Assembly (NCBI RefSeq): GCF_000246855.1 | Contig: NC_016609.1 | Location: 6,398,744-6,462,743, forward strand | Source of the DNA: Niastella koreensis GR20-10 | Lineage (GTDB): Bacteria > Bacteroidota > Bacteroidia > Chitinophagales > Chitinophagaceae | Reading direction: 5' to 3' | Length of the DNA: 64,000 bases | Part shown: in pieces, positions 1 through 64,000 of the stretch | Numbering within the stretch: position 1 is the stretch's first letter | Layout: every line of letters begins with the position of its first letter | The notes under the pieces: model-generated | The model's input: only the letters and a program-made list of their open reading frames with translations | What the model was told of the DNA's origin: nothing | Databases searched by the model: none | Program-made: the position numbers and the translations under genes

Positions 1-3
1 GGT

Positions 4-534
4 TTACGATTTTTTACCTCCAAATATTCCTTTGATCATGCTTCCTGCTATTGAGCCTGCATGCAGGGAGCTGTCAACTTCCTTTCCGGAAAGCTGAGCT
101 TTGAAATTATTTACAAACTGGTCAAACACCTGGTTGCTGACATCATTTATCAGCCTGCTGCCAAGCTGGGCCAGCATGCCGGTAATGCTCAATTCCATTG
201 AAATATTCACTTCGGTGCCTCCATCCTTTTCGGCCAGTGTTCCATTCATCAGCATTTCAGCGCTTCCTTTTCCTTTGGTATCGGTACCGGTTCCCTTCAA
301 GGTCATTTTATGAGCAGCCACATCTCTTTCCGTGAATGTGATCAGTCCGCCATAACTGGCTTTCACAGGACCGAATTTCAGTTGCACTTCACCTTTGAAA
401 TTGTTGTCGTCTATTTTTTCAGTCAGTGAGGCGCCGGGCACACAAACGATCACCTTTTCGGGAGTGGTAAGATTGGCCCACACATTCCCGATGCTATGTT
501 CCACATGAAATGTTCTTGTGATTGTTGTATTCAT
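4..534 (-). CDS. coxG: CoxG-like SRPBCC protein (CO dehydrogenase subunit G family)
   Basis: A 176-residue protein of the CoxG/SRPBCC (START-like) fold. The N-terminal part matches the family pattern: HVEHSIGNVWANLTTPEKV, then PGASLTEK and a following FKGEVQLKFGPVKASYGG stretch. CoxG-type proteins are encoded with aerobic CO dehydrogenases and are thought to help attach the enzyme to the membrane; that role is family knowledge. The start at 534 (MNTTITRTF) lies 13 bp after the coxL stop; an in-frame start at 567 would overlap coxL and adds a sequence not typical of the family. The C-terminus is short, Gly/Lys-rich and without an obvious membrane helix. It is the last cox gene visible; the operon may continue beyond the left edge. 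Confidence 0.85.
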   Translation of the reverse strand: MNTTITRTFHVEHSIGNVWANLTTPEKVIVCVPGASLTEKIDDNNFKGEVQLKFGPVKASYGGLITFTERDVAAHKMTLKGTGTDTKGKGSAEMLMNGTLAEKDGGTEVNISMELSITGMLAQLGSRLINDVSNQVFDQFVNNFKAQLSGKEVDSSLHAGSIAGSMIKGIFGGKKS

Positions 535-547
535 AACTACAAACGTT

Positions 548-2920
548 TTATTTATCGTATGCCCCATGTTCCTTCAGGGCCTTCCACACTTTATAAGGTG
601 TGATTGGAATATCAATGTGCGTAATGCCAAAAGGCGACAATGCATCGATGATGGCATTGGCAATTGCCGGCGGACCACCTACTGTAGGCGATTCGCCCAC
701 ACCTTTTGCACCAATGGGGTGGTGAGGCGATGGTGTACAAATGTGACCGGTTTCCCACTTCGGCGATTCAACCGCTGTTGGTACCAGGTAATCCATCAGT
801 GTACCATTAAGAATATTGCCTTCCTCGTCATAAATCAACTCTTCGTACATAGCCGGAGCTATGGCTTGAGTAAGGCCGCCATGCACCTGTCCCTGTACGA
901 TCATGGGGTTGATAATATTGCCGCAATCGTCAATAGCAACAAACCGCCGAACATGAATGGCGCCTGTTTCCTTATCAATATCCACCACACAGATGTAAGC
1001 GCCGGAAGGAAAAGTAAGATTTGGAGGATCGTAATAATTCGTTGCTTCGAAGCCGGCTTCCATGCCTTGCGGGTGGTTGGTGTAAGCTGCGAAAACAATT
1101 TCCTGAATGGTCTTTGCCTTTTCCGGAGCACCTTTTACAAAGAACTTACCTGGTTCCCACTCAAGATCTTCTTCACTTACTTCAAGCAGGTAGGCAGCGA
1201 TCTTGCGTGCCTTATCGCGAAGCTTCCGGGAGGCTATCGCAGCAGCTGCACCTGCTGTAGGTGTACTGCGGCTGGCATAGGTACCAAGACCGTAAGGTGC
1301 GGTATCGGTATCACCTTCTTCAACCTGGATGTTCTCTGCAGGGATCCCTAATTCTTCTGCAATAATTTGGGCGTATGTTGTTTCATGGCCCTGGCCCTGT
1401 GATTTGGTGCCAAATCGTGCAATGGCTTTGCCGGTGGGGTGTACCCTTATTTCGGCACTATCGAACATTTTTATACCAAGGATATCAAAATCTTTAGAAG
1501 GACCGGCGCCCACAATCTCTGTGAATGTCGAAATGCCAATACCCATCAATTCACCACGGGCCCGTTTTTCGGCCTGTTCTTTACGCAAGGCGGCATAGCC
1601 AACAACATCCATTGCTTTTTGCAACCCCGCCTGATAGTTACCGCTGTCATAGACCCAGCCGGTAGGGGAATGCCATGGAAAGTCTTCCTTCTTTATAAAA
1701 TTCTGCATCCGGATGTCTGCCGGGTCTTTACCAACTTTCATGGCAAACAGGTCTGTGAGCCGTTCAATGGCCTGCACTGCTTCTGTTACCCGGAAGGAGC
1801 AACGGTAAGCCACACCGCCGGGCGGTTTGTTGGTATATACGGCATCCGCTTCGGCGAATGCCGTAGCATAATCATAAGAGCCTGTACAAATAGAGAACAT
1901 GCCGGCCGGAAATTTTGATGGATTGGCAGCGGCGTCTGTGTACCCATGGTCGGCGAGCACTTTAAAACGGGTGGCAAGGATCCTGCCTGCTTTTGTACCG
2001 GCCATTTCAGCGGTGATGTGATAGTCCCTGGCAAATGAATCGGCCTGTAGATTTTCACTGCGGTCTTCGATCCACTTAACCGGCTTACCCACGAGGAAAG
2101 AAACTGCAATAGCAATGACATAACCGGGGTATACCGGCACTTTACCACCAAAGCCCCCACCAATATCAGGGCTTACTACCCGGATCTTTTCTTCACTTAA
2201 ACCCACATGGCCTGCCACCAACGCAATCACCGTTCTTATAGCATGTGGGGCCTGTGTGGTCATATACATCGTAAGGTGATGGTTTACCTTATCATAATCA
2301 GCAACGCAGCCACAGGTTTCAATAGATACAACGTGTATGCGAGGAATATGCATTTGTTGTTTTACCACTACATCAGCACTGGCAAAAACCTGCTCTGTTT
2401 TATTTTTATCACCTGCCTGCCAGTGCCAGATGTGATTGTTTGTTTTACCTGGTTTGTCAGTACGCAGCACCGGTGCAGAAGGATCCAGTGACTTGAACGG
2501 GTCCATAACCGGTTTCATGGGCTCGTACTCTATCTTAACTGCTTCCCGCCCATCACGGGCGGCATACTTACTGGTAGCTATCACGGCACAAACCTCCTGC
2601 GCCTGGTACATCACGGTATCAGTAGGCAGCACCATTTGTGTATCGCTCATCAGCGTAGGCATCCAGTGCAGGTTGTATTTTTCGAGGTCTTTCCCTGTAA
2701 CAACGGTAATAACTCCGGGCACTTTCATAGCCTCTTCTATATTTATATTTTTGATCTTTGCATAAGCATATGGACTTCTCACAATATCCATATACAACAT
2801 GCCCGGAAGCCTGATGTCGTCAACGTAATGTCCTTTACCCTGAATGAATCTTGCGTCCTCTTTTCTTTTCAGGGAATGTCCCATGCCACCGATCTCCTTT
2901 GATGTTTTGCATTGAGTCAT
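548..2920 (-). CDS. coxL: Aerobic CO dehydrogenase large subunit, form I (Mo-Cu hydroxylase)
   Basis: 790 residues, the usual length for CoxL. It is the molybdopterin cytosine dinucleotide subunit of the xanthine oxidase family that oxidises CO to CO2 at a Mo-Cu centre. The decisive feature is AYRCSFR at residues 371-377; form I enzymes carry AYxCSFR, with Cys binding copper, while form II proteins carry AYxGAGR. The N-terminal hammerhead domain (RKEDARFIQGKGHYVDD), the GGGFGGK cofactor loop and the C-terminal GAKGVGESP segment with the predicted catalytic Glu743 are all present. It follows coxS by 35 bp and precedes coxG by 13 bp. No frameshift or missing block is seen. Confident as form I by motif; CO oxidation itself is inferred. 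Confidence 0.95.
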   Translation of the reverse strand: MTQCKTSKEIGGMGHSLKRKEDARFIQGKGHYVDDIRLPGMLYMDIVRSPYAYAKIKNINIEEAMKVPGVITVVTGKDLEKYNLHWMPTLMSDTQMVLPTDTVMYQAQEVCAVIATSKYAARDGREAVKIEYEPMKPVMDPFKSLDPSAPVLRTDKPGKTNNHIWHWQAGDKNKTEQVFASADVVVKQQMHIPRIHVVSIETCGCVADYDKVNHHLTMYMTTQAPHAIRTVIALVAGHVGLSEEKIRVVSPDIGGGFGGKVPVYPGYVIAIAVSFLVGKPVKWIEDRSENLQADSFARDYHITAEMAGTKAGRILATRFKVLADHGYTDAAANPSKFPAGMFSICTGSYDYATAFAEADAVYTNKPPGGVAYRCSFRVTEAVQAIERLTDLFAMKVGKDPADIRMQNFIKKEDFPWHSPTGWVYDSGNYQAGLQKAMDVVGYAALRKEQAEKRARGELMGIGISTFTEIVGAGPSKDFDILGIKMFDSAEIRVHPTGKAIARFGTKSQGQGHETTYAQIIAEELGIPAENIQVEEGDTDTAPYGLGTYASRSTPTAGAAAAIASRKLRDKARKIAAYLLEVSEEDLEWEPGKFFVKGAPEKAKTIQEIVFAAYTNHPQGMEAGFEATNYYDPPNLTFPSGAYICVVDIDKETGAIHVRRFVAIDDCGNIINPMIVQGQVHGGLTQAIAPAMYEELIYDEEGNILNGTLMDYLVPTAVESPKWETGHICTPSPHHPIGAKGVGESPTVGGPPAIANAIIDALSPFGITHIDIPITPYKVWKALKEHGAYDK

Positions 2921-2955
2921 ATAAACAGGAATTAATTCGTTAATAATAAAGATGA

Positions 2956-3462
2956 TTATACAAATTCCGGTTCGGTAGAAGGAAGGGCCTCTCCCCGGAC
3001 TTTGGCGGCTGCATACAGGATGGCTTTTACAATATTATTGTAGCCTGTGCAGCGGCAGAGGTTGCCGCTAATACCCCAGCGAATTTCTTCCTCCGTAGGA
3101 TGATTGTTGTTCGCGAGCAATTCGGTGGCGCGCAGAATCATTCCCGGCGTGCAAAAGCCACAATGCAATCCATGGTTTTCTTTAAAGCCTTCCTGAAGCG
3201 GGGTGAGCGGGCCACCTTCCGGCGACAGTCCTTCAATGGTAGTGATAGACTTTCCATTGGCCTGTACAGCCAGAATAGTGCAGGACTTTACGCTTCTTCC
3301 ATTAAGCAGAACGGTGCAGGCCCCGCAACTGGTGGTATCACAACCAATATGTGTACCTGTAAGGTTCAGTAACTCCCTGATCAGATGTACCAGCAACAGG
3401 CGGGGTTCCACTTCATGATCGTGCTGTATTCCATTTACAGTAACAGTTATTTTCTTTAACAT
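2956..3462 (-). CDS. coxS: Aerobic CO dehydrogenase small subunit, 2x[2Fe-2S]
   Basis: 168 residues. It carries electrons from the Mo centre to the FAD subunit. The N-terminal plant-ferredoxin-type cluster ligands are in [16 protein letters not shown] plus a later Cys (SVKSC); the C-terminal cluster ligands are in HCGFCTPGM and NLCRCTGY. Both sets are complete. The ATG at 3462 ([11 protein letters not shown]) matches the family start; a GTG at 3498 would add 12 residues and sit 12 bp from the coxM stop, so it cannot be excluded. The gene lies between coxM and coxL, the canonical order. Confidence 0.93.
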
Positions 3463-3510
3463 TTTCCAAAAGATTTTATTGATAAAATCAATTTCCACTC
3501 ATGTGATGAT

Positions 3511-4380
3511 CTATCCCCTGGCTCTTTCGGCTGCTTTGCGCACCATGCGTTTTACCAGCACGCCAACCAAATGGCGTTTATATTCTTCACTGCCGCGCAG
3601 GTCGGCAGAAGGGTTGCAATCTTCAGCAGCATACCGCGCTGCTTCTTCAATGGTTTCCTCGGTAAGGGGCCTGCCTGTTAACGCCTGCTCGCTTCGTGAG
3701 GCACGCAGGGGGATAGGATTTACATTAGTAAGGCCGATACCTGCAGCTTTACAAATATTATATTCATCAAAAGTCAGCTGTACGGCTACGCCGGCAGTAG
3801 CATAATCGCCTACCTTTCTTTCTATCTTGTGGTAGGCGCTTCCGGTTCCTGCAGGTGGCACAGGAATTTCAATTTCTGTAAGAATTTCACCGTGCTGTAA
3901 ATCCGTTGTGTAGAAACCATGAAAAAAATCATCAATAGGGATCCTTCGTTCTCCCCCGGATCCTGCTGCAATAATAGTAGCATGCAAGGCCAGCATTACT
4001 GCGGGATGGTCGTTAGCAGCATCGCCATGAGCGAGGTTACCGCCAATGGTGGCTACATTCCGAACCTGGGGATCGGCAATCAGCCTGGTAACATCGGCAA
4101 ACAGTGGAAAATGTTCTTTCAGCAGGTTTGAGTGTTCAATGTCAGCTTCAGTGGTAAGTGCGCCAATCCTTATTATATCTCCTTCTTCTTTGATATAAGA
4201 AAGACCGGGAATGCCGGAAATATCAATGAGCCATTCAGGAGTTGCAAGACGCAATTTCATCATTGGTATCAGGCTATGGCCACCTGAAAGTATCTTGGCT
4301 TCCTCACCGTATCTGTGCAGCAGTGAAATGGCCTCAGCTATCGTACCCGGCGATTCGTACTCAAAAGACTGAGCAATCAT
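3511..4380 (-). CDS. coxM: Aerobic CO dehydrogenase medium subunit, FAD-binding
   Basis: 289 residues, the normal CoxM length. It binds FAD and passes electrons to the respiratory quinone pool. The two flavin motifs are visible: SGGHSLIPMMKLRLA near residue 33 and TIGGNLAHGDAAND near residue 111. The C-terminal CO_deh_flav_C-like region (NPIPLRASRSEQALTG) is complete. It is the first gene of the coxMSLG set; the 116 bp upstream separates it from a co-directional membrane protein gene, so the cox promoter probably lies at 4381-4496, but no convincing promoter box was identified there. Confidence 0.93.
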   Translation of the reverse strand: MIAQSFEYESPGTIAEAISLLHRYGEEAKILSGGHSLIPMMKLRLATPEWLIDISGIPGLSYIKEEGDIIRIGALTTEADIEHSNLLKEHFPLFADVTRLIADPQVRNVATIGGNLAHGDAANDHPAVMLALHATIIAAGSGGERRIPIDDFFHGFYTTDLQHGEILTEIEIPVPPAGTGSAYHKIERKVGDYATAGVAVQLTFDEYNICKAAGIGLTNVNPIPLRASRSEQALTGRPLTEETIEEAARYAAEDCNPSADLRGSEEYKRHLVGVLVKRMVRKAAERARG

Positions 4381-4460
4381 AATTTTATTTTTTTGGTATT
4401 TATAATGAAGTCTGGTAAAATGAAAAACATTATAAGCTACAGTAAAACACTCTGTAAAAC

Positions 4461-4498
4461 AATGATCTTTATTAGCCTGTTAGCTGTTTGAGATCATT
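4461..4498 (-). terminator. Candidate terminator between membrane protein gene and coxM
   Basis: A perfect 8-bp inverted repeat (AATGATCT / AGATCATT) with a smaller nested AGC/GCT stem in the loop lies at the end of the 4497-4973 gene. Read on the minus strand it is followed by GTTTTAC, a weak U tract. It would separate this gene from coxM. Confidence 0.4.
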
Positions 4499-4973
4499 AA
4501 AATTCAGCCGGGTTAGTGCTATTATTCTTTCCTAATAAAGCCCTGACCTTAACAACAAAAGATAGCAAGCTTCCATTGAGCCAAACGCCTGCAAAAACAA
4601 AAAGCACACCGCTATAATACAAAACAAGTCCGCCGCCCACGGTTACACTGAATGAAATGCAAAACGATCCTGCCAATGCCAGCAGCATGGCATATTTCGT
4701 TCTGTTGCCATGATAATTAAAAACTATTCCAATTAAAGTAAGCCCGCAAAAAAATACAGTAAGTAATAATGTGATTGAAGATGTGTAGGTGTGGCTGGTT
4801 GTGAAAGTTCCTGCTTCGCCACATAGAACAAACGTACTGGAAAAGGCCATCACACACAATGGACACTTTGGCAATAATGCCAGTAAAAGCCCCGCGATAA
4901 AACCAAGTTTCTTTTTTGTGCGGGTGAAAGTGAATTCATTTGACGTTGTACATTGTTTTTTTTCACATCGCAT
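4497..4973 (-). CDS. Four-helix membrane protein of unknown function
   Basis: 158 residues with about four hydrophobic segments (roughly residues 24-50, 65-85, 93-115 and 118-140). The first segment contains LLPKCPLCVMAF, a CPxC pair within or next to a membrane helix. Such Cys pairs occur in MerC/MerT-like metal transporters and in several Bacteroidota proteins of unknown function, but no family can be assigned from this alone. The N-terminus also has two Cys (MRCEKKQC). It is upstream of coxM on the same strand, with a possible terminator between them, so a link with CO metabolism is not supported. Confidence 0.7.
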   Translation of the reverse strand: MRCEKKQCTTSNEFTFTRTKKKLGFIAGLLLALLPKCPLCVMAFSSTFVLCGEAGTFTTSHTYTSSITLLLTVFFCGLTLIGIVFNYHGNRTKYAMLLALAGSFCISFSVTVGGGLVLYYSGVLFVFAGVWLNGSLLSFVVKVRALLGKNNSTNPAEF

Positions 4974-5264
4974 TGCAGTATGGAGAAGACCTAACTAAAG
5001 TTACAAAATCGATCTTGAAAAATTCAGGAATGTTTTCATTAAGCAGTTTAATGAGAAACTTAAAGCAAATCCCTATCTTATAGATAAAATTAATGCCGAC
5101 AGTTTTTGCAATTGTTTTTTACAGCACTTTCCTACCCCCCAACTATTTAAACAAAAAAGGTGTTTTAACGGTTTTTTTTCAGCTTGAACATTTTTCAGCC
5201 TGGACACATTAAATTAGAATGCTCCAATTGTCATTTCTAAATAAACCTTTAATAACTATTCTAT

Positions 5265-7373
5265 ATGAGCAGTAGTATAACAAAGGCGATTGCATACACT
5301 AATGGCGAAATCGCTTATTTGTCCTGGGAGATCAGCGGTATGATCAAAGGCTGTCTCGGTTTTGAGATCACCCGTCTCTATCCCGATGACCCCGAGAATA
5401 ATGTTGTATTGCCTGCCTGGGTAGCTTTTAAAGGCCAGGTAAATAAGGACTGGAAACCTCAAAACACTTCGGTGTGGCCCATCCAAAAATTGAACTGGCG
5501 AGATCTGACGCTTAGGAGAAGCCGGAATTCGCTGGTCCGTCATCCGGAAGAAGTAGGAGGAAAACCTGTTCGTGTCCGGTACCTGATCAGGCCCGTCGTC
5601 GCCTACCAGGCCGGGCTGCAGGCCGTAAACCCCGATCTTCCCGTTACCTATACCGGTGCGCCCGTCAAACTTTCTTATTTAGATGAGGGGCTTACCACCA
5701 ATATTTTTGAGGTCGGGGTTCAGTATGGTAGCGTTCGCGCCACGTTCACGAACGGAATCTTATCAACGCAGTGGCTAACCCATACCCTGCAAGAGCAAAA
5801 GGCAACCTATTCCAGCATCAGGGCCGCCATTAACGACCCGAAAAGTGATATCCGGGCGTATTTGACGGGCGATGTCCTGGATTCGCTGACCATGCTGATG
5901 AACCGTGCCAAGGCTAATCCGAAGGCTACACTGAAGATGGCCCTCTATGAATTGGACGACGATGAGCTCATTCAAAGCATATTGGCTAATAAAAGCAAGG
6001 TCGAGATTGTGCTTTCTAACACCTCGTTGAACAAGACCAAAGGGTGGGATGCCGAAAATGCCCCCGCGCGCGAGAAATTAAAAACATCAGGAGTAAAAAT
6101 ATATGACCGAATGTTCAACAACAACGGTCATATCGGCCACAATAAATTCGTCGTTTATCTGGAAAATGGTAAACCGCTCTCGGTACTAACCGGAAGCACC
6201 AACTGGACACCTAACGGGTTATGTGCGCAAAGCAATAATGCAGTTGTCGTTGACTCCCCTGAGCTGGCGAAGCATTACAACGATTATTTCGAGCGATTGA
6301 AGAAGGATAATGCAGGCTTCACGGTGCCGGATCCACTTTCCGTGGGCACCAATAATGTTCAGGGCGCCGCATTCCGATCGTCGAATATGCCTCCTACTGC
6401 GCCTGTTGTCCTCGCCGATGGAACACAACTAACGGTTTGGTTTTCGCCGAATACAGTTGAAAAGGCGCCCGTGAAGACGAAGACGCCGCCGGATCTCGCC
6501 CAGGTCTACTCACTCATGCGCAAAGCAGAGAAGGCCATTTTCTTTGCCGTATTCTTACCCGGCTTATCGAACGACACCAGCAGTGACGTTATGACAAATA
6601 TCATCACCGAAGCAATTTCCATTGGGCAAAAAGACAGTTCACTTCTTGTGTATGGGTCTATTAGCAGCCCGATGGCGATGCCCAACTACGAACAAGGCAA
6701 GCCAACAGCACCCATATTTGAGCAGGGACATTTGCATGTCGTACAGGCCGTGGCCATTACGCAAAATGATATTATTGGTGACTTTGAGGCAGAGCTGCTA
6801 AGTGCCGGCCAGGCCATCATTCATGATAAAATCGTCGTCATTGATCCTTTCTCCGAAAACGCCATCGCAGTCTTTGGCAGTCACAATGCCGGTTTCAAAG
6901 CTTCGTACGGTAACGATGAGAATCTTATCATCGTCCAGAACAATCCGGCCCTGGTGCAGGCTTATGCAGTTCACGTGCTGGATATTTATGAACACTATCA
7001 TACCCGGGCTGTCTTACAGGAGCAACAGGCATCAGGCAAACAGCCATGGGACGGTTATTTGTCAACTGAAGACAGCTGGCTAAGTTATAGTCTCAGCCAC
7101 AAAACGGATCTGTCTGATTACATGTGTGGAAAGCCGATAGCCGCCACTACACCGGTTTCCACGCCGGTTAAAGCGACTCCTCAAATAAAAGCAGTGAAAA
7201 AAAGGGCAGTGAAATCAGCAACAAAAAAGCGATCCGCCCCAGCTGGTAAAAAGAAGATCGCCAGGAAAAGGGCAGCTAAAAATGCCGTAGCAAAGAAGGT
7301 TGTAACAAAGAAGGCTGTTAAGAAAAAGAGCGTGAAAAAGGTAGCACGCAAGATAAAATCCAGGAAAAAATAA
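5265..7373 (+). CDS. Phospholipase D-fold protein with lysine/alanine-rich histone H1-like tail
   Basis: 702 residues. Two PLD-type half-sites are visible. The first is HNKFVVYL at H292, followed by LTGSTNWTPNG, with Leu at the usual Asp position. The second is HDKIVVID at H520, canonical HxK(x)4D, followed by VFGSHNAGF. The N-terminal 190 residues look beta-rich and are unassigned. The last 70 residues are almost only Lys, Ala, Arg, Val and Thr, with KKA/KKR words as in histone H1 or bacterial HU-tail proteins. There is no signal peptide, so a cytoplasmic, DNA-associated nuclease or phosphodiesterase is a reasonable inference; a lipase is possible. It stands alone, ending at a terminator. 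Confidence 0.85.
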   Translation: MSSSITKAIAYTNGEIAYLSWEISGMIKGCLGFEITRLYPDDPENNVVLPAWVAFKGQVNKDWKPQNTSVWPIQKLNWRDLTLRRSRNSLVRHPEEVGGKPVRVRYLIRPVVAYQAGLQAVNPDLPVTYTGAPVKLSYLDEGLTTNIFEVGVQYGSVRATFTNGILSTQWLTHTLQEQKATYSSIRAAINDPKSDIRAYLTGDVLDSLTMLMNRAKANPKATLKMALYELDDDELIQSILANKSKVEIVLSNTSLNKTKGWDAENAPAREKLKTSGVKIYDRMFNNNGHIGHNKFVVYLENGKPLSVLTGSTNWTPNGLCAQSNNAVVVDSPELAKHYNDYFERLKKDNAGFTVPDPLSVGTNNVQGAAFRSSNMPPTAPVVLADGTQLTVWFSPNTVEKAPVKTKTPPDLAQVYSLMRKAEKAIFFAVFLPGLSNDTSSDVMTNIITEAISIGQKDSSLLVYGSISSPMAMPNYEQGKPTAPIFEQGHLHVVQAVAITQNDIIGDFEAELLSAGQAIIHDKIVVIDPFSENAIAVFGSHNAGFKASYGNDENLIIVQNNPALVQAYAVHVLDIYEHYHTRAVLQEQQASGKQPWDGYLSTEDSWLSYSLSHKTDLSDYMCGKPIAATTPVSTPVKATPQIKAVKKRAVKSATKKRSAPAGKKKIARKRAAKNAVAKKVVTKKAVKKKSVKKVARKIKSRKK

Positions 7374-7431
7374 CATCAAAGTTTTGGGCTCCAGGCATTC
7401 TACCCCAAAGCGGTACAACTCAATAACATTA

Positions 7432-7458
7432 GCCTCAGCATTGCGCTGGGGCTTTTTT
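7432..7458 (+). terminator. Rho-independent terminator after the PLD gene
   Basis: The stem GCCTCAGC / GCTGGGGC pairs over 8 bp with one G-U wobble, has a 5-nt loop and is followed by six T. It lies about 60 bp after the PLD stop and before the SDR start. Confidence 0.75.
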
Positions 7459-7542
7459 ATTCTCAAACCGGTTACAACAATCCTCGTTTCAGTCACAATG
7501 AATACCTGCCTGCTTCAGAATTTTGTGTCATTAAATGCAACT

Positions 7543-8316
7543 ATGATGAATGAGTTAAAGCACAAACGTATCGCTCTTATTACCGGAGCCAACCAGGGCG
7601 TCGGCTTTCAGGTGGCAAAAGAACTGGTAGCAGACGGCGTAACCGTATTGGTTGGTTCAAGAAATTTAGCCAACGGCCGTACAGCCGCGGAAAAGATTGG
7701 AGCTGGCGCAATCGCACTCCAACTGGATGTGACCGACCGGGTATCCCTTGCCACGGCCGCCGCTTATATCCGGAAAGAATTTGGCCGGCTCGACCTGCTC
7801 ATCAATAACGCAGCCATCTCTAATATCCGGAAAACGCAATTGGGATTGACGTTGCAGGAGTCTATTGAAGAAGGCTGTGCCAGTAAAGTATCGCTGGATG
7901 AGGTGCGCGCAGTCTGGGAAACCAATGTATTCGGCACCCTTGCAGTCTATCAGGCCATGCTGCCACTTTTGCGGGAATCATCCGATGCCCGGATTGTCAA
8001 CGTCTCCAGCGGTATCGGCTCCCTCACCAGTATGTCTGATCCAACCAACTTCTACCATAAGGGTTATGGCGTCGTATATCCCGGATCGAAGACTGCACAA
8101 AATGCCATTTCACTGGCGATGATGATAGAACTGGAAGACAGCAACATCAAAATCAACCTGGTTTCTCCTGGTTTTACCAAAACCAATCTTAATGGCTATG
8201 AAGGAACCGAATCTCTGGAAGACGGCTCAAGAGAGGTGGTCCGCGTAGCATTGCTCGGTCCAGACGGCCCTACGGGCACCTTCACGCGCTGGCCCAATCA
8301 GGCTATTCCCTGGTAA
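7543..8316 (+). CDS. Short-chain dehydrogenase/reductase (NAD(P)-dependent)
   Basis: 257 residues from ATG 7543 (a second ATG follows at 7546). The classical SDR pattern is complete: TGANQGVG nucleotide-binding motif, NNAA at the end of strand 4 (LLINNAAIS), catalytic Ser in VNVSSGIG, and YPGSK as the YxxxK catalytic pair. Upstream in-frame ATGs at 7498 and earlier would place about 40 non-homologous residues before the Rossmann fold and cross the terminator, so they were rejected. An AraC-type regulator follows after 19 bp. The substrate is unknown; such SDR/AraC pairs are common in Bacteroidota. Confidence 0.9.
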   Translation: MMNELKHKRIALITGANQGVGFQVAKELVADGVTVLVGSRNLANGRTAAEKIGAGAIALQLDVTDRVSLATAAAYIRKEFGRLDLLINNAAISNIRKTQLGLTLQESIEEGCASKVSLDEVRAVWETNVFGTLAVYQAMLPLLRESSDARIVNVSSGIGSLTSMSDPTNFYHKGYGVVYPGSKTAQNAISLAMMIELEDSNIKINLVSPGFTKTNLNGYEGTESLEDGSREVVRVALLGPDGPTGTFTRWPNQAIPW

Positions 8317-8335
8317 AATTTGTAAATTTGAGAAT

Positions 8336-9253
8336 ATGAAAAACGCAGAAGAGACGCCCCATCGCTATAATTCTTTGTCTGAAACATTGCAGGCGATGGG
8401 GCTCCCCAAGCCAGTGCATCCGCTTATCACCCTCATTGATGGGATCAGCAACAAGATTACCATCCGGGGATCCAACGTTTCACGCCTGACTACCTTGTAT
8501 AAAATTTCTTATACTACCAAAACGAAGGGCAAGATGCAGTATGGACAGGGTTATTATGACTTCGATGAAGGAGGTCTCCTATTTGCTGCTCCCAATCAAC
8601 TGATCGGCGGAAAAACGGATGATATAGTTATGTCAGGATATACGCTACTCGTACATCCTGATTTCCTATGGAACTATCCGCTGGCCAAAAAGATCAGGCA
8701 ATATGGCTTCTTCTCTTACTCAGCCAATGAAACACTACATCTATCGGACGTAGAGCGAAACATTATTATATCCATATTTAAGAACATTCAACTGGAACTG
8801 GAAGGGAGAATTGATGATTTCAGCCAGGATGTAATTATTTCTCAGATCGAGTTGCTTTTAACTTACAGTAACCGCTTTTATAAACGACAGTTTACTACCC
8901 GAAAAGCGGTCAACACACAATTGCTGGAAAAACTGGAAGCCGTGTTTGAACAATACTTTAAAGAAGAGTTGCCCTTGCAGAAGGGGCTTCCTACGGTCAC
9001 CTACCTCGCCGAATCTTTAAACATGTCGCCAAGCTACCTGAGCGACATGCTTCGTTCCCTTATAGGACAAAATGCTACACAGTTCATCCATGCCAGGCTT
9101 ATCGAATACGCAAAAGAACAACTTTCTGGCACCGGCCTGTCCGTTAACGAGATCGCTTATTCGCTCGGATTTGAACACGCACAGTCCTTCAGCAAATTGT
9201 TCAAGAGCAAAACCAAACTGACTCCACTGGAATTCAGGCGCTCGTTTAACTGA
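8336..9253 (+). CDS. AraC-family transcriptional regulator
   Basis: 305 residues. The C-terminal 100 residues hold two helix-turn-helix units: YLAESLNMSPSYLSDMLR and VNEIAYSLGFEHAQSFSKLF, ending in the typical LTPLEFRRSFN. The N-terminal domain (about 1-190) is a cupin-like sensory domain with no recognisable ligand. It is 19 bp downstream of the SDR gene and probably co-transcribed or regulates it. A TAAATTTG box (8323-8330) lies immediately before the ATG and could give a leaderless transcript, though no -33 element is evident. Directly after the stop, in the same frame, begins a thioredoxin-like remnant. Confidence 0.9.
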   Translation: MKNAEETPHRYNSLSETLQAMGLPKPVHPLITLIDGISNKITIRGSNVSRLTTLYKISYTTKTKGKMQYGQGYYDFDEGGLLFAAPNQLIGGKTDDIVMSGYTLLVHPDFLWNYPLAKKIRQYGFFSYSANETLHLSDVERNIIISIFKNIQLELEGRIDDFSQDVIISQIELLLTYSNRFYKRQFTTRKAVNTQLLEKLEAVFEQYFKEELPLQKGLPTVTYLAESLNMSPSYLSDMLRSLIGQNATQFIHARLIEYAKEQLSGTGLSVNEIAYSLGFEHAQSFSKLFKSKTKLTPLEFRRSFN

Positions 9254-9652
9254 TCGCCATTTTTTGTAGCCGACGAAAAGTTCCGGGATGTTACTGCACA
9301 GGAAACGGGCGTACATTTCGAACACGGACTTTCATGGGCCCAAATTCAGGCTAAAGCAAAAGCTGAGAACAAATACATTTTCATGGATTGTTTTACCACC
9401 AGGTGCGGTTCCTGCCGATATATGCGCACCACCATTTTTCCCCAGGCGGAAATGGGCAGCTTTTTCAATGACAAATTTGTAAGCATTGAAGTACAATTGG
9501 ATTCTACATCCAAAGACAATGAACAGGTAAAAAGCTGGTATGCCGATGCGCATGCTCAGCAGAAAGCCGTTAACGCCAGCCCCGAAAATGAACGGCCCGG
9601 GTACCAGTCAACGCTCGACAAAATGAAGAAGGGGGAAAAGACCTGGAATTAG
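9254..9652 (+). pseudogene. Decayed thioredoxin-fold protein (5'-truncated)
   Basis: The frame directly after the AraC stop is open to 9652 and reads like the start of a periplasmic thioredoxin-like protein: GVHFEHGLSWAQIQAKAKAE, KYIFMDCFTTRCGSCRYM, then FPQAEMGSFFNDKFVSIEV. The region has no start codon or signal peptide before this; the first in-frame ATG (9383) falls inside the first strand, just before the CxxC. The usual Trp before CxxC is Arg and the motif is CGSC instead of CGPC. After YADAHA the sequence no longer resembles the fold, suggesting a second deletion. It ends at a terminator. A shortened expressed peptide from 9383 cannot be fully excluded. Confidence 0.65.
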
Positions 9653-9670
9653 AAGACACTAAATAATTAA

Positions 9671-9698
9671 GGGCTGACGATCTTCCGTCAGCCCTTTT
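9671..9698. terminator. Bidirectional terminator
   Basis: A perfect 9-bp stem GGGCTGACG / CGTCAGCCC with a 6-nt loop is followed by TTTT on the plus strand; on the minus strand the following sequence is TTAATTATTT. It lies between the convergent remnant at 9254 and the metalloprotease gene at 9714. Confidence 0.8.
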
Positions 9699-9713
9699 AA
9701 TTTAATGGTCTTT

Positions 9714-12173
9714 TTATTTTTTAGCACGCAATGCCTCTTCAATCCTTTCACTGCTGAATTGCAAATGCGCTTTGCTTACGACGTCTTTTTCAAGCACCAG
9801 CGCGGCTTTGATTTCCTTTTGCAGGGCAGCCAGATGTTGTCTTGCCAATGCAACCTGCTCTACCTGTAAAATCCCAACCGGTTTATCTGCAGGCATTTTA
9901 ATCATTTCCAAAAAATAATTAAGATAAGTTGTTTGCAGATCACGCCGGTAAGCATTGATCGCTGCACCGGTTGTCAACTCATTCCACACTCCTTTCTTAA
10001 CATCATTGAAAAATTCAGGCAAGGAATAATTGTCTGCTTCCCCAAATGTGCGGTTGTTGCGCTGGATCCTGTCTGCCGAACTCAGCAAACTCATAAGCAC
10101 ACTCACGCCTAACCTGGTAACGTCGCCTGCAACTGAACGTTTGGAAGCGATCTCTTTGTTGAATAACCATTGTGGAGTTTGAAACACCTGCTCGTTCAGG
10201 AATGCCACCGCCTGTTTCTGGCGTGTTTTGGGCACCGGAATATAAGGATCTCCCTTTTCTTCCACTGTTTTAGCATTGATATACATCCCGCCTACAATGG
10301 TGACCACATGCCTGGTGTAATTCCCCAGTTGACTTATCAAAGCGCTGTACATGGTACCCAGATTTTCGTATCCTTCATTGGGCGTTCTGGTCCACTCAGG
10401 TAATTTAGGCAGAATACGTTTAAGGTTCATGATCCCGTACGTACCTGCTTTTACGGCATCATCACCCAGGTCTTCATTCTGGCTTCTGGGATCAATGGAC
10501 CCGAAAACCACCTGCGGCCCGTACCACAACCGGTGATTGCCTGATAAGCTGTCGATCACCCATTTATTAAAAAATGTTTTTTCTTCCTTTAAGTTGTTAA
10601 AGTCGGGAAACATTTTATAGCCCCATTCGATGGCCCAGGTATCATAATCACCAATGCGGGGGAAAATGCCGGATTCGGTAATATTATCTTCCGGTTGCGC
10701 TACATAGTTAAACCGGGCATAATCCATAATGGAGGGCGTGTGGCCATGCGCTTCAACCCATTTTTTATTTCTCAGGCTATCAACAGGTACAGTAGAAGAG
10801 GAACCAAAATTGTGCATGAGCCCCAGGGTATGGCCTACTTCATGGGAAGATACAAAGCGGATAAGCTGTCCCATTAACTGATCATCAAACTCCATCTTTC
10901 CTGCTTTGGGATCAATAGCGCCCGCCTGGATCATATACCAGTTATGCACAAGGCTCATAACGTTGTGGTACCAGTTAATGTGGGTTTCCAGGATTTCACC
11001 GCTGCGGGGATCATGTACGTGCGGACCTGAAGCATTTGGGATTTCGGAAGGTTTGTAAACAATGGCGGAATGCGTTGCATCTTCCAGGCTCCAGGTGCTG
11101 TCGTCGCGAGGCGCTTCTTTAGCCATAATGGCATTTTTGAAACCTGCTTTTTCAAAGGCGGTCTGCCAGTCGTTCACACCCTGCATTAAATAAGGCACCC
11201 ATTTCCTGGGTGTAGATGGGTCAATATAGATCACAATTGGTTTTTGCGGTTCCACCAGTTCACCACGCAGGTATTTCTCTCTGTCTTCCGGCCTGGGCTC
11301 CAGGCGCCAGCGGGTGATCATGGTGGTATTGGTTACGCCCTGCGGATCTGTATCGAAATCAACATAGCCGGTACCAAAAAATCCTACCCGCGCATCGGCA
11401 TAACGCGGCTTCATGGGTACCTTCGGTAACAACACCAGCGAGTTATTCAATTCAAAGGTGAGCGGGTTTCCGGTAGGATCAGCTGCCGATAAATAGGTTT
11501 TTACTGATTTGATCTCCACATTCTGTGAGAATGTTTTTATGGATTGGATATAGGAACGGTCGCGTTGCAATGCACTTACTTTGAACTGCAATTTTGCCCG
11601 GCCCACAATCGAAAAAATGCTGTTATCGCTGTTTACTGTTTCGGTAATATCGATCACCGTGGCAGGATTTTTCTCATTGTACGCTTTTACCGGGAAAGCA
11701 GCCAGAATAGGTTGCACACTCGAATTAAGTACCGACCGGTACATGCCATTTTCGGAAGAATCGGTTGAACGTACCGTATAAGAAATACTGCGCAGGAAGA
11801 TCTTATTGGAAGGCCCCTTTTCAAATTCGATCACTCTTTCATCAATTTCATCGCCTGCAAAATAAGATTCGCCCCTGGCGCCCCCTAAACCATTTATTGG
11901 TGATTTGGCCAGCCGGCTTACCAGCAAAATTTCCCGGCCCAGCAAACTATCAGGAATTTCCAGGTAATAACTGTCTTCGGTTCTATGAACAGTAAACAAA
12001 CCTTTCCGGGTGTTTACTTTAGCGTTGATCAGTTTATCATATGGTTTTACAACAACCACCCTGGCTGTATCAGCTTTTTGAGCGGCAGGAACAGAATCCT
12101 GCTTTATATCTTTTTTTTGTGCAATACTTTCCATAGCGCACAGCAAAGCTGCGGCCATCATGAATCTTTTCAT
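9714..12173 (-). CDS. Secreted zinc-dependent metalloprotease (DUF5117/DUF4953 type)
   Basis: 819 residues with an N-terminal signal peptide (MKRFMMAAALLCAMESIAQ). The zinc site is HEVGHTLGLMHN at about residues 444-455, the extended metzincin-like HExxHxxGxxH form. The N-terminal 300 residues (YYLEIPDSLLGREILLVSRL, GLGGARGESYFAGDEIDERV) match the long Bacteroidota family annotated as zinc-dependent metalloprotease with DUF5117 and DUF5118 domains. A C-terminal helical region follows the protease domain. It is expected in the periplasm or outside the cell. It stands alone, with terminators and the divergent P450 gene on the other side. Confidence 0.9.
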   Translation of the reverse strand: MKRFMMAAALLCAMESIAQKKDIKQDSVPAAQKADTARVVVVKPYDKLINAKVNTRKGLFTVHRTEDSYYLEIPDSLLGREILLVSRLAKSPINGLGGARGESYFAGDEIDERVIEFEKGPSNKIFLRSISYTVRSTDSSENGMYRSVLNSSVQPILAAFPVKAYNEKNPATVIDITETVNSDNSIFSIVGRAKLQFKVSALQRDRSYIQSIKTFSQNVEIKSVKTYLSAADPTGNPLTFELNNSLVLLPKVPMKPRYADARVGFFGTGYVDFDTDPQGVTNTTMITRWRLEPRPEDREKYLRGELVEPQKPIVIYIDPSTPRKWVPYLMQGVNDWQTAFEKAGFKNAIMAKEAPRDDSTWSLEDATHSAIVYKPSEIPNASGPHVHDPRSGEILETHINWYHNVMSLVHNWYMIQAGAIDPKAGKMEFDDQLMGQLIRFVSSHEVGHTLGLMHNFGSSSTVPVDSLRNKKWVEAHGHTPSIMDYARFNYVAQPEDNITESGIFPRIGDYDTWAIEWGYKMFPDFNNLKEEKTFFNKWVIDSLSGNHRLWYGPQVVFGSIDPRSQNEDLGDDAVKAGTYGIMNLKRILPKLPEWTRTPNEGYENLGTMYSALISQLGNYTRHVVTIVGGMYINAKTVEEKGDPYIPVPKTRQKQAVAFLNEQVFQTPQWLFNKEIASKRSVAGDVTRLGVSVLMSLLSSADRIQRNNRTFGEADNYSLPEFFNDVKKGVWNELTTGAAINAYRRDLQTTYLNYFLEMIKMPADKPVGILQVEQVALARQHLAALQKEIKAALVLEKDVVSKAHLQFSSERIEEALRAKK

Positions 12174-12320
12174 GTTAGTTTTCGTGATGATTGTTTAGTG
12201 AGTAATATGGTCGGCTTCTTATATAGGACGCACGGGAAAGCGGGAATTACCGATGGTTGTGAAAAAAAATTCTGTGGAGGTTGTAATTTAGCGGTACTGC
12301 CGTTCCTGAAACCTATTAAT

Positions 12321-13673
12321 ATGATCACCAAACGCCATAAGTACCAATTGCCTGAAGGGTATTCATTACTTCAGTGTATACTGCGGGCGCGCGCCTTTTT
12401 AAAAGATCCGGTAAAATGGATCTCCAACAATATGGACCGCTTTGGCGGAACCTACACGGCCGCCATTGGTTTCAAAAGAAAACTCATTCTAACCCAGCAC
12501 CCCGGGTTCATCAGTCATGTATTAAAAGAGAATCATAAGAACTATCAAAAATCTACCATTTCCACAGATGCCGGCGCCACGTACTTAGGGAATGGGATCC
12601 TTTTTTCCAACGGCGCTTTTTGGTTACAGCAACGAAGACTGATACAACCGGCTTTTCACCGGGAGAAGCTGCAGGCACTGCAATTTGTAATTATAAAAAC
12701 CATCAAAGAGTCGATCGAAAAATGCCCTACCGGGAATGCGGTTGATATTTACCCCTTTGTTCACAGCGTATCCTTCCAGGTATTACTAAGATCGATATTC
12801 GATATCCCCCTTTCACCAGACACCTTCAGGGAGATCACCGGGCTTTTCGGCAACATCCAGGAGTTCTTATTCACCGATACCAACCAGCCGGCACGCCGGT
12901 TGTTGTACCCGTTTACCGGAGAGCGGCGCAGCACGGCACGAAAAACACAACGGTTAAGGTCCATTATCAGGGATGTTATTCACCAAAGAAAATCCAGCGG
13001 CGAATCAAAAGGCGACTTGCTGGATATGCTTTTGAACAGCACCTATGAAGACACGGGGGAAAGCATGGGGGAAGAACAGATCATTAACGAATTGGTGGTG
13101 CTTATTTTCGCCGGACATGAAACAACGGCTAATACCCTGTGCTGGCTTTTATACCTGCTGACCAGCCATCCTCCCGTTCTTCAACAGTTACAGGCTGACC
13201 TGATCGAAACCAGCCTGCCCGATGCATTGACCAATGAGCGGCTGAAAGCGACCATTAGTGAAGCTATGCGGTTATACCCCGCCGCCTGGATGACGGAACG
13301 GGTAACCCTTGCAGCAGACAGTTTTGGACCCTATACTTTTCCTGCGGGAACAATTATTATCCCGTTTTTCTATGGGCTGCACCGGAATGAACAGCTATGG
13401 GAAAACGCTTCCCTGTTCAACCCCGAAAGATTTATGCATAGCGAAAAAACAGCCTGGGCCGGCCATTATTTCCCATTCGGGGCAGGCCCCAGGATGTGCG
13501 TGGGAAATCATTTTGCCATGGCCGAAATGTGCTTCTTCCTGCATGCTTTTTTAACAACATTTCAGCTGCAATCAACGGGTCATGTTCCTTCTATGAAAGC
13601 GCTCATTTCCCTGCGGCCCGACAAGGTGATCCTAAACATTAAAAAAAGGGTGTTGGATAAAGCTGCCGTCTAA
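12321..13673 (+). CDS. Cytochrome P450
   Basis: 450 residues from ATG 12321. The heme-binding signature FPFGAGPRMCVG is complete, with Cys393; the I-helix oxygen-activation motif is AGHETTA and the K-helix ExxR is EAMR. The C-helix WLQQRRLIQPAF is also typical. It resembles CYP102/CYP4-like fatty acid hydroxylases in the helix C and heme regions, but the substrate cannot be read. An open frame continues upstream to 11985, inside the divergent protease gene; ATG 12321 gives the usual soluble P450 N-terminus (LPEGYSLLQCI). No ferredoxin or reductase gene is adjacent; the FNR-like gene at 63167 is far away. Confidence 0.92.
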   Translation: MITKRHKYQLPEGYSLLQCILRARAFLKDPVKWISNNMDRFGGTYTAAIGFKRKLILTQHPGFISHVLKENHKNYQKSTISTDAGATYLGNGILFSNGAFWLQQRRLIQPAFHREKLQALQFVIIKTIKESIEKCPTGNAVDIYPFVHSVSFQVLLRSIFDIPLSPDTFREITGLFGNIQEFLFTDTNQPARRLLYPFTGERRSTARKTQRLRSIIRDVIHQRKSSGESKGDLLDMLLNSTYEDTGESMGEEQIINELVVLIFAGHETTANTLCWLLYLLTSHPPVLQQLQADLIETSLPDALTNERLKATISEAMRLYPAAWMTERVTLAADSFGPYTFPAGTIIIPFFYGLHRNEQLWENASLFNPERFMHSEKTAWAGHYFPFGAGPRMCVGNHFAMAEMCFFLHAFLTTFQLQSTGHVPSMKALISLRPDKVILNIKKRVLDKAAV

Positions 13674-13728
13674 AACCCAAACCCCTCTTTGTTTCTTTTG
13701 CAGGTAAATAAACCCTTTTCAATTGAAA

Positions 13729-13756
13729 TCCCAGGCCTTTCGGCCCGGGATTTATT
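13729..13756 (+). terminator. Terminator after P450
   Basis: TCCCAGGCC / GGCCCGGGA pair with a single A-C mismatch and a TTTC loop, followed by TTTATT. It is about 55 bp after the P450 stop and before the convergent protease gene. Confidence 0.65.
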
Positions 13757-13801
13757 AGCTATCCGGCAAGAATTTTTGACGATTTCGTGTGGTTTGTTTC
13801 C

Positions 13802-14785
13802 CTACTTTATCAAACTGGACTTAATCGATTCTTCAATTTCGGTTTCACTCACATCCTGCTCTTCGGTCCACGCATCCTGGTAAGCTTCAGTTCCATATTC
13901 CATGGCATGAGACCCGTTGAAAGGTTTCGGATAAACCCTGGCTGCAAATTTATAATCCGTTTCATTGATATCTGTACCACCCACTATTGGTTTACCGTCT
14001 TTGGTAATGGATCCGGGTAATTGATAACACATGATGGAAGTCTGATCTGCCGGCGTACCCATAATTGATTTTTCGCTTAAAGGAGTAAGCACTTGCTGAT
14101 CTACTGTTGCCTGGTCCCAACCCTGTGTTCTTTCAAAATATTCGTACGCTTTTTCCTTATCGATCCTGTTTATAATAGACAGTCTCATGTGTTCGTGGGG
14201 AAACCCAAGCGTATGCCCCGTTTCATGCCTTACCACTCTATGAAATTCACTCTCTTGCGTATTCATGGTGAACCCCTGTAAATTCATGGTTTGATTATTT
14301 TTTGGAACGTGCAGAATGTCTGTCCCAAGATAAGACCAGTATCCTCCATCACCTCTGGATATTCTTACATTGCCATTCGCCGATGTTTCTACAAAAGAAA
14401 TGCAGGCTGTTTTTGACCATGCATTCATATGACTTACAATCCGCCTTCTCAGGTCCGCTGGCGTAGATTCCATAAAGCTTACCGTTAGCTTGCGGGGAGA
14501 AGGGCCCCAGTATTTTGTAGTAAGCAACGTCAGCTTCATTGGATCGGCTATCAATTCTGCAGCCATTTCTCTTGAAGACTCTATCAGCGGCCTGTTTACA
14601 GGATATACCTTAACGGCTGTTTCAGCAGCTTTTTCAAGAAGATGTGCCGGGAGCATTTTAATGGAGCATCCGATCTCCTCAGGCATACTTTTATAATCTT
14701 TCTCGTTGGTTGTATCACCAAGCGCTTCATTAGCGATCTTTACAATGCGGGTTAAAGCCTCTTCGGCCTTGCTTGATTTGTTCAT
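13802..14785 (-). CDS. Astacin-like (M12A) zinc metallopeptidase
   Basis: 327 residues. The zinc site HETGHTLGFPHEHMR begins at H187 and has the astacin extended form HExxHxxGxxHE; SIMCYQ further on fits the Met-turn (SIMHY in most astacins). Upstream strands (KLTVSFM, ISRGDGGYWSYLG) fit the astacin N-lobe. There is no signal peptide and the N-terminus is helical and charged, possibly a propeptide. If secreted, it would need a non-classical route. The start is set by a perfect AAGGAGGT 6 bp upstream, which is unusual in this phylum. Confident on fold; the substrate is unknown. Confidence 0.88.
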   Translation of the reverse strand: MNKSSKAEEALTRIVKIANEALGDTTNEKDYKSMPEEIGCSIKMLPAHLLEKAAETAVKVYPVNRPLIESSREMAAELIADPMKLTLLTTKYWGPSPRKLTVSFMESTPADLRRRIVSHMNAWSKTACISFVETSANGNVRISRGDGGYWSYLGTDILHVPKNNQTMNLQGFTMNTQESEFHRVVRHETGHTLGFPHEHMRLSIINRIDKEKAYEYFERTQGWDQATVDQQVLTPLSEKSIMGTPADQTSIMCYQLPGSITKDGKPIVGGTDINETDYKFAARVYPKPFNGSHAMEYGTEAYQDAWTEEQDVSETEIEESIKSSLIK

Positions 14786-14791
14786 GATTAA

Positions 14792-14799
14792 ACCTCCTT
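14792..14799 (-). promoter_or_regulatory. Perfect Shine-Dalgarno sequence of the M12A gene
   Basis: Read on the minus strand this is AAGGAGGT, followed by 6 bases (TTAATC) and ATG. Most genes in this window have no such site, so it fixes the start at 14785 and suggests strong or atypical initiation. Confidence 0.6.
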
Positions 14800-14967
14800 A
14801 TTTTAAGAGTTAAATGATTAGTCTGAACACGGGAAAAATGTTTTGCTCAGTAATTCCTGTTTCTTAAAAAGGTAGTGGGATTAAGAAGAACTATTCAGCA
14901 GGGGTACGATTGCAGGCAAATTTGGAAATAAATCTTATTGGAACAAAATGATTGTTATCACTCTTTT

Positions 14968-15987
14968 TTAATGTCTGTACGCCAACCGTTCCTTCACTTC
15001 CTGCGAAAACTTCGCAGTGCCCTTACTATTCACATGCAGCGGATCGCCAAACATCGTATCCGGCAACCATACATCGGTTTGCAATACACATAACCGGGGA
15101 TACTTCTTTTGCAGCCCTTCCAGGAACTGGTTTATGGTAGTTTCATATACCGATTTATTATAGGAGGTAAAAGAAGTTTGGTTCATAGGCGGTTTCACTA
15201 AATATACCGCCATGTTATGCGCTGCAGCCAACTGCATGATCTGGTCAAGATAATACCGATTGATCTGTCCGGGTTCAAATTTAAGACTGCCATCTATGCT
15301 GTTCGTGCTATTGGAATCGGCAACACCAAAGTTTGTGTAACCCCGGTAGTTACTCAACTGCGTAAGCACTTTTTGTTTTGCCATATTGGTCTCCGCTTGG
15401 GTAAAACAAAAATTATTCAACCCATCCAAAAATGTTGCCCGGTAAGAAAAAGGAGCATGCCAGTATTTTAATTTTCTAACAAACTGATCGTACCGCAGCG
15501 TTTTATTACCCGCGGCATGGTTATGAAAAAGATAGTTGTATTTTCTTTCTAATTGCTCCAGTTCTTCCAGCTCGCTATTATCAATAAACTGGTAAGGAAT
15601 GGTCCTCAGGTTAAACCAGCGGGAGTATTCGCTGATGTACGACATACCGTATACCATTACCAGGGTATCCACCTTATTGTGCTGCAGGTATCTCTTCAAG
15701 GTAATATATCCTTCAAACAGATCACTGCCCGGAATGGATAAATTAATCCAATGCTCACCCAACTGGCGGGGGTTAAGACTTGCATTTCCCCGTGAGTCAC
15801 CAATGATAATATTGGGATATCCCGTCTTCTTATTGATCTGATCATATTGATAACGGCACTGAAAATAATCCACCGCAGTTCCTAAAAAGAACTCTGGCTT
15901 TTGAGAAATGAACGTATAGATAATGATCCCGGATAATACTACCGTTACCAGGAGATACAGGAGAATCTTTGACAGAAATTGCTTCAT
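14968..15987 (-). CDS. SGNH-like protein paired with MBOAT acyltransferase
   Basis: 339 residues with one N-terminal membrane helix (about residues 7-28) and the rest probably periplasmic. NIIIGDSRGNASLNP near residue 60 fits the SGNH block I (GDSx), and DPLHVNSKG near the C-terminus fits the catalytic Asp-x-x-His. This layout is that of AlgX/AlgJ/DltD-like partners of MBOAT enzymes, which receive an acyl group through the membrane and place it on a glycan. The start lies 3 bp after the stop of the MBOAT gene, so the two are translated from one transcript. The acceptor is unknown. Confidence 0.8.
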   Translation of the reverse strand: MKQFLSKILLYLLVTVVLSGIIIYTFISQKPEFFLGTAVDYFQCRYQYDQINKKTGYPNIIIGDSRGNASLNPRQLGEHWINLSIPGSDLFEGYITLKRYLQHNKVDTLVMVYGMSYISEYSRWFNLRTIPYQFIDNSELEELEQLERKYNYLFHNHAAGNKTLRYDQFVRKLKYWHAPFSYRATFLDGLNNFCFTQAETNMAKQKVLTQLSNYRGYTNFGVADSNSTNSIDGSLKFEPGQINRYYLDQIMQLAAAHNMAVYLVKPPMNQTSFTSYNKSVYETTINQFLEGLQKKYPRLCVLQTDVWLPDTMFGDPLHVNSKGTAKFSQEVKERLAYRH

Positions 15988-15990
15988 GGC

Positions 15991-17412
15991 CTAAAACTGA
16001 AAATAAATAAAGTTTGTTTGCTTCCCAAAGAAGAAGAACACCAGCAACGCCAGTACAATGTATACTATCGGCTTTATTCGCTGAGGTACCCGTAAGCTGC
16101 GCTCGTCCCGTCGCAACCACCAGTCGCAGGCAATTAATGGAATAACATAACAGCATACGCTCAAACATAGCAACCAATCTTTTGGCTGCTTAAAATTGGT
16201 AACGGAACAGGTCACATACCCGATGGCTTCCTTCATATCGGCAGCGCGAAAAAACACCCAGGCAAATGTTACAAAAGCAAAGGTGATCATCATTTGCGAT
16301 AACTCTTTTACCGAAGGCAAGCTGCTTTCCCGGGCAACCACATCCGAAGGATATCTCCGGTTCCGGTTTAACAGCAGCAAGGGTAAAAACCCACAAGCGT
16401 GAATACCTCCCCACACAATGTATTTCCAGCTGGCCCCATGCCAGAAACCGCTTACCAGGAAAATGATAAAGGTATTTCTCACCGCTTTTAATTTTCCCTG
16501 TTTGGAACCGCCCAGTGGAATGTATAAATAATCCCTGAACCACGATGACAGGGAAATATGCCAGCGGCGCCAGAACTCGGCGATATCGCGCGAAAAATAG
16601 GGGAACCTGAAATTGGTCAGCAATTCAAACCCGAACAACTTTGCAGTACCTAATGCAATGTCTGTATAACCGCTGAAGTCGCCATAGATCTGAAAGGAGA
16701 AAGCAATGGCACCTGCAAGAAGTGAAATAGCATGCTGATCGTGATAATGAGTAAAGATTTTATCTACAATGATCGCCAGGCTATCAGCAATCACTACTTT
16801 TTTAAACAGCCCCCACAGGATCAGCCTGCACCCATCCGCAGCCTGCTGATAATTAAAAAACCTTCTTTTCCTGATCTGCGGCAACAGGTGACTGGCCCTT
16901 TCAATAGGACCGGCTACCAGCAGCGGGAAGAATGAAACAAAGACGGCATAATCAATAAAATTTCTAACCGGCTTTTGTTTCTCCCGGTAAATATCGAACA
17001 CATACGACATGCCGTGAAAGGTGTAAAATGAAATGCCGATGGGAATGGCCACCTTCAACAACACCACATGTGGATGTAACCCTAATAAGGCCAGCCCCTG
17101 CTGAAATTGTATGGCAAAAAAATTATAGTATTTGAATACGGCCAGGATGCCCAGGTTATTCACCACGCTCAGCCATAAAAAAAACCTGGCTTTTTTCCGG
17201 TTGGTAGAAGCCACGCCGAACCCATATAAAAAATCGAGTAAAGTACTGATTGCCAACAGCACCATGAATTTCCAGCTCCACCAGCCATAAAAGAAATAAC
17301 TGGCTACCAGCATCAAAACATTCTGCCAGTGCAGCGACCTGCTGAAAGCAAACCAGTAAAGGGTAAAAACAAGGGGTAGGAACAATAAGAATTCAACCGA
17401 ATTAAATAACAC
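15991..17412 (-). CDS. MBOAT-family O-acyltransferase (AlgI-like)
   Basis: 473 residues with about ten hydrophobic segments. The N-terminus MLFNSVEFLLFLPLVFTLYW is the standard AlgI-type start. FWRRWHISLSSWFRDYLYIP and SGFWHGASWKYIVWG contain the two conserved His regions of the MBOAT fold. Family members move acyl (usually acetyl) groups across the membrane to exopolysaccharide, cell wall or lipid acceptors. It is the first gene of a two-gene unit with the SGNH-like protein. No glycan synthesis genes are adjacent, so the target polymer cannot be inferred. Confidence 0.93.
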   Translation of the reverse strand: MLFNSVEFLLFLPLVFTLYWFAFSRSLHWQNVLMLVASYFFYGWWSWKFMVLLAISTLLDFLYGFGVASTNRKKARFFLWLSVVNNLGILAVFKYYNFFAIQFQQGLALLGLHPHVVLLKVAIPIGISFYTFHGMSYVFDIYREKQKPVRNFIDYAVFVSFFPLLVAGPIERASHLLPQIRKRRFFNYQQAADGCRLILWGLFKKVVIADSLAIIVDKIFTHYHDQHAISLLAGAIAFSFQIYGDFSGYTDIALGTAKLFGFELLTNFRFPYFSRDIAEFWRRWHISLSSWFRDYLYIPLGGSKQGKLKAVRNTFIIFLVSGFWHGASWKYIVWGGIHACGFLPLLLLNRNRRYPSDVVARESSLPSVKELSQMMITFAFVTFAWVFFRAADMKEAIGYVTCSVTNFKQPKDWLLCLSVCCYVIPLIACDWWLRRDERSLRVPQRIKPIVYIVLALLVFFFFGKQTNFIYFQF

Positions 17413-17578
17413 TACAGATCAGGATTTTTTGCAAATCTAATGAGCGTTGATAAAACTCACTCTTTTTTGTATCAAATGTCAAGGGCGCTCCTCCCGTTTC
17501 AACGCAACTTTGACTTGTCAAAACAAACAAAACTGCCTGGAAAACAATCATTACAATTAACTATTAAAAAATTACACA

Positions 17579-17998
17579 ATGAAAACCGCCAAAGACTTAT
17601 TACTGGGATACCTTGGAAATATCAACAACGCCGATGAGGCTATCAAACTTTTTGCAGATGACGCCACCCTCGAATTGCCTTACCTGAACAGCCTGGGTTT
17701 GCCCTGGCAGTGGCATGGCAGGGATGTGCTATATAAATTTTTGCAGAACTTACCCAAAACCTTCCCTGATTTTAAATTCCAGGATATAAAAATACATATC
17801 GATACGCCCGACCAGGTATTTGGCGAATACAGCATACAATGTACCGTTGCCTCAACCGGCAGGCCCTATCACCAAACCTATATGGGCAGGCTGGTGGCTG
17901 AAAACGGACAAATCAAACTCCTGCGGGAGGCCCTCGATCTGGCACAGGTGGCCAAAAGTATGTTTCCCAATGGCATTGCTGACCTGCAAGGCAAGTAA
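17579..17998 (+). CDS. NTF2-fold (SnoaL-like) protein
   Basis: 139 residues with the pattern of the SnoaL/nuclear transport factor 2 fold: an N-terminal helix pair, LFADDATLELPY, then WHGRDVLYKFLQNLPKTFPDF and a C-terminal sheet (EYSIQCTVASTGRPY). Such proteins are cyclases, isomerases or ligand-binding proteins; function cannot be set from sequence. There is no signal peptide. It is divergent from the MBOAT operon, with 166 bp between them, and ends at its own terminator. Confidence 0.8.
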   Translation: MKTAKDLLLGYLGNINNADEAIKLFADDATLELPYLNSLGLPWQWHGRDVLYKFLQNLPKTFPDFKFQDIKIHIDTPDQVFGEYSIQCTVASTGRPYHQTYMGRLVAENGQIKLLREALDLAQVAKSMFPNGIADLQGK

Positions 17999-18005
17999 AA
18001 AATCC

Positions 18006-18042
18006 GGATTGGCGGGTCAACCAGCCGGCCAATCCCTTTTTT
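18006..18042 (+). terminator. Terminator after the SnoaL-like gene
   Basis: A perfect 8-bp stem GGATTGGC / GCCAATCC with a 14-nt loop is followed by CTTTTTT, 8 bp after the stop codon. Confidence 0.8.
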
Positions 18043-18155
18043 CCCGGGGAGCGACTAATTGATTACCCGTAGAAATTTTTAAAAACTGTGATTTTAACAT
18101 TAAACAATTCCTGGATTTGTTTGTATCCGGCTATAAAAAGCTATCTTGGGCCGGC

Positions 18156-19049
18156 ATGCAAGGGCTGATTTATTACATTTCGTTACCGTTCATTTATTTT
18201 CTTTCCCTCCTACCCTTTCCAATCTTATACAGGGTTAGTGATGGGTTCTATTTTATTCTTTACTACGTAATTGGCTATCGTAAAAAGATAGTTTTGCAAA
18301 ACCTTCGCAATTCTTTCCCCGAAAAACCGGAAAAAGAGATCAACAGATTGTGCAAGGATTATTTTCACTACCTCAGCGATCTCTTCCTCGAGAGTTTTAA
18401 AACGCTTACCATCGGGCGCGCGTCCATGTTAAAACGCTGCACCTTAAGCCCCGAAGCAAAAGACATTTTCGACCGCTATAACCAGGAAGGGCAAAGCATC
18501 ATGCTGGTAATGGGGCATTATGGCAACTGGGAATGGGCCGGCAATACCTTCAGCATCCTTTGTAAGCAAAAACTGTTTGTGGTGTATCACCCGTTTCGCA
18601 ATAAATACTTCAACGGGTTGATCGTTCGCATGCGTACGCGCTTCGGCACCGGGCTTATTGCCATGAAAGACACCTTTAAAGACATGGTGCGAAACAAGGC
18701 AATGATCACCACCACGGCCTTTATTGCCGACCAAACACCTTCGCCCGAAAGCGCCTCCTGGACTACTTTTTTAAACCAGGATACCCCTGTTTTCAAGGGC
18801 ACCGAAAAAATTGCCCAGAAAATGGGTTATCCTATTGTTTACATAACAATAAAGCGGCTGAAAAGAGGTTATTACAACATATTGGCGGAAGTTTTAGTGG
18901 AAAACGCTAAAAACACCGCCGAGGGGGAAATATCTGAATTGCACACCGCCAGACTGGAAAAAGACATCCGTGAACAACCTGAAATATGGCTCTGGTCACA
19001 CAGAAGATGGAAGCACAAACGCCCGGTAGAAAAAAAATCATTCGTATAA
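18156..19049 (+). CDS. Lipid A-type lysophospholipid/secondary acyltransferase (LpxL/HtrB family)
   Basis: 297 residues from ATG 18156. An N-terminal membrane segment (GLIYYISLPFIYFLSLLPF) is followed by KIVLQNLRNSFPEK and the acyltransferase motif GHYGNWEWAG, whose HxxxxD/E-type His and acidic residue match the LpxL/LpxM family. The C-terminus WLWSHRRWKHKRP is also diagnostic. These enzymes add a secondary acyl chain to lipid A at the inner membrane. A TTG at 18117 would extend the frame by 13 residues but lacks homology features. The desaturase gene follows after 20 bp, so the two probably act on the same lipids. Confidence 0.9.
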   Translation: MQGLIYYISLPFIYFLSLLPFPILYRVSDGFYFILYYVIGYRKKIVLQNLRNSFPEKPEKEINRLCKDYFHYLSDLFLESFKTLTIGRASMLKRCTLSPEAKDIFDRYNQEGQSIMLVMGHYGNWEWAGNTFSILCKQKLFVVYHPFRNKYFNGLIVRMRTRFGTGLIAMKDTFKDMVRNKAMITTTAFIADQTPSPESASWTTFLNQDTPVFKGTEKIAQKMGYPIVYITIKRLKRGYYNILAEVLVENAKNTAEGEISELHTARLEKDIREQPEIWLWSHRRWKHKRPVEKKSFV

Positions 19050-19069
19050 AAAACCCTTTGTCTCAAATC

Positions 19070-20089
19070 ATGCAAAAAAAACCGGGTCGGGAGCTGATCC
19101 TTGCTACAAAACCGTTTGCCAAAGAAATTGTATGGAAAAGCTGGTTGTACAGCTTAACTACCCTCGCTATCCTGATGGCGCTTGTTTCAGGCATTTATTT
19201 GTTGGACAATATTTACCTGCGGGTTGCCTGCAGCATTGGCGCCGGACTTACCATGGTGCGCATGTTCGTGATCTATCACGATCACCAGCATCATACCATC
19301 CTTAACCGGTCGGTTCCTGCCAATATCCTTTTCAACCTGTACGGTATTTTCATCCTGGCGCCTACCAGCATCTGGAAGCGGAGCCACGATTATCACCACA
19401 ACCATAATTCAAAATTATTCAGCGCCAGCATTGGTTCATATCCTATTATGACCAAACAACGGTTTCTGCAGGCCTCCAAAGCCGAGCAGCGTGGGTACCT
19501 GGCTGTGCGTCACCCGTTGACCATTGGTTTTGGCTATATCACCATGTTTATTATCGGCATGTGTTTGCGCTCTTTTCTCAGTGCGCCTAAACGTCACTGG
19601 GACTCACTCATTGCGTTGATCGTTCACTTTACCATCAGCACCCTGGTTTTTGTTTACCTGGGCTGGCTTACCTGGTTGCTCGCTGCCTTCATTCCATTTT
19701 TACTGGCCTTTATGATAGGCTCGTATCTGTTTTATGCGCAGCATAATTTCCCGGGCGTAACCTTCAGGGAAAAAGACGACTGGTGTTATGAGGAAGCAGC
19801 CATGTCATCGAGCAGCTACATGGTGATGAACCCATTCTGGAAATGGGTTACCGCCAACATCGGTTATCATCACATTCACCATATCAATTCGCGCATTCCG
19901 TTTTACCGTCTTCCCGAAGTAATGGCAAAGCTGCCACAGTTGAAGGAAGCAAAAACAACCAGCCTGAATCCCTGGGATATTGTGGCCTGTTTTAAGTTGA
20001 AGGTTTGGGACCCCGGTACCAATACAATGGTAGGACTTAAAGAAGTGTACTACGAACAGCCTGCCATAAGCGCGATCACCGCCAGTTAA
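19070..20089 (+). CDS. Membrane fatty acid desaturase
   Basis: 339 residues. The three histidine clusters of the di-iron membrane desaturases are present: HDHQHH near residue 68, HDYHHNHN near residue 107, and HHIHH near residue 268. Hydrophobic segments lie before the first cluster and between the second and third, as in acyl-lipid desaturases. ATG 19070 is 20 bp after the acyltransferase stop; in-frame codons upstream overlap the acyltransferase gene and look non-homologous. It may introduce double bonds into membrane phospholipid or lipid A acyl chains, for example on cooling; this is inferred from family and neighbour. Confidence 0.9.
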   Translation: MQKKPGRELILATKPFAKEIVWKSWLYSLTTLAILMALVSGIYLLDNIYLRVACSIGAGLTMVRMFVIYHDHQHHTILNRSVPANILFNLYGIFILAPTSIWKRSHDYHHNHNSKLFSASIGSYPIMTKQRFLQASKAEQRGYLAVRHPLTIGFGYITMFIIGMCLRSFLSAPKRHWDSLIALIVHFTISTLVFVYLGWLTWLLAAFIPFLLAFMIGSYLFYAQHNFPGVTFREKDDWCYEEAAMSSSSYMVMNPFWKWVTANIGYHHIHHINSRIPFYRLPEVMAKLPQLKEAKTTSLNPWDIVACFKLKVWDPGTNTMVGLKEVYYEQPAISAITAS

Positions 20090-20111
20090 CACTAACTATA
20101 TATTAAACGCG

Positions 20112-20147
20112 AATCCCTTTCCCGGCTCAGCCAGGAGAGGGATTTTT
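20112..20147 (+). terminator. Terminator after desaturase
   Basis: AATCCCT / AGGGATT outer stem with inner TCC/GGA and GGC/GCC pairs, small mismatches, then TTTTG. It closes the acyltransferase-desaturase unit. Confidence 0.65.
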
Positions 20148-20174
20148 GTTATATTTACTTATCCCCCAAACCCA

Positions 20175-21044
20175 ATGCCGGCATATATGATAAAAGACAG
20201 ATTTTATCCGCCTACAGGCCAACTGCTGAAATGGATTGGTAACAAACAAAAATTCGCGGCTGTTATCACCGATAACTTCCCGCCACAATTCAACCGGTAC
20301 CTGGAACCCTTTTTAGGCAGCGGGGCCATCCTGGCAACAGTAGCGCCTGTTAACGGCATTGGGGCAGATACCTTTAAACCCCTGATCGAGATCTGGCAAA
20401 CATTAAAAAGCCAGCCTACCATAGTAAAAGCCTGGTATGCCGAGCGCCGCTGCCTTATTAAAAACGAAACCACGAAAGAACAGATCTATAAAAGCGTTCA
20501 ACAATCTTATAACAGCAAGCCCAATGGAGCTGATTTTCTTTTCCTGTCAAGGTCGTGTTATGGCGGCGTCATCAGGTTTAGAAAAACAGACGGCTATATG
20601 TCAACCCGCTGTGGCCCCCATACGCCTATTCCTCCCGAATCTTTTAATAAACGGGTAGACAGGTGGTACAACCGGATAAAGCATACCGAATTCATGCACG
20701 CCGATTACAAAGAAACTTTTGCCATGGCCCAAAAAGGCGATCTGATCTATTGCGATCCGCCCTACTCCTTCAGCCAAAGTATTCTGTATGGTGCGCAGGC
20801 TTTTAGCCTGGCTGAGCTGTTTGAAGAAATCGCCCGGGCAAAACAAAAAGGCGTATTTGTAGCGCTTAGCATCGATGGTCATAAAAAATCGGGCAACTTC
20901 ATTTGCGATCTGCCTATTCCTCCCAACCTGTTTGAACGCGAAGTGTTTGTTGACGTAGGCGTTTCCATGCTGCGCCGATTTCAGCGGGAAGGCGAAACCC
21001 TAAACGATGAAAACGTACACGACCGGCTTTTATTAACGTATTAA
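20175..21044 (+). CDS. D12-class DNA N6-adenine methyltransferase (Dam-like), orphan
   Basis: 289 residues. LLKWIGNKQKFA and the following YLEPFLGSGAIL match motifs X and I (SAM binding) of D12-class enzymes such as Dam and M.DpnII, and DLIYCDPPYSF is motif IV (DPPY). CYGGVIRFRKTDGYMSTRCG fits the conserved target-recognition-side block. There is no restriction endonuclease gene beside it, so it looks like an orphan methylase with an epigenetic or phage-protection role; the target site is not readable. The ATG at 20187 is an alternative start. Confidence 0.88.
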   Translation: MPAYMIKDRFYPPTGQLLKWIGNKQKFAAVITDNFPPQFNRYLEPFLGSGAILATVAPVNGIGADTFKPLIEIWQTLKSQPTIVKAWYAERRCLIKNETTKEQIYKSVQQSYNSKPNGADFLFLSRSCYGGVIRFRKTDGYMSTRCGPHTPIPPESFNKRVDRWYNRIKHTEFMHADYKETFAMAQKGDLIYCDPPYSFSQSILYGAQAFSLAELFEEIARAKQKGVFVALSIDGHKKSGNFICDLPIPPNLFEREVFVDVGVSMLRRFQREGETLNDENVHDRLLLTY

Positions 21045-21062
21045 TCTCGCGCCTTTCCAAAA

Positions 21063-22085
21063 TCACCATACATTCCGCGGACAGGTATCGGCATACCGGT
21101 TACCAATCAAAAAACCAATGATCAGTTCGTGCGTGCCCCTGCTGGCAGTATTTAAGGCTGTTTTTGTATAATCGTAGGAGTAACCAATATTAAAAGTATT
21201 TGCCACATTCAGACCAACCATACCGGCATAGCCATCCTGCAGGCGATAACTGGCGCCCAGCCATAACAGGTCCTGGTATTGCAGTTTCATGTTTACATCA
21301 AACTGTGGGTTCGTAGGGGTACCCTGCACGTATTTTACCATAACAGAAGGCAGGGCATTGATATCGTCGTTCAACAAAAAACGATACCCCGCTGTGGCAA
21401 AGAAATGCGGAATGGCTTTGCCGGTAACCGGCGCGGTATTATTGCCATAGCTTATCGCTGAAGGAATGATCTGTTGGGCAGACACCCCCACAAAATAATC
21501 TCTTGAATACAACCAAAGCCCCGCATTGAGGTCGGGTTTCAACTTGTTTATATTACCACTGGTTTGCGCCGGATCTGTATTTACGCCATCGCCAAAGTCA
21601 GTCTTGGACATATCACGATGCAACTGGTTGATACCGGCGCCAAAACCAGCCGCCAGGTTGGTGTTGGGCGTTAGGCCTATATGATAAGCGTACGTAACAT
21701 TCGCAGTAAAGTTGTTGAAGTTGCCGGTATGATCGTTTAACAGGATCAGCCCGATGCCGCTGTGTGGTTTGGAAGGTGTGTAGTTCTCCCAATAGGATTC
21801 GCCGCGCGGGTTTTCACCGGGTAATTGAAAAGAAGTAGGCGTTGTTTTTGTGTCTTCCTTGTCAATAGGTCCCTGTACCGTTACATAAGCGGTTCGCGGC
21901 GCCCCGTTCAACCCAACCCACTGATCGCGGGCGCTTGCTTTTACATCCCAGTAATTTTCGATACCCGTAAGCGCGGGGTTCAAAATGTAATTGTTTAAAA
22001 TATATTGGGTATAGTGAGGTTTTTGTTGTGCCTGCACAACCATTACACTCAAAACAAACAACCAGCTTATGTACAGTTTTTTCAT
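21063..22085 (-). CDS. PorP/SprF-family type IX secretion membrane protein
   Basis: 340 residues with a signal peptide (MKKLYISWLFVLSVMVVQAQ). The beginning of the mature part, HYTQYILNNYILNPALTGIE, is the diagnostic PorP/SprF start, and the rest has alternating beta strands of an outer-membrane barrel. PorP/SprF proteins anchor or export specific type-B-CTD cargo through the type IX secretion system. The start lies 4 bp after the stop of the giant type-B protein, so the pair is a cargo-partner operon. Confidence 0.93.
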   Translation of the reverse strand: MKKLYISWLFVLSVMVVQAQQKPHYTQYILNNYILNPALTGIENYWDVKASARDQWVGLNGAPRTAYVTVQGPIDKEDTKTTPTSFQLPGENPRGESYWENYTPSKPHSGIGLILLNDHTGNFNNFTANVTYAYHIGLTPNTNLAAGFGAGINQLHRDMSKTDFGDGVNTDPAQTSGNINKLKPDLNAGLWLYSRDYFVGVSAQQIIPSAISYGNNTAPVTGKAIPHFFATAGYRFLLNDDINALPSVMVKYVQGTPTNPQFDVNMKLQYQDLLWLGASYRLQDGYAGMVGLNVANTFNIGYSYDYTKTALNTASRGTHELIIGFLIGNRYADTCPRNVW

Positions 22086-22089
22086 ATTG

Positions 22090-25000
22090 CTATCGAATAA
22101 TATCTACATAACCCGACATCGTGGTTCTGCCATTTCCCGGATTGATGATATAATAATACGTTCCTACAGGCAACGGACTTCCATTGAACATTCCATCCCA
22201 TGATTGCGAATAACCTGCCGACTTGTAAACCAGTTGTCCATACCGGTTAAACACTTCAACCGTAGCACCGGGATAGGTGTTCAGGTATTTGATCTCCCAG
22301 CGATCATGGATGCCATCCCCGTTTGGCGAGAAGGCATTGGGTACATGGATCGCCTTTAATACTTTAATATTAATGTCGTCTGAAGCTTTGCAGCCCTCCG
22401 ATGAAGTGGCCGTAAGGGTATAACTGATATCGTCAGCTGGCGAAGCCTGGGGCTGCAGAATGGCCGGGTTACTTAATGCGGTAGGCGGCGTCCATCTGTA
22501 GCTCAGGTTATTGCCCGAAGCCGTGGCCGGCAACGTAAAATAATTTCCTTCCAGCATATAGCTGTCGGGCCCTGCATTTACTATGGGCAGGGGATATACC
22601 TCTTCTGTTTGTGTTATTGAATTTACGCAACTGTTGTCAGCGGTAAACACATACTGCAGGGTATCTGTTCCTGCTTTGGCTGTGGCCGGACTGAACACCC
22701 CGCCCTTGCTAACGCCTTTACCTGTATACACGCCAAATCCGGTCAGTCCATTCAGTACCGATGCCTGGGTTAATTGAAAAGGCGCCACATCTATACAAAC
22801 CGGGGTAATGGGGTTGAATTGTAATTGAGGAATGGCCAGTTCCGTGAACGTTTTACTGGAAGAACTCAAACAGGTTTGCCCGGAGTAAGCCACCACCTGT
22901 ACCAGGTAATTTTTTGTAGCGGGGTTAAACAGTACCGGGTATTGTGAACTGTATTTTTTGCCGGCAGTGGGATCTTCATCTATTGTTTTGTTGGTAGGGT
23001 CGTTGCCATAATCCCAGTAAATTTCCAGGCGAATGATGTTCCCAAAATCAACTGTTGAATTATTGGTGAACGTAAGTAGTTTGTTACTGCAAACGGAATT
23101 GCCATCATCGAAGGCAAATGCAGCCTGCGGCGTAGTACCATTTATGGTGAGCACCTGTTTAACCGAATCGGCACAGCCATTATTGGAAGTAACCTTTAAG
23201 AACACGGTATAATTACCGGTAGCGGTGTACTTATGCTGCGGATTTTGTACGGAAGCGGTATTATTCGCCGGCGTAGAATTGGGATCGCCAAACGTCCACA
23301 GGTATTGAAAGGAGGCCTGCGTGCCATCGGCAATAGTACTGGTATCGGTGAATTTTGAAAAGGGATCACTCAAACAGTTTTCCGGCAAAATAAACCCGGC
23401 GGTTGGCTGTGCGGTAATAGCAATTTGTTTGGCGGGCGCTTTATTGATACAGCCCTGATCGCTTTGGGCAGTTAAATTAATGGTATAGCTGCCCGTTGCT
23501 GCGTATGTATAATTAAAAGCAGCATTGGATGTTTTTGTAAGCGTTTGACCATCCCCCATAGTCCAGGTGTAGCTGGCAATAGTACCGCTGCTGATGGTTG
23601 ATCCATCCTGCACATTAATATCGTGCCCTACACAATATGGACCGGTGGTTTGAAAAGCCGCCACCGGCAATGGATTTATGATTACCGGTTTTTGTACCGT
23701 ATCGGTTAAACAGCCTACCTGCGTTATGGCAGATAAAGACGCGTTGAAAGTAGCCGCTGTTTTGTAGATCTCATAAGGATTCTTTGCACCCGATACATCT
23801 CCATTGCCAAAGCTCCACGACCATTTGATGATCGGGTTGTCGCCTGTTTGCGATTGATCGGTAAAGTAAGTGGTATCGCCCAAACAGGTACCGGTAAAAG
23901 CAAATCCTGCTGTGGGTTTCGGATATACCTTCAGATCGAAATCTATTTCCTGTTCGCCGGTGCAGCCATCGGGCGTTGGATTATTGGCGATGATCTTGAT
24001 GGGATATGTTCCCGGCGCCGGTCCTTTATATAGGTTAGGCAGCCGGTACAGGTAGAGTTGTTTGCCATTTTTTACAAACGAGGAATCCGCTACGGGCGAA
24101 TTGATCAATTCATCGGGGTACAACCCACCGAACTGCCACTGTACTTTGGTGGGCATATACGGAAAGGTCATGGAGAAATTAAACGGCGCATCGGTACAGG
24201 TAGCCGGGTAATCAACAATTGAGTATTCGTTCTTTATTGAAATAAACTGGTAAAGGTCTTTCAGGTTCATCCCGCCCGAAAAACCATACGACTCCACATT
24301 TCCCAGTCCATAGGCAATGATATTGAAACCGGTGTCACAGGTAATATTATGCGTACCTGCTGTCGTTCTTATTTGCGCAAACACATATCCATTATCCTGC
24401 GGCACAGGGGTAAAACTGTTAAATGATGCCCCGTCTATCTTAAAACTACTGATGGCAGACGGATCATTTTTCAACACCACATTTAGAAAATGCGTATTGA
24501 TATTAATACCCGGCGGCTGCATGGAGTTTAAGGTAACGGCAGCAATGGTTTGTTCAACCGGGTTTAAATAGATCATCTCCGGATCACCGTTGGAGGTATT
24601 GCCATCACAACCCTGCGTAGTAAAATACTCCGAAACCAGGATGGGTTTGTCAGACTCAATAACATTGGTGGTATTACTGGTGAATTCGTAATAAAAGTTG
24701 TTTACAAAACTGGTTGCCGCAATGGGCGAACCATTTAGCGTAACGTTTGCCGTGGGATCCGATTTTACAATGCGAAAGATATTCGTGGGGTTGGTCAGCT
24801 CGGGCACGGTGATGTATTTCTTCCCCCAGGTAGCGGTGGGGTACATTTCCTGGTACAGGTTATCGGCCGTACCGGCTCCCGGGCACCCAATGGTAATTTT
24901 ACCGCTTCCGCAAAAAACTGCAATGCGTTTACAGCCCGAACCATTGTTCAACGATCGCACCCTTGACCCGGTAAGGTCAACGCCACTGTTGCCGGAGATG

Positions 25001-25605
25001 GTGCCCAGCACATTATAGATCTGGCCCTGTTGTAAAGTAACCAGAAAAGGAACATTGGCAGCCTTTCCGCCTTTGGTAGTAGCGCTCGGTGTTATTTCCA
25101 CCGTAGTGGTGCCGGTATCGGCGGCTATTACAAAAAAATAGGAATAAGAGCTGGGGTCGTTGGAGCGCTGGGTATAATTCACTGAGTAGTAATCCCTGCC
25201 AAGCGTAGCGGTAGGTAAACAAACGGTGGCGCCCGAAACCGCACTTACATAAATAAAACTATATACAACTACCGGCTTATCAGCGGTTACATGAATGCCG
25301 TGGTTATACAAACCATCATCCATCAATGCAGCTGCCCTTGGAATATCGATGGTGGTAATTTGATTGGGCTGAACCGTAAAACTTTGTGAGAACCCGATAC
25401 TGGCAATGGTAACCTGGCCAGAGGTGGCCACATCGGAAGTAATGTACAATTGCATTTTCTCAGCCGGGGTACCGGTAAACATGCGTACGTGGTTGCCATA
25501 GCCAATCCAGAAATCTTTCCCCTTATTGGAAAAATCCTGTGCAGTTAATACGGAAGAAATGCATAGAGCAGTCAGTACCAATACAGTTCTAAGCAAGCTG
25601 GGCAT
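22090..25605 (-). CDS. Giant secreted PKD-repeat protein with type-B T9SS C-terminal domain
   Basis: 1171 residues with a signal peptide. The N-terminal 400 residues (FSNKGKDFWIGYGNHVRM at the mature start) fit the IgGFc-binding-like N domain. At least four PKD-like modules follow, recognisable by WSFGNGD, YTWTMGDGQ, YLWTFGDPN and IYWDYGND. The last 90 residues contain PNAFSPNGDGIHDRW, VFNRYGQLVY and YYYIINPG, the type-B gliding-motility CTD that sends proteins through T9SS. The protein is likely on the cell surface or released, perhaps an adhesin. Its PorP/SprF partner follows directly. Confidence 0.93.
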   Translation of the reverse strand: MPSLLRTVLVLTALCISSVLTAQDFSNKGKDFWIGYGNHVRMFTGTPAEKMQLYITSDVATSGQVTIASIGFSQSFTVQPNQITTIDIPRAAALMDDGLYNHGIHVTADKPVVVYSFIYVSAVSGATVCLPTATLGRDYYSVNYTQRSNDPSSYSYFFVIAADTGTTTVEITPSATTKGGKAANVPFLVTLQQGQIYNVLGTISGNSGVDLTGSRVRSLNNGSGCKRIAVFCGSGKITIGCPGAGTADNLYQEMYPTATWGKKYITVPELTNPTNIFRIVKSDPTANVTLNGSPIAATSFVNNFYYEFTSNTTNVIESDKPILVSEYFTTQGCDGNTSNGDPEMIYLNPVEQTIAAVTLNSMQPPGININTHFLNVVLKNDPSAISSFKIDGASFNSFTPVPQDNGYVFAQIRTTAGTHNITCDTGFNIIAYGLGNVESYGFSGGMNLKDLYQFISIKNEYSIVDYPATCTDAPFNFSMTFPYMPTKVQWQFGGLYPDELINSPVADSSFVKNGKQLYLYRLPNLYKGPAPGTYPIKIIANNPTPDGCTGEQEIDFDLKVYPKPTAGFAFTGTCLGDTTYFTDQSQTGDNPIIKWSWSFGNGDVSGAKNPYEIYKTAATFNASLSAITQVGCLTDTVQKPVIINPLPVAAFQTTGPYCVGHDINVQDGSTISSGTIASYTWTMGDGQTLTKTSNAAFNYTYAATGSYTINLTAQSDQGCINKAPAKQIAITAQPTAGFILPENCLSDPFSKFTDTSTIADGTQASFQYLWTFGDPNSTPANNTASVQNPQHKYTATGNYTVFLKVTSNNGCADSVKQVLTINGTTPQAAFAFDDGNSVCSNKLLTFTNNSTVDFGNIIRLEIYWDYGNDPTNKTIDEDPTAGKKYSSQYPVLFNPATKNYLVQVVAYSGQTCLSSSSKTFTELAIPQLQFNPITPVCIDVAPFQLTQASVLNGLTGFGVYTGKGVSKGGVFSPATAKAGTDTLQYVFTADNSCVNSITQTEEVYPLPIVNAGPDSYMLEGNYFTLPATASGNNLSYRWTPPTALSNPAILQPQASPADDISYTLTATSSEGCKASDDINIKVLKAIHVPNAFSPNGDGIHDRWEIKYLNTYPGATVEVFNRYGQLVYKSAGYSQSWDGMFNGSPLPVGTYYYIINPGNGRTTMSGYVDIIR

Positions 25606-25818
25606 GGGGTTCGGGTTGGGATGTTAGTCTTGAACTTTGTTCGACTGAAGATAAATTTAAAAGTTTAATATTTGAATCAAACAACCAGTCATTAACAAAC
25701 TTCCGGTTAAAAATGGTGCCGGAAAACCTACCGGAAATCCAGTAGAAAAGATTCACGCCCTTCCGGTATTGTAGTTCTACCCCGATCCTTTCAAATTTGT
25801 GGTTGAAAAATATAGTCT

Positions 25819-26277
25819 ATGAAAAAGATACTTACCGTACTAATGTCAGCATTCCTGCTTACAGGCGCCATTTCCTGTAAAAAAAGTTCTGACGGAAATA
25901 ACAACAATACCAATTCCGGAGCGAAGTCTATCGTAATCAAAATCACTTTGTCGCCCGTACCCGGTACCAACCAGGGCTCGTTCACCGGAGCAGTGAATGC
26001 CATGCTCCCCGGTACGGATCTCGCAACCTGGAAAGTGAATGATGTGGTTCGCTCCAATGAAACCACCATTGGGTTTACTACAGCCGATTTTAAGAACGGC
26101 GTGCTGACGCTGGAAACCACCGCACCGGTTACCATTACCAACCTGTCGGTATCGGGTGTTACAACTGCCCAGTTTCCCTATACGGCAACTGTTCAGTGGA
26201 CCCTCGGCGGAAAGGCCAATGATCCCATAAGCCTTCCTGTAACCAGCACCATGACACGATCTTACGAAATCAAATAA
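25819..26277 (+). CDS. Small lipoprotein of unknown function
   Basis: 152 residues. MKKILTVLMSAFLLTGAISC is a type II signal with lipobox GAISC. The mature part starts with a Lys/Ser/Asn-rich linker and continues as a beta-rich domain (SIVIKITLSPVPGTNQGSF, PVTITNLSVSGVTTAQFPYT). It resembles many Bacteroidota surface lipoproteins but no family is recognised. It is divergent from the PKD gene (213 bp between) and ends at a good terminator. Confidence 0.75.
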   Translation: MKKILTVLMSAFLLTGAISCKKSSDGNNNNTNSGAKSIVIKITLSPVPGTNQGSFTGAVNAMLPGTDLATWKVNDVVRSNETTIGFTTADFKNGVLTLETTAPVTITNLSVSGVTTAQFPYTATVQWTLGGKANDPISLPVTSTMTRSYEIK

Positions 26278-26308
26278 TTTTACCCCGTACAATTATGGTT
26301 TAACGCCG

Positions 26309-26340
26309 AAGGGCTGTTCTTACAAGAGCAGCCCTTTTGT
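26309..26340 (+). terminator. Terminator after small lipoprotein
   Basis: AAGGGCTG / CAGCCCTT stem extended by TCTT/AAGA, followed by TTGTT, about 30 bp after the lipoprotein stop. Confidence 0.75.
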
Positions 26341-26378
26341 TATTTTGCCTAACTTGCTTCACTAACATAAGCATCACT

Positions 26379-27200
26379 ATGAAACAAACGATCCTGCTTC
26401 TTTTATTGGCTACCTGCCTGCACCTGCATGCCCAAACCACGTATGAAATAAAGAAGAACATTGGCTATTATCCCGAGACTGCTTCGCAAAACGACAGCTA
26501 TATCAAATCTCAATGTACCATTGACCTTTATTACCCTGCCAACAAAAAGAACTTCACCACCGTGATCTGGTTCCATGGGGGCGGACTAACCGGCGGCAGC
26601 AAAGAGATCCCTAAACAGCTTATGGAGAATGGTTTTGCGGTGATTGGGGTGGGTTACCGGCTTTCGCCAAAAGTAAAAGCAGCAACCTGCATTGAAGATG
26701 CGGCAGCGGCCACCAACTGGGTGTTCAAACATATTGCAGAATATGGCGGAAATCCCAATGCCATCTTTATCTCCGGGCATTCTGCAGGCGCTTATCTTTC
26801 ATTGATGATCACCATGGACAAAAAATACCTGAATAAATACGACTTCGATGCTAACAAAATAGCCGGTGTTATTTCGCTCAGTTCACAAACCATCACGCAT
26901 TTCGCCATCAGGAATGAAAGAGGCATAAAAGAAACGCAACCTGTAATTGACGAATATGCGCCGCTGTACCATGTCCGGCAGGACCTTCCGCCCATTATTT
27001 TGTTTACAGGCGATGCAGAAAAAGAAATGCTGGGCCGGTATGAAGAAAATGCTTACCTGTACAGAATGCTGAAGTTAAATAAAGTGGCAGAAGTAAAACT
27101 CTATAAAATGGATGGGTACGATCACGGCAGTATGCCGCAGGCCTCTTATCCGTTGATGATAAAAGAAATTGCCCGTTTACAAAAGGAAATAAAAAATTAG
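26379..27200 (+). CDS. Secreted alpha/beta hydrolase (esterase/lipase-like)
   Basis: 273 residues from ATG 26379 with a signal peptide (MKQTILLLLLATCLHLHAQ). The oxyanion-hole motif HGGG is in WFHGGGLTGG, the nucleophile in ISGHSAGAYLSL, the acid in LFTGDAEKEM and the His in GYDHGSM, so the triad is complete. It resembles the BD-FAE/hormone-sensitive-lipase branch. The frame opens upstream at 26337, but that part crosses the terminator of the previous gene. The substrate is unknown; the signal peptide points to the periplasm. Confidence 0.88.
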   Translation: MKQTILLLLLATCLHLHAQTTYEIKKNIGYYPETASQNDSYIKSQCTIDLYYPANKKNFTTVIWFHGGGLTGGSKEIPKQLMENGFAVIGVGYRLSPKVKAATCIEDAAAATNWVFKHIAEYGGNPNAIFISGHSAGAYLSLMITMDKKYLNKYDFDANKIAGVISLSSQTITHFAIRNERGIKETQPVIDEYAPLYHVRQDLPPIILFTGDAEKEMLGRYEENAYLYRMLKLNKVAEVKLYKMDGYDHGSMPQASYPLMIKEIARLQKEIKN

Positions 27201-27571
27201 CCCGCCTCTTCCGCCATCACACGGCTTCAGCGGGGTCATCTTCCTGCCCGATAAAAAAAGAGCAACCGGGGCACCGATAATGAAAAAGGCCCGGGGCAGG
27301 AATAATTGGCAGCACATGAGTTTGTTCAGCTAATTAATGGTTATATTCGTATTGAAAGCCTACCCCGGCAAGGCATCCGGGTAATTGTTGGCTTATTGCT
27401 CAGAAAGCCTTTTTCCTTTGTATCGCATCTTTATTCCTTATTTTATTCAATTCGTTCCTTCCCATCCGGCATTCATTGAAACGCGCTGTAAAAACCTTTG
27501 CTTTCAAGGTAGCTTCGTAATGCGTGCCACAACCATGCAACGAAGGATTGCTCATTAAAAAAAACTGTATT
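27201..27571. other. Intergenic region, no gene found
   Basis: About 370 bp between the hydrolase and methyltransferase genes. Short frames on both strands have no recognisable sequence. No clear terminator or promoter box could be picked out. A long untranslated leader for the methyltransferase is possible. Confidence 0.4.
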
Positions 27572-28618
27572 ATGGTTTCAGAAACTATCTCAACAAATGT
27601 AGAGGTAACGCCCATGCACATATTGCAAACAGGATTGGGGTTCTGGTCATCAAAGGTCTTACTCACTGCAGTTAACTTTAAATTATTTACGTTGCTGGCG
27701 CAGGGACATAAAACCGCGGATGAATTAAGAACAGCACTGAACCTTCAGCAAAGAGGGCTAACCGATTTTCTGGATGCACTGGTGGCCATGAATTTTCTGG
27801 AAAGGGAAGGCAATGGCGCCCGGGCCCAATATTTCAATACGCAGGAATCGGACACCTTTCTTGACAAAAACAAACCATCTTATGTTGGTGGCATCCTGGA
27901 AATGGCCAATAACCGGCTCTATCCTTTCTGGAGTCATTTAGATGAAGCACTGCAAACAGGCATGCCGCAGAATGAAGTAAAGAGTGGCGGCAAATCCTTG
28001 TTTGAAACCCTGTACGATGATGAACAGAAGTTAGAAGAGTTTGTGGCCGCCATGGGTGGCATCCAGGCCGGTAATTTTAATGCCTTTGCCAGTCAGTTTA
28101 ATTTTTCAGGTTTTGAAACCCATTGTGATGTAGGCGGCGCCGGCGCCGACCTTTCCATCCATATTGCCCTTCATAACCCGGCAGTACATTCGATAAGCTG
28201 GGACCTGCCCCGGGTAGCGCCCATTGCCAATCGCAATATTGAACGCTTTAAAGTGCAGGACCGGGTAGTAACCCAATCAGGCGATTTCTTTAAAGACGAG
28301 TTTCCAAAAGCCGATATAATTACCATGGGTAATATTCTGCACGACTGGGACCTTGAGCAGAAGAAAATGCTTATTCAAAAAGCATATAAAGCATTGTCCA
28401 AAGGAGGCGCCCTGGTGGCCATCGAGAATGTTATTGATGATGAACGCAGGCAAAATGCCTTTGGCCTGCTGATGTCGCTGAACATGTTGATTGAAACGCA
28501 TGGCGGTTTCGATTATACAGCCGCAGACTTCACCAGCTGGGCAAAGGATGCCGGTTTTACCAGGGTAGACATCATGCACCTCACCGGACCCAGCAGCGCC
28601 GTGATCGCTTATAAATAG
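27572..28618 (+). CDS. SAM-dependent O-methyltransferase (COMT/hydroxyneurosporene type)
   Basis: 348 residues from ATG 27572. The N-terminal winged-helix dimerisation part (FKLFTLLAQGHKTADELR) is followed by the Rossmann SAM site HCDVGGAGADLS. NILHDWDLEQKKMLIQKAY contains the HDW motif with the catalytic-type His of small-molecule O-methyltransferases (family Methyltransf_2), and IENVIDDER follows. Members methylate phenolic, quinone or polyketide hydroxyls; substrate unknown here. Upstream in-frame codons to 27524 lack homology. It ends at a strong terminator. Confidence 0.9.
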   Translation: MVSETISTNVEVTPMHILQTGLGFWSSKVLLTAVNFKLFTLLAQGHKTADELRTALNLQQRGLTDFLDALVAMNFLEREGNGARAQYFNTQESDTFLDKNKPSYVGGILEMANNRLYPFWSHLDEALQTGMPQNEVKSGGKSLFETLYDDEQKLEEFVAAMGGIQAGNFNAFASQFNFSGFETHCDVGGAGADLSIHIALHNPAVHSISWDLPRVAPIANRNIERFKVQDRVVTQSGDFFKDEFPKADIITMGNILHDWDLEQKKMLIQKAYKALSKGGALVAIENVIDDERRQNAFGLLMSLNMLIETHGGFDYTAADFTSWAKDAGFTRVDIMHLTGPSSAVIAYK

Positions 28619-28639
28619 ATTCTTAAAATAAAGTGTGCG

Positions 28640-28670
28640 TCCCTCCCGATATATCGGGAGGGATTTTTTT
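28640..28670 (+). terminator. Strong terminator after methyltransferase
   Basis: A 24-bp perfect palindrome (TCCCTCCCGATA and its complement) is followed by seven T. It is the clearest terminator in the window. Confidence 0.85.
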
Positions 28671-28709
28671 TGGCATAAACTCCGTATTTTACTCTTTCTA
28701 AATAGTATC

Positions 28710-28930
28710 ATGACCACACTTTTACATATAGAAAGAAAAAGTTGAACACCTGCTGGACCTGGTTCATTTAAACCATATTAAATCGAACCTAAAGAAATAA
28801 GAAATCCGCTTACTTATCCTGCTTCGCCCTATTTTAGCCTTATCATATGAAAACAATTGCAATGAGTACAGCACCCTCCTTCCTGGAAACCAAAAAACAT
28901 TATCCCGTACTGGATGCAATAAAATCATAA
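28710..28930 (+). other. Possible remnants of small genes
   Basis: ATG 28710 opens MTTLLHIERK and stops after 11 codons at a run of A; a one-base shift at that run continues as VEHLLDLVHLNHIKSNLKK to 28799. A second 27-codon frame (28847-28930) starts MKTIAMSTAP. Neither matches a family I recognise. They may be small-protein remnants or chance frames in a 350-bp gap. Confidence 0.2.
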
Positions 28931-28966
28931 AGCAACTTATTTTACAATACAAAAATGTCAGTCACT

Positions 28967-30775
28967 ATGAATAAATTATTTCCGGCACTTCTGATAATAT
29001 GCTCGCTGGCAGCGTGCAAAAACAAGAAGGCCGCCACGGCGCCTGAATCCAGTAACAAAGAGCTGGCCGCCCTTTTTGAAAAGTACTATATGGACCGCAT
29101 GGCCTTGCTGCCGGTGGAAGCTACCATCAACGGCGACAGCCTGCACAACGACCAGCTGCCGGCAGAATTTACCGACAGCTACCGGCAGAAATTAACCGAT
29201 TTTTTTGCTGCTAACCTCCAGGACATTCAGCACTTCAACCGGGAACAACTCAACGAAACCGACCGCACCAGCTACGATATTTTCAAACGCGAAATGGAAA
29301 TGAGTATCGAGGGCCTGAAACACAAATATTTTTCCTCCATCGATTACAGCATCGATGGCTATGTGCCCTTTAACCAGTTTTATGGTTTACCGCTTTCCTT
29401 CGGACAAATGGGCAGCGGCGCTGGCGCTCAACCTTTCAACACCGTACGAGATTATGACAACTGGTTAAAACGGGCGGCCGCCTTTCCGGCCTGGGCCGAC
29501 AGCGCCATCGTGTATTTCAAAAAAGGGATCGATGCCGGCAATGTGCTGCCAGCGAAACTGGTAGTGAAAATGATAGACCAAATGCAAAATATGGTGGCTA
29601 CCGATGTAACCAAAAGTTTGTATTATGGTCCTGTTAAAAACATGCCCGCCGGTTTTCCAGAGGCTGATAAAAAAAGACTGACCGCTGCCTTTACCCCATT
29701 GATAAAAACAACCCTGTCGCCCGCTTTTCAAAAGCTGGCCGACTTCCTGAAAAAAGAATACCTGCCCAAAGCCAGAACCACCACCGGGATCAAAGATGTT
29801 CCCGATGGACCTGCCCTGTACAATTATCTGGTTAAGTATTGGACCACCACGGCTAAAACTCCGGATGAAATTTATACAACAGGCCTGGCCGAAGTAAAAC
29901 GTATCCGTGGGCTTATGGACAGTGTGAAAAACTCCGTAGGCTTTAAAGGCGACCTGAAAGCCTTTTTTGAATACATGCGTACCGACAAACGCTTTATGCC
30001 CTATAAAACACCTGAGGAGGTGCTCAACGCCTTCAGGAATATCCAGGCCCGCATTGAACCGCATCTGAAAGATATGTTTGGCCATACGCCCAAAATGAAA
30101 TTCGAGATCAGACAAACGGAAGCCTTCCGGGCGGCCAGCGCCAGTGCCGAATACAAACAGGGAACAGTAGACGGAAAACGCCCCGGTATTTTTTATGTGC
30201 CTATCCTCGACGCTACCAAATTCAATACTACCAGTGGTATGGAAAGTTTATTCCTGCACGAAGCCATTCCCGGTCATCACTACCAGGTTAGTTTAACATT
30301 GGAAAATACGGCGCTGCCTACGTTCAGACGCTATTTGTGGTATGGCGCCTATGGCGAAGGCTGGGCCTTGTATTGTGAAAGCCTGGGTAAAGAACTGGGC
30401 TTGTATACAGACCCTTATCAATATGCAGGGGCGCTGGGTGATGAAATGCATCGTGCTATCCGCTTAGTGGTTGATGTGGCCATGCATGCAAAAAACACGA
30501 CGCGGGAAGAGGCGATCGCCTATATGATGGAAAACGAAGCCATTTCAGAAGAAGGCGCCACAGCGGAAATAGAACGCTACATGGCCATTCCGGCACAGGC
30601 CTTAAGCTATAAGATCGGCGCTTTGAAGATCCGGGAACTGCGCAACAAATACAGCCACGAGCAGGGTGCTAAGTTCAGTTTATCCGCCTTTCATGATGAA
30701 TTCCTCCATTTCGGTTGCATGCCGCTTGAGCTGGTAGAAAAGAATATGGATGAGTGGGCTGCTGCCAATAAATAA
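28967..30775 (+). CDS. DUF885-family lipoprotein (probable peptidase)
   Basis: 602 residues from ATG 28967, with a lipoprotein signal (LLIICSLAACKNKK). The DUF885 signature FLHEAIPGHHYQVSL is present near residue 430; HExxxxHH is thought to bind zinc, and family members are predicted peptidases. YGEGWALYCESLGKELG and the final GCMPLELVEKNM are also typical. The upstream ATG (28955) adds four residues before the signal peptide. The protein is probably attached to the outer or inner membrane facing the periplasm. The gene stands alone and is closed by a G+C-rich terminator. Confidence 0.88.
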   Translation: MNKLFPALLIICSLAACKNKKAATAPESSNKELAALFEKYYMDRMALLPVEATINGDSLHNDQLPAEFTDSYRQKLTDFFAANLQDIQHFNREQLNETDRTSYDIFKREMEMSIEGLKHKYFSSIDYSIDGYVPFNQFYGLPLSFGQMGSGAGAQPFNTVRDYDNWLKRAAAFPAWADSAIVYFKKGIDAGNVLPAKLVVKMIDQMQNMVATDVTKSLYYGPVKNMPAGFPEADKKRLTAAFTPLIKTTLSPAFQKLADFLKKEYLPKARTTTGIKDVPDGPALYNYLVKYWTTTAKTPDEIYTTGLAEVKRIRGLMDSVKNSVGFKGDLKAFFEYMRTDKRFMPYKTPEEVLNAFRNIQARIEPHLKDMFGHTPKMKFEIRQTEAFRAASASAEYKQGTVDGKRPGIFYVPILDATKFNTTSGMESLFLHEAIPGHHYQVSLTLENTALPTFRRYLWYGAYGEGWALYCESLGKELGLYTDPYQYAGALGDEMHRAIRLVVDVAMHAKNTTREEAIAYMMENEAISEEGATAEIERYMAIPAQALSYKIGALKIRELRNKYSHEQGAKFSLSAFHDEFLHFGCMPLELVEKNMDEWAAANK

Positions 30776-30797
30776 TACATAAACAGAGCTTTTTATC

Positions 30798-30825
30798 TCC
30801 CCCCGGTTCAGCCGGGGGGATTTTT
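30798..30825 (+). terminator. Terminator after DUF885 gene
   Basis: TCCCCCCGG / CCGGGGGGA pairs over 9 bp around a 5-nt loop and is followed by TTTTT. Confidence 0.85.
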
Positions 30826-30887
30826 ATTTTTAGGAATCCCTGAGCGCTGCGCTCCTTGGCGTAGGTGAGGAGTAGAGGGCCTACACT

Positions 30888-31580
30888 ATTCATTTTTATG
30901 AGTTCCTGATTCAAAATGCAGGTCTTACTTTTCATTTTGCAGGTTCCATAAAGCAAATAGCACTTCCGTTAATTCATTTTGTTGGTTCCTTAATCAATTT
31001 ATTGCCTTCCCCGTTTCAATCAGCCATCTGCTCCCGGCCCGCAGCATGCTACTCAAATCGGCAGAAAGCCATCAATTTTTATGTTTGAGCCACCTTAAAT
31101 CAAGTACAACCCTCCAATAGTCAATTTCCAGGGCCCATAATTTAATTCCAGGTCCCGGCAATTTATTTTCTTACGTCCAGGCGCAGCTTTTTTCATAACA
31201 AAAGTTAGTAGAGACCCATAAAAAGTTAATGGAGTGCTACAGAGATTTATTTTGAACCTCCAAAAAGTTAGTTGATGGACTCCAAAAATCAGTTGATAGC
31301 TAAAATAAATCGCATGACGGCCTCCAAAAATCGCATGACAGCTCCAAGATTTACTTTTAAGGTAAGCCAATCAATTTTCGTTAGGCAATAAACTATTTTG
31401 ACCAGGGCATCATTCACTTTGGGTTAGCCATGAAGTATTTAAGTCATCGCATGAACTACTTTGCTACTTCCATGTGCCATTTGCCTCATCCAATGAAGCA
31501 AAGATGTGACTTCATAAGCCATTTATGTCATCCAATGTGTTATTGTTGTCATGCAATAAGCTGATGTTGTCAAAAAAAAT
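30888..31580. repeat. Degenerate tandem array, about 33 units in strict 21-bp register
   Basis: Cutting the sequence every 21 bp from 30888 gives units that share a layout without insertions or deletions over about 690 bp: an AT-rich block at positions 3-9 (often TTCATTTTG or TTATTTTG), a more G/C-containing middle, and TTCCA/CTCCA/TCAT near positions 15-19. C occurs at position 17 in 18 of 33 units by eye. Neighbouring units are most alike (for instance those at 31308 and 31329 share AATCGCATGAC at the same phase; those from 31434 on share a GTCATCCAAT-type end), while distant ones have drifted. No spacer structure exists, so it is not CRISPR. The minus-strand frame through part of it shows a seven-residue period but is short and broken. 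Function unknown. Confidence 0.75.
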
Positions 31581-31597
31581 GCAAAAGACGATTTTGG

Positions 31598-31768
31598 CTA
31601 AATTAACCTCCTGATATGGGCCGCCACCTCCGCTAAATCATTATTCAGTTGATGCCCCCAACCAACAATTTTATAAAATGTAGCCTGCGGAAATTGCTTT
31701 TCATAAAGCGACAAATGGGAGAACGGCACTGTTTCATCATCGGTAAAAGAAGACCGAATAGAAAAAGA
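31598..31768 (-). pseudogene. 3' remnant of an alpha/beta-hydrolase-like gene
   Basis: On the minus strand the frame ending at 31598 reads FTDDETVPFSHLSLYEKQFP, then ATFYKIVGWGHQLNNDLAEV and AAHIRRLI before a stop. This looks like the end of an alpha/beta hydrolase: the D-ETVPF acid loop and the GxGHQ catalytic His. Upstream the frame closes at 31769 without a start or nucleophile motif, so only the last 56 codons survive. It borders the right end of the 21-bp array. Confidence 0.5.
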
Positions 31769-31920
31769 CTATTCCTACGAGGTCCATGTTGAATTCCAGA
31801 TCGATCCCACCAGTTTATCCACGATACGTAATAATTTTTTAGCCTTTATAAAAAATAGCAATGAGATTTTGTAACCTTTACTCCTAACCGGGGATCAAAT
31901 AAGTAAATTATAACGCAGGC

Positions 31921-32259
31921 ATGGATAAACAAATATTTTACATATGGCTCACAATCATCATTTGTGCTTTTTTAGCCTGGTACTTCCGGCACAGGGATGG
32001 GCACAAAGAACGGATGAAGCTGATTGAACAGGGCATCAACCCCATGGAAAAAGCTGCCAGTGATCGCAAAACAAGCTGGATGAGCGCCGCCATTGTTATA
32101 GTGGGCATATGCATAGGGATGATAATAATCTCCATACTGGTGAAGTTTAAATTATTAAATCACTTTGGCAATGCCTTCCCCCTGGCAATACTGGGTTTGT
32201 GCGGCGGCATTTCTCTGATCATTGCCAATGTAATAAAATGGAACAGAGACAAGCATTGA
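31921..32259 (+). CDS. Small membrane protein, DUF6249-like
   Basis: 112 residues with three hydrophobic segments (about 5-23, 52-75 and 82-104). Between the first and second is HKERMKLIEQGINP, a block seen in small DUF6249-type proteins encoded next to ECF sigma factors in Bacteroidota. The function is unknown; it may help sense membrane state. The ECF sigma gene starts 3 bp after the stop, so the two are one operon. Confidence 0.75.
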   Translation: MDKQIFYIWLTIIICAFLAWYFRHRDGHKERMKLIEQGINPMEKAASDRKTSWMSAAIVIVGICIGMIIISILVKFKLLNHFGNAFPLAILGLCGGISLIIANVIKWNRDKH

Positions 32260-32262
32260 AGC

Positions 32263-32808
32263 ATGGACGAGATCTACATTCAAAAAGTATTAGATGGAGA
32301 TGTTCAGGCTTTCCGGTATTTTTTAAAGGAATATAAAGATATGGCCTATACCCTGGCCATCTCGGTTGTAAAGGATGAATTTGTGGCGCAGGAAGTGGTG
32401 CAGGACGCGTTTTTAAAAGCATTTGGAAACCTGCAACACTTCAACAAACAATCAACCTTCCGTACCTGGTTCTACCGGATTGTTATTAATGAGTCATTGA
32501 AACGGCTAAAGCGCCTGCGAAATGAAAAGATCATCTATGGGCACGAAGACGAGGAGGCCGCCATTGATAACAGCATGCTGTTAAACATGCAAAAAGAAGA
32601 ACAGCTAAAAATGATCAACACGGCATTGGACCAGCTCGATCCCAGGGAAAGCCTGGCATTGCGGCTTTTTTACCTGGAAGAACAGAATACCAAAACGGTG
32701 AGTGAATTAATGGGGGTGTCTGTTGCCAATATTAAAGTATTACTGTTTCGGGCAAGAAAAAGCATGTTGCAGGTTTGTAATGAATTAATCAAGCGCAGTA
32801 AAAGGTAA
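32263..32808 (+). CDS. ECF-type RNA polymerase sigma-70 factor
   Basis: 181 residues. Region 2 (VVQDAFLKAFGNLQHF, TFRTWFYRIVINESLKRLK) and region 4 (LDPRESLALRLFYLEEQNTK followed by SELMGVSVANIKVLLFRARK) are both present. It has no region 3, as expected of ECF factors. It is flanked by two small membrane proteins with 3-bp gaps; the following one is a candidate anti-sigma partner. The regulon may include the TlpA-like gene downstream. Confidence 0.93.
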   Translation: MDEIYIQKVLDGDVQAFRYFLKEYKDMAYTLAISVVKDEFVAQEVVQDAFLKAFGNLQHFNKQSTFRTWFYRIVINESLKRLKRLRNEKIIYGHEDEEAAIDNSMLLNMQKEEQLKMINTALDQLDPRESLALRLFYLEEQNTKTVSELMGVSVANIKVLLFRARKSMLQVCNELIKRSKR

Positions 32809-32811
32809 ACT

Positions 32812-33153
32812 ATGACCAACAAGGATGCAAACAACGACAACCTTTTTAACCTGATTGGGGAAAGCAAATTGGAAATGCCTTTCCATGATTTTGAAGATAC
32901 CGTAATGCATAAAATAGAAGAGGCTGCAAAACAAAAAAAGAAGCCCTCGATTCCCATGGTGCTTTCCGTCCTGTTTTTTTTCGTTTCTTCCTTACTGGGC
33001 ATTCTTCTTATCGGATTGTTGCAAAACACGCCCTTTCATTTCCCTGACTTCACAACCGGGTCTACGGTATTATTGTTACAGGCCGCCTTCGTTTTTCTTT
33101 TCTTATTTCAACTCGAAAAATACATCCGGCACTTTATAATGCAGAAACACTAA
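32812..33153 (+). CDS. Small membrane protein, possible anti-sigma partner
   Basis: 113 residues: a charged cytoplasmic N-terminus of about 45 residues (PFHDFEDTVMHKIEEAAKQK) and two membrane helices (about 49-70 and 82-103). It starts 3 bp after the sigma stop. Position and layout are those of ECF-linked anti-sigma proteins in Bacteroidota, but no zinc-binding or other anti-sigma motif is present; the role is inferred from context. Confidence 0.7.
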   Translation: MTNKDANNDNLFNLIGESKLEMPFHDFEDTVMHKIEEAAKQKKKPSIPMVLSVLFFFVSSLLGILLIGLLQNTPFHFPDFTTGSTVLLLQAAFVFLFLFQLEKYIRHFIMQKH

Positions 33154-33196
33154 GCCACTACTTTCTATTATTCTTTAATAAATCAAAATCATTGCT

Positions 33197-34336
33197 ATGA
33201 ATTTGAAAGGAATTGCTATGCTCCTTACTGTACTCGTTAGGTTACACGCAAATGCGCAAACCATCAGGATCAAAGGGAAAATCACCAATTGTGATACGCT
33301 GCTGGTACTGTTTCAGGGCGCCGAAAAAACCGACACCCTGCTGACCTGCAATGGGGAGTTCACCTTCGCCAGGAAAGTCGCCAACCCGGAACTTTATCAT
33401 CTATACCTGGTAAAAAACAATCAGTCTATCGAAGCCATAAAAAGCGGAAAAGAAGCAAACATTCGAAACCGAAATGATCTTGCCAGGAAGGAACTTTTCC
33501 TGGAGGCCGGCACCATCAACATCCGTTCCACCTTTGCCGGTTTTCAAAAAGCCCCTACTCAAATGCAGCACCGTACTTCACAAAGTTTGTATGATGAATA
33601 CCAGGCAAGGTTCACACCCCTGTTTAAAATGGCCCGCACTATTCTTGACACCTCTTACAAAGTAGGAACAGAACAAGAAAAGCAGTTATGCCGGAATTTA
33701 TATAACAGAGTGCTTCGGCTGGAAGACCAGGTAGCCCAAAAATTCATCCTGGATAATACCAGCAATTCAGTGGGCGCCTATGTATTGTACGCTCATTTCA
33801 GAATTGATAATTATACGTTGCTGGACTCAATCTATCATTTATTCGACTGCCGGCTGCAATCAACTTATTACTTAAAGAACGTAAAAGATAAAATCCTCGC
33901 ACTTAAAACTGTTCAACCGGGGGCGCCCATACCCGCATTTACAGCTACCGATATAACTGGCAAACGGGTTAACCCTGACAATTTTAAAGGACGTTATGTT
34001 GTGCTGGACTTCTGGTTCACCGGCTGCCCGCCCTGCCTGAAAGGTTTTCCTAAAATGAAAGAATATGCTGCTAAATACAAAAACAGGTTGGAACTGGTAA
34101 GCATTTCCTGCAAAGACGAAGATCCGGTATGGCGCAATTATATAACCAGTAACCAGTTAACCTGGACACAGATCTTAGACACGCGTGGACCTAACAGCCT
34201 GGCCACCCTGTTCAATATAGAAGCGTACCCCACCAAACTGATAATTGACACCCAGGGAAAGCTGGTTAAGATCTGTACCGGGGAAACGGAAGAGTTTTAT
34301 AATACTATTGATGAGTTGTTGAAAAACTCAGAATAG
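33197..34336 (+). CDS. TlpA-like thiol-disulfide protein with DUF4369-type N-domain
   Basis: 379 residues with a signal peptide. The N-terminal 200 residues (IRIKGKITNCDTLLVLFQGA) look like the DUF4369 beta domain common in Bacteroidota TlpA proteins. The thioredoxin domain begins near 245; VLDFWFTGCPPCLKGFPKM holds the CPPC active site, and AYPTKLIIDTQGKLV holds the cis-Pro. It probably reduces or checks disulfides in the periplasm. The gene overlaps the 3' end of the convergent receiver gene by 32 bp. Confidence 0.9.
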   Translation: MNLKGIAMLLTVLVRLHANAQTIRIKGKITNCDTLLVLFQGAEKTDTLLTCNGEFTFARKVANPELYHLYLVKNNQSIEAIKSGKEANIRNRNDLARKELFLEAGTINIRSTFAGFQKAPTQMQHRTSQSLYDEYQARFTPLFKMARTILDTSYKVGTEQEKQLCRNLYNRVLRLEDQVAQKFILDNTSNSVGAYVLYAHFRIDNYTLLDSIYHLFDCRLQSTYYLKNVKDKILALKTVQPGAPIPAFTATDITGKRVNPDNFKGRYVVLDFWFTGCPPCLKGFPKMKEYAAKYKNRLELVSISCKDEDPVWRNYITSNQLTWTQILDTRGPNSLATLFNIEAYPTKLIIDTQGKLVKICTGETEEFYNTIDELLKNSE

Positions 34337-34730
34337 CCTTTTTATCAATCAACGCCACCACCCGGGCAAGCAGTTGTTTAAGCTCACTAAACTGATTGGG
34401 CTTTAATACATATGATAAAGCTCCGAGGCGGATAGCCGCTTCCTGGGCGCCGTCGGGCGCAGAAGTTGAATAAATAATTACCGGAATATGTTTAAACGCC
34501 TCGATGCTTTTGAGGATGGACAGGCAATGCCAGCCATCAATAACAGGCATGTTTATATCTAGGAAGATCAGATCGGGCAGGTGCTGCTTTTTTGATTCCA
34601 GTAACTCAAAAGCCATTTGCCCGCCGCTGGCGCTTTCAAAATGAATATGAGGCGCTACCCGCTGCAAGGCTTCACCAAACAATTCCCTGTCATCCGCATC
34701 ATCGTCTATCAACAAAATAGTAGCCGCCAT
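34305..34730 (-). CDS. Single-domain response regulator (CheY-like)
   Basis: 141 residues, receiver domain only. Acidic pocket D9-D11, phosphoacceptor D58 (LIFLDINMP), the conserved Thr/Ser near 88-89 (IYSTSA) and K110 (VLKPNQF) are present. It has no output domain. It starts 1 bp after the sensor kinase stop, and probably takes its phosphate from it; single-domain regulators of this kind follow phytochrome-like kinases. Its 3' end overlaps the TlpA gene. Confidence 0.93.
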   Translation of the reverse strand: MAATILLIDDDADDRELFGEALQRVAPHIHFESASGGQMAFELLESKKQHLPDLIFLDINMPVIDGWHCLSILKSIEAFKHIPVIIYSTSAPDGAQEAAIRLGALSYVLKPNQFSELKQLLARVVALIDKKAILSFSTTHQ

Positions 34731-34731
34731 A

Positions 34732-36336
34732 TTAACTGGATTTTTCGTTCAATGGCAAAGTTATAATAAAGGTGGCTCCTTCGTTAACTTTACCCGATGC
34801 AGTTATTTTTCCATTATGCCGTTCGGCAATTTTTTTACATAATGCCAAACCCAATCCGGTGCCTTCGTATTCATCTTTGCTATGCAGTCGGGTAAAAGTT
34901 TTAAAGATCATTTCAGCCTGGGCAGGGCTGAAGCCAATGCCATTATCCTGTAAAATGATCCGGGCAAATTTACCATCCTTTTCCAATTCAGCGTCCAGGT
35001 TAATTACAGGGGTAACACCCGGCCGTGCAAACTTCAGTGAATTATTCAGCAGGTTATAAAACAACTGGTAAATCAATAGGGCAGACCCGAAGATAGTGGG
35101 TAGCTTTTTATAATTTATTTCGGCATTCTTTTGACTGATCACCAGTTCCAGATCTGTCTTAATATGATTGATAATGTCATTCAGGTCCACGCCTTCCATT
35201 TCCTTTTCTTTGGCGTTCAACGACGAATACAGTAATACGCCATCGATCATAGCGGTCATGCGATTGGCAGCTACTTCAATTTTGGAAAGGAACCCTTTTG
35301 CTCTTGGTGGCAGGTCATCGTTAAATTCCTCCTGCATCCGGCTTCCGAAGATGATGATCTTTCTTACCGGTTCTTTTAAGTCGTGCGAGGCCACATGCGC
35401 AAACTGTTGCAGGTCTTCATTGGAGCGTTGCAACTCCCGGGTACGCTCGGTAACGAGTTTCTCCAGCTTTTCTTCGTTTTGCTTCAGTGCTTCTTCCGCC
35501 AGTTTAATTTCGGTAATATCACGGGTAGTACCGGCCACCGCTTCTACCTGCCCCTTTTCATTGATCACCGGCACAAAAATGTAATCATAGATGCGTTTGC
35601 CCAGGGTAGCATGTGGAAAGGAAACTTCTCCCCGGATACTCTTTTGCGTAGCTACCACGTGGTCAATCTCGCGTTCGTGCATTTCGGCATGCCAGGGTTC
35701 GTACCCTACTTCTAACAATTTTTTTCCTTTGGATTGTTCCCAGGTCAGGCCCCACATGGTTAACAATGCCTCGTTGGCGTAAATGAACCGGTAGTTCAAA
35801 TCGAATACATAAATCAGGTCGGGCGTACTGCGGGTTATTGCTTCATACAACCGCTTTTGCCTTTCCGATTCATCCCTTGCCAGCCGGAGGGCGACTTCAT
35901 TTTCCTCCGCCCTTTTGCGTGCAAGCACCTGTTCGGTGATGTCATTGGCCATCACTATAACGCCCGAAGCTTTTTTGCCAGTTTCCAGGATTGGCTTGTA
36001 CACATAATCGTAATATACATTTACAGGCTTCCCGTCTTTCAACAATACCGCTTTCTCTTCCGGACAATAATAGGGCTCCCCGGTTTCCATCACCTTTCTC
36101 AACAGTGCCGGAAAGGCTTGATCTTTTAATTCAGGCAATACTTCCAACAGGGGCTTGCCTATTATTTCAGCGTTGCGCGACCAGGACTTATATAGCTGCT
36201 CGTTAGCAAATTCTATAATGAAATCCGGGCCATTCAGGATCACAATTGCGGCCGGCGCCTGCATAAATAAATTTTGCAGGCTGTATTTTTCGGAATCCAT
36301 AACAAACGAAGGAGTCTCAGTTGATAACTGACTCAT
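34732..36336 (-). CDS. PAS-PAS sensor histidine kinase
   Basis: 534 residues, no membrane segment. Two PAS domains (about 20-140 and 160-285, the second ending in a PAC-like GTTRDITEIKLAEEAL), a short coiled coil, HisKA with FAHVASHDLKEPVRKI (phospho-His near 315), and HATPase with N-box NNSLKF, G1 DNGIGF and G2 GTGLGLALCKKI. The SHDLKEP form is that of the bacteriophytochrome-type kinase subfamily, though no bilin-binding domain is present. It is a soluble sensor. Its signal is unknown. Confidence 0.93.
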   Translation of the reverse strand: MSQLSTETPSFVMDSEKYSLQNLFMQAPAAIVILNGPDFIIEFANEQLYKSWSRNAEIIGKPLLEVLPELKDQAFPALLRKVMETGEPYYCPEEKAVLLKDGKPVNVYYDYVYKPILETGKKASGVIVMANDITEQVLARKRAEENEVALRLARDESERQKRLYEAITRSTPDLIYVFDLNYRFIYANEALLTMWGLTWEQSKGKKLLEVGYEPWHAEMHEREIDHVVATQKSIRGEVSFPHATLGKRIYDYIFVPVINEKGQVEAVAGTTRDITEIKLAEEALKQNEEKLEKLVTERTRELQRSNEDLQQFAHVASHDLKEPVRKIIIFGSRMQEEFNDDLPPRAKGFLSKIEVAANRMTAMIDGVLLYSSLNAKEKEMEGVDLNDIINHIKTDLELVISQKNAEINYKKLPTIFGSALLIYQLFYNLLNNSLKFARPGVTPVINLDAELEKDGKFARIILQDNGIGFSPAQAEMIFKTFTRLHSKDEYEGTGLGLALCKKIAERHNGKITASGKVNEGATFIITLPLNEKSS

Positions 36337-36433
36337 TATATTATCGCATTAATGTATAAAGTAAATTGGATTGGATTGTTCCCCCGTACAAGTATAATTA
36401 CATGAAATTACTGAAATTCAGCCAATAATCATT

Positions 36434-36520
36434 TCAGCCTTCAATGACAGGTATTTCAATGGTAAAACTAACCCCTTCTCCTTTTTTACCACTCGCGTGA
36501 ATAGAGCCGTCATGATGATT
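36434..36520 (-). pseudogene. Remnant of a histidine kinase C-terminus
   Basis: The minus-strand frame ending at 36434 reads HHDGSIHASGKKGEGVSFTI then EIPVIEG and stop. It aligns residue for residue with the end of the intact kinase next door (RHNGKITASGKVNEGATFII). Upstream the frame closes at 36523, so only the final 28 codons remain. It points to an older, deleted kinase gene at this place. Confidence 0.6.
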
Positions 36521-36615
36521 TTAACAGGGCAAAAAAGTGTCATAAAAAATCATGCCAGCAAAGTTTTGAGGTTTGGAGCCAGGCTTCTATATTGTACGCA
36601 AATAACTACCCTATT

Positions 36616-36933
36616 ATGCCCCAGCACCTATGGATAAAAATGGCCAACCTGGTATTTGAACTGGAAAAGAAACTATCCACAGGACAGCCCTCCACAGGCA
36701 TCGTTCGCAATATAGACCGGATGAAATCTGTTCTGGAAGAAGCCGGACTGCTGCTGCTCAATCCATTGGGCGAACCGTATAACGAGACCCGTACCGACCT
36801 GGAAGCCAGCATTACCGGTGACGCAACCATAAAACTGCAGGTGCTGGATGTTATAAAACCCATCGTTTACACACAACAGGAAGACGGCCGGTCGTTATTA
36901 CAGAAAGGCGTTGTGATTGTAGGTAACAAATAA
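36616..36933 (+). CDS. Small GrpE C-terminal-like protein beside Hsp70
   Basis: 105 residues. A helical first third (MANLVFELEKKLS, NIDRMKSVLEEAGL) is followed by LLNPLGEPYNETRTDLEA and IKPIVYTQQEDGRSLLQKGV, which resembles the GrpE beta-wing domain: the usual PxGEPFDPxxHEA block, then a phrase ending in LQKGY. It is much shorter than GrpE (about 190), lacking the long N-terminal coiled coil. The Hsp70 gene begins 14 bp downstream. A nucleotide exchange role for that Hsp70 is therefore a strong inference, untested. A TTG at 36592 and ATG at 36640 are alternative starts. Confidence 0.7.
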   Translation: MPQHLWIKMANLVFELEKKLSTGQPSTGIVRNIDRMKSVLEEAGLLLLNPLGEPYNETRTDLEASITGDATIKLQVLDVIKPIVYTQQEDGRSLLQKGVVIVGNK

Positions 36934-36947
36934 AATAACTAACATAT

Positions 36948-39476
36948 ATGTCGTCGACTATCAATTTTGCCATTGATCTGGGCACCACTAATTCCCTGAT
37001 CGCTAAGGCAAATAACGGAAGTGTGGATATTTTTAAAAACCCTTCCGGCATGAAGGTAACCCTGCCCAGCGTGGTGGCCTTCCGGAAAGACCGCATTCTT
37101 ATAGGGGATAAAGCCCGGGAGTACGTTGAAAAAGACCCCGCCAATGTATTTGCTGCTTTTAAAAGAAAGATGGGTACAGGCGAAAGCTTTTTTATTCCCA
37201 ACAGTGGCTCGTTTAAAACACCCATCGAATTAAGCACCATCGTTCTGCAGGAGTTAAAGAACTTCATTTTCACCGGCGAATCACCCGCCAGCGTGGTGAT
37301 TACCATCCCCGCCAGCTTTGATACCATTCAAAGTAATGCTACCAAAGAGGCGGGCTATGCCGCCGGCTTCAGGGAAGTGCTGCTGTTACAGGAGCCCATT
37401 GCCGCCAGTTTAGCGTTTGCCAATAAAGAAGGCAAGGCCGGCATGGAAGGCCAGTGGCTTGTTTACGATTTGGGCGGCGGTACTTTTGACGTAGCCCTGG
37501 TAGTTATTGAAGATGATGAAATGAAGGTGATCGACCACGAGGGCGATAACTTCTTTGGCGGTATTGATTTCGACAATGGCATCCTGACCCAGTTGTTTAT
37601 TCCCTACCTCGAAAGCCATTATGGTGTTCAGGACCTTGCATCAAAAATGTTAAGCGCCAACGGGAAGTATAATAAATTGTATTTCCAGTTACTCTATAAA
37701 GCGGAAGAAGCGAAGATCACTTTAAGCAATAATGCTACCGCAGATATCGAGTTTGATTTTGAAGATGAGGCCGGTAATGAGCATGAAGTATATTTTACCA
37801 TCAGCCGCGATCAGTTCGATGGCATCGCCCGCGAGCGGGTACAGTCTTCTATTGCGTTTATAAAAAACTTATTAACGCGGAACAACCTGCAACCCTCGGA
37901 TATCACGGAAGTAGTGCTGGTGGGAGGCAGTACTTATATTCCTTTGGTGCGGAACATGCTGTCGCAGGACCTGGGCATTAAGGTAAATACATCCATCGAC
38001 CCTACAACCGCGGTAGTGGAAGGCGCTGCCTGGTATGCAGGTGGCCGACCCGGTAAAGCCACACCGTTACCAACGGCTCAACAACCAGATGCGGTAACCA
38101 CCGGCGGCAAAACCGCCGCAAACGACGCAGCGGCTACCATTGAAGTAAAAACAGCTTACCAGGCAAACAGCCGCGACACGGAAGAATATTTAGCCGCCAC
38201 CATTAAAAATGCACCGGCGGGCAGCCTGTATCGTATTATCCGTGCCGATGGTGGTTTCGACAGCGGGCTTAAGCTTGTTGCAGAAAAGATCAGTGAAATG
38301 CTGTTGCTGCTGCCGAACAGTTTGAACGCTTTTAGTATGAAGCTGTTCGATAACCAGGGTTTCCCCCTGGCTGTAGCCATACCCGAAATCCTGATCGTAC
38401 AGGGTAAGTTTTCCATCTACGGACAACCGCTCCCCCATGACATTTGCCTGGAAGTAGATGACACCGAGAATAACATTACACACCTGGAAGTGATCTTTGA
38501 AAGAAATGCGATCCTGCCTATCAAAAAATCGGTCACCAAAACCTTGAGCCGAACCATTGTGAGAGGAAGCGATGACCAGTTGCTGATCAACGTGCTGGAA
38601 GGCAGCCGGTATTCATCGCCCCAATCGAACCTGCCCATTGGCATCGTAAGCATTTCGGGCCAGGACCTCAAAAGCGACCTGGTAAAAGGCGCCGACGTGG
38701 ACCTCACCTTCGAAATCAGTGAAAGCCGCGATATAACGGTGACGGCCTATATCAGTATGATCGATGAGGAGTTCAAACAGGCGTTCAGCCCCTCTGTCCG
38801 CTCGGTAAACGTAACCCGTTTGCAACAGGAAACAGATTACCTGCACCGCCTGGGAAAACGCCAGTTGGAAAAATTGCTGAAGGCGGAGAAATATGAAGAG
38901 AGCGCCCCGCTGCAACGCGCGCTGAATGACCTGGAGGCGATCCAGGTTAAATTAAGAACACTGTCGCCTGATGATGTAACTGATACCAAATACCAGTTAG
39001 ACGATCAGAAACGGCGGCTGTCACAGATCATTGACACGGCAGAGAAAGGCGACAAGATGGTGGAACTGAAAGAAGAATATTACTATAGGAAAGAAGAATG
39101 CCGGCAGCTGCTGCAACAAACCGGTCATAAAGACCTGCAACATCGTTTGGATAATTTAGTGGCTGAGGAAAAAAACTGGTTCAATAACTGCAGCACCCAA
39201 TTTCTGCGGTTGAAGATCGATGAAATGAGCCGGTTAACCTGGGACATCAGGCGCAAAGATGTTTCCTATGTTACCAGGGTATACCTGTATTATGCCGGAT
39301 TGCCCGATAATAAGTTTTATAATATCTCCCAGCTAAAATCAATCCGTGCCCGGGGTAATGAGGCATTGGCAAGGCAGAATCCCGACGAGATCTTAAGCTT
39401 TGCCTACCAGATGCATGAACTCCTTATTGACAAAGACCAGGGTGAAGCGATAAAGGGGACGGGATTGAAGGGATAG
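36948..39476 (+). CDS. Divergent long Hsp70 (DnaK-like chaperone)
   Basis: 842 residues versus about 640 for DnaK. The ATPase domain is intact: phosphate-1 DLGTTNSLIA, phosphate-2 VYDLGGGTFDVAL, and adenosine motif VVLVGGSTYIPLV. A low-complexity Ala/Thr/Pro linker (about 365-405) and an extra domain of roughly 130 residues separate it from a degenerate substrate-binding domain (SPQSNLPIGIVSISGQDL, ITVTAYISMIDEEF). The C-terminal 240 residues are highly helical. There is no EEVD-like tail. This fits the HscC/YegD-like set of accessory Hsp70s. It is paired with the GrpE-like gene; a J-protein is not adjacent. Confidence 0.9.
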   Translation: MSSTINFAIDLGTTNSLIAKANNGSVDIFKNPSGMKVTLPSVVAFRKDRILIGDKAREYVEKDPANVFAAFKRKMGTGESFFIPNSGSFKTPIELSTIVLQELKNFIFTGESPASVVITIPASFDTIQSNATKEAGYAAGFREVLLLQEPIAASLAFANKEGKAGMEGQWLVYDLGGGTFDVALVVIEDDEMKVIDHEGDNFFGGIDFDNGILTQLFIPYLESHYGVQDLASKMLSANGKYNKLYFQLLYKAEEAKITLSNNATADIEFDFEDEAGNEHEVYFTISRDQFDGIARERVQSSIAFIKNLLTRNNLQPSDITEVVLVGGSTYIPLVRNMLSQDLGIKVNTSIDPTTAVVEGAAWYAGGRPGKATPLPTAQQPDAVTTGGKTAANDAAATIEVKTAYQANSRDTEEYLAATIKNAPAGSLYRIIRADGGFDSGLKLVAEKISEMLLLLPNSLNAFSMKLFDNQGFPLAVAIPEILIVQGKFSIYGQPLPHDICLEVDDTENNITHLEVIFERNAILPIKKSVTKTLSRTIVRGSDDQLLINVLEGSRYSSPQSNLPIGIVSISGQDLKSDLVKGADVDLTFEISESRDITVTAYISMIDEEFKQAFSPSVRSVNVTRLQQETDYLHRLGKRQLEKLLKAEKYEESAPLQRALNDLEAIQVKLRTLSPDDVTDTKYQLDDQKRRLSQIIDTAEKGDKMVELKEEYYYRKEECRQLLQQTGHKDLQHRLDNLVAEEKNWFNNCSTQFLRLKIDEMSRLTWDIRRKDVSYVTRVYLYYAGLPDNKFYNISQLKSIRARGNEALARQNPDEILSFAYQMHELLIDKDQGEAIKGTGLKG

Positions 39477-39503
39477 TGGCAAGTGAGTAGTCACTACTAA
39501 CTA

Positions 39504-40424
39504 CTACCAGTGCCTGCAAGTAGCCAGCCGGACCAGAAACAGCACTATAAATAATATTAATTTAATAACACCCCAGGGACTGGTCTGTGCCGGTGCGCCG
39601 GCCCCGCTTCCGCCGTATACCGGTCCGCTCTCCTGGGGAATCAAAACAGCCTCCAGCTCTTCCCGCTTTTTAGCAATCTGTGCTATCACCTCTTCAGAAG
39701 CCGCCAGCAACTGGGCATTTTCCAACCAGGTGCTTACATAGTTACCGGTTTGCCTGTTCCGGTTAAAAGTAAACACGCAGGCCTGTAAAATACTAAAGGC
39801 ATATTTGTCCTTCACCGGGCCAAACCTGTCATTCGGAAGCAGTTGAACCAACCTGATATAACGAAATTCCATCAGGTCCTTTGCTTTGGCAAGTTTTACT
39901 TCACCTGTGGATTTATAGTATTCCTCAAGGGTGGAAATGCTGCCCATAACAATCTTCATAACAGCCTGCCAGCCCTTTTCGGTATCGGCTTGTGTCATCA
40001 GTAATTTGTTCCTGAGCAAGGCCACCAATCCATCCTCGTCGGGATCAAGAAAACAGGCATTCATGAAAGTAATGAAGGCATGACAGAAATAAGGGCTCAC
40101 CCAGTTGATAAATTGCGCATCGGTATACATCGGGTTTTTCAGGAAACTTTCTTTCCGGCCAATATGGGCCGTTTCCAGGAAAACCAGCAGCACCGGGTCG
40201 TCCGCAACCGTAGCATGATACTTCAGGCCATCCTCTTTCAGCAGGTCTTCATAATATTGAATGATGTCATTTTTGGTAAATGACCGCCCGTTCATTTCAA
40301 TGGTAGTTTCCCCGCTCAGCTCCAGCTCGGCAAAGAGCTTTTTTCTTTCTAACTGAATGGCTTTTTTATCGAGGGTGGTAACAATAGGTTCTCCGGACAA
40401 GGAAGAAGGTGATAAATATTGCAT
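39504..40424 (-). CDS. Tail-anchored helical protein of unknown function
   Basis: 306 residues from ATG 40424; an in-frame TTG/other start at 40529 would add 35 residues that overlap the upstream region of the peptidase gene. Most of the protein is helical. A Gly/Ala/Pro linker (YGGSGAGAPAQ) precedes one C-terminal membrane helix (VIKLILFIVLFLVRLA), so the bulk should face the cytoplasm. No family recognised. It is convergent with the Hsp70 gene, with 27 bp between stops, so a shared function is only suggested by position. Confidence 0.75.
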   Translation of the reverse strand: MQYLSPSSLSGEPIVTTLDKKAIQLERKKLFAELELSGETTIEMNGRSFTKNDIIQYYEDLLKEDGLKYHATVADDPVLLVFLETAHIGRKESFLKNPMYTDAQFINWVSPYFCHAFITFMNACFLDPDEDGLVALLRNKLLMTQADTEKGWQAVMKIVMGSISTLEEYYKSTGEVKLAKAKDLMEFRYIRLVQLLPNDRFGPVKDKYAFSILQACVFTFNRNRQTGNYVSTWLENAQLLAASEEVIAQIAKKREELEAVLIPQESGPVYGGSGAGAPAQTSPWGVIKLILFIVLFLVRLATCRHW

Positions 40425-40575
40425 TAGGGTAGATTGTGGTTCAACGCGCGAAAAATACACAATATTCCCAACAGATGCAAGCACGCCATCCGGGATATAT
40501 AATCGAAAACAGGTATTTGAAAACCACACATGCTTACAAAAAGAAATTGTAAATTATGGTTCTAAAACTACCACC

Positions 40576-42477
40576 ATGAAGCCGATCCTGACTGCTTTTG
40601 CTTTGGCGTGCTTTGCTTTCAACAGCTATTCCCAAACAGCGGTTAAGCAATACACCATTGAGCAATTTTATAAAACCATTGCCTTCGGCGGGGGCAATTT
40701 CAATAATGCCGAGAATAAAATAATTGTTCATGATAACAGCTCCGGCATTTTCAATGTATACGAAATTGACCTGGCCACCAAAGCCAAAAAACAACTGACC
40801 AGCTCTGACAAGGAATCTTATTTCTCCATCGACTATATTCCCGGCACCAGCGATTTCCTCTATTCGGCCGACAAAGGCGGCAATGAGAATACACATATCT
40901 ATTTGCAAAAAGCTGATGGTGCTGTTACCGACTTAACACCGGGCGTAAAAGAGAAAGCTGATTTCTTTAACTGGAACCATCCAAAGACCGCTTTTTATTA
41001 CTCCAGTAATGTACGCGATGCCCGTTTTTTTGACCTGTATAAAATGAGCCCCGGCGATTGGAAGCCGGTGCTGCTTTATCAGAATGATAAAGGGTTGGAT
41101 GTTGCCAGTATTTCTCCCGACGAGAACTGGCTGGTGCTTACAAAAAGCATTACCTCCGACAAAAATGACATGTACCTGCTTAACCGCAAAACCAATGAAT
41201 TAAAGAAACTGTCGGCCGAAACAGAAGCCACCTATTCACCGCAAAGCTTTGAACTTGATAACAGCGCGTTTTATTACGCCACCAACGAAGGCAGTGAATT
41301 CACTTATTTATTAAAGTATGATCTTGCCACCGGCAAACAACAAAAGATCTTTAGTGACAAATGGGATGTGGAATACATGTATACCAGCAAGAACGGTAAA
41401 TACCACGTCATAGGCGTTAATGAAGATGGCAGAAATAAGGTCCTGTTATACGATCACAAAACCGGTAAACAATTAGCCTTCCCCGCCATTAAAGAGGGCT
41501 ATGTACAGGGGGTAAGAATTTCGCCAACTGAAAAAAGCATGGTCATTTATATTGCCGGCGACCGGTCACCGGTGAATTTGTACGCCTACAACTTCGCTTC
41601 GAAAAAGCTCGACAAACTAACCAACTCGCTCAATCCTGAGATCGATCCCAACGACCTGGTAGATGCAGAAGTAGTGCGCTTTAAATCTTTCGACGGACTG
41701 CTGATCCCGGCCATTTATTATAAACCAAAGAATGCAACCGCCAGCAATAAAGTACCGGCTCTGGTTTGGGTACATGGCGGTCCCGGCGGACAAAGCACTG
41801 CCGGCTATTCACAGGCCATTCAATATTTCGTGAACCATGGCTATGCCATCCTGGCCGTGAACAACAGGGGCAGCAGCGGCTACGGCAAAACGTATTATAA
41901 AATGGACAACCGGAACCATGGTGATAAAGACCTGAAAGATTGTGTATGGGGTAAGAAGTGGCTGGCGCAGCAACCCTACATCAATCCCACAAGCATTGGT
42001 ATTTATGGCGGCAGCTACGGCGGCTTTATGTCGCTGGCCGGTATTATTCAATACCCTGCCGAATTCAAGGTGGGAGTTGATCTGTTTGGGGTAACCAACT
42101 GGCTGCGGACCCTGCAAAGCATTCCTGCCTATTGGGAAAGTTTTCGCAAAGCATTATACGAAGAACTGGGTGACCCGGCTACCGATTCGGTGCGGCTGCG
42201 TTCCATTTCCCCGCTCTTCAATACCGACAAGATCAAAACACCATTGCTGGTTTTGCAAGGCAGCAACGACCCCCGCGTGTTGCAGGTAGAAAGTGATGAA
42301 ATTGTTGCCGGCGCCAGAAAGAACGGCACACCCGTTGAATATGTGCTGTTCCCCGACGAAGGTCATGGCTTTAGAAAAAAAGAAAATCAAATGAAGGCAG
42401 CAAAGGTAACCCTGGAGTTTTTGAATAAATACCTCAGCGGCAACCCCGATACGGCAGATGGGAAGAAAGGCTTTTGA
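40576..42477 (+). CDS. Secreted S9-family prolyl oligopeptidase/dipeptidyl peptidase
   Basis: 633 residues from ATG 40576 with a signal peptide (KPILTAFALACFAFNSYSQ). The N-terminal 350 residues form a WD40-like beta propeller (ISPDENWLVLTKS, ISPTEKSMVIYIAG). The catalytic domain has WVHGGPGGQS, nucleophile GIYGGSYGGF, acid LLVLQGSNDPRV and His in DEGHGF. These enzymes cut peptides after Pro or other residues in the periplasm. Its TGA and the stop of the convergent ABC gene abut with no base between. Confidence 0.93.
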   Translation: MKPILTAFALACFAFNSYSQTAVKQYTIEQFYKTIAFGGGNFNNAENKIIVHDNSSGIFNVYEIDLATKAKKQLTSSDKESYFSIDYIPGTSDFLYSADKGGNENTHIYLQKADGAVTDLTPGVKEKADFFNWNHPKTAFYYSSNVRDARFFDLYKMSPGDWKPVLLYQNDKGLDVASISPDENWLVLTKSITSDKNDMYLLNRKTNELKKLSAETEATYSPQSFELDNSAFYYATNEGSEFTYLLKYDLATGKQQKIFSDKWDVEYMYTSKNGKYHVIGVNEDGRNKVLLYDHKTGKQLAFPAIKEGYVQGVRISPTEKSMVIYIAGDRSPVNLYAYNFASKKLDKLTNSLNPEIDPNDLVDAEVVRFKSFDGLLIPAIYYKPKNATASNKVPALVWVHGGPGGQSTAGYSQAIQYFVNHGYAILAVNNRGSSGYGKTYYKMDNRNHGDKDLKDCVWGKKWLAQQPYINPTSIGIYGGSYGGFMSLAGIIQYPAEFKVGVDLFGVTNWLRTLQSIPAYWESFRKALYEELGDPATDSVRLRSISPLFNTDKIKTPLLVLQGSNDPRVLQVESDEIVAGARKNGTPVEYVLFPDEGHGFRKKENQMKAAKVTLEFLNKYLSGNPDTADGKKGF

Positions 42478-44304
42478 TTATTGATACCCCTTTGCCTGCA
42501 GGTAAAATAATTCTGCATAGCGGCCATTCTTTTGCAACAGCTCCTGGTGGGTGCCTATCTCCAGCAGCTCGCCTTTATCCAGCACCAGTATTCTGTTGGC
42601 CATGCGAACGGTGGAGAATTTATGCGAGATCAACACCGCGGTTTTCCCTTTGGTTAGTTCTGAGAAGCGTTGAAACACTTCATATTCCGCCCGGGCGTCC
42701 AGGGCGGCTGTTGGTTCATCCAGGATCAGCAACTGCGCATTCTTCATGTAGGCCCTTGCCAGGGCTATCTTTTGCCATTCGCCGCCCGATAGCTCCACGC
42801 CCTGGTTAAACCGTTTGCCCAATGGTTGCTCATAACCGCCTGGCAATTTTTGTACCAGCAGATCGGCCAGGCTTTTCTTTGCCGACTGTACGATCAGCCC
42901 GGCATTTTCTTTTTCTTCGATATTCCCTACGGCAATGTTTTGTGAAACCGTCATCTGGTAGCGGATATAATCCTGGAAAATAACGCCTACGTTATAACGC
43001 AGTTCAACCAGGTCGTATTCCCGCAGGTCGTGCCCATCCAGTAAAATGCGGCCTTCAGTAGGATCGTATAACCGCGCCAGCAATTTCACCAGCGTTGTTT
43101 TTCCGGCACCGTTCTCCCCTACCAGCGCCAGTTTTTCACCCGCTGCCAGGGTAAAACTCAGGTGCCTGTTGGCCCAGTTCTCTGAATTCACATACTTAAA
43201 CCCTACGTTTTCAAAAACAAATCCTTCTTTGATGGGATTAGGAAATGGAAGTGACTTACCCGTATGAATGATCTTTGGCTGAATATGAAAGAATTCAAAA
43301 AAGTCCTTTAGGTAAATAGCACCCTGTGACAATGCGGTAAAGCGCGTTAAGATCCCTTCCAGCAAAGCCCTTAATTGTCTGAACGAACCTGCCAGAAAAG
43401 TAAGATCGCCAATGGTAATGCTGCCCTGTACGGCTTTGTAAACAATGAATACATACGCGCCATAATACCCGCAGGTGCCAAACAACGAAAACGCGGCGCC
43501 CCAAACCGAACGTTTGATGGCCAGCTGTTTATTATCCTTGTAAAATTGATCCGATAACTGTTTGAACCGGTCAATTAAAAAGCCCGACAAGTCAAACAAC
43601 TTTACTTCCTTGGCCGTTTCGTCACTGGCGCCAATATAGCGCATATAATCCAGCTCCCTGCGCTCGGGCGTTTGTCTTCTGCTAAGCGAATAGGTTTTAT
43701 CATTGAAATGCGCCTCCCCTAAGAATGCCGGTAATACGGCAATAATCAGGATCAGGATCAACCAGGGATTAAACACCACCAGCCCCGCCGCCAAAAACGT
43801 CACGGTAATCAGGTCCTGCACCTGGCTTAACACCTGCGACAGCAGCACCGTTCTCCCGGTCGTTTGCTGCCGCGCCCTTTCCAGCTTATCATAAAAAGTA
43901 GAATCTTCAAACTGCTCCAGGTCTAGCGTGGCCGCATGGTGCATAATTTTAATGGAAGTATAATTGGAGAACCTATCGCCCAGCAAACTATCAATTAAGG
44001 CAGTGGCGCGCCCTAATACATCCGACCCTACCGCCAAGATCAATTCAATGATCACCAGCTCCCACAAATAGGCATGTGAATCACTACTGCTATGGGTTGG
44101 GTGTGCAACCTGGTCGATTATTAATTTACCAACATATAAGATAGCAACAGGGATAGCCGAACGGATAATGCGGATAAATGCTGTGGCAATCGTTAATGCA
44201 GGGCTTGTTTGCCACACCAGTTTAAAAAACTGGGGCAGGTTATTCAATGCATTGAACCGGTCTTTAAGTGTTACTTCCTCTGGTACAGCTCCCTTTCTTT
44301 CCAA
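42478..44304 (-). CDS. ABC exporter, fused permease and ATPase
   Basis: 608 residues. Six membrane helices occupy about residues 30-320. The ATPase domain has Walker A GENGAGKT, the signature LSGGEWQK, Walker B LLILDEPTAALD and the switch His in LISHKFS. The ELSGGEW version with Trp is that of certain lipid/peptide exporters. It works as a homodimer or heterodimer; no second half-transporter is adjacent, so a homodimer is likely. Substrate unknown. The gene is divergent from the FtsX-type permease gene across 230 bp. Confidence 0.92.
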   Translation of the reverse strand: MERKGAVPEEVTLKDRFNALNNLPQFFKLVWQTSPALTIATAFIRIIRSAIPVAILYVGKLIIDQVAHPTHSSSDSHAYLWELVIIELILAVGSDVLGRATALIDSLLGDRFSNYTSIKIMHHAATLDLEQFEDSTFYDKLERARQQTTGRTVLLSQVLSQVQDLITVTFLAAGLVVFNPWLILILIIAVLPAFLGEAHFNDKTYSLSRRQTPERRELDYMRYIGASDETAKEVKLFDLSGFLIDRFKQLSDQFYKDNKQLAIKRSVWGAAFSLFGTCGYYGAYVFIVYKAVQGSITIGDLTFLAGSFRQLRALLEGILTRFTALSQGAIYLKDFFEFFHIQPKIIHTGKSLPFPNPIKEGFVFENVGFKYVNSENWANRHLSFTLAAGEKLALVGENGAGKTTLVKLLARLYDPTEGRILLDGHDLREYDLVELRYNVGVIFQDYIRYQMTVSQNIAVGNIEEKENAGLIVQSAKKSLADLLVQKLPGGYEQPLGKRFNQGVELSGGEWQKIALARAYMKNAQLLILDEPTAALDARAEYEVFQRFSELTKGKTAVLISHKFSTVRMANRILVLDKGELLEIGTHQELLQKNGRYAELFYLQAKGYQ

Positions 44305-44378
44305 AATCGTTGATATTTAGATGCAAAATACGATACAATAACTTGATCTGCTATATACAACAAATTATGAACGATTAA

Positions 44379-44413
44379 GTTTGGGCGCCCTCCCAAACCG
44401 TACAGTGACTGTA
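44379..44413. promoter_or_regulatory. Two adjacent dyads in the divergent ABC/FtsX intergenic region
   Basis: GTTTGGG and CCCAAAC form a 7-bp inverted repeat at 44379-44398, followed at once by the dyad TACAGTGACTGTA (44401-44413). The ACCGTACAG word recurs about 20 bp on (44419-44427). Such sites between divergent transporter genes look like operators, but no regulator is known. Confidence 0.4.
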
Positions 44414-44534
44414 TCATAACCGTACAGCCCGGCCATAATGCTATGTTTAGCATTTTGGCTTTCATAGGTTTAAAGTATGGCATATTATTTACGACTAATC
44501 TCGTACTTACATTCACCATGAAAGCCAAATTTGC

Positions 44535-46895
44535 ATGATCAGCAATTTCTTCCTTACCGCCGTCAGGAACATCCGACGTAATTTTAGTTACACCCTGTTG
44601 AATGTATCCGGACTGACCCTGGGTATTGCCGCCTGCATTATTATCTTTTTGGTAGTGCGTAACGAACTGAGCTATGACCAGTATAACAGTAAGGCTAACC
44701 GCACGTACAGGGTTACATTGAATGCCATCGATTTCAACCCCAGCGTATCGATGGTGATCACGCCCAATCTCCGCAATGACTTTCCCGAACTTGAAGAAGT
44801 TACCCAGGTATGGTTTCAACAGGACGGAACGGTGAAAGTGGGTGAACAGCGGTACAATGAAAAGCAATATTGTTTTGTTGACGGCAACTTCATGAAGGTG
44901 TTCGATCACCAATGGCTGCAGGGAAGTTCTAGCTCGTTATCGGAACCTAACACCATAGTACTTACCAAAAGCCTGGCGCAGAAATACTTTGGCAAGCATG
45001 ATGCCATGGGCCAGGTTATAAAACTGGATAATCAATTTGATCTGAAGGTAGCGGGTATCATCAAAGACCCGCCTCCCAATTCGCATCTCCCCTTTCAGTT
45101 CCTGGTGTCATTTGAAACGATCAGGAAGGATATCGACCCGGTAAAACAACATTTTTACCAGATCATGGGCGGCTTTACTTATTTTGTTACGCCCGAACAT
45201 TACGACATCAATAAAATGCAGCGTCAAATGCCGGCTTTTGTTGCCCGGCATTGGGGGGCAGACATGGCAAAGGAAGCAAGACTTCCCCTGCAACCACTTA
45301 CCGACATTCATTACGACACGCGCTACCTGCATAACCCCGACATGCCTACTGTTTCAAAAGATTCGTATTGGGCGGTAGCCGCCGTTGGACTGCTTATCTT
45401 ATTGATCGCCTCCATCAACTTTATCAATCTGTCAACTGCGCAGTCTATAAAACGTGCAAAGGAAGTAGGCGTACGAAAAGTAATGGGCGCCGACCGCCTG
45501 CAATTGATAAAACAGTTCCTGGGCGAAACCATGGCGCTGGTTTTGCTGGCGCTCATCTTAGGTACCGCATTAGCCGCATTATTCCTTTCCAGCTTAAGCA
45601 ACTGGCTCGAATTAAAATTAGGTGCTGACACCTTGTTACAGCCACAGGTATTACTGTTCATCGCCAGTATCACCATTTTACTCACCCTAAGCGCTGGTTT
45701 ATACCCCGCGTTTGTTCAATCAGCCTTCAATCCCATAACAGCATTCAGGAATAGGAAAACGCCTGAGCTGCGCGGGTTCTCCCTGCGCAAAAGTTTGGTG
45801 GTGTTACAGTTTGTTATTTCGCAGGTGTTGATCATCGGAACCCTGGTAGTGGCGTACCAAATGGATTTTTTCAAGAACCAGGACCTTGGTTTTAATAAAG
45901 AAGCCATCGTTTCCTTTTTTATCCCTGACCGGAAAAAGCATGATGTGCTACAGCAACAGCTGCAGGCCAACCCGGGCATAAAAGCAATCAGCTTTTCAAC
46001 CGGTGAGCCCAGTTTCAATAGCCAGTTCGCTCCTTTTTCCGCACCTGACCGCGGCATCGATAAAGACGATGTGACTGAAGTAAAATTGATCGATGAAAAT
46101 TATACGGAGATGTTTGGCCTCACTATGCTGGCTGGCGAAAAAATGGGCCGCAAAGACCCGGCTGATACCCTGCACCATGTAGTAGTAAATGAAACGCTGA
46201 TCCATAAGTTAGGTATTCAACAACCCAACGACGCATTGGGCGTTCGTTTTAAGGGCAGCGGCGATATAGTTACCATTACCGGTGTGGTGAAAGATTTTCA
46301 AAGCGAATCAAAACACAAAGCCAGAAGACCGCTGATTATCGATTATAATATGAAACGCTTTTTCAGGGTAAGCGTGGTGTTGAAACCAGGCGCCATTGTG
46401 ACAACCATGAGCAGTATTGAAAAAACGTGGAAGTCGTTATTCCCTGATGAAATGTTTACTTATGAATTTCTAGATGAACGGATCGCCGGTTTTTACAAAC
46501 AGGAACAGAAGTTATATACGGCGTTTCGATTTTTTGTAGGCATCGCCATCCTGATCGGTTGTCTTGGCTTATATGGACTGATCACCTTTGCGGCCATTCA
46601 ACGTACGAAGGAAGTAGGCATTCGTAAAGTTCTGGGCGCCTCGCTCCCCAACATTGTATACCTGTTCTCAAAAGAATTTATCATTCTTATTGTGATCGCT
46701 TTTTTAATTGCCGCACCATTGGCCTGGTATGCGATGAACAACTGGCTACAGAACTTTGCCTATCATATCCAAATCAGCGCCGGTATATTTGTATCAGCCA
46801 TGCTGGCCTCCATTGTGATCGCCGCATTAACCATCGCTTCCCAAACAATTAAGGCAGCCATGGCCAATCCGGTGAAGGCATTAAGAAGTGAGTAA
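44535..46895 (+). CDS. FtsX/MacB-type ABC permease
   Basis: 786 residues in the Bacteroidota FtsX layout: N-terminal helix (SYTLLNVSGLTLGIAACIII), a MacB-type periplasmic domain, helices near 285-400, a second periplasmic domain and helices near 675-780. AKEVGVRKVMGADRLQLIKQ and TKEVGIRKVLGASLPNIVYL are the paired FtsX cytoplasmic elements. It ends in NPVKALRSE. A partner ATPase is not adjacent, as is common in this phylum. Such proteins drive export or mechanotransmission; the cargo is unknown. Confidence 0.9.
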   Translation: MISNFFLTAVRNIRRNFSYTLLNVSGLTLGIAACIIIFLVVRNELSYDQYNSKANRTYRVTLNAIDFNPSVSMVITPNLRNDFPELEEVTQVWFQQDGTVKVGEQRYNEKQYCFVDGNFMKVFDHQWLQGSSSSLSEPNTIVLTKSLAQKYFGKHDAMGQVIKLDNQFDLKVAGIIKDPPPNSHLPFQFLVSFETIRKDIDPVKQHFYQIMGGFTYFVTPEHYDINKMQRQMPAFVARHWGADMAKEARLPLQPLTDIHYDTRYLHNPDMPTVSKDSYWAVAAVGLLILLIASINFINLSTAQSIKRAKEVGVRKVMGADRLQLIKQFLGETMALVLLALILGTALAALFLSSLSNWLELKLGADTLLQPQVLLFIASITILLTLSAGLYPAFVQSAFNPITAFRNRKTPELRGFSLRKSLVVLQFVISQVLIIGTLVVAYQMDFFKNQDLGFNKEAIVSFFIPDRKKHDVLQQQLQANPGIKAISFSTGEPSFNSQFAPFSAPDRGIDKDDVTEVKLIDENYTEMFGLTMLAGEKMGRKDPADTLHHVVVNETLIHKLGIQQPNDALGVRFKGSGDIVTITGVVKDFQSESKHKARRPLIIDYNMKRFFRVSVVLKPGAIVTTMSSIEKTWKSLFPDEMFTYEFLDERIAGFYKQEQKLYTAFRFFVGIAILIGCLGLYGLITFAAIQRTKEVGIRKVLGASLPNIVYLFSKEFIILIVIAFLIAAPLAWYAMNNWLQNFAYHIQISAGIFVSAMLASIVIAALTIASQTIKAAMANPVKALRSE

Positions 46896-46929
46896 CCAAT
46901 TATTGTTTGAAAGTACCAAACAACCTGTC

Positions 46930-47185
46930 TCATATACTGGTGTAAAAACCAAAGTTATGTTCCACATGATCGTGATGATCGTGATGAAAAGTGGAGGTGC
47001 CTAAATACCTGAGTACCGGCAGGGGCAATTCCCTGAGCAGGCTGCTGCGTTCGGCGGTTTCGTCTTCTCTTGTTTCGTTCAGGGCTGCCAACAGCAACCG
47101 GGCATTCAGCCCGTTCAGCTGAAAGTTGTTCATCAAGCGGGTTGTACAGCTCGCCGGCCAGCATTTTTTCTTTTTCTGTTCTCAT
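46930..47185 (-). pseudogene. Broken sugar O-acetyltransferase (maltose/galactoside acetyltransferase family)
   Basis: Minus-strand frame one begins MRTEKEKMLAGELYNPLDEQ LSAER, the classic start of Maa/LacA-type acetyltransferases. The continuation LNARLLLAALNETREDET and AERSSLLREL is in another frame; removing one G from the GGG run near 47111-47113 joins them. The later part never reaches the hexapeptide repeats; it ends with HHDHHDHVEH and a stop. Only about 80 of some 185 codons remain. Confidence 0.7.
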
Positions 47186-47263
47186 GCTGTTTGTTCCGAA
47201 AAAATCGTGCCTTTCCTGTGTAACCTGTTTTAATTTAGATGAGTCCAACACAAAAAAACTTAT

Positions 47264-47737
47264 ATGATAAAAGTGAACTTCATCATACTTTTAATAATGG
47301 TTCTCTCCTGCTCCTCAGCCAGCGCCCAATGGCAGCAACAGATACCACCTTATAAACCGGAATCAAAAGAATTGTACGACAGCATTGTGCATATGGATAG
47401 CGTATGGGAAGATTCCTATAATAACTGCAGGCTCGATGTTCAGGAACAGCTCATCTCAGACAATCTTGAATTTTACCACGACCGAACCGGTTTGATGACC
47501 TCCAAGAAAGCCCTGATAGACGCACTAAAGAATAACATCTGTGGTAAAGTTACCCGCGAGTTATTAAAAGGGAGTATAGAAGTATACCCCATCGAAAACT
47601 ACGGCGCCGTTGAAATGGGTTATCACCGGTTCCATAGTAAAAACGATACGGGCACACCGCATTATGCCCGGTTTATTCATATCTGGCATCGCGAAAACGG
47701 GCAATGGAGAATCACCAGGGTTATCAGTCTGCATTAA
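47264..47737 (+). CDS. Exported NTF2-fold (DUF4440-like) protein
   Basis: 157 residues with a signal peptide (MIKVNFIILLIMVLSCSSASAQ); VLSC may be a lipobox, or cleavage may follow ASA. The mature part fits a DUF4440/SnoaL-like fold: LYDSIVHMDSVWEDSYNNC, DNLEFYHDRTGLMTSKKALI and RFIHIWHRENGQWRITRVIS. Members are periplasmic ligand binders or inactive enzymes. Its 3' end overlaps the convergent deacetylase gene by 4 bp. Confidence 0.85.
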   Translation: MIKVNFIILLIMVLSCSSASAQWQQQIPPYKPESKELYDSIVHMDSVWEDSYNNCRLDVQEQLISDNLEFYHDRTGLMTSKKALIDALKNNICGKVTRELLKGSIEVYPIENYGAVEMGYHRFHSKNDTGTPHYARFIHIWHRENGQWRITRVISLH

Positions 47738-48447
47738 TGCCCCTTCACAAAATTAAGGTCGCGCATAGCGATCACGCGATAGTGATGGTCGTGCAGATAT
47801 AGCATGTATTCTTTAAACGTATCGGGCTCGGTACTCACCCAGGGATGCGGGTTATCGGGCACCCCATGAAAACAGAACACCACGATCTGCCCTTCTTTGG
47901 CATCCTGTAACGCTTTATAAAAAAGGTCCTTATTGCCCTTGTGAATGGTATAGCTGGGAATATAAAAGGGATCATCTTTTTCCGGATCGTATGGCCGGTC
48001 ATCACCGGTACGGGCATTGGTATATCCTCTTTGTTTCAATACCCGTACCGCCAGCGTATCGGTAAAATAGGCCGGATAACAAAAACTTGTCATCCTGGGA
48101 ATATGCAATGAATCACCTTTATCTTCAATATAAGCCAGCTCTTTAACCAGCTCTTCTTCCTTCAATTTGGGCACATGCTTATGGTGCCAGGTATGGTTAC
48201 CAATTTCAAAACCCATTGTATTGAGCGCGCCCACCTGCCGCCAGTTAAGGCTGAGGGTACTATCGGGATACACGCCCGGAAACTCACATACATAAAACGT
48301 AGCGCAAAAACCGTATTGTTTCAGGATAGGCGCCACAAAACTATAATGGCTTTGCGGGGCATCATCGAAGGTGAGCACCACCGTCTTTTGTTTCGTTTGG
48401 CAAAGCAATTCAAGTGGCAATAACAACAGGAGCAAGAAAGGTTTCAT
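47734..48447 (-). CDS. Exported polysaccharide deacetylase-family protein
   Basis: 237 residues with a signal peptide. The NodB metal site is complete: VVLTFDDAP (Asp-Asp), then GNHTWHHKHV with the two His. RPYDPEKDDPFYIPS and VFCFHGVPD supply the later NodB motifs. These enzymes remove N- or O-acetyl groups from chitin-like, peptidoglycan or exopolysaccharide substrates in the periplasm. It overlaps the NTF2-fold gene at its end. Confidence 0.9.
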   Translation of the reverse strand: MKPFLLLLLLPLELLCQTKQKTVVLTFDDAPQSHYSFVAPILKQYGFCATFYVCEFPGVYPDSTLSLNWRQVGALNTMGFEIGNHTWHHKHVPKLKEEELVKELAYIEDKGDSLHIPRMTSFCYPAYFTDTLAVRVLKQRGYTNARTGDDRPYDPEKDDPFYIPSYTIHKGNKDLFYKALQDAKEGQIVVFCFHGVPDNPHPWVSTEPDTFKEYMLYLHDHHYRVIAMRDLNFVKGH

Positions 48448-48498
48448 GCCTTCTAAAATACCACTTTTAATTAAACAGCTTTCCTGTACAGTCTGCCG

Positions 48499-48825
48499 TT
48501 ATTTCTGGTGCAAACATAACCCGTTTCCATCCTGGTCTTTTATCCAGGCAAACCGGCCGTAAGGCTGGTCATCGATCTTTCCAAATTCGACGCCTTTGGC
48601 TTTATATTCCCGGATGTCTTTTTCAATATCCTTCGTCTCCACAATAATGCCATGAAAATGCATCAGGGCTATGGTGGCGCGGTCATCGGGCAGGCTCATT
48701 TGCAGCCAGGTATGGCCATGATCGGCAGGGGCTTCCACTATTATTTTAAAACCCAGTTGCAGATAAAATTCTTTGGCTTTTTGCTGGTCCGATACCGGAA
48801 TGATAATGATCTCGATCGCTTTCAT
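48499..48825 (-). CDS. VOC-family (glyoxalase-like) protein
   Basis: 108 residues, one vicinal-oxygen-chelate module: IIIPVSDQQKAKEFYLQLGF, then ATIALMHFHGIIVET and GVEFGKIDDQPYGRFAWIKD with the terminal GNGLCLHQ. Potential metal ligands are present but the enzyme type cannot be set. It is divergent from the GlxA-type regulator by 109 bp and may be its target. Confidence 0.88.
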   Translation of the reverse strand: MKAIEIIIIPVSDQQKAKEFYLQLGFKIIVEAPADHGHTWLQMSLPDDRATIALMHFHGIIVETKDIEKDIREYKAKGVEFGKIDDQPYGRFAWIKDQDGNGLCLHQK

Positions 48826-48899
48826 AATTTAATTATTTGTTTGTAAAACTACACCCCCGGCACCCAATTAATACAGGCTAAATGCGACAATTTACCCTG

Positions 48900-48930
48900 T
48901 TGATTACGACAGGCGGGAAGCTTACATTTG
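48900..48930 (+). promoter_or_regulatory. Bacteroidota-type promoter for GlxA-like regulator
   Basis: TTG at 48900-48902 and TACATTTG at 48923-48930, 20 bp apart, fit the -33 and -7 (TAnnTTTG) elements of the phylum. The ATG is only 4 bp further, so the transcript would be leaderless or nearly so. Confidence 0.45.
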
Positions 48931-48934
48931 TAGT

Positions 48935-49900
48935 ATGAAGCATATTTCAATTCTGGTATTGGAAGACGCTACCATGTCGAGCATCGACAGCAGCTACCAG
49001 ATCCTGACGCGCATAAACGATTTCCTGAAATACCAGGGAAAAGAACCGTTTTATACTATTGAAATGGTGGGGCTGCAGGCGAATACTGCTTTAAGCAAAG
49101 GGCTTTATAGTATTCATGCTGACAAAACCATTGCAGCAATAAACCAAACAGATGTTATTGTTATTCCATTGATCTGCGGCGATTTCTCACAAACATTTGC
49201 AAAGAACAAACCATACGCCAGCTGGCTGTTATCTCAATATCAAAACGGGGCAGAGATCGTTTGTCTTTGCGTGGGTTCGTTCTTCCTGGCATCAACAGGT
49301 TTACTCAATGGTAAAAAATGCGCCATTCACTGGGCTGCCAGAAATGAATTCGTTAGTATGTTCCCCGACATCCACATCATAGACGACAACATTATTACTG
49401 ATGAGAACAGGATCTACACCTGTGGCGGCGGCTTCTCCTATCTTAACCTGCTCCTATATGTGATTGAGAAACACCTTGGGCGGGAGATGTCTGTGCTGGC
49501 GTCAAAGATGTTTGAAATTGATATTGAAAGAAAAAACCAGCAACCCTTTATCATCTTCGTGGGTCAGAAAAAACATGGCGACCCTCAGGTGCTGAAGGCC
49601 CAGGAATACATTGAAAACAACCCGGAAGCTTTATATACCATAGATGAGCTCTGTACAAAACTGGCCGTTGGGCGAAGAACTTTTGAAAGAAGGTTTAAGA
49701 AAAGCACCGGCAATTCTATTGCTGAATATATTCAACGGGTGAAAGTGGAATATGCCAAAAAGCAACTGGAAACGGGCAACAAAAACATCAACGAGATCAT
49801 TTACGAAGTAGGCTACAACGACACGGATGCATTCAGAAGGGTATTTAAAAAGCATACCGACCTTTCATTGGCAGACTACAGAAAGAAATACAGGGTATAA
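48935..49900 (+). CDS. GlxA-family regulator: DJ-1/PfpI domain plus AraC HTH
   Basis: 321 residues. The N-terminal 190 residues are a DJ-1/PfpI-like domain with CLCVGSFFLASTGLLNGKK, where the nucleophile elbow Cys is followed by the expected VG. The C-terminal 95 residues carry two HTH units (IDELCTKLAVGRRTFERRF and INEIIYEVGYNDTDAFRRVF). GlxA-type regulators bind small metabolites. It is divergent from a VOC gene, a likely target. Confidence 0.93.
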   Translation: MKHISILVLEDATMSSIDSSYQILTRINDFLKYQGKEPFYTIEMVGLQANTALSKGLYSIHADKTIAAINQTDVIVIPLICGDFSQTFAKNKPYASWLLSQYQNGAEIVCLCVGSFFLASTGLLNGKKCAIHWAARNEFVSMFPDIHIIDDNIITDENRIYTCGGGFSYLNLLLYVIEKHLGREMSVLASKMFEIDIERKNQQPFIIFVGQKKHGDPQVLKAQEYIENNPEALYTIDELCTKLAVGRRTFERRFKKSTGNSIAEYIQRVKVEYAKKQLETGNKNINEIIYEVGYNDTDAFRRVFKKHTDLSLADYRKKYRV

Positions 49901-49904
49901 AAAA

Positions 49905-49929
49905 AGTCCCCGACGAGTCGTCGGGGACT
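49905..49929. terminator. Terminator between convergent regulator and YciI genes
   Basis: A perfect 12-bp stem AGTCCCCGACGA / TCGTCGGGGACT around one base. The A run at 49898-49905 becomes a U tract on the minus strand, so it mainly ends the YciI gene; it also follows the regulator stop by 5 bp. Confidence 0.75.
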
Positions 49930-49951
49930 GTGTCTATCTATCAACCAACTG

Positions 49952-50293
49952 CTAGGCTATAATAGCCTGACGTACTTCTACCACAGCACCATATTTAATG
50001 ATGGGGCATTCCCTGGCAATGGCCACGGCCTCATCGTAATCTTTTGCTTTTATAAGAAATAAACCGCCGATAGCATTTCTCTTCTCTACATAAGGTCCCT
50101 CCTCGACGCCCGCAGCAGTGATCACTCTTCCTGCCAAATCCCATCGTTTGGGCGGCGCTACCAGCCTGTTGCTGCTTGCCATGCCTGCGATCCAATCCTG
50201 GTACGGTTTAAACGCTTCTTTCATCTGCTCAGGCGTTGGTACCGGATCCATGCTGGTAAGATCTCTATGGATCGCAATTAAGAACTCCTGCAT
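49952..50293 (-). CDS. YciI-like (YCII domain) protein
   Basis: 113 residues, one YCII/DGPF-type domain: MQEFLIAIHRDLT, then YVEKRNAIGGLFLIKAKDYD and EAVAIARECPIIKYGAVVEV, where ARECP is the family block. YCII proteins are small ferredoxin-like dimers, often beside ECF sigma factors; enzymatic role unknown. It is followed by a terminator and preceded by an unrelated hypothetical gene. Confidence 0.88.
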   Translation of the reverse strand: MQEFLIAIHRDLTSMDPVPTPEQMKEAFKPYQDWIAGMASSNRLVAPPKRWDLAGRVITAAGVEEGPYVEKRNAIGGLFLIKAKDYDEAVAIARECPIIKYGAVVEVRQAIIA

Positions 50294-50363
50294 GTGATTT
50301 TGTTTAGGGTTTGTTGAACGCGTTTATAATGAACCAGCAGCTTTTAACTGATGTTTTTCCAGA

Positions 50364-51308
50364 TTAATGAATGGTCGGCATCCAATCGTTGATATAAGTT
50401 AACAAGGTTCGGGAGGTGGGTATGGATGCTGTTGCCCGGTAGGTTCCTGAAACGGCCAGGCCCAGCAAAATGGCGTGCGGAATAGTAAGGGGAAGCAATA
50501 AGCCCAATTGATAACCTGCCAGGAAAAATTCCCGGCTATGCGGGTACGAGTGGATGTTATTCCACGACCGTCCGGCAAACCCGGATTGGCCTTCTTTTGT
50601 ATTCAACAGTATGCCGTTGTTGTAAAATATCAGGAAGTTGTCAATATGCATGGTACCGAACTGGAGCTGGAATTTTTCCATTGGCGGAGGGTCGTAATTG
50701 ATGCCACATAACACTTCCCAGAGTGTAAGCGCCTCCTGCTCATCCATCACCAGGCTAACGCTTCCATACTTCGAATACTGACCAATTATATCAAGCACTT
50801 CATCTATTTCAAATACGCTCCGACCGGTAACATCGCCTAATTGAAAAATAAAATCTATAGTTTGTTTTTCAACCGCTTTTTTAATCACATCAGCAAAAAG
50901 GCCATCCCAAAAACAAGCTGCATTCTTCACGCTTACATAATCGGCAAACTGAACAACAGAACAGCTGCTGAAGTATTTTGCAAGCGCCTCTATACTATCA
51001 TCTTTTCTCATGTGACCCCATTGATCCTTCTCCGTTGCTATAGCCTCCTGGTTCGGGGAGGCCGTTTTGCTGTTACGATTAGCTGAAATGATATGTCGTA
51101 TCCCAAGCCGCTCCCAGAAAGTGGAAGGAAAATGCTGCTCCGTAGTGTCGGCGGTTCCATGCAGGGAATTGAAGATCTCATACTCCCCGCTCTGCTGCAG
51201 GCACCTGTCAACTACGTCAGGGAATTCCCTGATGGTATCAGCCAGCTTCGCTAATAGCAAAGCAGTATCCTGCGTATGGTTTAATACGTTCATAACATTG
51301 TATTGCAT
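50364..51308 (-). CDS. Hypothetical protein
   Basis: 314 residues, no family recognised. It is rich in helices, has no signal peptide, and carries short hydrophobic stretches near the C-terminus (LAGYQLGLLLPLTIPHAILL) that could be one membrane helix or a buried core. A small open frame and an NmrA-like gene lie upstream on the same strand with short gaps, so the three may be co-transcribed. The ATG at 51293 is an alternative start. Confidence 0.65.
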   Translation of the reverse strand: MQYNVMNVLNHTQDTALLLAKLADTIREFPDVVDRCLQQSGEYEIFNSLHGTADTTEQHFPSTFWERLGIRHIISANRNSKTASPNQEAIATEKDQWGHMRKDDSIEALAKYFSSCSVVQFADYVSVKNAACFWDGLFADVIKKAVEKQTIDFIFQLGDVTGRSVFEIDEVLDIIGQYSKYGSVSLVMDEQEALTLWEVLCGINYDPPPMEKFQLQFGTMHIDNFLIFYNNGILLNTKEGQSGFAGRSWNNIHSYPHSREFFLAGYQLGLLLPLTIPHAILLGLAVSGTYRATASIPTSRTLLTYINDWMPTIH

Positions 51309-51322
51309 TGAATAAAGAAACC

Positions 51323-51526
51323 TTACAACAATTTTTCAGGGCTTCCACTCGCCACGCTTACTTCAGTTTTCATCATCGGCAATTCGTCTTCAAAGCGCAA
51401 TGCATCATCCATAAACTCTGCTCCTTCCATGGTATCATGTGCAGGCGCATGCAATTTCACTACTTCTGGTTCCTGGGGTTTTGGCCACAGGTTCAGTTTG
51501 AAAGGATGAAAATAATCGCGTAGCAT
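51323..51526 (-). CDS. Small protein of unknown function
   Basis: 67 residues starting MLRDYFHPFKLNLWPKPQ, acidic in the middle (HDTMEGAEFMDDALRFEDEL). It sits 27 bp after the NmrA-like gene and 14 bp before the next gene, on the same strand. The close packing supports a real gene; no family recognised and no cleavage or modification motif evident. Confidence 0.45.
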   Translation of the reverse strand: MLRDYFHPFKLNLWPKPQEPEVVKLHAPAHDTMEGAEFMDDALRFEDELPMMKTEVSVASGSPEKLL

Positions 51527-51553
51527 AAAACAGATTTTTAGAATGAAGAATGA

Positions 51554-52309
51554 TCATGCTTTTGTCAGTTGGGTCGCCATCCATTTTTCAAAATTGAGCT
51601 CACCCAGGTTTGCTTTTCCGGCTGGTACCAGGTCGCTTTCCCCAATTTCACCGCCATAGTAATGCTTATCGTCATTAGGCACTACTTTGCGTGGATCATT
51701 TGTTGCTTTCAGGTAACGTTCTACTATTTCGTACATAGCAAAACGTTCGGGACCGGCAATTTCCATGGCGCCATTGAGCGGCTTAGCCACAGCAGCCTTG
51801 GCTACAAATAAGGCTACATCATCCGAGGCAATGGGTTGGAATTTTAACCTGCTCAGGTGTACTTCGTTATCTTTTGTTGCCTGTGCAGCAATGCCTGGCA
51901 GGAACTCGAGGAACTGGGTGCTTCTGATGATGGTATAAGGCACGGTAGATTTTTTGATCTCGGCTTCCTGCGCCATTTTACCCCGCATATACCCAACGTT
52001 CTTCATTTGATCAACGCCTACAATAGAAAGGCACAGGTGATGCTTTACGCCGGCATTTACTTCTGCCGCCAGCAAATTATGACCAGAGGTGGTAAAGAAA
52101 TCCAACACCGCTTTATCTTCCCAGGAAGGTGAATTGGACAGATCAACTACTACATCGGTATCTTTCATGGCTTCTGCCAGGCCTTCCCCGGTAATAGTAT
52201 TAACACCGGTATTGGGTGAAGCAGCAATTACCTGGTGTCCCCCTTGACGAAGATTTGCTACTACTTTTGTTCCTATGAGGCCGGTTCCGCCGATTACTAC
52301 GATTTTCAT
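51554..52309 (-). CDS. NmrA-like NAD(P)H-binding protein (atypical SDR)
   Basis: 251 residues from ATG 52309. MKIVVIGGTGLIGTKVVANL holds the GxxGxxG dinucleotide site; CLSIVGVDQMKNVGYMRGKM and TIIRSTQFLEFLPGIAAQAT fit the NmrA/NDUFA9-type extended SDRs. No YxxxK is seen, as in regulatory NmrA-like proteins. It may be a redox sensor or quinone/aldehyde reductase. Two 18-bp dyads and a sigma-54-like element lie upstream, and a sigma-54 activator gene ends just beyond them, so it is the probable target of that activator. Confidence 0.88.
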   Translation of the reverse strand: MKIVVIGGTGLIGTKVVANLRQGGHQVIAASPNTGVNTITGEGLAEAMKDTDVVVDLSNSPSWEDKAVLDFFTTSGHNLLAAEVNAGVKHHLCLSIVGVDQMKNVGYMRGKMAQEAEIKKSTVPYTIIRSTQFLEFLPGIAAQATKDNEVHLSRLKFQPIASDDVALFVAKAAVAKPLNGAMEIAGPERFAMYEIVERYLKATNDPRKVVPNDDKHYYGGEIGESDLVPAGKANLGELNFEKWMATQLTKA

Positions 52310-52346
52310 AATTCGATTTTTTAATTGTTTGGATATCCTATATAGA

Positions 52347-52362
52347 TTCCAACGACATGCCA
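52347..52362 (-). promoter_or_regulatory. Candidate sigma-54 promoter of the NmrA-like gene
   Basis: Read on the minus strand: TGGCATGTCGTTGGAA, 37 bp before ATG 52309. It matches TGGCACG-N4-TTGCW at the -24 GG and at the -12 G, but has A instead of C after it. The weak point is this base; the position and the upstream dyads support it. Confidence 0.45.
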
Positions 52363-52415
52363 ATCAATTAACCAAATGAATATCAATAACGTAAGTAAAA
52401 GCCATGCTGTTTTTT

Positions 52416-52433
52416 TTCACTGTATTCAGTGAA
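52416..52433. promoter_or_regulatory. Dyad operator copy 1
   Basis: TTCACTGTATTCAGTGAA: 7-bp arms with a 4-nt centre. It is matched 30 bp away by a second copy and lies 70-85 bp upstream of the expected start of the candidate sigma-54 promoter, the usual place of an enhancer site. Confidence 0.6.
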
Positions 52434-52445
52434 AGCACGAAGGAT

Positions 52446-52463
52446 TACACTATATACAGTGAA
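52446..52463. promoter_or_regulatory. Dyad operator copy 2
   Basis: TACACTATATACAGTGAA aligns with copy 1 at 15 of 18 bases, centred 30 bp from it (about three helical turns). It lies within 30 bp of the 3' end of the activator gene. Confidence 0.6.
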
Positions 52464-52490
52464 GAGCCGGAGTAAGCGGGTAAGGTAGGG

Positions 52491-55121
52491 TCAGGAAAAG
52501 TAATCTGCCTTGGTTATGCCCAGTTTTTTCATTTTGGAGTGCAGGGTGTTGCCGGGAACGTCCAGAATTTCTGCTGCACCACCCGGACCGGAGATCTTTC
52601 CGGTGCATCGTTTCAATACATCAACGATATAAGCCCGCTCCATTTCTTCGAGTGTACGGTTTGAAATAAAGGCCAGGTCCTGTTTATCTGCAGTTGTTTG
52701 TTTGGGAAGATATACCTCCTGCAACACACCATCGGTGGTCAGCAGCACACTGCGTTCAATCAGGTGCTCTAACTCCCGCACATTGCCTGGCCAGGTATAA
52801 CTGCGTAATTGTTGTATTACTTTGGGTGAGATCTTCCTGATCCTGCGGCCGGTATTCTTGCTGTATTTGTCAACAAAGAAATGGATCAGTGGCTCCATGT
52901 CCTCTGAGCGGTCACGCAAGGGCGGTAGATTTATGGGAAATACATTCAGCCGGAAATACAGATCGGCGCGAAAGCGGCCTGCTTTTACTTCTTCTTCCAG
53001 GTTGCGATTGGTAGCCGCGATCAACCGCACATCTACTTTAATGGTTTGTTTGCCACCCAGCCGTTCCAGCTCCCGTTCCTGGATTACACGTAATAATTTC
53101 GACTGCGCTTCCAATGGCAGTTCACCTATTTCATCGAGGAACAAAGTGCTGTGATTGGCCAGTTCGAACTTCCCAATACGCCGGTCGAGCGCGCCGGTAA
53201 AGGCGCCGCGTTCATGCCCAAACAATTCACTTTCTATCAGGTTGGTGGGCAGGGCCGCACAATTCACTTTCACCATCAGTTTTTCCTTGCGGGGAGATGC
53301 ATTGTGCAACGCGCGTGCGATCAGCTCCTTGCCGGTGCCGGTTTCACCTAATACCAGCACCGTAGTATTGGTGGTGGCTACGATCGACATCAACCGGTAC
53401 ACTTCCTGCATGGCTTCGCCCGAACCTATGATCTCAGAAAAATTGTAAATGTTTTTTATCTGTTCCTTCAGGTAATCGTTCTCTACTTCCAGTTGCTTTT
53501 TCCAGGCCAGCAGCTTTTCATTGGACTGGATATTGTCAATGGCCACGGAGATCTGGGCGCAAATACCCCGCAGCACCAACTGGCTTAACCAGTCGGAATG
53601 CAGCCAGATGGTGCCCAGCACTTTATTACCAGCCCGCAACGGCAGGGCATACACATATTTAAAGCCTGTAGTTGCCCATAATTTCGCATAAGCACTGTCG
53701 CTTTTTAATTCCTCTGCGATATTAAACACTACCCCATCTTTGCTGGCCAGCACTTTAGCCGAATAAGGTTCTTCAATAGTGATCACACTGGAAGCCATTT
53801 TTTCATGCGTGATACCGGCCTTTACAAACAAAGAACTGTCAAACATATAGGAAGGCATGTGGAATCCATCTTCTGCAATCAGCCGGATCATACTCAGTTT
53901 GGAATGCAATGCATTGTCAAGCACCTTGAAGATGGCGGCTTGCAGGTCGGGTTTTGTTTTCACCTGCGCGATGTCGTTGCTGAAATCGAGCAGGAACGCC
54001 TGTTCCTGCTGTGTTTTCTCTACCTGCTCATTGGCTATAATATTGGCCATGGCCACCGAGATCTGGAAACAGATGCCCTGCAATAACTGGATGTTTATTT
54101 CTTCAATGCCCAGCCACAGGATGCCCAGGTTGGTAATGCCGTAGTGCAGCCTGATGCCCACCATGGTTTTGTAACCCACTTTTTTCCAGTAATGCAGGTA
54201 GGAAGAAGTAACGCCGCGTTGCACTTCCCGCTCAACACTGAACAGTAAAGGAATATAACTTTCCAGCACCCGGTTCTGCAACCCGTCGAATAAAGGAAAG
54301 CGGGCGGTTGTAAGCGCCACCCATTCGGGGTCATCGAAATTGGCAATACCCGGATCATAGATATACGTACTCAGGGTTTCCCCATCTTCGTTTATTTTAC
54401 GGATAACATATCCCCGCAACGCATTTAATTTACTGAGCCCCGTATGAACGGCCAGGGCCAGGTCGTCCTTTGTTCTTACAGATGCGATCTCGCTGCTGAA
54501 ATCGAGCAGGAACGATTTTTCCTTTTCTTTACTCAGGATCTCCTCATTCTTAATGATGTTGGCTACGGCGCTTGCCAGCTGGGGAGAAATGCCTTTGATG
54601 ATGTTTCTGAATTCCTGCGAAAAACCTTCTGCCCGGTCTGTATAGATATGAATAAACCCTACCGGTTTTTCTTCATTCCGCAGGGTGGTCATCAGTATTT
54701 CCCGTACCCCGCGCTCGTAGTTCACCCGCAAAAAAGCAGGGCTATGCGGCAGGTCCATAATATCTTCCAGCAAATAAGAGATGGGCCCATCCGCAGCCAG
54801 CACCGACTGGATGAAAGGATCGTTCAATGAAAAATGCGCAGCCACCATTTCGCCATACCGTTTATGATCCCTGATGGGCGAATGTTCATCATCGAGTAAA
54901 AAGGGGGTATAGGTTTCGTCCTTGCTTTCAATAAGCGTGACAATAGTATGCGTGAAGTAAAAAAAGCTTTTGATCTGTTTGGTGAAAAGGGTGATCAGGT
55001 CGTTCTTTTCACGAACCCGGGCAATATCAGTGCCAAGCGCCAGCAAGATCTTTCGTTCCTGCTCCAGGGTGGCCAGGGAAGCAACAGGAATCTCAATTAC
55101 CTGATCATTTTCCACTTTCAT
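52491..55121 (-). CDS. Sigma-54-dependent activator with three GAF domains
   Basis: 876 residues, FhlA-like. Three GAF-type modules of about 175 residues start with a repeated phrase (FLLDFSSEIASVRTKDDL, FLLDFSNDIAQVKTKPDL), showing tandem duplication. The AAA+ domain (about 560-790) has Walker A GETGTGKE, GAFTGA for sigma-54 contact, and the Fis-type helix-turn-helix EILDVPGNTLHSKMKK at the end. No receiver domain, so it responds to small ligands through the GAF modules. Its stop is 28 bp from one of two matched dyads upstream of the NmrA-like gene, a probable target. Activators of this type need RpoN, not seen here. Confidence 0.93.
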   Translation of the reverse strand: MKVENDQVIEIPVASLATLEQERKILLALGTDIARVREKNDLITLFTKQIKSFFYFTHTIVTLIESKDETYTPFLLDDEHSPIRDHKRYGEMVAAHFSLNDPFIQSVLAADGPISYLLEDIMDLPHSPAFLRVNYERGVREILMTTLRNEEKPVGFIHIYTDRAEGFSQEFRNIIKGISPQLASAVANIIKNEEILSKEKEKSFLLDFSSEIASVRTKDDLALAVHTGLSKLNALRGYVIRKINEDGETLSTYIYDPGIANFDDPEWVALTTARFPLFDGLQNRVLESYIPLLFSVEREVQRGVTSSYLHYWKKVGYKTMVGIRLHYGITNLGILWLGIEEINIQLLQGICFQISVAMANIIANEQVEKTQQEQAFLLDFSNDIAQVKTKPDLQAAIFKVLDNALHSKLSMIRLIAEDGFHMPSYMFDSSLFVKAGITHEKMASSVITIEEPYSAKVLASKDGVVFNIAEELKSDSAYAKLWATTGFKYVYALPLRAGNKVLGTIWLHSDWLSQLVLRGICAQISVAIDNIQSNEKLLAWKKQLEVENDYLKEQIKNIYNFSEIIGSGEAMQEVYRLMSIVATTNTTVLVLGETGTGKELIARALHNASPRKEKLMVKVNCAALPTNLIESELFGHERGAFTGALDRRIGKFELANHSTLFLDEIGELPLEAQSKLLRVIQERELERLGGKQTIKVDVRLIAATNRNLEEEVKAGRFRADLYFRLNVFPINLPPLRDRSEDMEPLIHFFVDKYSKNTGRRIRKISPKVIQQLRSYTWPGNVRELEHLIERSVLLTTDGVLQEVYLPKQTTADKQDLAFISNRTLEEMERAYIVDVLKRCTGKISGPGGAAEILDVPGNTLHSKMKKLGITKADYFS

Positions 55122-55289
55122 GAAACTATTTAAACAGCAAGTTAGGAAAAATACGTTCGCCTTTTATTACAAAAATAAAGGTTGTATAAATGAAGGATTT
55201 ATATCCGGGTTCTGTGCTGACGTAGTTTAGACGTAGCCAAATTCCACCGGATTTATCAACAGGTGAACCGACCATTTAAATAGTGGCAG

Positions 55290-55297
55290 TACTTTTG
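55290..55297 (+). promoter_or_regulatory. Candidate -7 box for the alginate-lyase-like gene
   Basis: TACTTTTG matches TAnnTTTG, about 60 bp before the ATG. A -33 TTTG is not clear. Confidence 0.35.
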
Positions 55298-55356
55298 CAC
55301 TTCTCCCACACCTTCTTCAACTAACAAATTCTGTTACATTTAAATTTCTAACCATC

Positions 55357-56517
55357 ATGAGAAAAAATGGGAAGACCCTCTATGCCGGTATTGCATTGCT
55401 GGCATTGTCAACATTAATGTTAAAATGTAAGAAGCAGGACGAAAGCGCGCAAGTACAAAACCCTTCGCCCAAAGAGGAATCTACGGTTAACGTTGCAGCC
55501 ATTACTACGTTTGTACATCCCAGTATCTTAAACACCCAGGCCAGCCTTGACCAGGTAGCGGCCGAAGTAAATGGCGGCAACGATCCTGTTCGCCTGGCCG
55601 CTTACAACAAAGTGCTGGATTACATTAACCAAAACGCATTGCCTACCCAGTTTTACGCCACGGTTACCGTGGGCTCTAACGGCGCCACTACCGCATCAAA
55701 AAGCCAGATCAGAAAGGATGCCATCTTAGCGTATGCGCTGGCATTGCGGTGGGCTAAAACCGGCAATAGTACGTATGCCCAGCAGGCGATCGCCATCCTG
55801 AACGGCTGGTCATATACCTTTCAGAATTATGCGGTGCTTTCGGGCTCCAATGCCCTGCAACCTTCATTGGAAGCTTCCTGGACCACGCCCAGCTTTGTAG
55901 CTGCCGCCGAGATCCTGCGCTATTATAAAGCATTTGGCAACGGTTCCGGCTGGGCAGATGCCGACATCAACCAGTTCAAGAATTACATAAACCTGGTAAA
56001 GAACAACTACATCAACAACACCCCTGAGTATAACAATAACTGGAATGCATCTGCCGGCTATGCCCGCATGTGTATTGGCATTTTCCTGGATAATACCACT
56101 GTTTACCAAAACGGTTATAATATCATCCAAAGCCACCTGCCCATCATCATCCAGTCTAATGGCACCATTCCTGAATATTGCGACCGCGACGACTGCGTTC
56201 ACTTCCAGTATTCTTTAACGGCGTTTGCCTATGCAGCTGAACTGGCCAGAATTCAGGGCGACAACTCTTTGTTCACGCAAGGATCGAACCTGCTGAGCAA
56301 AGGCTACGATTATATGCTGAGTGCTTATAACGGTGCAGACTGCGCTGTATGTAATACCAGCAGCCCTGTATTCCCCGGAACCGAAGTAGCTTATAACTAT
56401 TATAAAACTGCCAACCTGAAAACTTTAAGAGAGTTACAGGACCCATTGGGATGGCCTAACGACAGAACATTCCTGGGCTTTACGTCTTATACGCACTTCA
56501 ATGTGCCAAGCTTGTAA
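55357..56517 (+). CDS. Alginate-lyase-family lipoprotein
   Basis: 386 residues with an N-terminal export signal ending MLKCKKQD, a probable lipidation site. The body is an alpha/alpha barrel of the alginate lyase family (PL5-like, PF05426): KAFGNGSGWADADI, NNNWNASAGYARMCIGIF and EYCDRDDCVHFQYSLTAFAY, with conserved Asn, His and Tyr. The substrate may be alginate or another uronate polymer. It stands alone, outside a PUL (no SusC/SusD pair near), and ends at a hairpin. Confidence 0.88.
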   Translation: MRKNGKTLYAGIALLALSTLMLKCKKQDESAQVQNPSPKEESTVNVAAITTFVHPSILNTQASLDQVAAEVNGGNDPVRLAAYNKVLDYINQNALPTQFYATVTVGSNGATTASKSQIRKDAILAYALALRWAKTGNSTYAQQAIAILNGWSYTFQNYAVLSGSNALQPSLEASWTTPSFVAAAEILRYYKAFGNGSGWADADINQFKNYINLVKNNYINNTPEYNNNWNASAGYARMCIGIFLDNTTVYQNGYNIIQSHLPIIIQSNGTIPEYCDRDDCVHFQYSLTAFAYAAELARIQGDNSLFTQGSNLLSKGYDYMLSAYNGADCAVCNTSSPVFPGTEVAYNYYKTANLKTLRELQDPLGWPNDRTFLGFTSYTHFNVPSL

Positions 56518-56552
56518 TTGGTTGTAAATACGTTCTGTGCATTATAAATAAG

Positions 56553-56582
56553 AAGGCGCCTTCATTTTTGAGGCGCCTTTGA
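56553..56582 (+). terminator. Terminator after alginate-lyase-like gene
   Basis: AAGGCGCCT / AGGCGCCTT pair over 9 bp around a TCATTTTTG loop, followed by TG. It lies between two convergent stops, and works in both directions in principle. Confidence 0.65.
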
Positions 56583-59033
56583 TTATTCCGATCTAAGACT
56601 TTTAACCGGATTCACAATGGCTGCTTTAACAGATTGAAAGCTTATAGTAGCCAATGCAATGACCACTGCCAGTAAACCGGCGGCCACAAAAACCCAGGCG
56701 CTTATATTGATGCGATAGGCAAAGTCGTTCAGCCAGTTGTTCATCACCCACCAGGCAACAGGCGAGGCAATTATAAAAGCAAACAGCACCAGTTTGATAA
56801 AATCTTTTGACAGCAGCAGCACAATGTTGGAAACGGATGCGCCCAATACTTTTCGCACCCCGATCTCTTTGGTGCGCTGCACGGTAGTATATAACGATAA
56901 TCCCAGTAAACCCAAACAGGCGATCAACACCGCCAACCCGGAGAAGATGCCGAAGATCTTACCGAAAAGCACATCATCGGCATACTGCTGATTGTACTTG
57001 TCGTCGAGGAAATAATAGTCGAACAGGTTGCCCGGGAAGAAAGCATCATATTTGGCTTTGATGGCGGCCATGGTTTGTTCAATATTTTTCGTAGCCACCT
57101 TTACAGAAAGCGAACTATAGGTACTGAAAAACGGCCCCATGATGAGCGGCTCTAACGGATAACGCAATGACTTTTGATGAAAATCGGCAATCACGCCTAT
57201 TACATCCCATTGCCTGCCCTGCAGATGGATGCGTTTACCGATAGCTTCCTGTGGCGTTTTAAAGCCCAGCAACTTACGTACATTTTCATTGAGGATAACA
57301 GTGTGCGCTTTGCCGGGATCGGGATTGTAATCTGTATTGTCGAAATTCCTTCCCGCCAGTAATTTTATATCATATACAGGAATGTACTCCTTACTTACGC
57401 CTACTCTGCGGGTTGTATAATGTTCGGTGTTTTTACCGTCAACCAGGCTAAGATCAAAAGACCTGCTCATTTCCACTCCAGGCACCGATCCTGAATTAGC
57501 CACATTGAGCACATGCGATATTTGTTTCAGTTCATTCTGCAAGGCGTTTTCCCTATCAATAAAAGTGGAATCCCATTGGGTCAACTGGGGTGGTTTTATT
57601 ATTAATACCTGCGAAAGATTGATCCCCAGACTTTGCTTACTAATAAACCGCATTTGGCGGTATACAACCAGTGAACCAATAATAAGCGCCACCGTGGTCG
57701 CAAACTGAAATACCACCAATGCCTGCCGCAAATGAGTGCCTTTCCCGGAAGAAAAGTATTTTCCTTTTAGCACTTTGATCGGCCTGAAAGAAGAAAGTAC
57801 AAAAGCAGGATAAAAACCTGAAACAAAAATACTCAACACTATAAGGGCGATCAATAAAGAGATTACATTAAAACCGTTCAATCCGTTATGGAACAGGTAC
57901 CCAAGTGAAAGATGTTGCCGGATCAATGCATTGAACGGATGCTGCACCAGGCTGATCAGGATTAAAGCTGCCACCAGCGCAATCAAATTAATAAGCAAAG
58001 ACTCTGTAAGGAATTGTTTGATCAACTGCACTTTTGTAGCGCCGGCCACTTTCCGCACCCCTACTTCCCGGGCACGCTCAACGGCTTTGGCGGTAGCCAG
58101 GTTTACATAATTGATCCAGGCTATCAAAATGATCAATGCGGCAATGATTACCATTGACCATACCACCCGCGCGCTGGTCGTTGTACCGATCTCATATTCG
58201 TAGTCGGAATACAAATGCGCATTGATCAAAGGCTGCAAAAAGAATTTCTCCTCACTGCCCGAAATTTTATTTCCCTGGAAATGCCGCTGACTGAATGCAG
58301 CCAGTTTTGCTTCCAGTCTTTTGTAATTGGTGCCTGGCTTTAATTGAACGTAATGCCAGAAATCGGAATCTGTAAAATCATAATCAGACGTTTTCCATCC
58401 GAAGGTCTTATATAAAGTACAGTACGAGAAAATATAAGAAAACTTCAGATGGGAGTTCTCCGGCGGATCTTTACAAATGCCGGTTATTTTATAAGGTGGG
58501 TCATTATCCTTCTGCATTGTTTGACCTACAACTGTGCTGAAATCGTTGCCCTGCACCTTAAATAAATTACGGGCAAGGGTTTCAGCAAGTATAATGGTAT
58601 TGGGTTCAGTTAAAGCATTCTTTTTATCTCCGGCAATAAGCGGATATGAGAACATGCTTAAAAAAGAATTATCAACAGCATACCCCTGTTGTTCGCCCAG
58701 TTTTTTATCGCCTTTTATCATAATACCAACCGCGGGTTCAACCCGAACATGGTTAATCACCTCCGGAAAATCATCCTGCATGGCTTTGCCTAAACCGGAA
58801 TACGTGATGGTGCCATGCTGGATCAGCTTTCCATTCTGGTACCGGTCGTTGGTTACCCGATAAATTTCATTGGCATGCACATTAAAACGGTCGAAACTCA
58901 GGTGAAAGCTCACGTATTGCAGGATCAATAAACAGGCAGTGATGCCAACCGAAAGCCCTGCAATGTTAATAACAGAAAACAGCTTATACTTCAGCAGGTT
59001 ACGCCAGGCCGTTTTGAAATAATTGTTGAACAT
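56583..59033 (-). CDS. FtsX/MacB-type ABC permease
   Basis: 816 residues with the same layout as the permease at 44535: KLFSVINIAGLSVGITACLL at the start, REVGVRKVAGATKVQLIKQF and TKEIGVRKVLGASVSNIVLL as the two FtsX cytoplasmic elements, and NPVKSLRSE at the end. The two proteins are paralogues from the large Bacteroidota family. No ATPase gene is adjacent. The next gene (Thg1-like) is divergent. Confidence 0.9.
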   Translation of the reverse strand: MFNNYFKTAWRNLLKYKLFSVINIAGLSVGITACLLILQYVSFHLSFDRFNVHANEIYRVTNDRYQNGKLIQHGTITYSGLGKAMQDDFPEVINHVRVEPAVGIMIKGDKKLGEQQGYAVDNSFLSMFSYPLIAGDKKNALTEPNTIILAETLARNLFKVQGNDFSTVVGQTMQKDNDPPYKITGICKDPPENSHLKFSYIFSYCTLYKTFGWKTSDYDFTDSDFWHYVQLKPGTNYKRLEAKLAAFSQRHFQGNKISGSEEKFFLQPLINAHLYSDYEYEIGTTTSARVVWSMVIIAALIILIAWINYVNLATAKAVERAREVGVRKVAGATKVQLIKQFLTESLLINLIALVAALILISLVQHPFNALIRQHLSLGYLFHNGLNGFNVISLLIALIVLSIFVSGFYPAFVLSSFRPIKVLKGKYFSSGKGTHLRQALVVFQFATTVALIIGSLVVYRQMRFISKQSLGINLSQVLIIKPPQLTQWDSTFIDRENALQNELKQISHVLNVANSGSVPGVEMSRSFDLSLVDGKNTEHYTTRRVGVSKEYIPVYDIKLLAGRNFDNTDYNPDPGKAHTVILNENVRKLLGFKTPQEAIGKRIHLQGRQWDVIGVIADFHQKSLRYPLEPLIMGPFFSTYSSLSVKVATKNIEQTMAAIKAKYDAFFPGNLFDYYFLDDKYNQQYADDVLFGKIFGIFSGLAVLIACLGLLGLSLYTTVQRTKEIGVRKVLGASVSNIVLLLSKDFIKLVLFAFIIASPVAWWVMNNWLNDFAYRINISAWVFVAAGLLAVVIALATISFQSVKAAIVNPVKSLRSE

Positions 59034-59252
59034 GCAGGTAGATATTTTGTTTTATTGCACCGATAATACGCCAAATTAATTATCCGGTGACTATCAATGG
59101 GTTGATACATTACAACCGGATCATGTTTGTTCGCTTTTGATACAATGTTCGTACGGTTTTATTACAGGCATATCTGTTCTTTTAGTCTTAGTATATATAT
59201 AAATTGTAATTTACCTGACTCTTTTAGAACTTCATTATAAAAGAATGGACAA

Positions 59253-60032
59253 ATGAAATTTGATGACTTAGATATGATAATGCGGGTGTATGAAACCTCG
59301 CACGACCGTTCTGTGTTGCCGAACATGTATATCGTGGCAAGAATCGATGGCCGCAGTTTTACCAAACTTACCAAAGAGGTGCATAAATTCGAGGCGCCCT
59401 TTGATGAAAGATTTCGCGACATGATGGTTGAAACGGTTAAGCACTTAATGAATTGTGGCTTCAATGTAATTTATGGTTATACCGAAAGCGATGAAATTTC
59501 CTTACTGTTCAACTTTAATGAAATAGCATTTGGAAGAAAAACAAGGAAGTATATTTCAATCTTAGCCGGGGAAGCAAGCGCTAAATTCTCTTCCTTACTC
59601 GGTGCCGTTGGAGCTTTTGATTGCAGGCTTTCAGAATTGCCGAATAAGCAATTGGTGCAGGATTATTTCAGATGGCGGAATGAAGACGCACACCGCAATG
59701 CCTTGAATGCACATTGCTACTGGCGGTTGCGGAAAGACAATTTTTCCCAGGGCGAAGCCACAGCCAGGATCGAGGGCATCAGTACTGCCGCCAAGAATGA
59801 GATCTTATTCCAGTATGGCATCAACTTTAATGAATTGCCCAATTGGCAAAAAAGAGGGATTGGTGTTTACTGGAAAGACGTTAAGAAAGAAGGGTTCAAC
59901 CCTAAAACGAATGAAACAGTATTGGTAAACAAGCGGGCGTTGTATACAGATTATGAATTGCCCATGCGGGATGAATACAACCTGTTCATCAAGGCGTTGA
60001 TGGAAAAACACGAAGATCCTGTTATCATATAA
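59253..60032 (+). CDS. Thg1-like tRNA 3'-5' polymerase (tRNA-His guanylyltransferase family)
   Basis: 259 residues, complete. Thg1 motifs with metal ligands: ARIDGRSFTKLTK (D32, matching D29 of yeast Thg1), YTESDEISLLF (D80, E81), and RKYISILAGEASAKF. NEDAHRNALNAHCYWRLRK and GISTAAKNEILFQYGINFNE complete the C-terminal region. Bacterial Thg1-like proteins add nucleotides in the 3'-5' direction to repair truncated tRNA 5' ends; this is family knowledge. They are uncommon in bacteria. No RNA ligase or RtcB gene is adjacent. Confidence 0.92.
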   Translation: MKFDDLDMIMRVYETSHDRSVLPNMYIVARIDGRSFTKLTKEVHKFEAPFDERFRDMMVETVKHLMNCGFNVIYGYTESDEISLLFNFNEIAFGRKTRKYISILAGEASAKFSSLLGAVGAFDCRLSELPNKQLVQDYFRWRNEDAHRNALNAHCYWRLRKDNFSQGEATARIEGISTAAKNEILFQYGINFNELPNWQKRGIGVYWKDVKKEGFNPKTNETVLVNKRALYTDYELPMRDEYNLFIKALMEKHEDPVII

Positions 60033-60042
60033 TTTAAGACGG

Positions 60043-60074
60043 GCGAAGCGGCGTTAACAAGTCGCTTCGCTATT
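60043..60074. terminator. Hairpin between convergent Thg1-like and TfoX-N genes
   Basis: A perfect 8-bp stem GCGAAGCG / CGCTTCGC with a 12-nt loop, followed by TATTTCTTC on the plus strand. It touches the stop of the TfoX-N gene. Confidence 0.45.
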
Positions 60075-60429
60075 TCTTCTTTGGCTTCGCTTTCTTCGAC
60101 GCCTTTGCCTTTTCATTAAACGCAACGCACAGCCCCACCCAGTATTCAAAATCCTTTTTCGATTTAAACCCCTCCGGGTGGATATAACAATACCCTTTGT
60201 ATTCCTTTCCTTTCATGATCATGGGTTGATAGCCATTCTTCTCGGCTACCTCTTCCGTCAACGCAGGATCAAACCGGCACATCAGGTTTTCGCCACTCAC
60301 ACTAACACACATTTTACCGTTCACCATAAAGGTGAGCCCCCTGAACATCTCTTTTTCATCAATTTTTAATTTGGGGAATTGCACCAGGTATTCCCGTATT
60401 CTGTCTGCCAGTTTCAAATCGTAGGCCAT
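60070..60429 (-). CDS. TfoX N-terminal-domain protein
   Basis: 119 residues. EMFRGLTFMVNGKMCVSVSG and LMCRFDPALTEEV are the diagnostic TfoX-N block. Only the N-terminal domain of TfoX/Sxy is present, as in most Bacteroidota homologues, followed by a Lys-rich tail (KAKASKKAKPKKK). Full-length TfoX activates competence in gamma-proteobacteria; single-domain versions have no proven role. Confidence 0.88.
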   Translation of the reverse strand: MAYDLKLADRIREYLVQFPKLKIDEKEMFRGLTFMVNGKMCVSVSGENLMCRFDPALTEEVAEKNGYQPMIMKGKEYKGYCYIHPEGFKSKKDFEYWVGLCVAFNEKAKASKKAKPKKK

Positions 60430-60676
60430 GAAGAGTTAATTTGAGTTATCACAAAAGGTCAGGTGGAATTTACAAAAAACTGTTCAATCAGTGTCATTCC
60501 TCCACACGCCTATGGGCGAAAATTGCACACTTATCGACCAAAACAACACACTTATTAAGTAATTATTATGGATTTTAAAATCTTGTTATAGTTTTACGGT
60601 TTGCAACTTTACTCAAACTGGATCGTCATAGATCTTGTAAGTCACATTTTGGGAAAATTAAAAAGGAATCGGCTGC

Positions 60677-61921
60677 ATGAACTCGGCGGACAATATTCAT
60701 TTATTGCAAACACAATGGAACATACAGGGGCATTCTTATGCAAGGGAGATAAATGCCCGGCTGGCATTTGTTGAGGAGCATGGCGTACACAACTGGACAG
60801 GCAGGGAACCTGCAGATAACCGCAATGAACTGGCACTGGAAGTTTTATCGCTTTTAAAGAAAGCCAACCGGGAAGGCACTGTTGACAGGTTCAGAGAATC
60901 TTACCCGCCCGCCCACGCCCCATTTATCAATATCATTCAGGAACAGGGACAAAACATAGAAAACCTATGTTATATAAATGAAAATACGATAGCGTTTGTG
61001 ATCGGCTCCGCTTATGAAAAAAGAAGGGCCTATGTATTGACCAACAGGAACATTGAAAAGCTATCTGAATCCATCCAGGCAATTGGCCGTTCGCACCAGA
61101 ATAATATTTACGCCATTGCAAAAACCAATTCTATAACAACTCATCAGAACTGGGCAGGAAGAAAAATAGCTGAGTTCAAATTACCGCCCATTGTTCCATT
61201 ACCCATTTCACAACTCATTCCCTTTAACGACGGGTTATCCGTGCTGCTGGTTTCCTCCGAAGGCATTTACCTGCTCACCACCAGCGGCCATTCCATGATC
61301 CACCCCGTTCCTGATCCGGAAGATAAGGACTGGAGTTCTTATATAGACATGGAGCATGCGGCCCTATCGTATGACAATAACTTCATTGCTGTAGGCGACC
61401 AAACATCCGGCCACCGGATCCTGAACCGCACCGGCAGCCACATAGCCACCATCGATCCACAGTCATCTTATCCGCACTATGCGTTGTTCTCCAAAGACGG
61501 GCAACAGGTGTTACTGAACTCCTGCCATTTATATACCGGCACTACCATCAGTGTTCCCACGGCAACGTTTCCCGATATAAATACGGGTGTTGCCAGGCAT
61601 TCCGTTATCGATAAAAACTGCCGGGTGTATGCCGCCGTTGCTACTTCGGCGTATTACATCTTTGGCGATGCCGCAGGCCACATTCAGGCATTTGATAAAG
61701 AAGGAAAAAAGTGCTGGCATTATTTTATAGGTTCTACCATAACCAGCATGACGATTTCTGAAGATGAAAAAACTTTATGGGTAGCTTCCTGTTCGGGTAT
61801 CATCCATAAACTAAAGCTCAATGAAGGTCAGCGCGACAATCACATCATTGGCAATGGCAACCATTATGAAGAGTTCAGGGTAATTTTCTGGAAGAACGAA
61901 CCGCAGCCACTGGTGTGGTAA
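60677..61921 (+). CDS. Beta-propeller-like protein of unknown function
   Basis: 414 residues, no signal peptide. After a helical N-terminus (about 1-90), sequence phrases like SYDNNFIAVGDQTSGHRILN, HYALFSKDGQQVLLNSCH and TISEDEKTLWVASCSGII recur at roughly 45-residue steps, as in WD40/PQQ-like propellers. No catalytic motif seen. It may be a cytoplasmic scaffold. It stands alone. Confidence 0.65.
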   Translation: MNSADNIHLLQTQWNIQGHSYAREINARLAFVEEHGVHNWTGREPADNRNELALEVLSLLKKANREGTVDRFRESYPPAHAPFINIIQEQGQNIENLCYINENTIAFVIGSAYEKRRAYVLTNRNIEKLSESIQAIGRSHQNNIYAIAKTNSITTHQNWAGRKIAEFKLPPIVPLPISQLIPFNDGLSVLLVSSEGIYLLTTSGHSMIHPVPDPEDKDWSSYIDMEHAALSYDNNFIAVGDQTSGHRILNRTGSHIATIDPQSSYPHYALFSKDGQQVLLNSCHLYTGTTISVPTATFPDINTGVARHSVIDKNCRVYAAVATSAYYIFGDAAGHIQAFDKEGKKCWHYFIGSTITSMTISEDEKTLWVASCSGIIHKLKLNEGQRDNHIIGNGNHYEEFRVIFWKNEPQPLVW

Positions 61922-62221
61922 ACAAAAAAGCTTCCCCGGAGTTTGCACTCCAGGAAAGCTAATACACAAGGGCGCACACGGTTTCCAAAACTCACACCAA
62001 CTTCATCCTATAGAATTTGCTTTGAGGGACTTGCCCTGCGGGCTGTCTTTATTATCGTACCATCAACTTTTGCGTATAGTCAATGAATACAAACGGGTTC
62101 GACTGCTGCTTGCAACTGCAGCAATAACAGTTAAGGGAGGGGCTTATGTAAATAATACAGGGAAATTACATTACGTAGAGTATTCTGATAGTATAACCGG
62201 GAATGGTTACGATGTTCATCA

Positions 62222-62314
62222 ATGTTGAAGAAGGGATACATTGACAAAGCAAATTTAGTTGTCGCGATAATTACTGCTGTCCTGGTCGGCTGTTTTTATT
62301 TGTTAACATTATAA
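62222..62314 (+). CDS. Possible 30-residue membrane peptide
   Basis: ATG 62222 opens MLKKGYIDKANLVVAIITAV then LVGCFYLLTL and TAA: a charged start and one membrane-length hydrophobic stretch. It overlaps by 7 bases the end of another small open frame. It could be a small membrane peptide or chance. Confidence 0.25.
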   Translation: MLKKGYIDKANLVVAIITAVLVGCFYLLTL

Positions 62315-62347
62315 AAAAGTAAATTGTGAGTAGTGCAGTAATAAATC

Positions 62348-62391
62348 AGCGGCGCAGCTGGCAGAGATGAAATCTGCAAGGCTGCGCCGCT
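62348..62391. terminator. Nested G+C-rich hairpin
   Basis: An 11-bp perfect outer stem and a 5-bp inner stem, followed by TTTC on the plus strand. It lies 36 bp beyond the stop of the outer-membrane barrel gene on the minus strand and may end it. Confidence 0.5.
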
Positions 62392-62427
62392 TTCATTAAA
62401 GTGTAGCTTTTTGAAAAAAAGTATTTC

Positions 62428-62988
62428 CTAGTGATGGAACTGGTAGAAAAGACCCAATTGCCATACCCGGTTCTTGAAATCATTGGTGTTGCTTTTCGTA
62501 ACATCAGTAAGACCCATGTTATAACGGGCATCCACGCCCAGGCCGCTATGGCTAAGATAGCTGGCGCCAAACACCCATCCAAAGTCGGCGTTACTGAAGT
62601 TGTCTACATCCGTTTCTGTATGACCACTTTTGAAACTGGAGGTTGTTAAAATGCCTAACTGGGGTCCGGTTTGTAATCTAAATCCATCGGCAAACATGTA
62701 TTGCGCCAACACAGGAACGTTAATATAATTCAATCTTAATTTGCCATCGTTATATTCAGCACCTTGTGTACTGTACACTATTTCTGGTTGAACGGCAAAT
62801 GCCCGGGTGAGATGGATATGAGCAAGACCGCCGAGATTAAACCCGGTTTTTGCATCTGCTTTATTGTCGGCATTTTCATCTTTGATATTTGCAAAGTTAA
62901 CACCGCCTTTTATACCATACTCAACGTGTTGCGCACTCGCAACTTTAATCAGCAATAACAGCGCTGCTGAAATAATAATTCTCTTCAT
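62428..62988 (-). CDS. Outer-membrane beta-barrel protein (porin-like, PF13568 type)
   Basis: 186 residues with a signal peptide (MKRIIISAALLLLIKVASAQ). GIKGGVNFANI at the mature start, AVQPEIVYSTQGAEY, YINVPVLAQYMF and the C-terminal WQLGLFYQFHH with aromatic end are typical eight-strand Bacteroidota barrels. The role is structural or unknown. Divergent from the FNR gene by 178 bp. Confidence 0.88.
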   Translation of the reverse strand: MKRIIISAALLLLIKVASAQHVEYGIKGGVNFANIKDENADNKADAKTGFNLGGLAHIHLTRAFAVQPEIVYSTQGAEYNDGKLRLNYINVPVLAQYMFADGFRLQTGPQLGILTTSSFKSGHTETDVDNFSNADFGWVFGASYLSHSGLGVDARYNMGLTDVTKSNTNDFKNRVWQLGLFYQFHH

Positions 62989-63166
62989 AATGCTGGTTTA
63001 ATTTAACAATATGTAATAGTTATTGCAAATGAAATACCACCACACCCTTTCCGCCTTAGCGTTGTTATAACCCATTGAAAAATACAAACTTCGCACTGTG
63101 GAAGATTTGGGGAATATGCGGGTAAATCTGTAGATTGCTTATAATATTTTCTAAAAACAAGCCATT

Positions 63167-63835
63167 ATGGAATCGCATATTGTTAAAATAAAGACCATCA
63201 AACAGGTTACACACGATGTAAAAAGTTTTCGCATGGAGAAACCTGCTGGTTATGTTTTCAAACCCGGGCAGGCAACCGAAGTAGCCATTAATAAAGAAGG
63301 CTGGAAAGAAGAGCGAAGACCATTTACGTTTACCTCATTGAATAACGAACCCACTCTTGAGTTTACGATAAAACGATATGCCGAACATAAAGGCGTTACC
63401 AATCAGCTCCATCAACTGGTGCCCGGCGATGAATTGATCCTGCACGATGTATGGGGTGCCATTGAATTCAAAGGGCCTGGTTATTTTATTGCCGGCGGCG
63501 CCGGCATAACACCCTTCCTCGCCATCCTCAGACAATTACATCGCGACAATCAGATAGCGGGCAACACCCTGTTCTTCTCCAATAAAACCGCAGGCGATAT
63601 TATTTATGAAAGCGAGTTGAAAGATATCCTTGGCAACAACTTTATCAATATCCTAAGTCGCGAACCAAAAGAAGGATATGAAAGCGGCAAGATAGATGAA
63701 CCTTATCTGCGTTCACACGTAACCGATTTTAATAAACATTTTTATGTGTGCGGACCTGATAAAATGATTAGTGACATTAATGGTACTTTAGAGAAGCTGG
63801 GCGCGAAACCGGATGCTGTTGTTTTCGAAAAGTAA
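63167..63835 (+). CDS. FNR-type flavodoxin/ferredoxin reductase
   Basis: 222 residues. FAD motif RRPFTFTS, then a phosphate-loop-like YFIAGGAGITPFLAILRQL and NAD(P) end FYVCGPDKMISDI. There is no [2Fe-2S] domain. It can shuttle electrons from NAD(P)H to ferredoxin or a flavoprotein; partner unknown. It is a candidate redox partner for the P450 in this window, but only by class. It is followed by an 8-bp-register inverted array. Confidence 0.9.
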   Translation: MESHIVKIKTIKQVTHDVKSFRMEKPAGYVFKPGQATEVAINKEGWKEERRPFTFTSLNNEPTLEFTIKRYAEHKGVTNQLHQLVPGDELILHDVWGAIEFKGPGYFIAGGAGITPFLAILRQLHRDNQIAGNTLFFSNKTAGDIIYESELKDILGNNFINILSREPKEGYESGKIDEPYLRSHVTDFNKHFYVCGPDKMISDINGTLEKLGAKPDAVVFEK

Positions 63836-63840
63836 CTGTT

Positions 63841-63936
63841 ATTAGGTTCTCAGGTTATTAAGTTCTTAGGTTCCAAACCCAATAACTTAATAACCTAAGA
63901 ACTTACAAACTCAATAACCTGATAACTTACGAACTA
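63841..63936. repeat. Inverted array of 8-bp words
   Basis: Cut every 8 bp from 63841: ATTAGGTT, CTCAGGTT, ATTAAGTT, CTTAGGTT, then CCAAACCC, then AATAACTT, AATAACCT, AAGAACTT, ACAAACTC, AATAACCT, GATAACTT, ACGAACTA. The left words are the complement type of the right ones, so the two arms can pair; AGGTTATTAAGTT (63852-63864) is perfectly complementary to 63884-63896. It may serve as terminator of the FNR gene. Confidence 0.65.
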
Positions 63937-64000
63937 TATAAATCTTCCTCTGGAAGCCTTCGCCACTCTCTTCCTCGAAATATAATCCTTGCCAAACCAG
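63934..64000 (-). CDS. Possible 3' end of a gene running off the right edge
   Basis: The minus-strand frame ending at TAG 63934 is open to the window edge and reads WFGKDYISRKRVAKASRGRF I. Only 22 codons are visible, basic, unassigned. The adjacent repeat array would separate it from the FNR gene. Confidence 0.3.
   Translation of the reverse strand, partial: WFGKDYISRKRVAKASRGRFI

What the first reader, a model, noticed from the sequence alone, without database searches (positions are those of the whole stretch)
30888..31580. 33-unit non-coding array in strict 21-bp register
Units are diverged but the register holds without an indel for about 690 bp; AT-rich blocks at positions 3-9 alternate with a C-rich TTCCA/CTCCA block near 15-19, and C sits at position 17 in 18 of 33 units by my count. 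Neighbouring units are closer than distant ones. 21 bp equals two helical turns, so AT blocks would face the same side of the helix: the array could be intrinsically curved DNA, a phased binding platform for a nucleoid protein, or the source of a repeat RNA. It is not CRISPR (no spacers). Seven-residue periodicity on the minus strand follows from 21 being a multiple of three, and stops break the frames.
Basis: seen in the sequence. Interest (0 to 1): 0.8.

Follow-up and report, generated by a model that had tools for sequence, protein, structure and literature searches.

The report
Dispersed 21-bp-unit non-coding repeat element
The array is real: it looks like an old copy of a non-coding DNA element built of 21-base units that has spread between genes in this soil bacterium, whose genome holds several unrelated repeats with the same two-helical-turn unit length.

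Summary
Lag-21 identity is 0.444 against 0.260 in shuffles (z 12.3), with peaks at 42, 63 and 84; one single-base slip lies near 31344. No frame is open and RNA folding here is not unusual. By size the genome is Niastella koreensis GR20-10. The array is one of a collinear, dispersed family: 5 matches to its right end here, 8 in sister species G009. G009 lacks it at the orthologous site.

In 1.18 Mb of this genome, every non-coding array of 110 bp or more with a unit above 11 bp has a unit of 20, 21 or 42 bp (10 of 10). With two more arrays they fall into eight families that blastn does not link. One family has nine other places at 94-99% identity, eight sharing a left edge, so it spread recently.

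I read the window array as a decayed copy of a dispersing non-coding minisatellite element. Selection on the register is not shown; indel rates are near neutral. Predicted curvature is raised in this copy but in few others. The shared 20-21 bp unit is the unexplained part.

The parts
30871..31606 (.). the 21-bp-unit array (about 35 units), right end as oriented here at the high coordinate
   Evidence: autocorrelation, periodic HMM span
31331..31350 (.). the one 20-bp unit, i.e. the register slip at about 31344
   Evidence: HMM; single-base gap against L002 at the same place
31475..31576 (.). right-end module conserved between copies; basis of model R1
   Evidence: alignment A2 of 10 copies, model R1, hits
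30779..31868 (.). segment of 1,090 bp that in G009 is replaced by a 68-bp spacer (insertion here, or deletion there)
30797..30832 (+). terminator-like GC hairpin and T run behind the DUF885 gene, left of the array
   Evidence: read from the sequence
31598..31750 (-). 3' remnant of a gene, alpha/beta-hydrolase-like by eye (recalled motif, not tested), ending at the array's right end
   Evidence: translation
28955..30775 (+). left neighbour, DUF885 protein
31921..32808 (+). right neighbours: DUF6249 protein (31921-32259) and sigma factor (32263-32808)

Best explanation
The array is a decayed copy of a dispersed, non-coding minisatellite element (family I): about 25-35 head-to-tail units of 21 bp with a right end that is conserved between copies. 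Shown: collinear copies at several intergenic sites, a sister species without it at the orthologous site, no open frame, unit similarity that falls with distance, and other non-coding arrays with the same unit length in this genome, one family of them recently dispersed. Inferred: the array grew by local duplication of whole 21-bp units, was copied as a block to new sites by a process not identified here, and has since decayed close to neutrally, its register surviving because indels are rarer than substitutions. Also inferred: two helical turns set the unit length, either in the amplifying step or through a protein that contacts one face of the DNA.
For: Copies: 5 R1 matches in the own genome at E <= 4e-5 and 8 in G009; copies align collinearly. 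Empty or replaced site in G009. Local duplication: unit identity 0.486 between neighbours, 0.344 at 16-40 units; near-identical 21-bp units in arrays of G002 and G087. Mobility of a sister class: family III, nine other places at 94-99%, eight with the same left edge, two copies 98.6% identical over 492 bp without gaps in unrelated flanks. No gene-orientation preference in 13 family I copies. Near-neutral indel share: 8 gap openings to 195 substitutions in four recent pairs.
Against: No mobilising enzyme, terminal repeat or target duplication was found for family I, and its left ends do not align. The right end is better conserved than the rest, which plain neutral decay does not predict. The AT block keeps identity at long range. 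The lag profile fits an indel share of 0.01-0.02, somewhat below the neutral benchmark 0.052 (P 0.07-0.10) and well below 0.136 (P 0.005-0.01). G009 could have lost the segment.
Confidence: 0.5

Rival explanations
1. A phased DNA platform under selection: AT blocks every two turns bend the DNA or are read on one face by a nucleoid-type protein, and the 21-bp spacing is kept for that.
For: AT block in phase array-wide; predicted bend above shuffles in 12 of 14 family I copies and 11 of 11 other arrays; most units in unrelated families also 20-21 bp; moderate indel deficit possible.
Against: Bend reaches z 2.9 in only 3 of 14 copies, and any repeat at two turns adds its bends; indel share in recent pairs 0.041, near neutral; weak avoidance of informative positions; site not conserved in G009.
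Confidence: 0.25
2. The array is an arm structure: units in inverted orientation once formed a long hairpin, as in the arrays of G002 and G087, and family I has decayed beyond recognition.
For: G002 and G087 arrays have inverted halves (84-bp identity 0.64 and 0.74-0.75; shuffle means about 0.52). In family I the right-end profile matches segments 12-16 and 20-26 units away better inverted than direct (0.42 vs 0.27, 0.35 vs 0.26) and 16-20 equally (0.54); 4 of 14 copies exceed all 15 of their shuffles.
Against: The window copy does not (0.548, shuffle maximum 0.583); most segment pairs correlate better direct; folding z about -0.2. G002 and G087 are tied to family I by the R1 match alone; blastn does not link them to the window array.
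Confidence: 0.1
3. Source of a repeat RNA.
For: One other copy, L011, folds better than shuffles on both strands (z -2.34 and -2.27).
Against: The window copy does not; no Rfam match; no orientation relation to genes.
Confidence: 0.05
4. Remains of a coding heptad-repeat gene.
For: 21 bp is seven codons; heptad-coding genes in this genome give the same lag (L055, L049).
Against: At least 7 stops in every frame of 9 copies, no frame below 4.1% stops over 14 copies, no consistent codon-position bias of substitutions in 7 pairs.
Confidence: 0.04
5. A diverged heptamer (7-bp) slippage array that has acquired a 21-bp higher order.
For: 7-bp arrays are common in this genome and G009; unrelated array L097 has raised lags 7 and 14, and L002 and L006 show z 2.5-3.3 at 14 and 28.
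Against: Family I averages at lags 7 and 14 are near baseline (0.275 and 0.271 vs 0.260).
Confidence: 0.06

Closest known systems
Bacterial minisatellites (VNTR arrays)
   Same: head-to-tail units, local duplication, intergenic
   Different: units strongly diverged; whole arrays dispersed as collinear copies; variability between strains unknown
Short heptamer repeats (LSSR/STRR; TAACTGA repeats, PMC4679880, abstract and passages seen)
   Same: intergenic direct repeats in scattered lineages including Bacteroidetes; the passages cite a proposal that 7 nt reflects polymerase slippage
   Different: unit 21, not 7; lags 7 and 14 near baseline in family I
REP/BIME and other dispersed extragenic repeats (recalled; named in PMC3751351, passage)
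   Same: dispersed, intergenic, non-coding
   Different: no palindromic unit found in the window copy; no link to a RAYT/Y1 transposase shown
MITE-like non-autonomous elements (recalled)
   Same: short, no genes; family III copies nearly identical with a common left edge
   Different: no terminal inverted repeats or target duplication recognised by eye; body made of 21-bp units; family I lacks a common left end

Membership tests
Minisatellite | tandem direct units of about 10-100 bp | tested here: met
   lag 21, 42, 63, 84
Minisatellite | unit number varies between strains | not testable with these tools
   no second strain held
CRISPR array | conserved repeats separated by unrelated spacers | tested here: not met
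   the periodicity runs through the whole unit without spacers
Heptamer LSSR | 7-nt unit | tested here: not met
   family mean lag 7 0.275, lag 14 0.271, baseline 0.260
MITE | shared ends / terminal inverted repeats | tested here: inconclusive
   shared right end, no shared left end; no dedicated terminal-repeat search was run
MITE | mobilised by a resident transposase | not tested
   two Y1_Tnp matches and one IstB remnant exist in the genome, no link shown
REP/BIME | palindromic unit | tested here: inconclusive
   window copy shows no inverted similarity above shuffles, but some family profiles do
Iteron or partition centromere | conserved unit beside a replication or partition gene | tested here: not met
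   units diverged; neighbours are DUF885, DUF6249 and a sigma factor
Coding repeat gene | an open frame | tested here: not met

The most novel reading that the evidence does not exclude
Niastella koreensis carries a whole class of intergenic elements, unrelated in sequence, whose one common trait is a unit of two DNA helical turns. That would imply a helical-phase-dependent machine, an amplifying or mobilising enzyme or a DNA-wrapping protein, that makes or keeps such arrays.
Probability: 0.2. Interest if true: 0.8.

Novelty: new variant of a known kind. Interest (0 to 1): 0.45.

Why it matters
If unrelated non-coding arrays in one genome settle on 20-21 (or 42) bp units, something physical such as helical phase sets the unit length, and a recently active family (family III) gives a direct way to find the agent. 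It would be a satellite-like element of bacteria that spreads without genes. If it is plain slippage history, the array is ordinary decaying spacer DNA and a caution against reading function into a kept register.

Tried and rejected
IS21 end repeats as the source of 21-bp arrays: PF01695 gave 5 matches in the own genome, one of them (L134) an IstB fragment without array. IS200/Y1 or RAYT mobilisation: two Y1_Tnp matches exist, no link to the arrays was found; the ends of family III do not fold unusually. Strong selection on the register: the slip count (47 slips in about 382 units over 14 copies) first looked convincing, but simulation and copy pairs put the indel share near neutral. Terminator or promoter role: 13 family I copies and 12 other arrays show no clear orientation preference. 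A gene shared by the flanks: none consistent. Coding origin and heptamer origin: not supported. Viral contigs: no exact match to one right-end pattern. Papers: ten searches, listings seen; none listed a description of these arrays. One search found no paper with Niastella, intergenic and tandem repeats together. The library holds openly licensed papers only.

Limits: 'non-coding' means outside ORFs of 100-110 aa or more chosen greedily (130 aa), so short genes may be included. R1 searches score only a capped number of candidates per genome (150, 20 with stricter filters). Shuffles per array were few (20; 40; 15). The simulation starts from identical units.

Full report
OBSERVATION. Autocorrelation of 30830-31600 against 300 dinucleotide shuffles peaks at lag 21 (0.444 vs 0.260, z 12.3), 42 (z 11.7), 63 and 84 (z 8.1 each); only lags 25 and 83 (z 3.1) otherwise pass z 3 among lags 8-89. 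A 21-state periodic HMM puts the array at 30871-31606, 35.0 units, with one slip at about 31344. Units resemble near neighbours more than far ones: 0.465 at one and two units, 0.33 at ten, 0.28 at twenty-five, 0.256 off register.

WHERE IT IS. The own genome is one contig of 9,033,684 bases, the published size of Niastella koreensis GR20-10 (PMC3751351, passages seen). The array lies between a DUF885 gene, with a terminator-like hairpin behind it, and a block with a DUF6249 protein and a sigma factor. A short 3' remnant of another gene on the minus strand touches its right end. In G009 the two blocks stand 68 bp apart, so N. koreensis has gained, or G009 lost, 1,090 bp. Three other Niastella loci with the DUF885 gene (L138, N. 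vici; L260; L261) have no 21-bp array in the DNA held.

A FAMILY. DNA searches and a sequence-only model of the right end (R1) found 5 matches in the own genome at E <= 4e-5, 8 in G009 and 3 within one array of G002; 7 of the 10 genus genomes gave none. G008 has one weak DNA match, at a 21-bp-periodic stretch. Another own place, L016, holds a short related piece. All 10 loci scanned (L008 and L009 are one place) have 21 as best period of 15-30. Of 11 loci, 8 have 21 as best period of 10-60 (L031 and L035 are one place); the other three, weak R1 matches L036-L038, are not periodic at 21. Copies align collinearly, at about 65-88% in the longer matches. Right ends share a module, left ends do not align. 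Over 198 genomes of the order R1 hit the own genome, G087 and, weakly, G184, whose locus shows no such period. G002 and G087 are tied to the family by R1 alone; blastn at 1e-4 does not link them to the window array.

NOT CODING, NO UNUSUAL RNA FOLD. Nine copies have at least 7 stops in each of six frames. Over 14 copies the unit-phase frames carry 4.1-10.5% stops against 6.6% expected. Substitutions in seven pairs show no consistent codon-position bias. The window array folds as its shuffles do (z -0.22, -0.19); the one other copy tested, L011, folds better (z -2.34, -2.27). No Rfam family reached threshold in the window.

IS THE REGISTER SELECTED? Over 14 copies the HMM counts 47 slips in about 382 units (related copies share some). 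A simulation that decays a perfect 33-unit array fits the window's lag profile best at an indel share of about 0.01-0.02; a share of 0.052 (BPS/indel 19.3 in bacteria generally, PMC5464527, passages) gives P 0.07-0.10, and 0.136 (106 indels to 779 substitutions, PMC5833318, passages) gives P 0.005-0.01. Four recent pairs have 195 substitutions and 8 gap openings, 0.041. A moderate indel deficit is possible; strong selection is not shown. In these pairs substitutions fall on informative unit positions at 80/568 and on the others at 109/622 (Fisher P 0.11), while the pooled rank correlation is -0.45, P 0.04: a hint of constraint at most. Unit identity at distance 16-40 is 0.344 against 0.268 rotated, carried by the AT block (phases 2, 4, 5, 16, 17, 19), with the centre near baseline; HMM phasing may inflate this slightly. 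Predicted bend is above shuffles in 12 of 14 family copies and reaches z 2.9 in three (window, L002, L009); 11 of 11 other arrays are above theirs, from z 0.2 to 6.4. The wedge parameters are recalled, and the A-tract control gave a low angle because such DNA nearly closes a circle, so the measure is rough.

ORIENTATION OF UNITS. G002 (about 16 near-identical units, some at 22-bp spacing, then diverged ones) and G087 (14 units, then 11 in the other orientation) have inverted halves: 84-bp inverted identity 0.64 and 0.74-0.75, shuffle means about 0.52. The window array shows none (0.548, shuffle maximum 0.583), but 4 of 14 family copies exceed their shuffles, and the family's right-end profile matches three left segments as well or better inverted than direct. 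So an inverted ancestry of family I is neither shown nor excluded.

THE WIDER PATTERN. In 59 evenly spread 20-kb stretches of the own genome (1.18 Mb; none holds a known family I copy, window and L042 left out), lag 21 is the strongest lag of pooled intergenic DNA (z 7.7), then 14 (6.7), 42 (4.9), 84 (3.3), 22 (3.1), 63 (2.6). Of 330 intergenic segments of 150 bp or more, 25 are periodic at z > 5.5: 11 at 20, 21, 40, 41 or 42, 8 at 14, 3 at 11, 2 at 16, 1 at 24. Fundamental periods of the 24 non-coding arrays of 110 bp or more are 7 (4), 8 (3), 9 (1), 11 (3), 20 (2), 21 (5), 42 (3), none assigned (3): all 10 above 11 bp are 20, 21 or 42. These ten make six families by blastn; L040 and a second array in L044, merged with neighbours but seen, make eight. 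Against a simple story: G009's sample has 0 of 8 such arrays; five other genomes together have one 21-bp array among 11, besides one of 24 and one of 52; the non-Niastella DUF885 loci have one of 41 bp among 2. A weaker lag-21 excess also appears in pooled intergenic DNA elsewhere (z 6.3 in G009, 4.2 in G018, 2.8 in G027, 1.5-2.0 in G002, G013, G015 and the DUF885 loci). Tandem Repeats Finder gives 144 non-coding arrays in 141,940 non-coding bases here, against 28 in 41,429 (G009), 26 in 34,557 (G018), 13 in 16,063 (G002), 3 in 5,364 (G015), 7 in 29,783 (G027), 2 in 17,435 (G013) and 30 in 78,326 (DUF885 loci); many have 7- or 8-bp units, and some of its '21' rows are heptamers.

MOBILITY. Family III (array L098) has 14 other hits in the own genome; nine are 94-99% identical over about 440-460 bp, and eight of these begin at the same base. 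The query stops short of the right edge, so lengths are lower bounds. Two copies held in full are 98.6% identical over 492 bp without a gap, with unrelated flanks. Family II (L074) has 11 further hits: ten at 75-81% and one of 37 bp at 89%. So DNA of this unit length does move in this genome; for family I, movement is inferred from its copies and the G009 site. Flanks show no shared gene and no clear orientation preference.

VERDICT. The window array is real and non-coding. The best reading is an old copy of a dispersed 21-bp minisatellite element; a role in binding or bending is possible and unproven. The question worth work is why unrelated arrays in this genome share a unit of two helical turns. 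The searches named under Tried and rejected listed no earlier description.

Noticed in passing
L098:15937-16447 (G000:6215937-6216447) and nine other close places in the own genome: Family III: a non-coding element of about 0.5 kb with a 21-bp period, 94-99% identical at nine other places, eight with the same left edge: recently mobile, mechanism unknown.
   Followed up: partly
L054:7385-7658, L074:10520-10829, L087:8640-8900: Family II: 42-bp units that alternate a motif with its inverse; 11 further hits of L074 in the genome.
   Followed up: partly
L270:1108-1632 and L274:1306-1662 (G087, another family of the order): Young arrays of near-identical 21-bp units in two inverted halves.
   Followed up: partly
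L071:5132-5720 (G002): Array of about 16 near-identical units of 21-22 bp followed by diverged units in inverted orientation.
   Followed up: partly
L096:12542-12712, L041:18923-19129, L053:10449-10649, L101:386-641, window 63771-63986: Short arrays of 7-, 8- or 11-bp units whose two halves look inverted by eye, as in long hairpins; common in intergenic DNA of this genome.
   Followed up: no
L144:2555-2821 (uncultured Chitinophagaceae): Non-coding array of a 41-bp unit downstream of a DUF885 gene.
   Followed up: no
window 31598-31750, minus strand: 3' remnant of a gene, alpha/beta-hydrolase-like by eye, directly at the array's right end.
   Followed up: no
L134 (G000:4209256-4209456): Fragment of an IstB-type gene, open for 143 codons.
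   Followed up: partly
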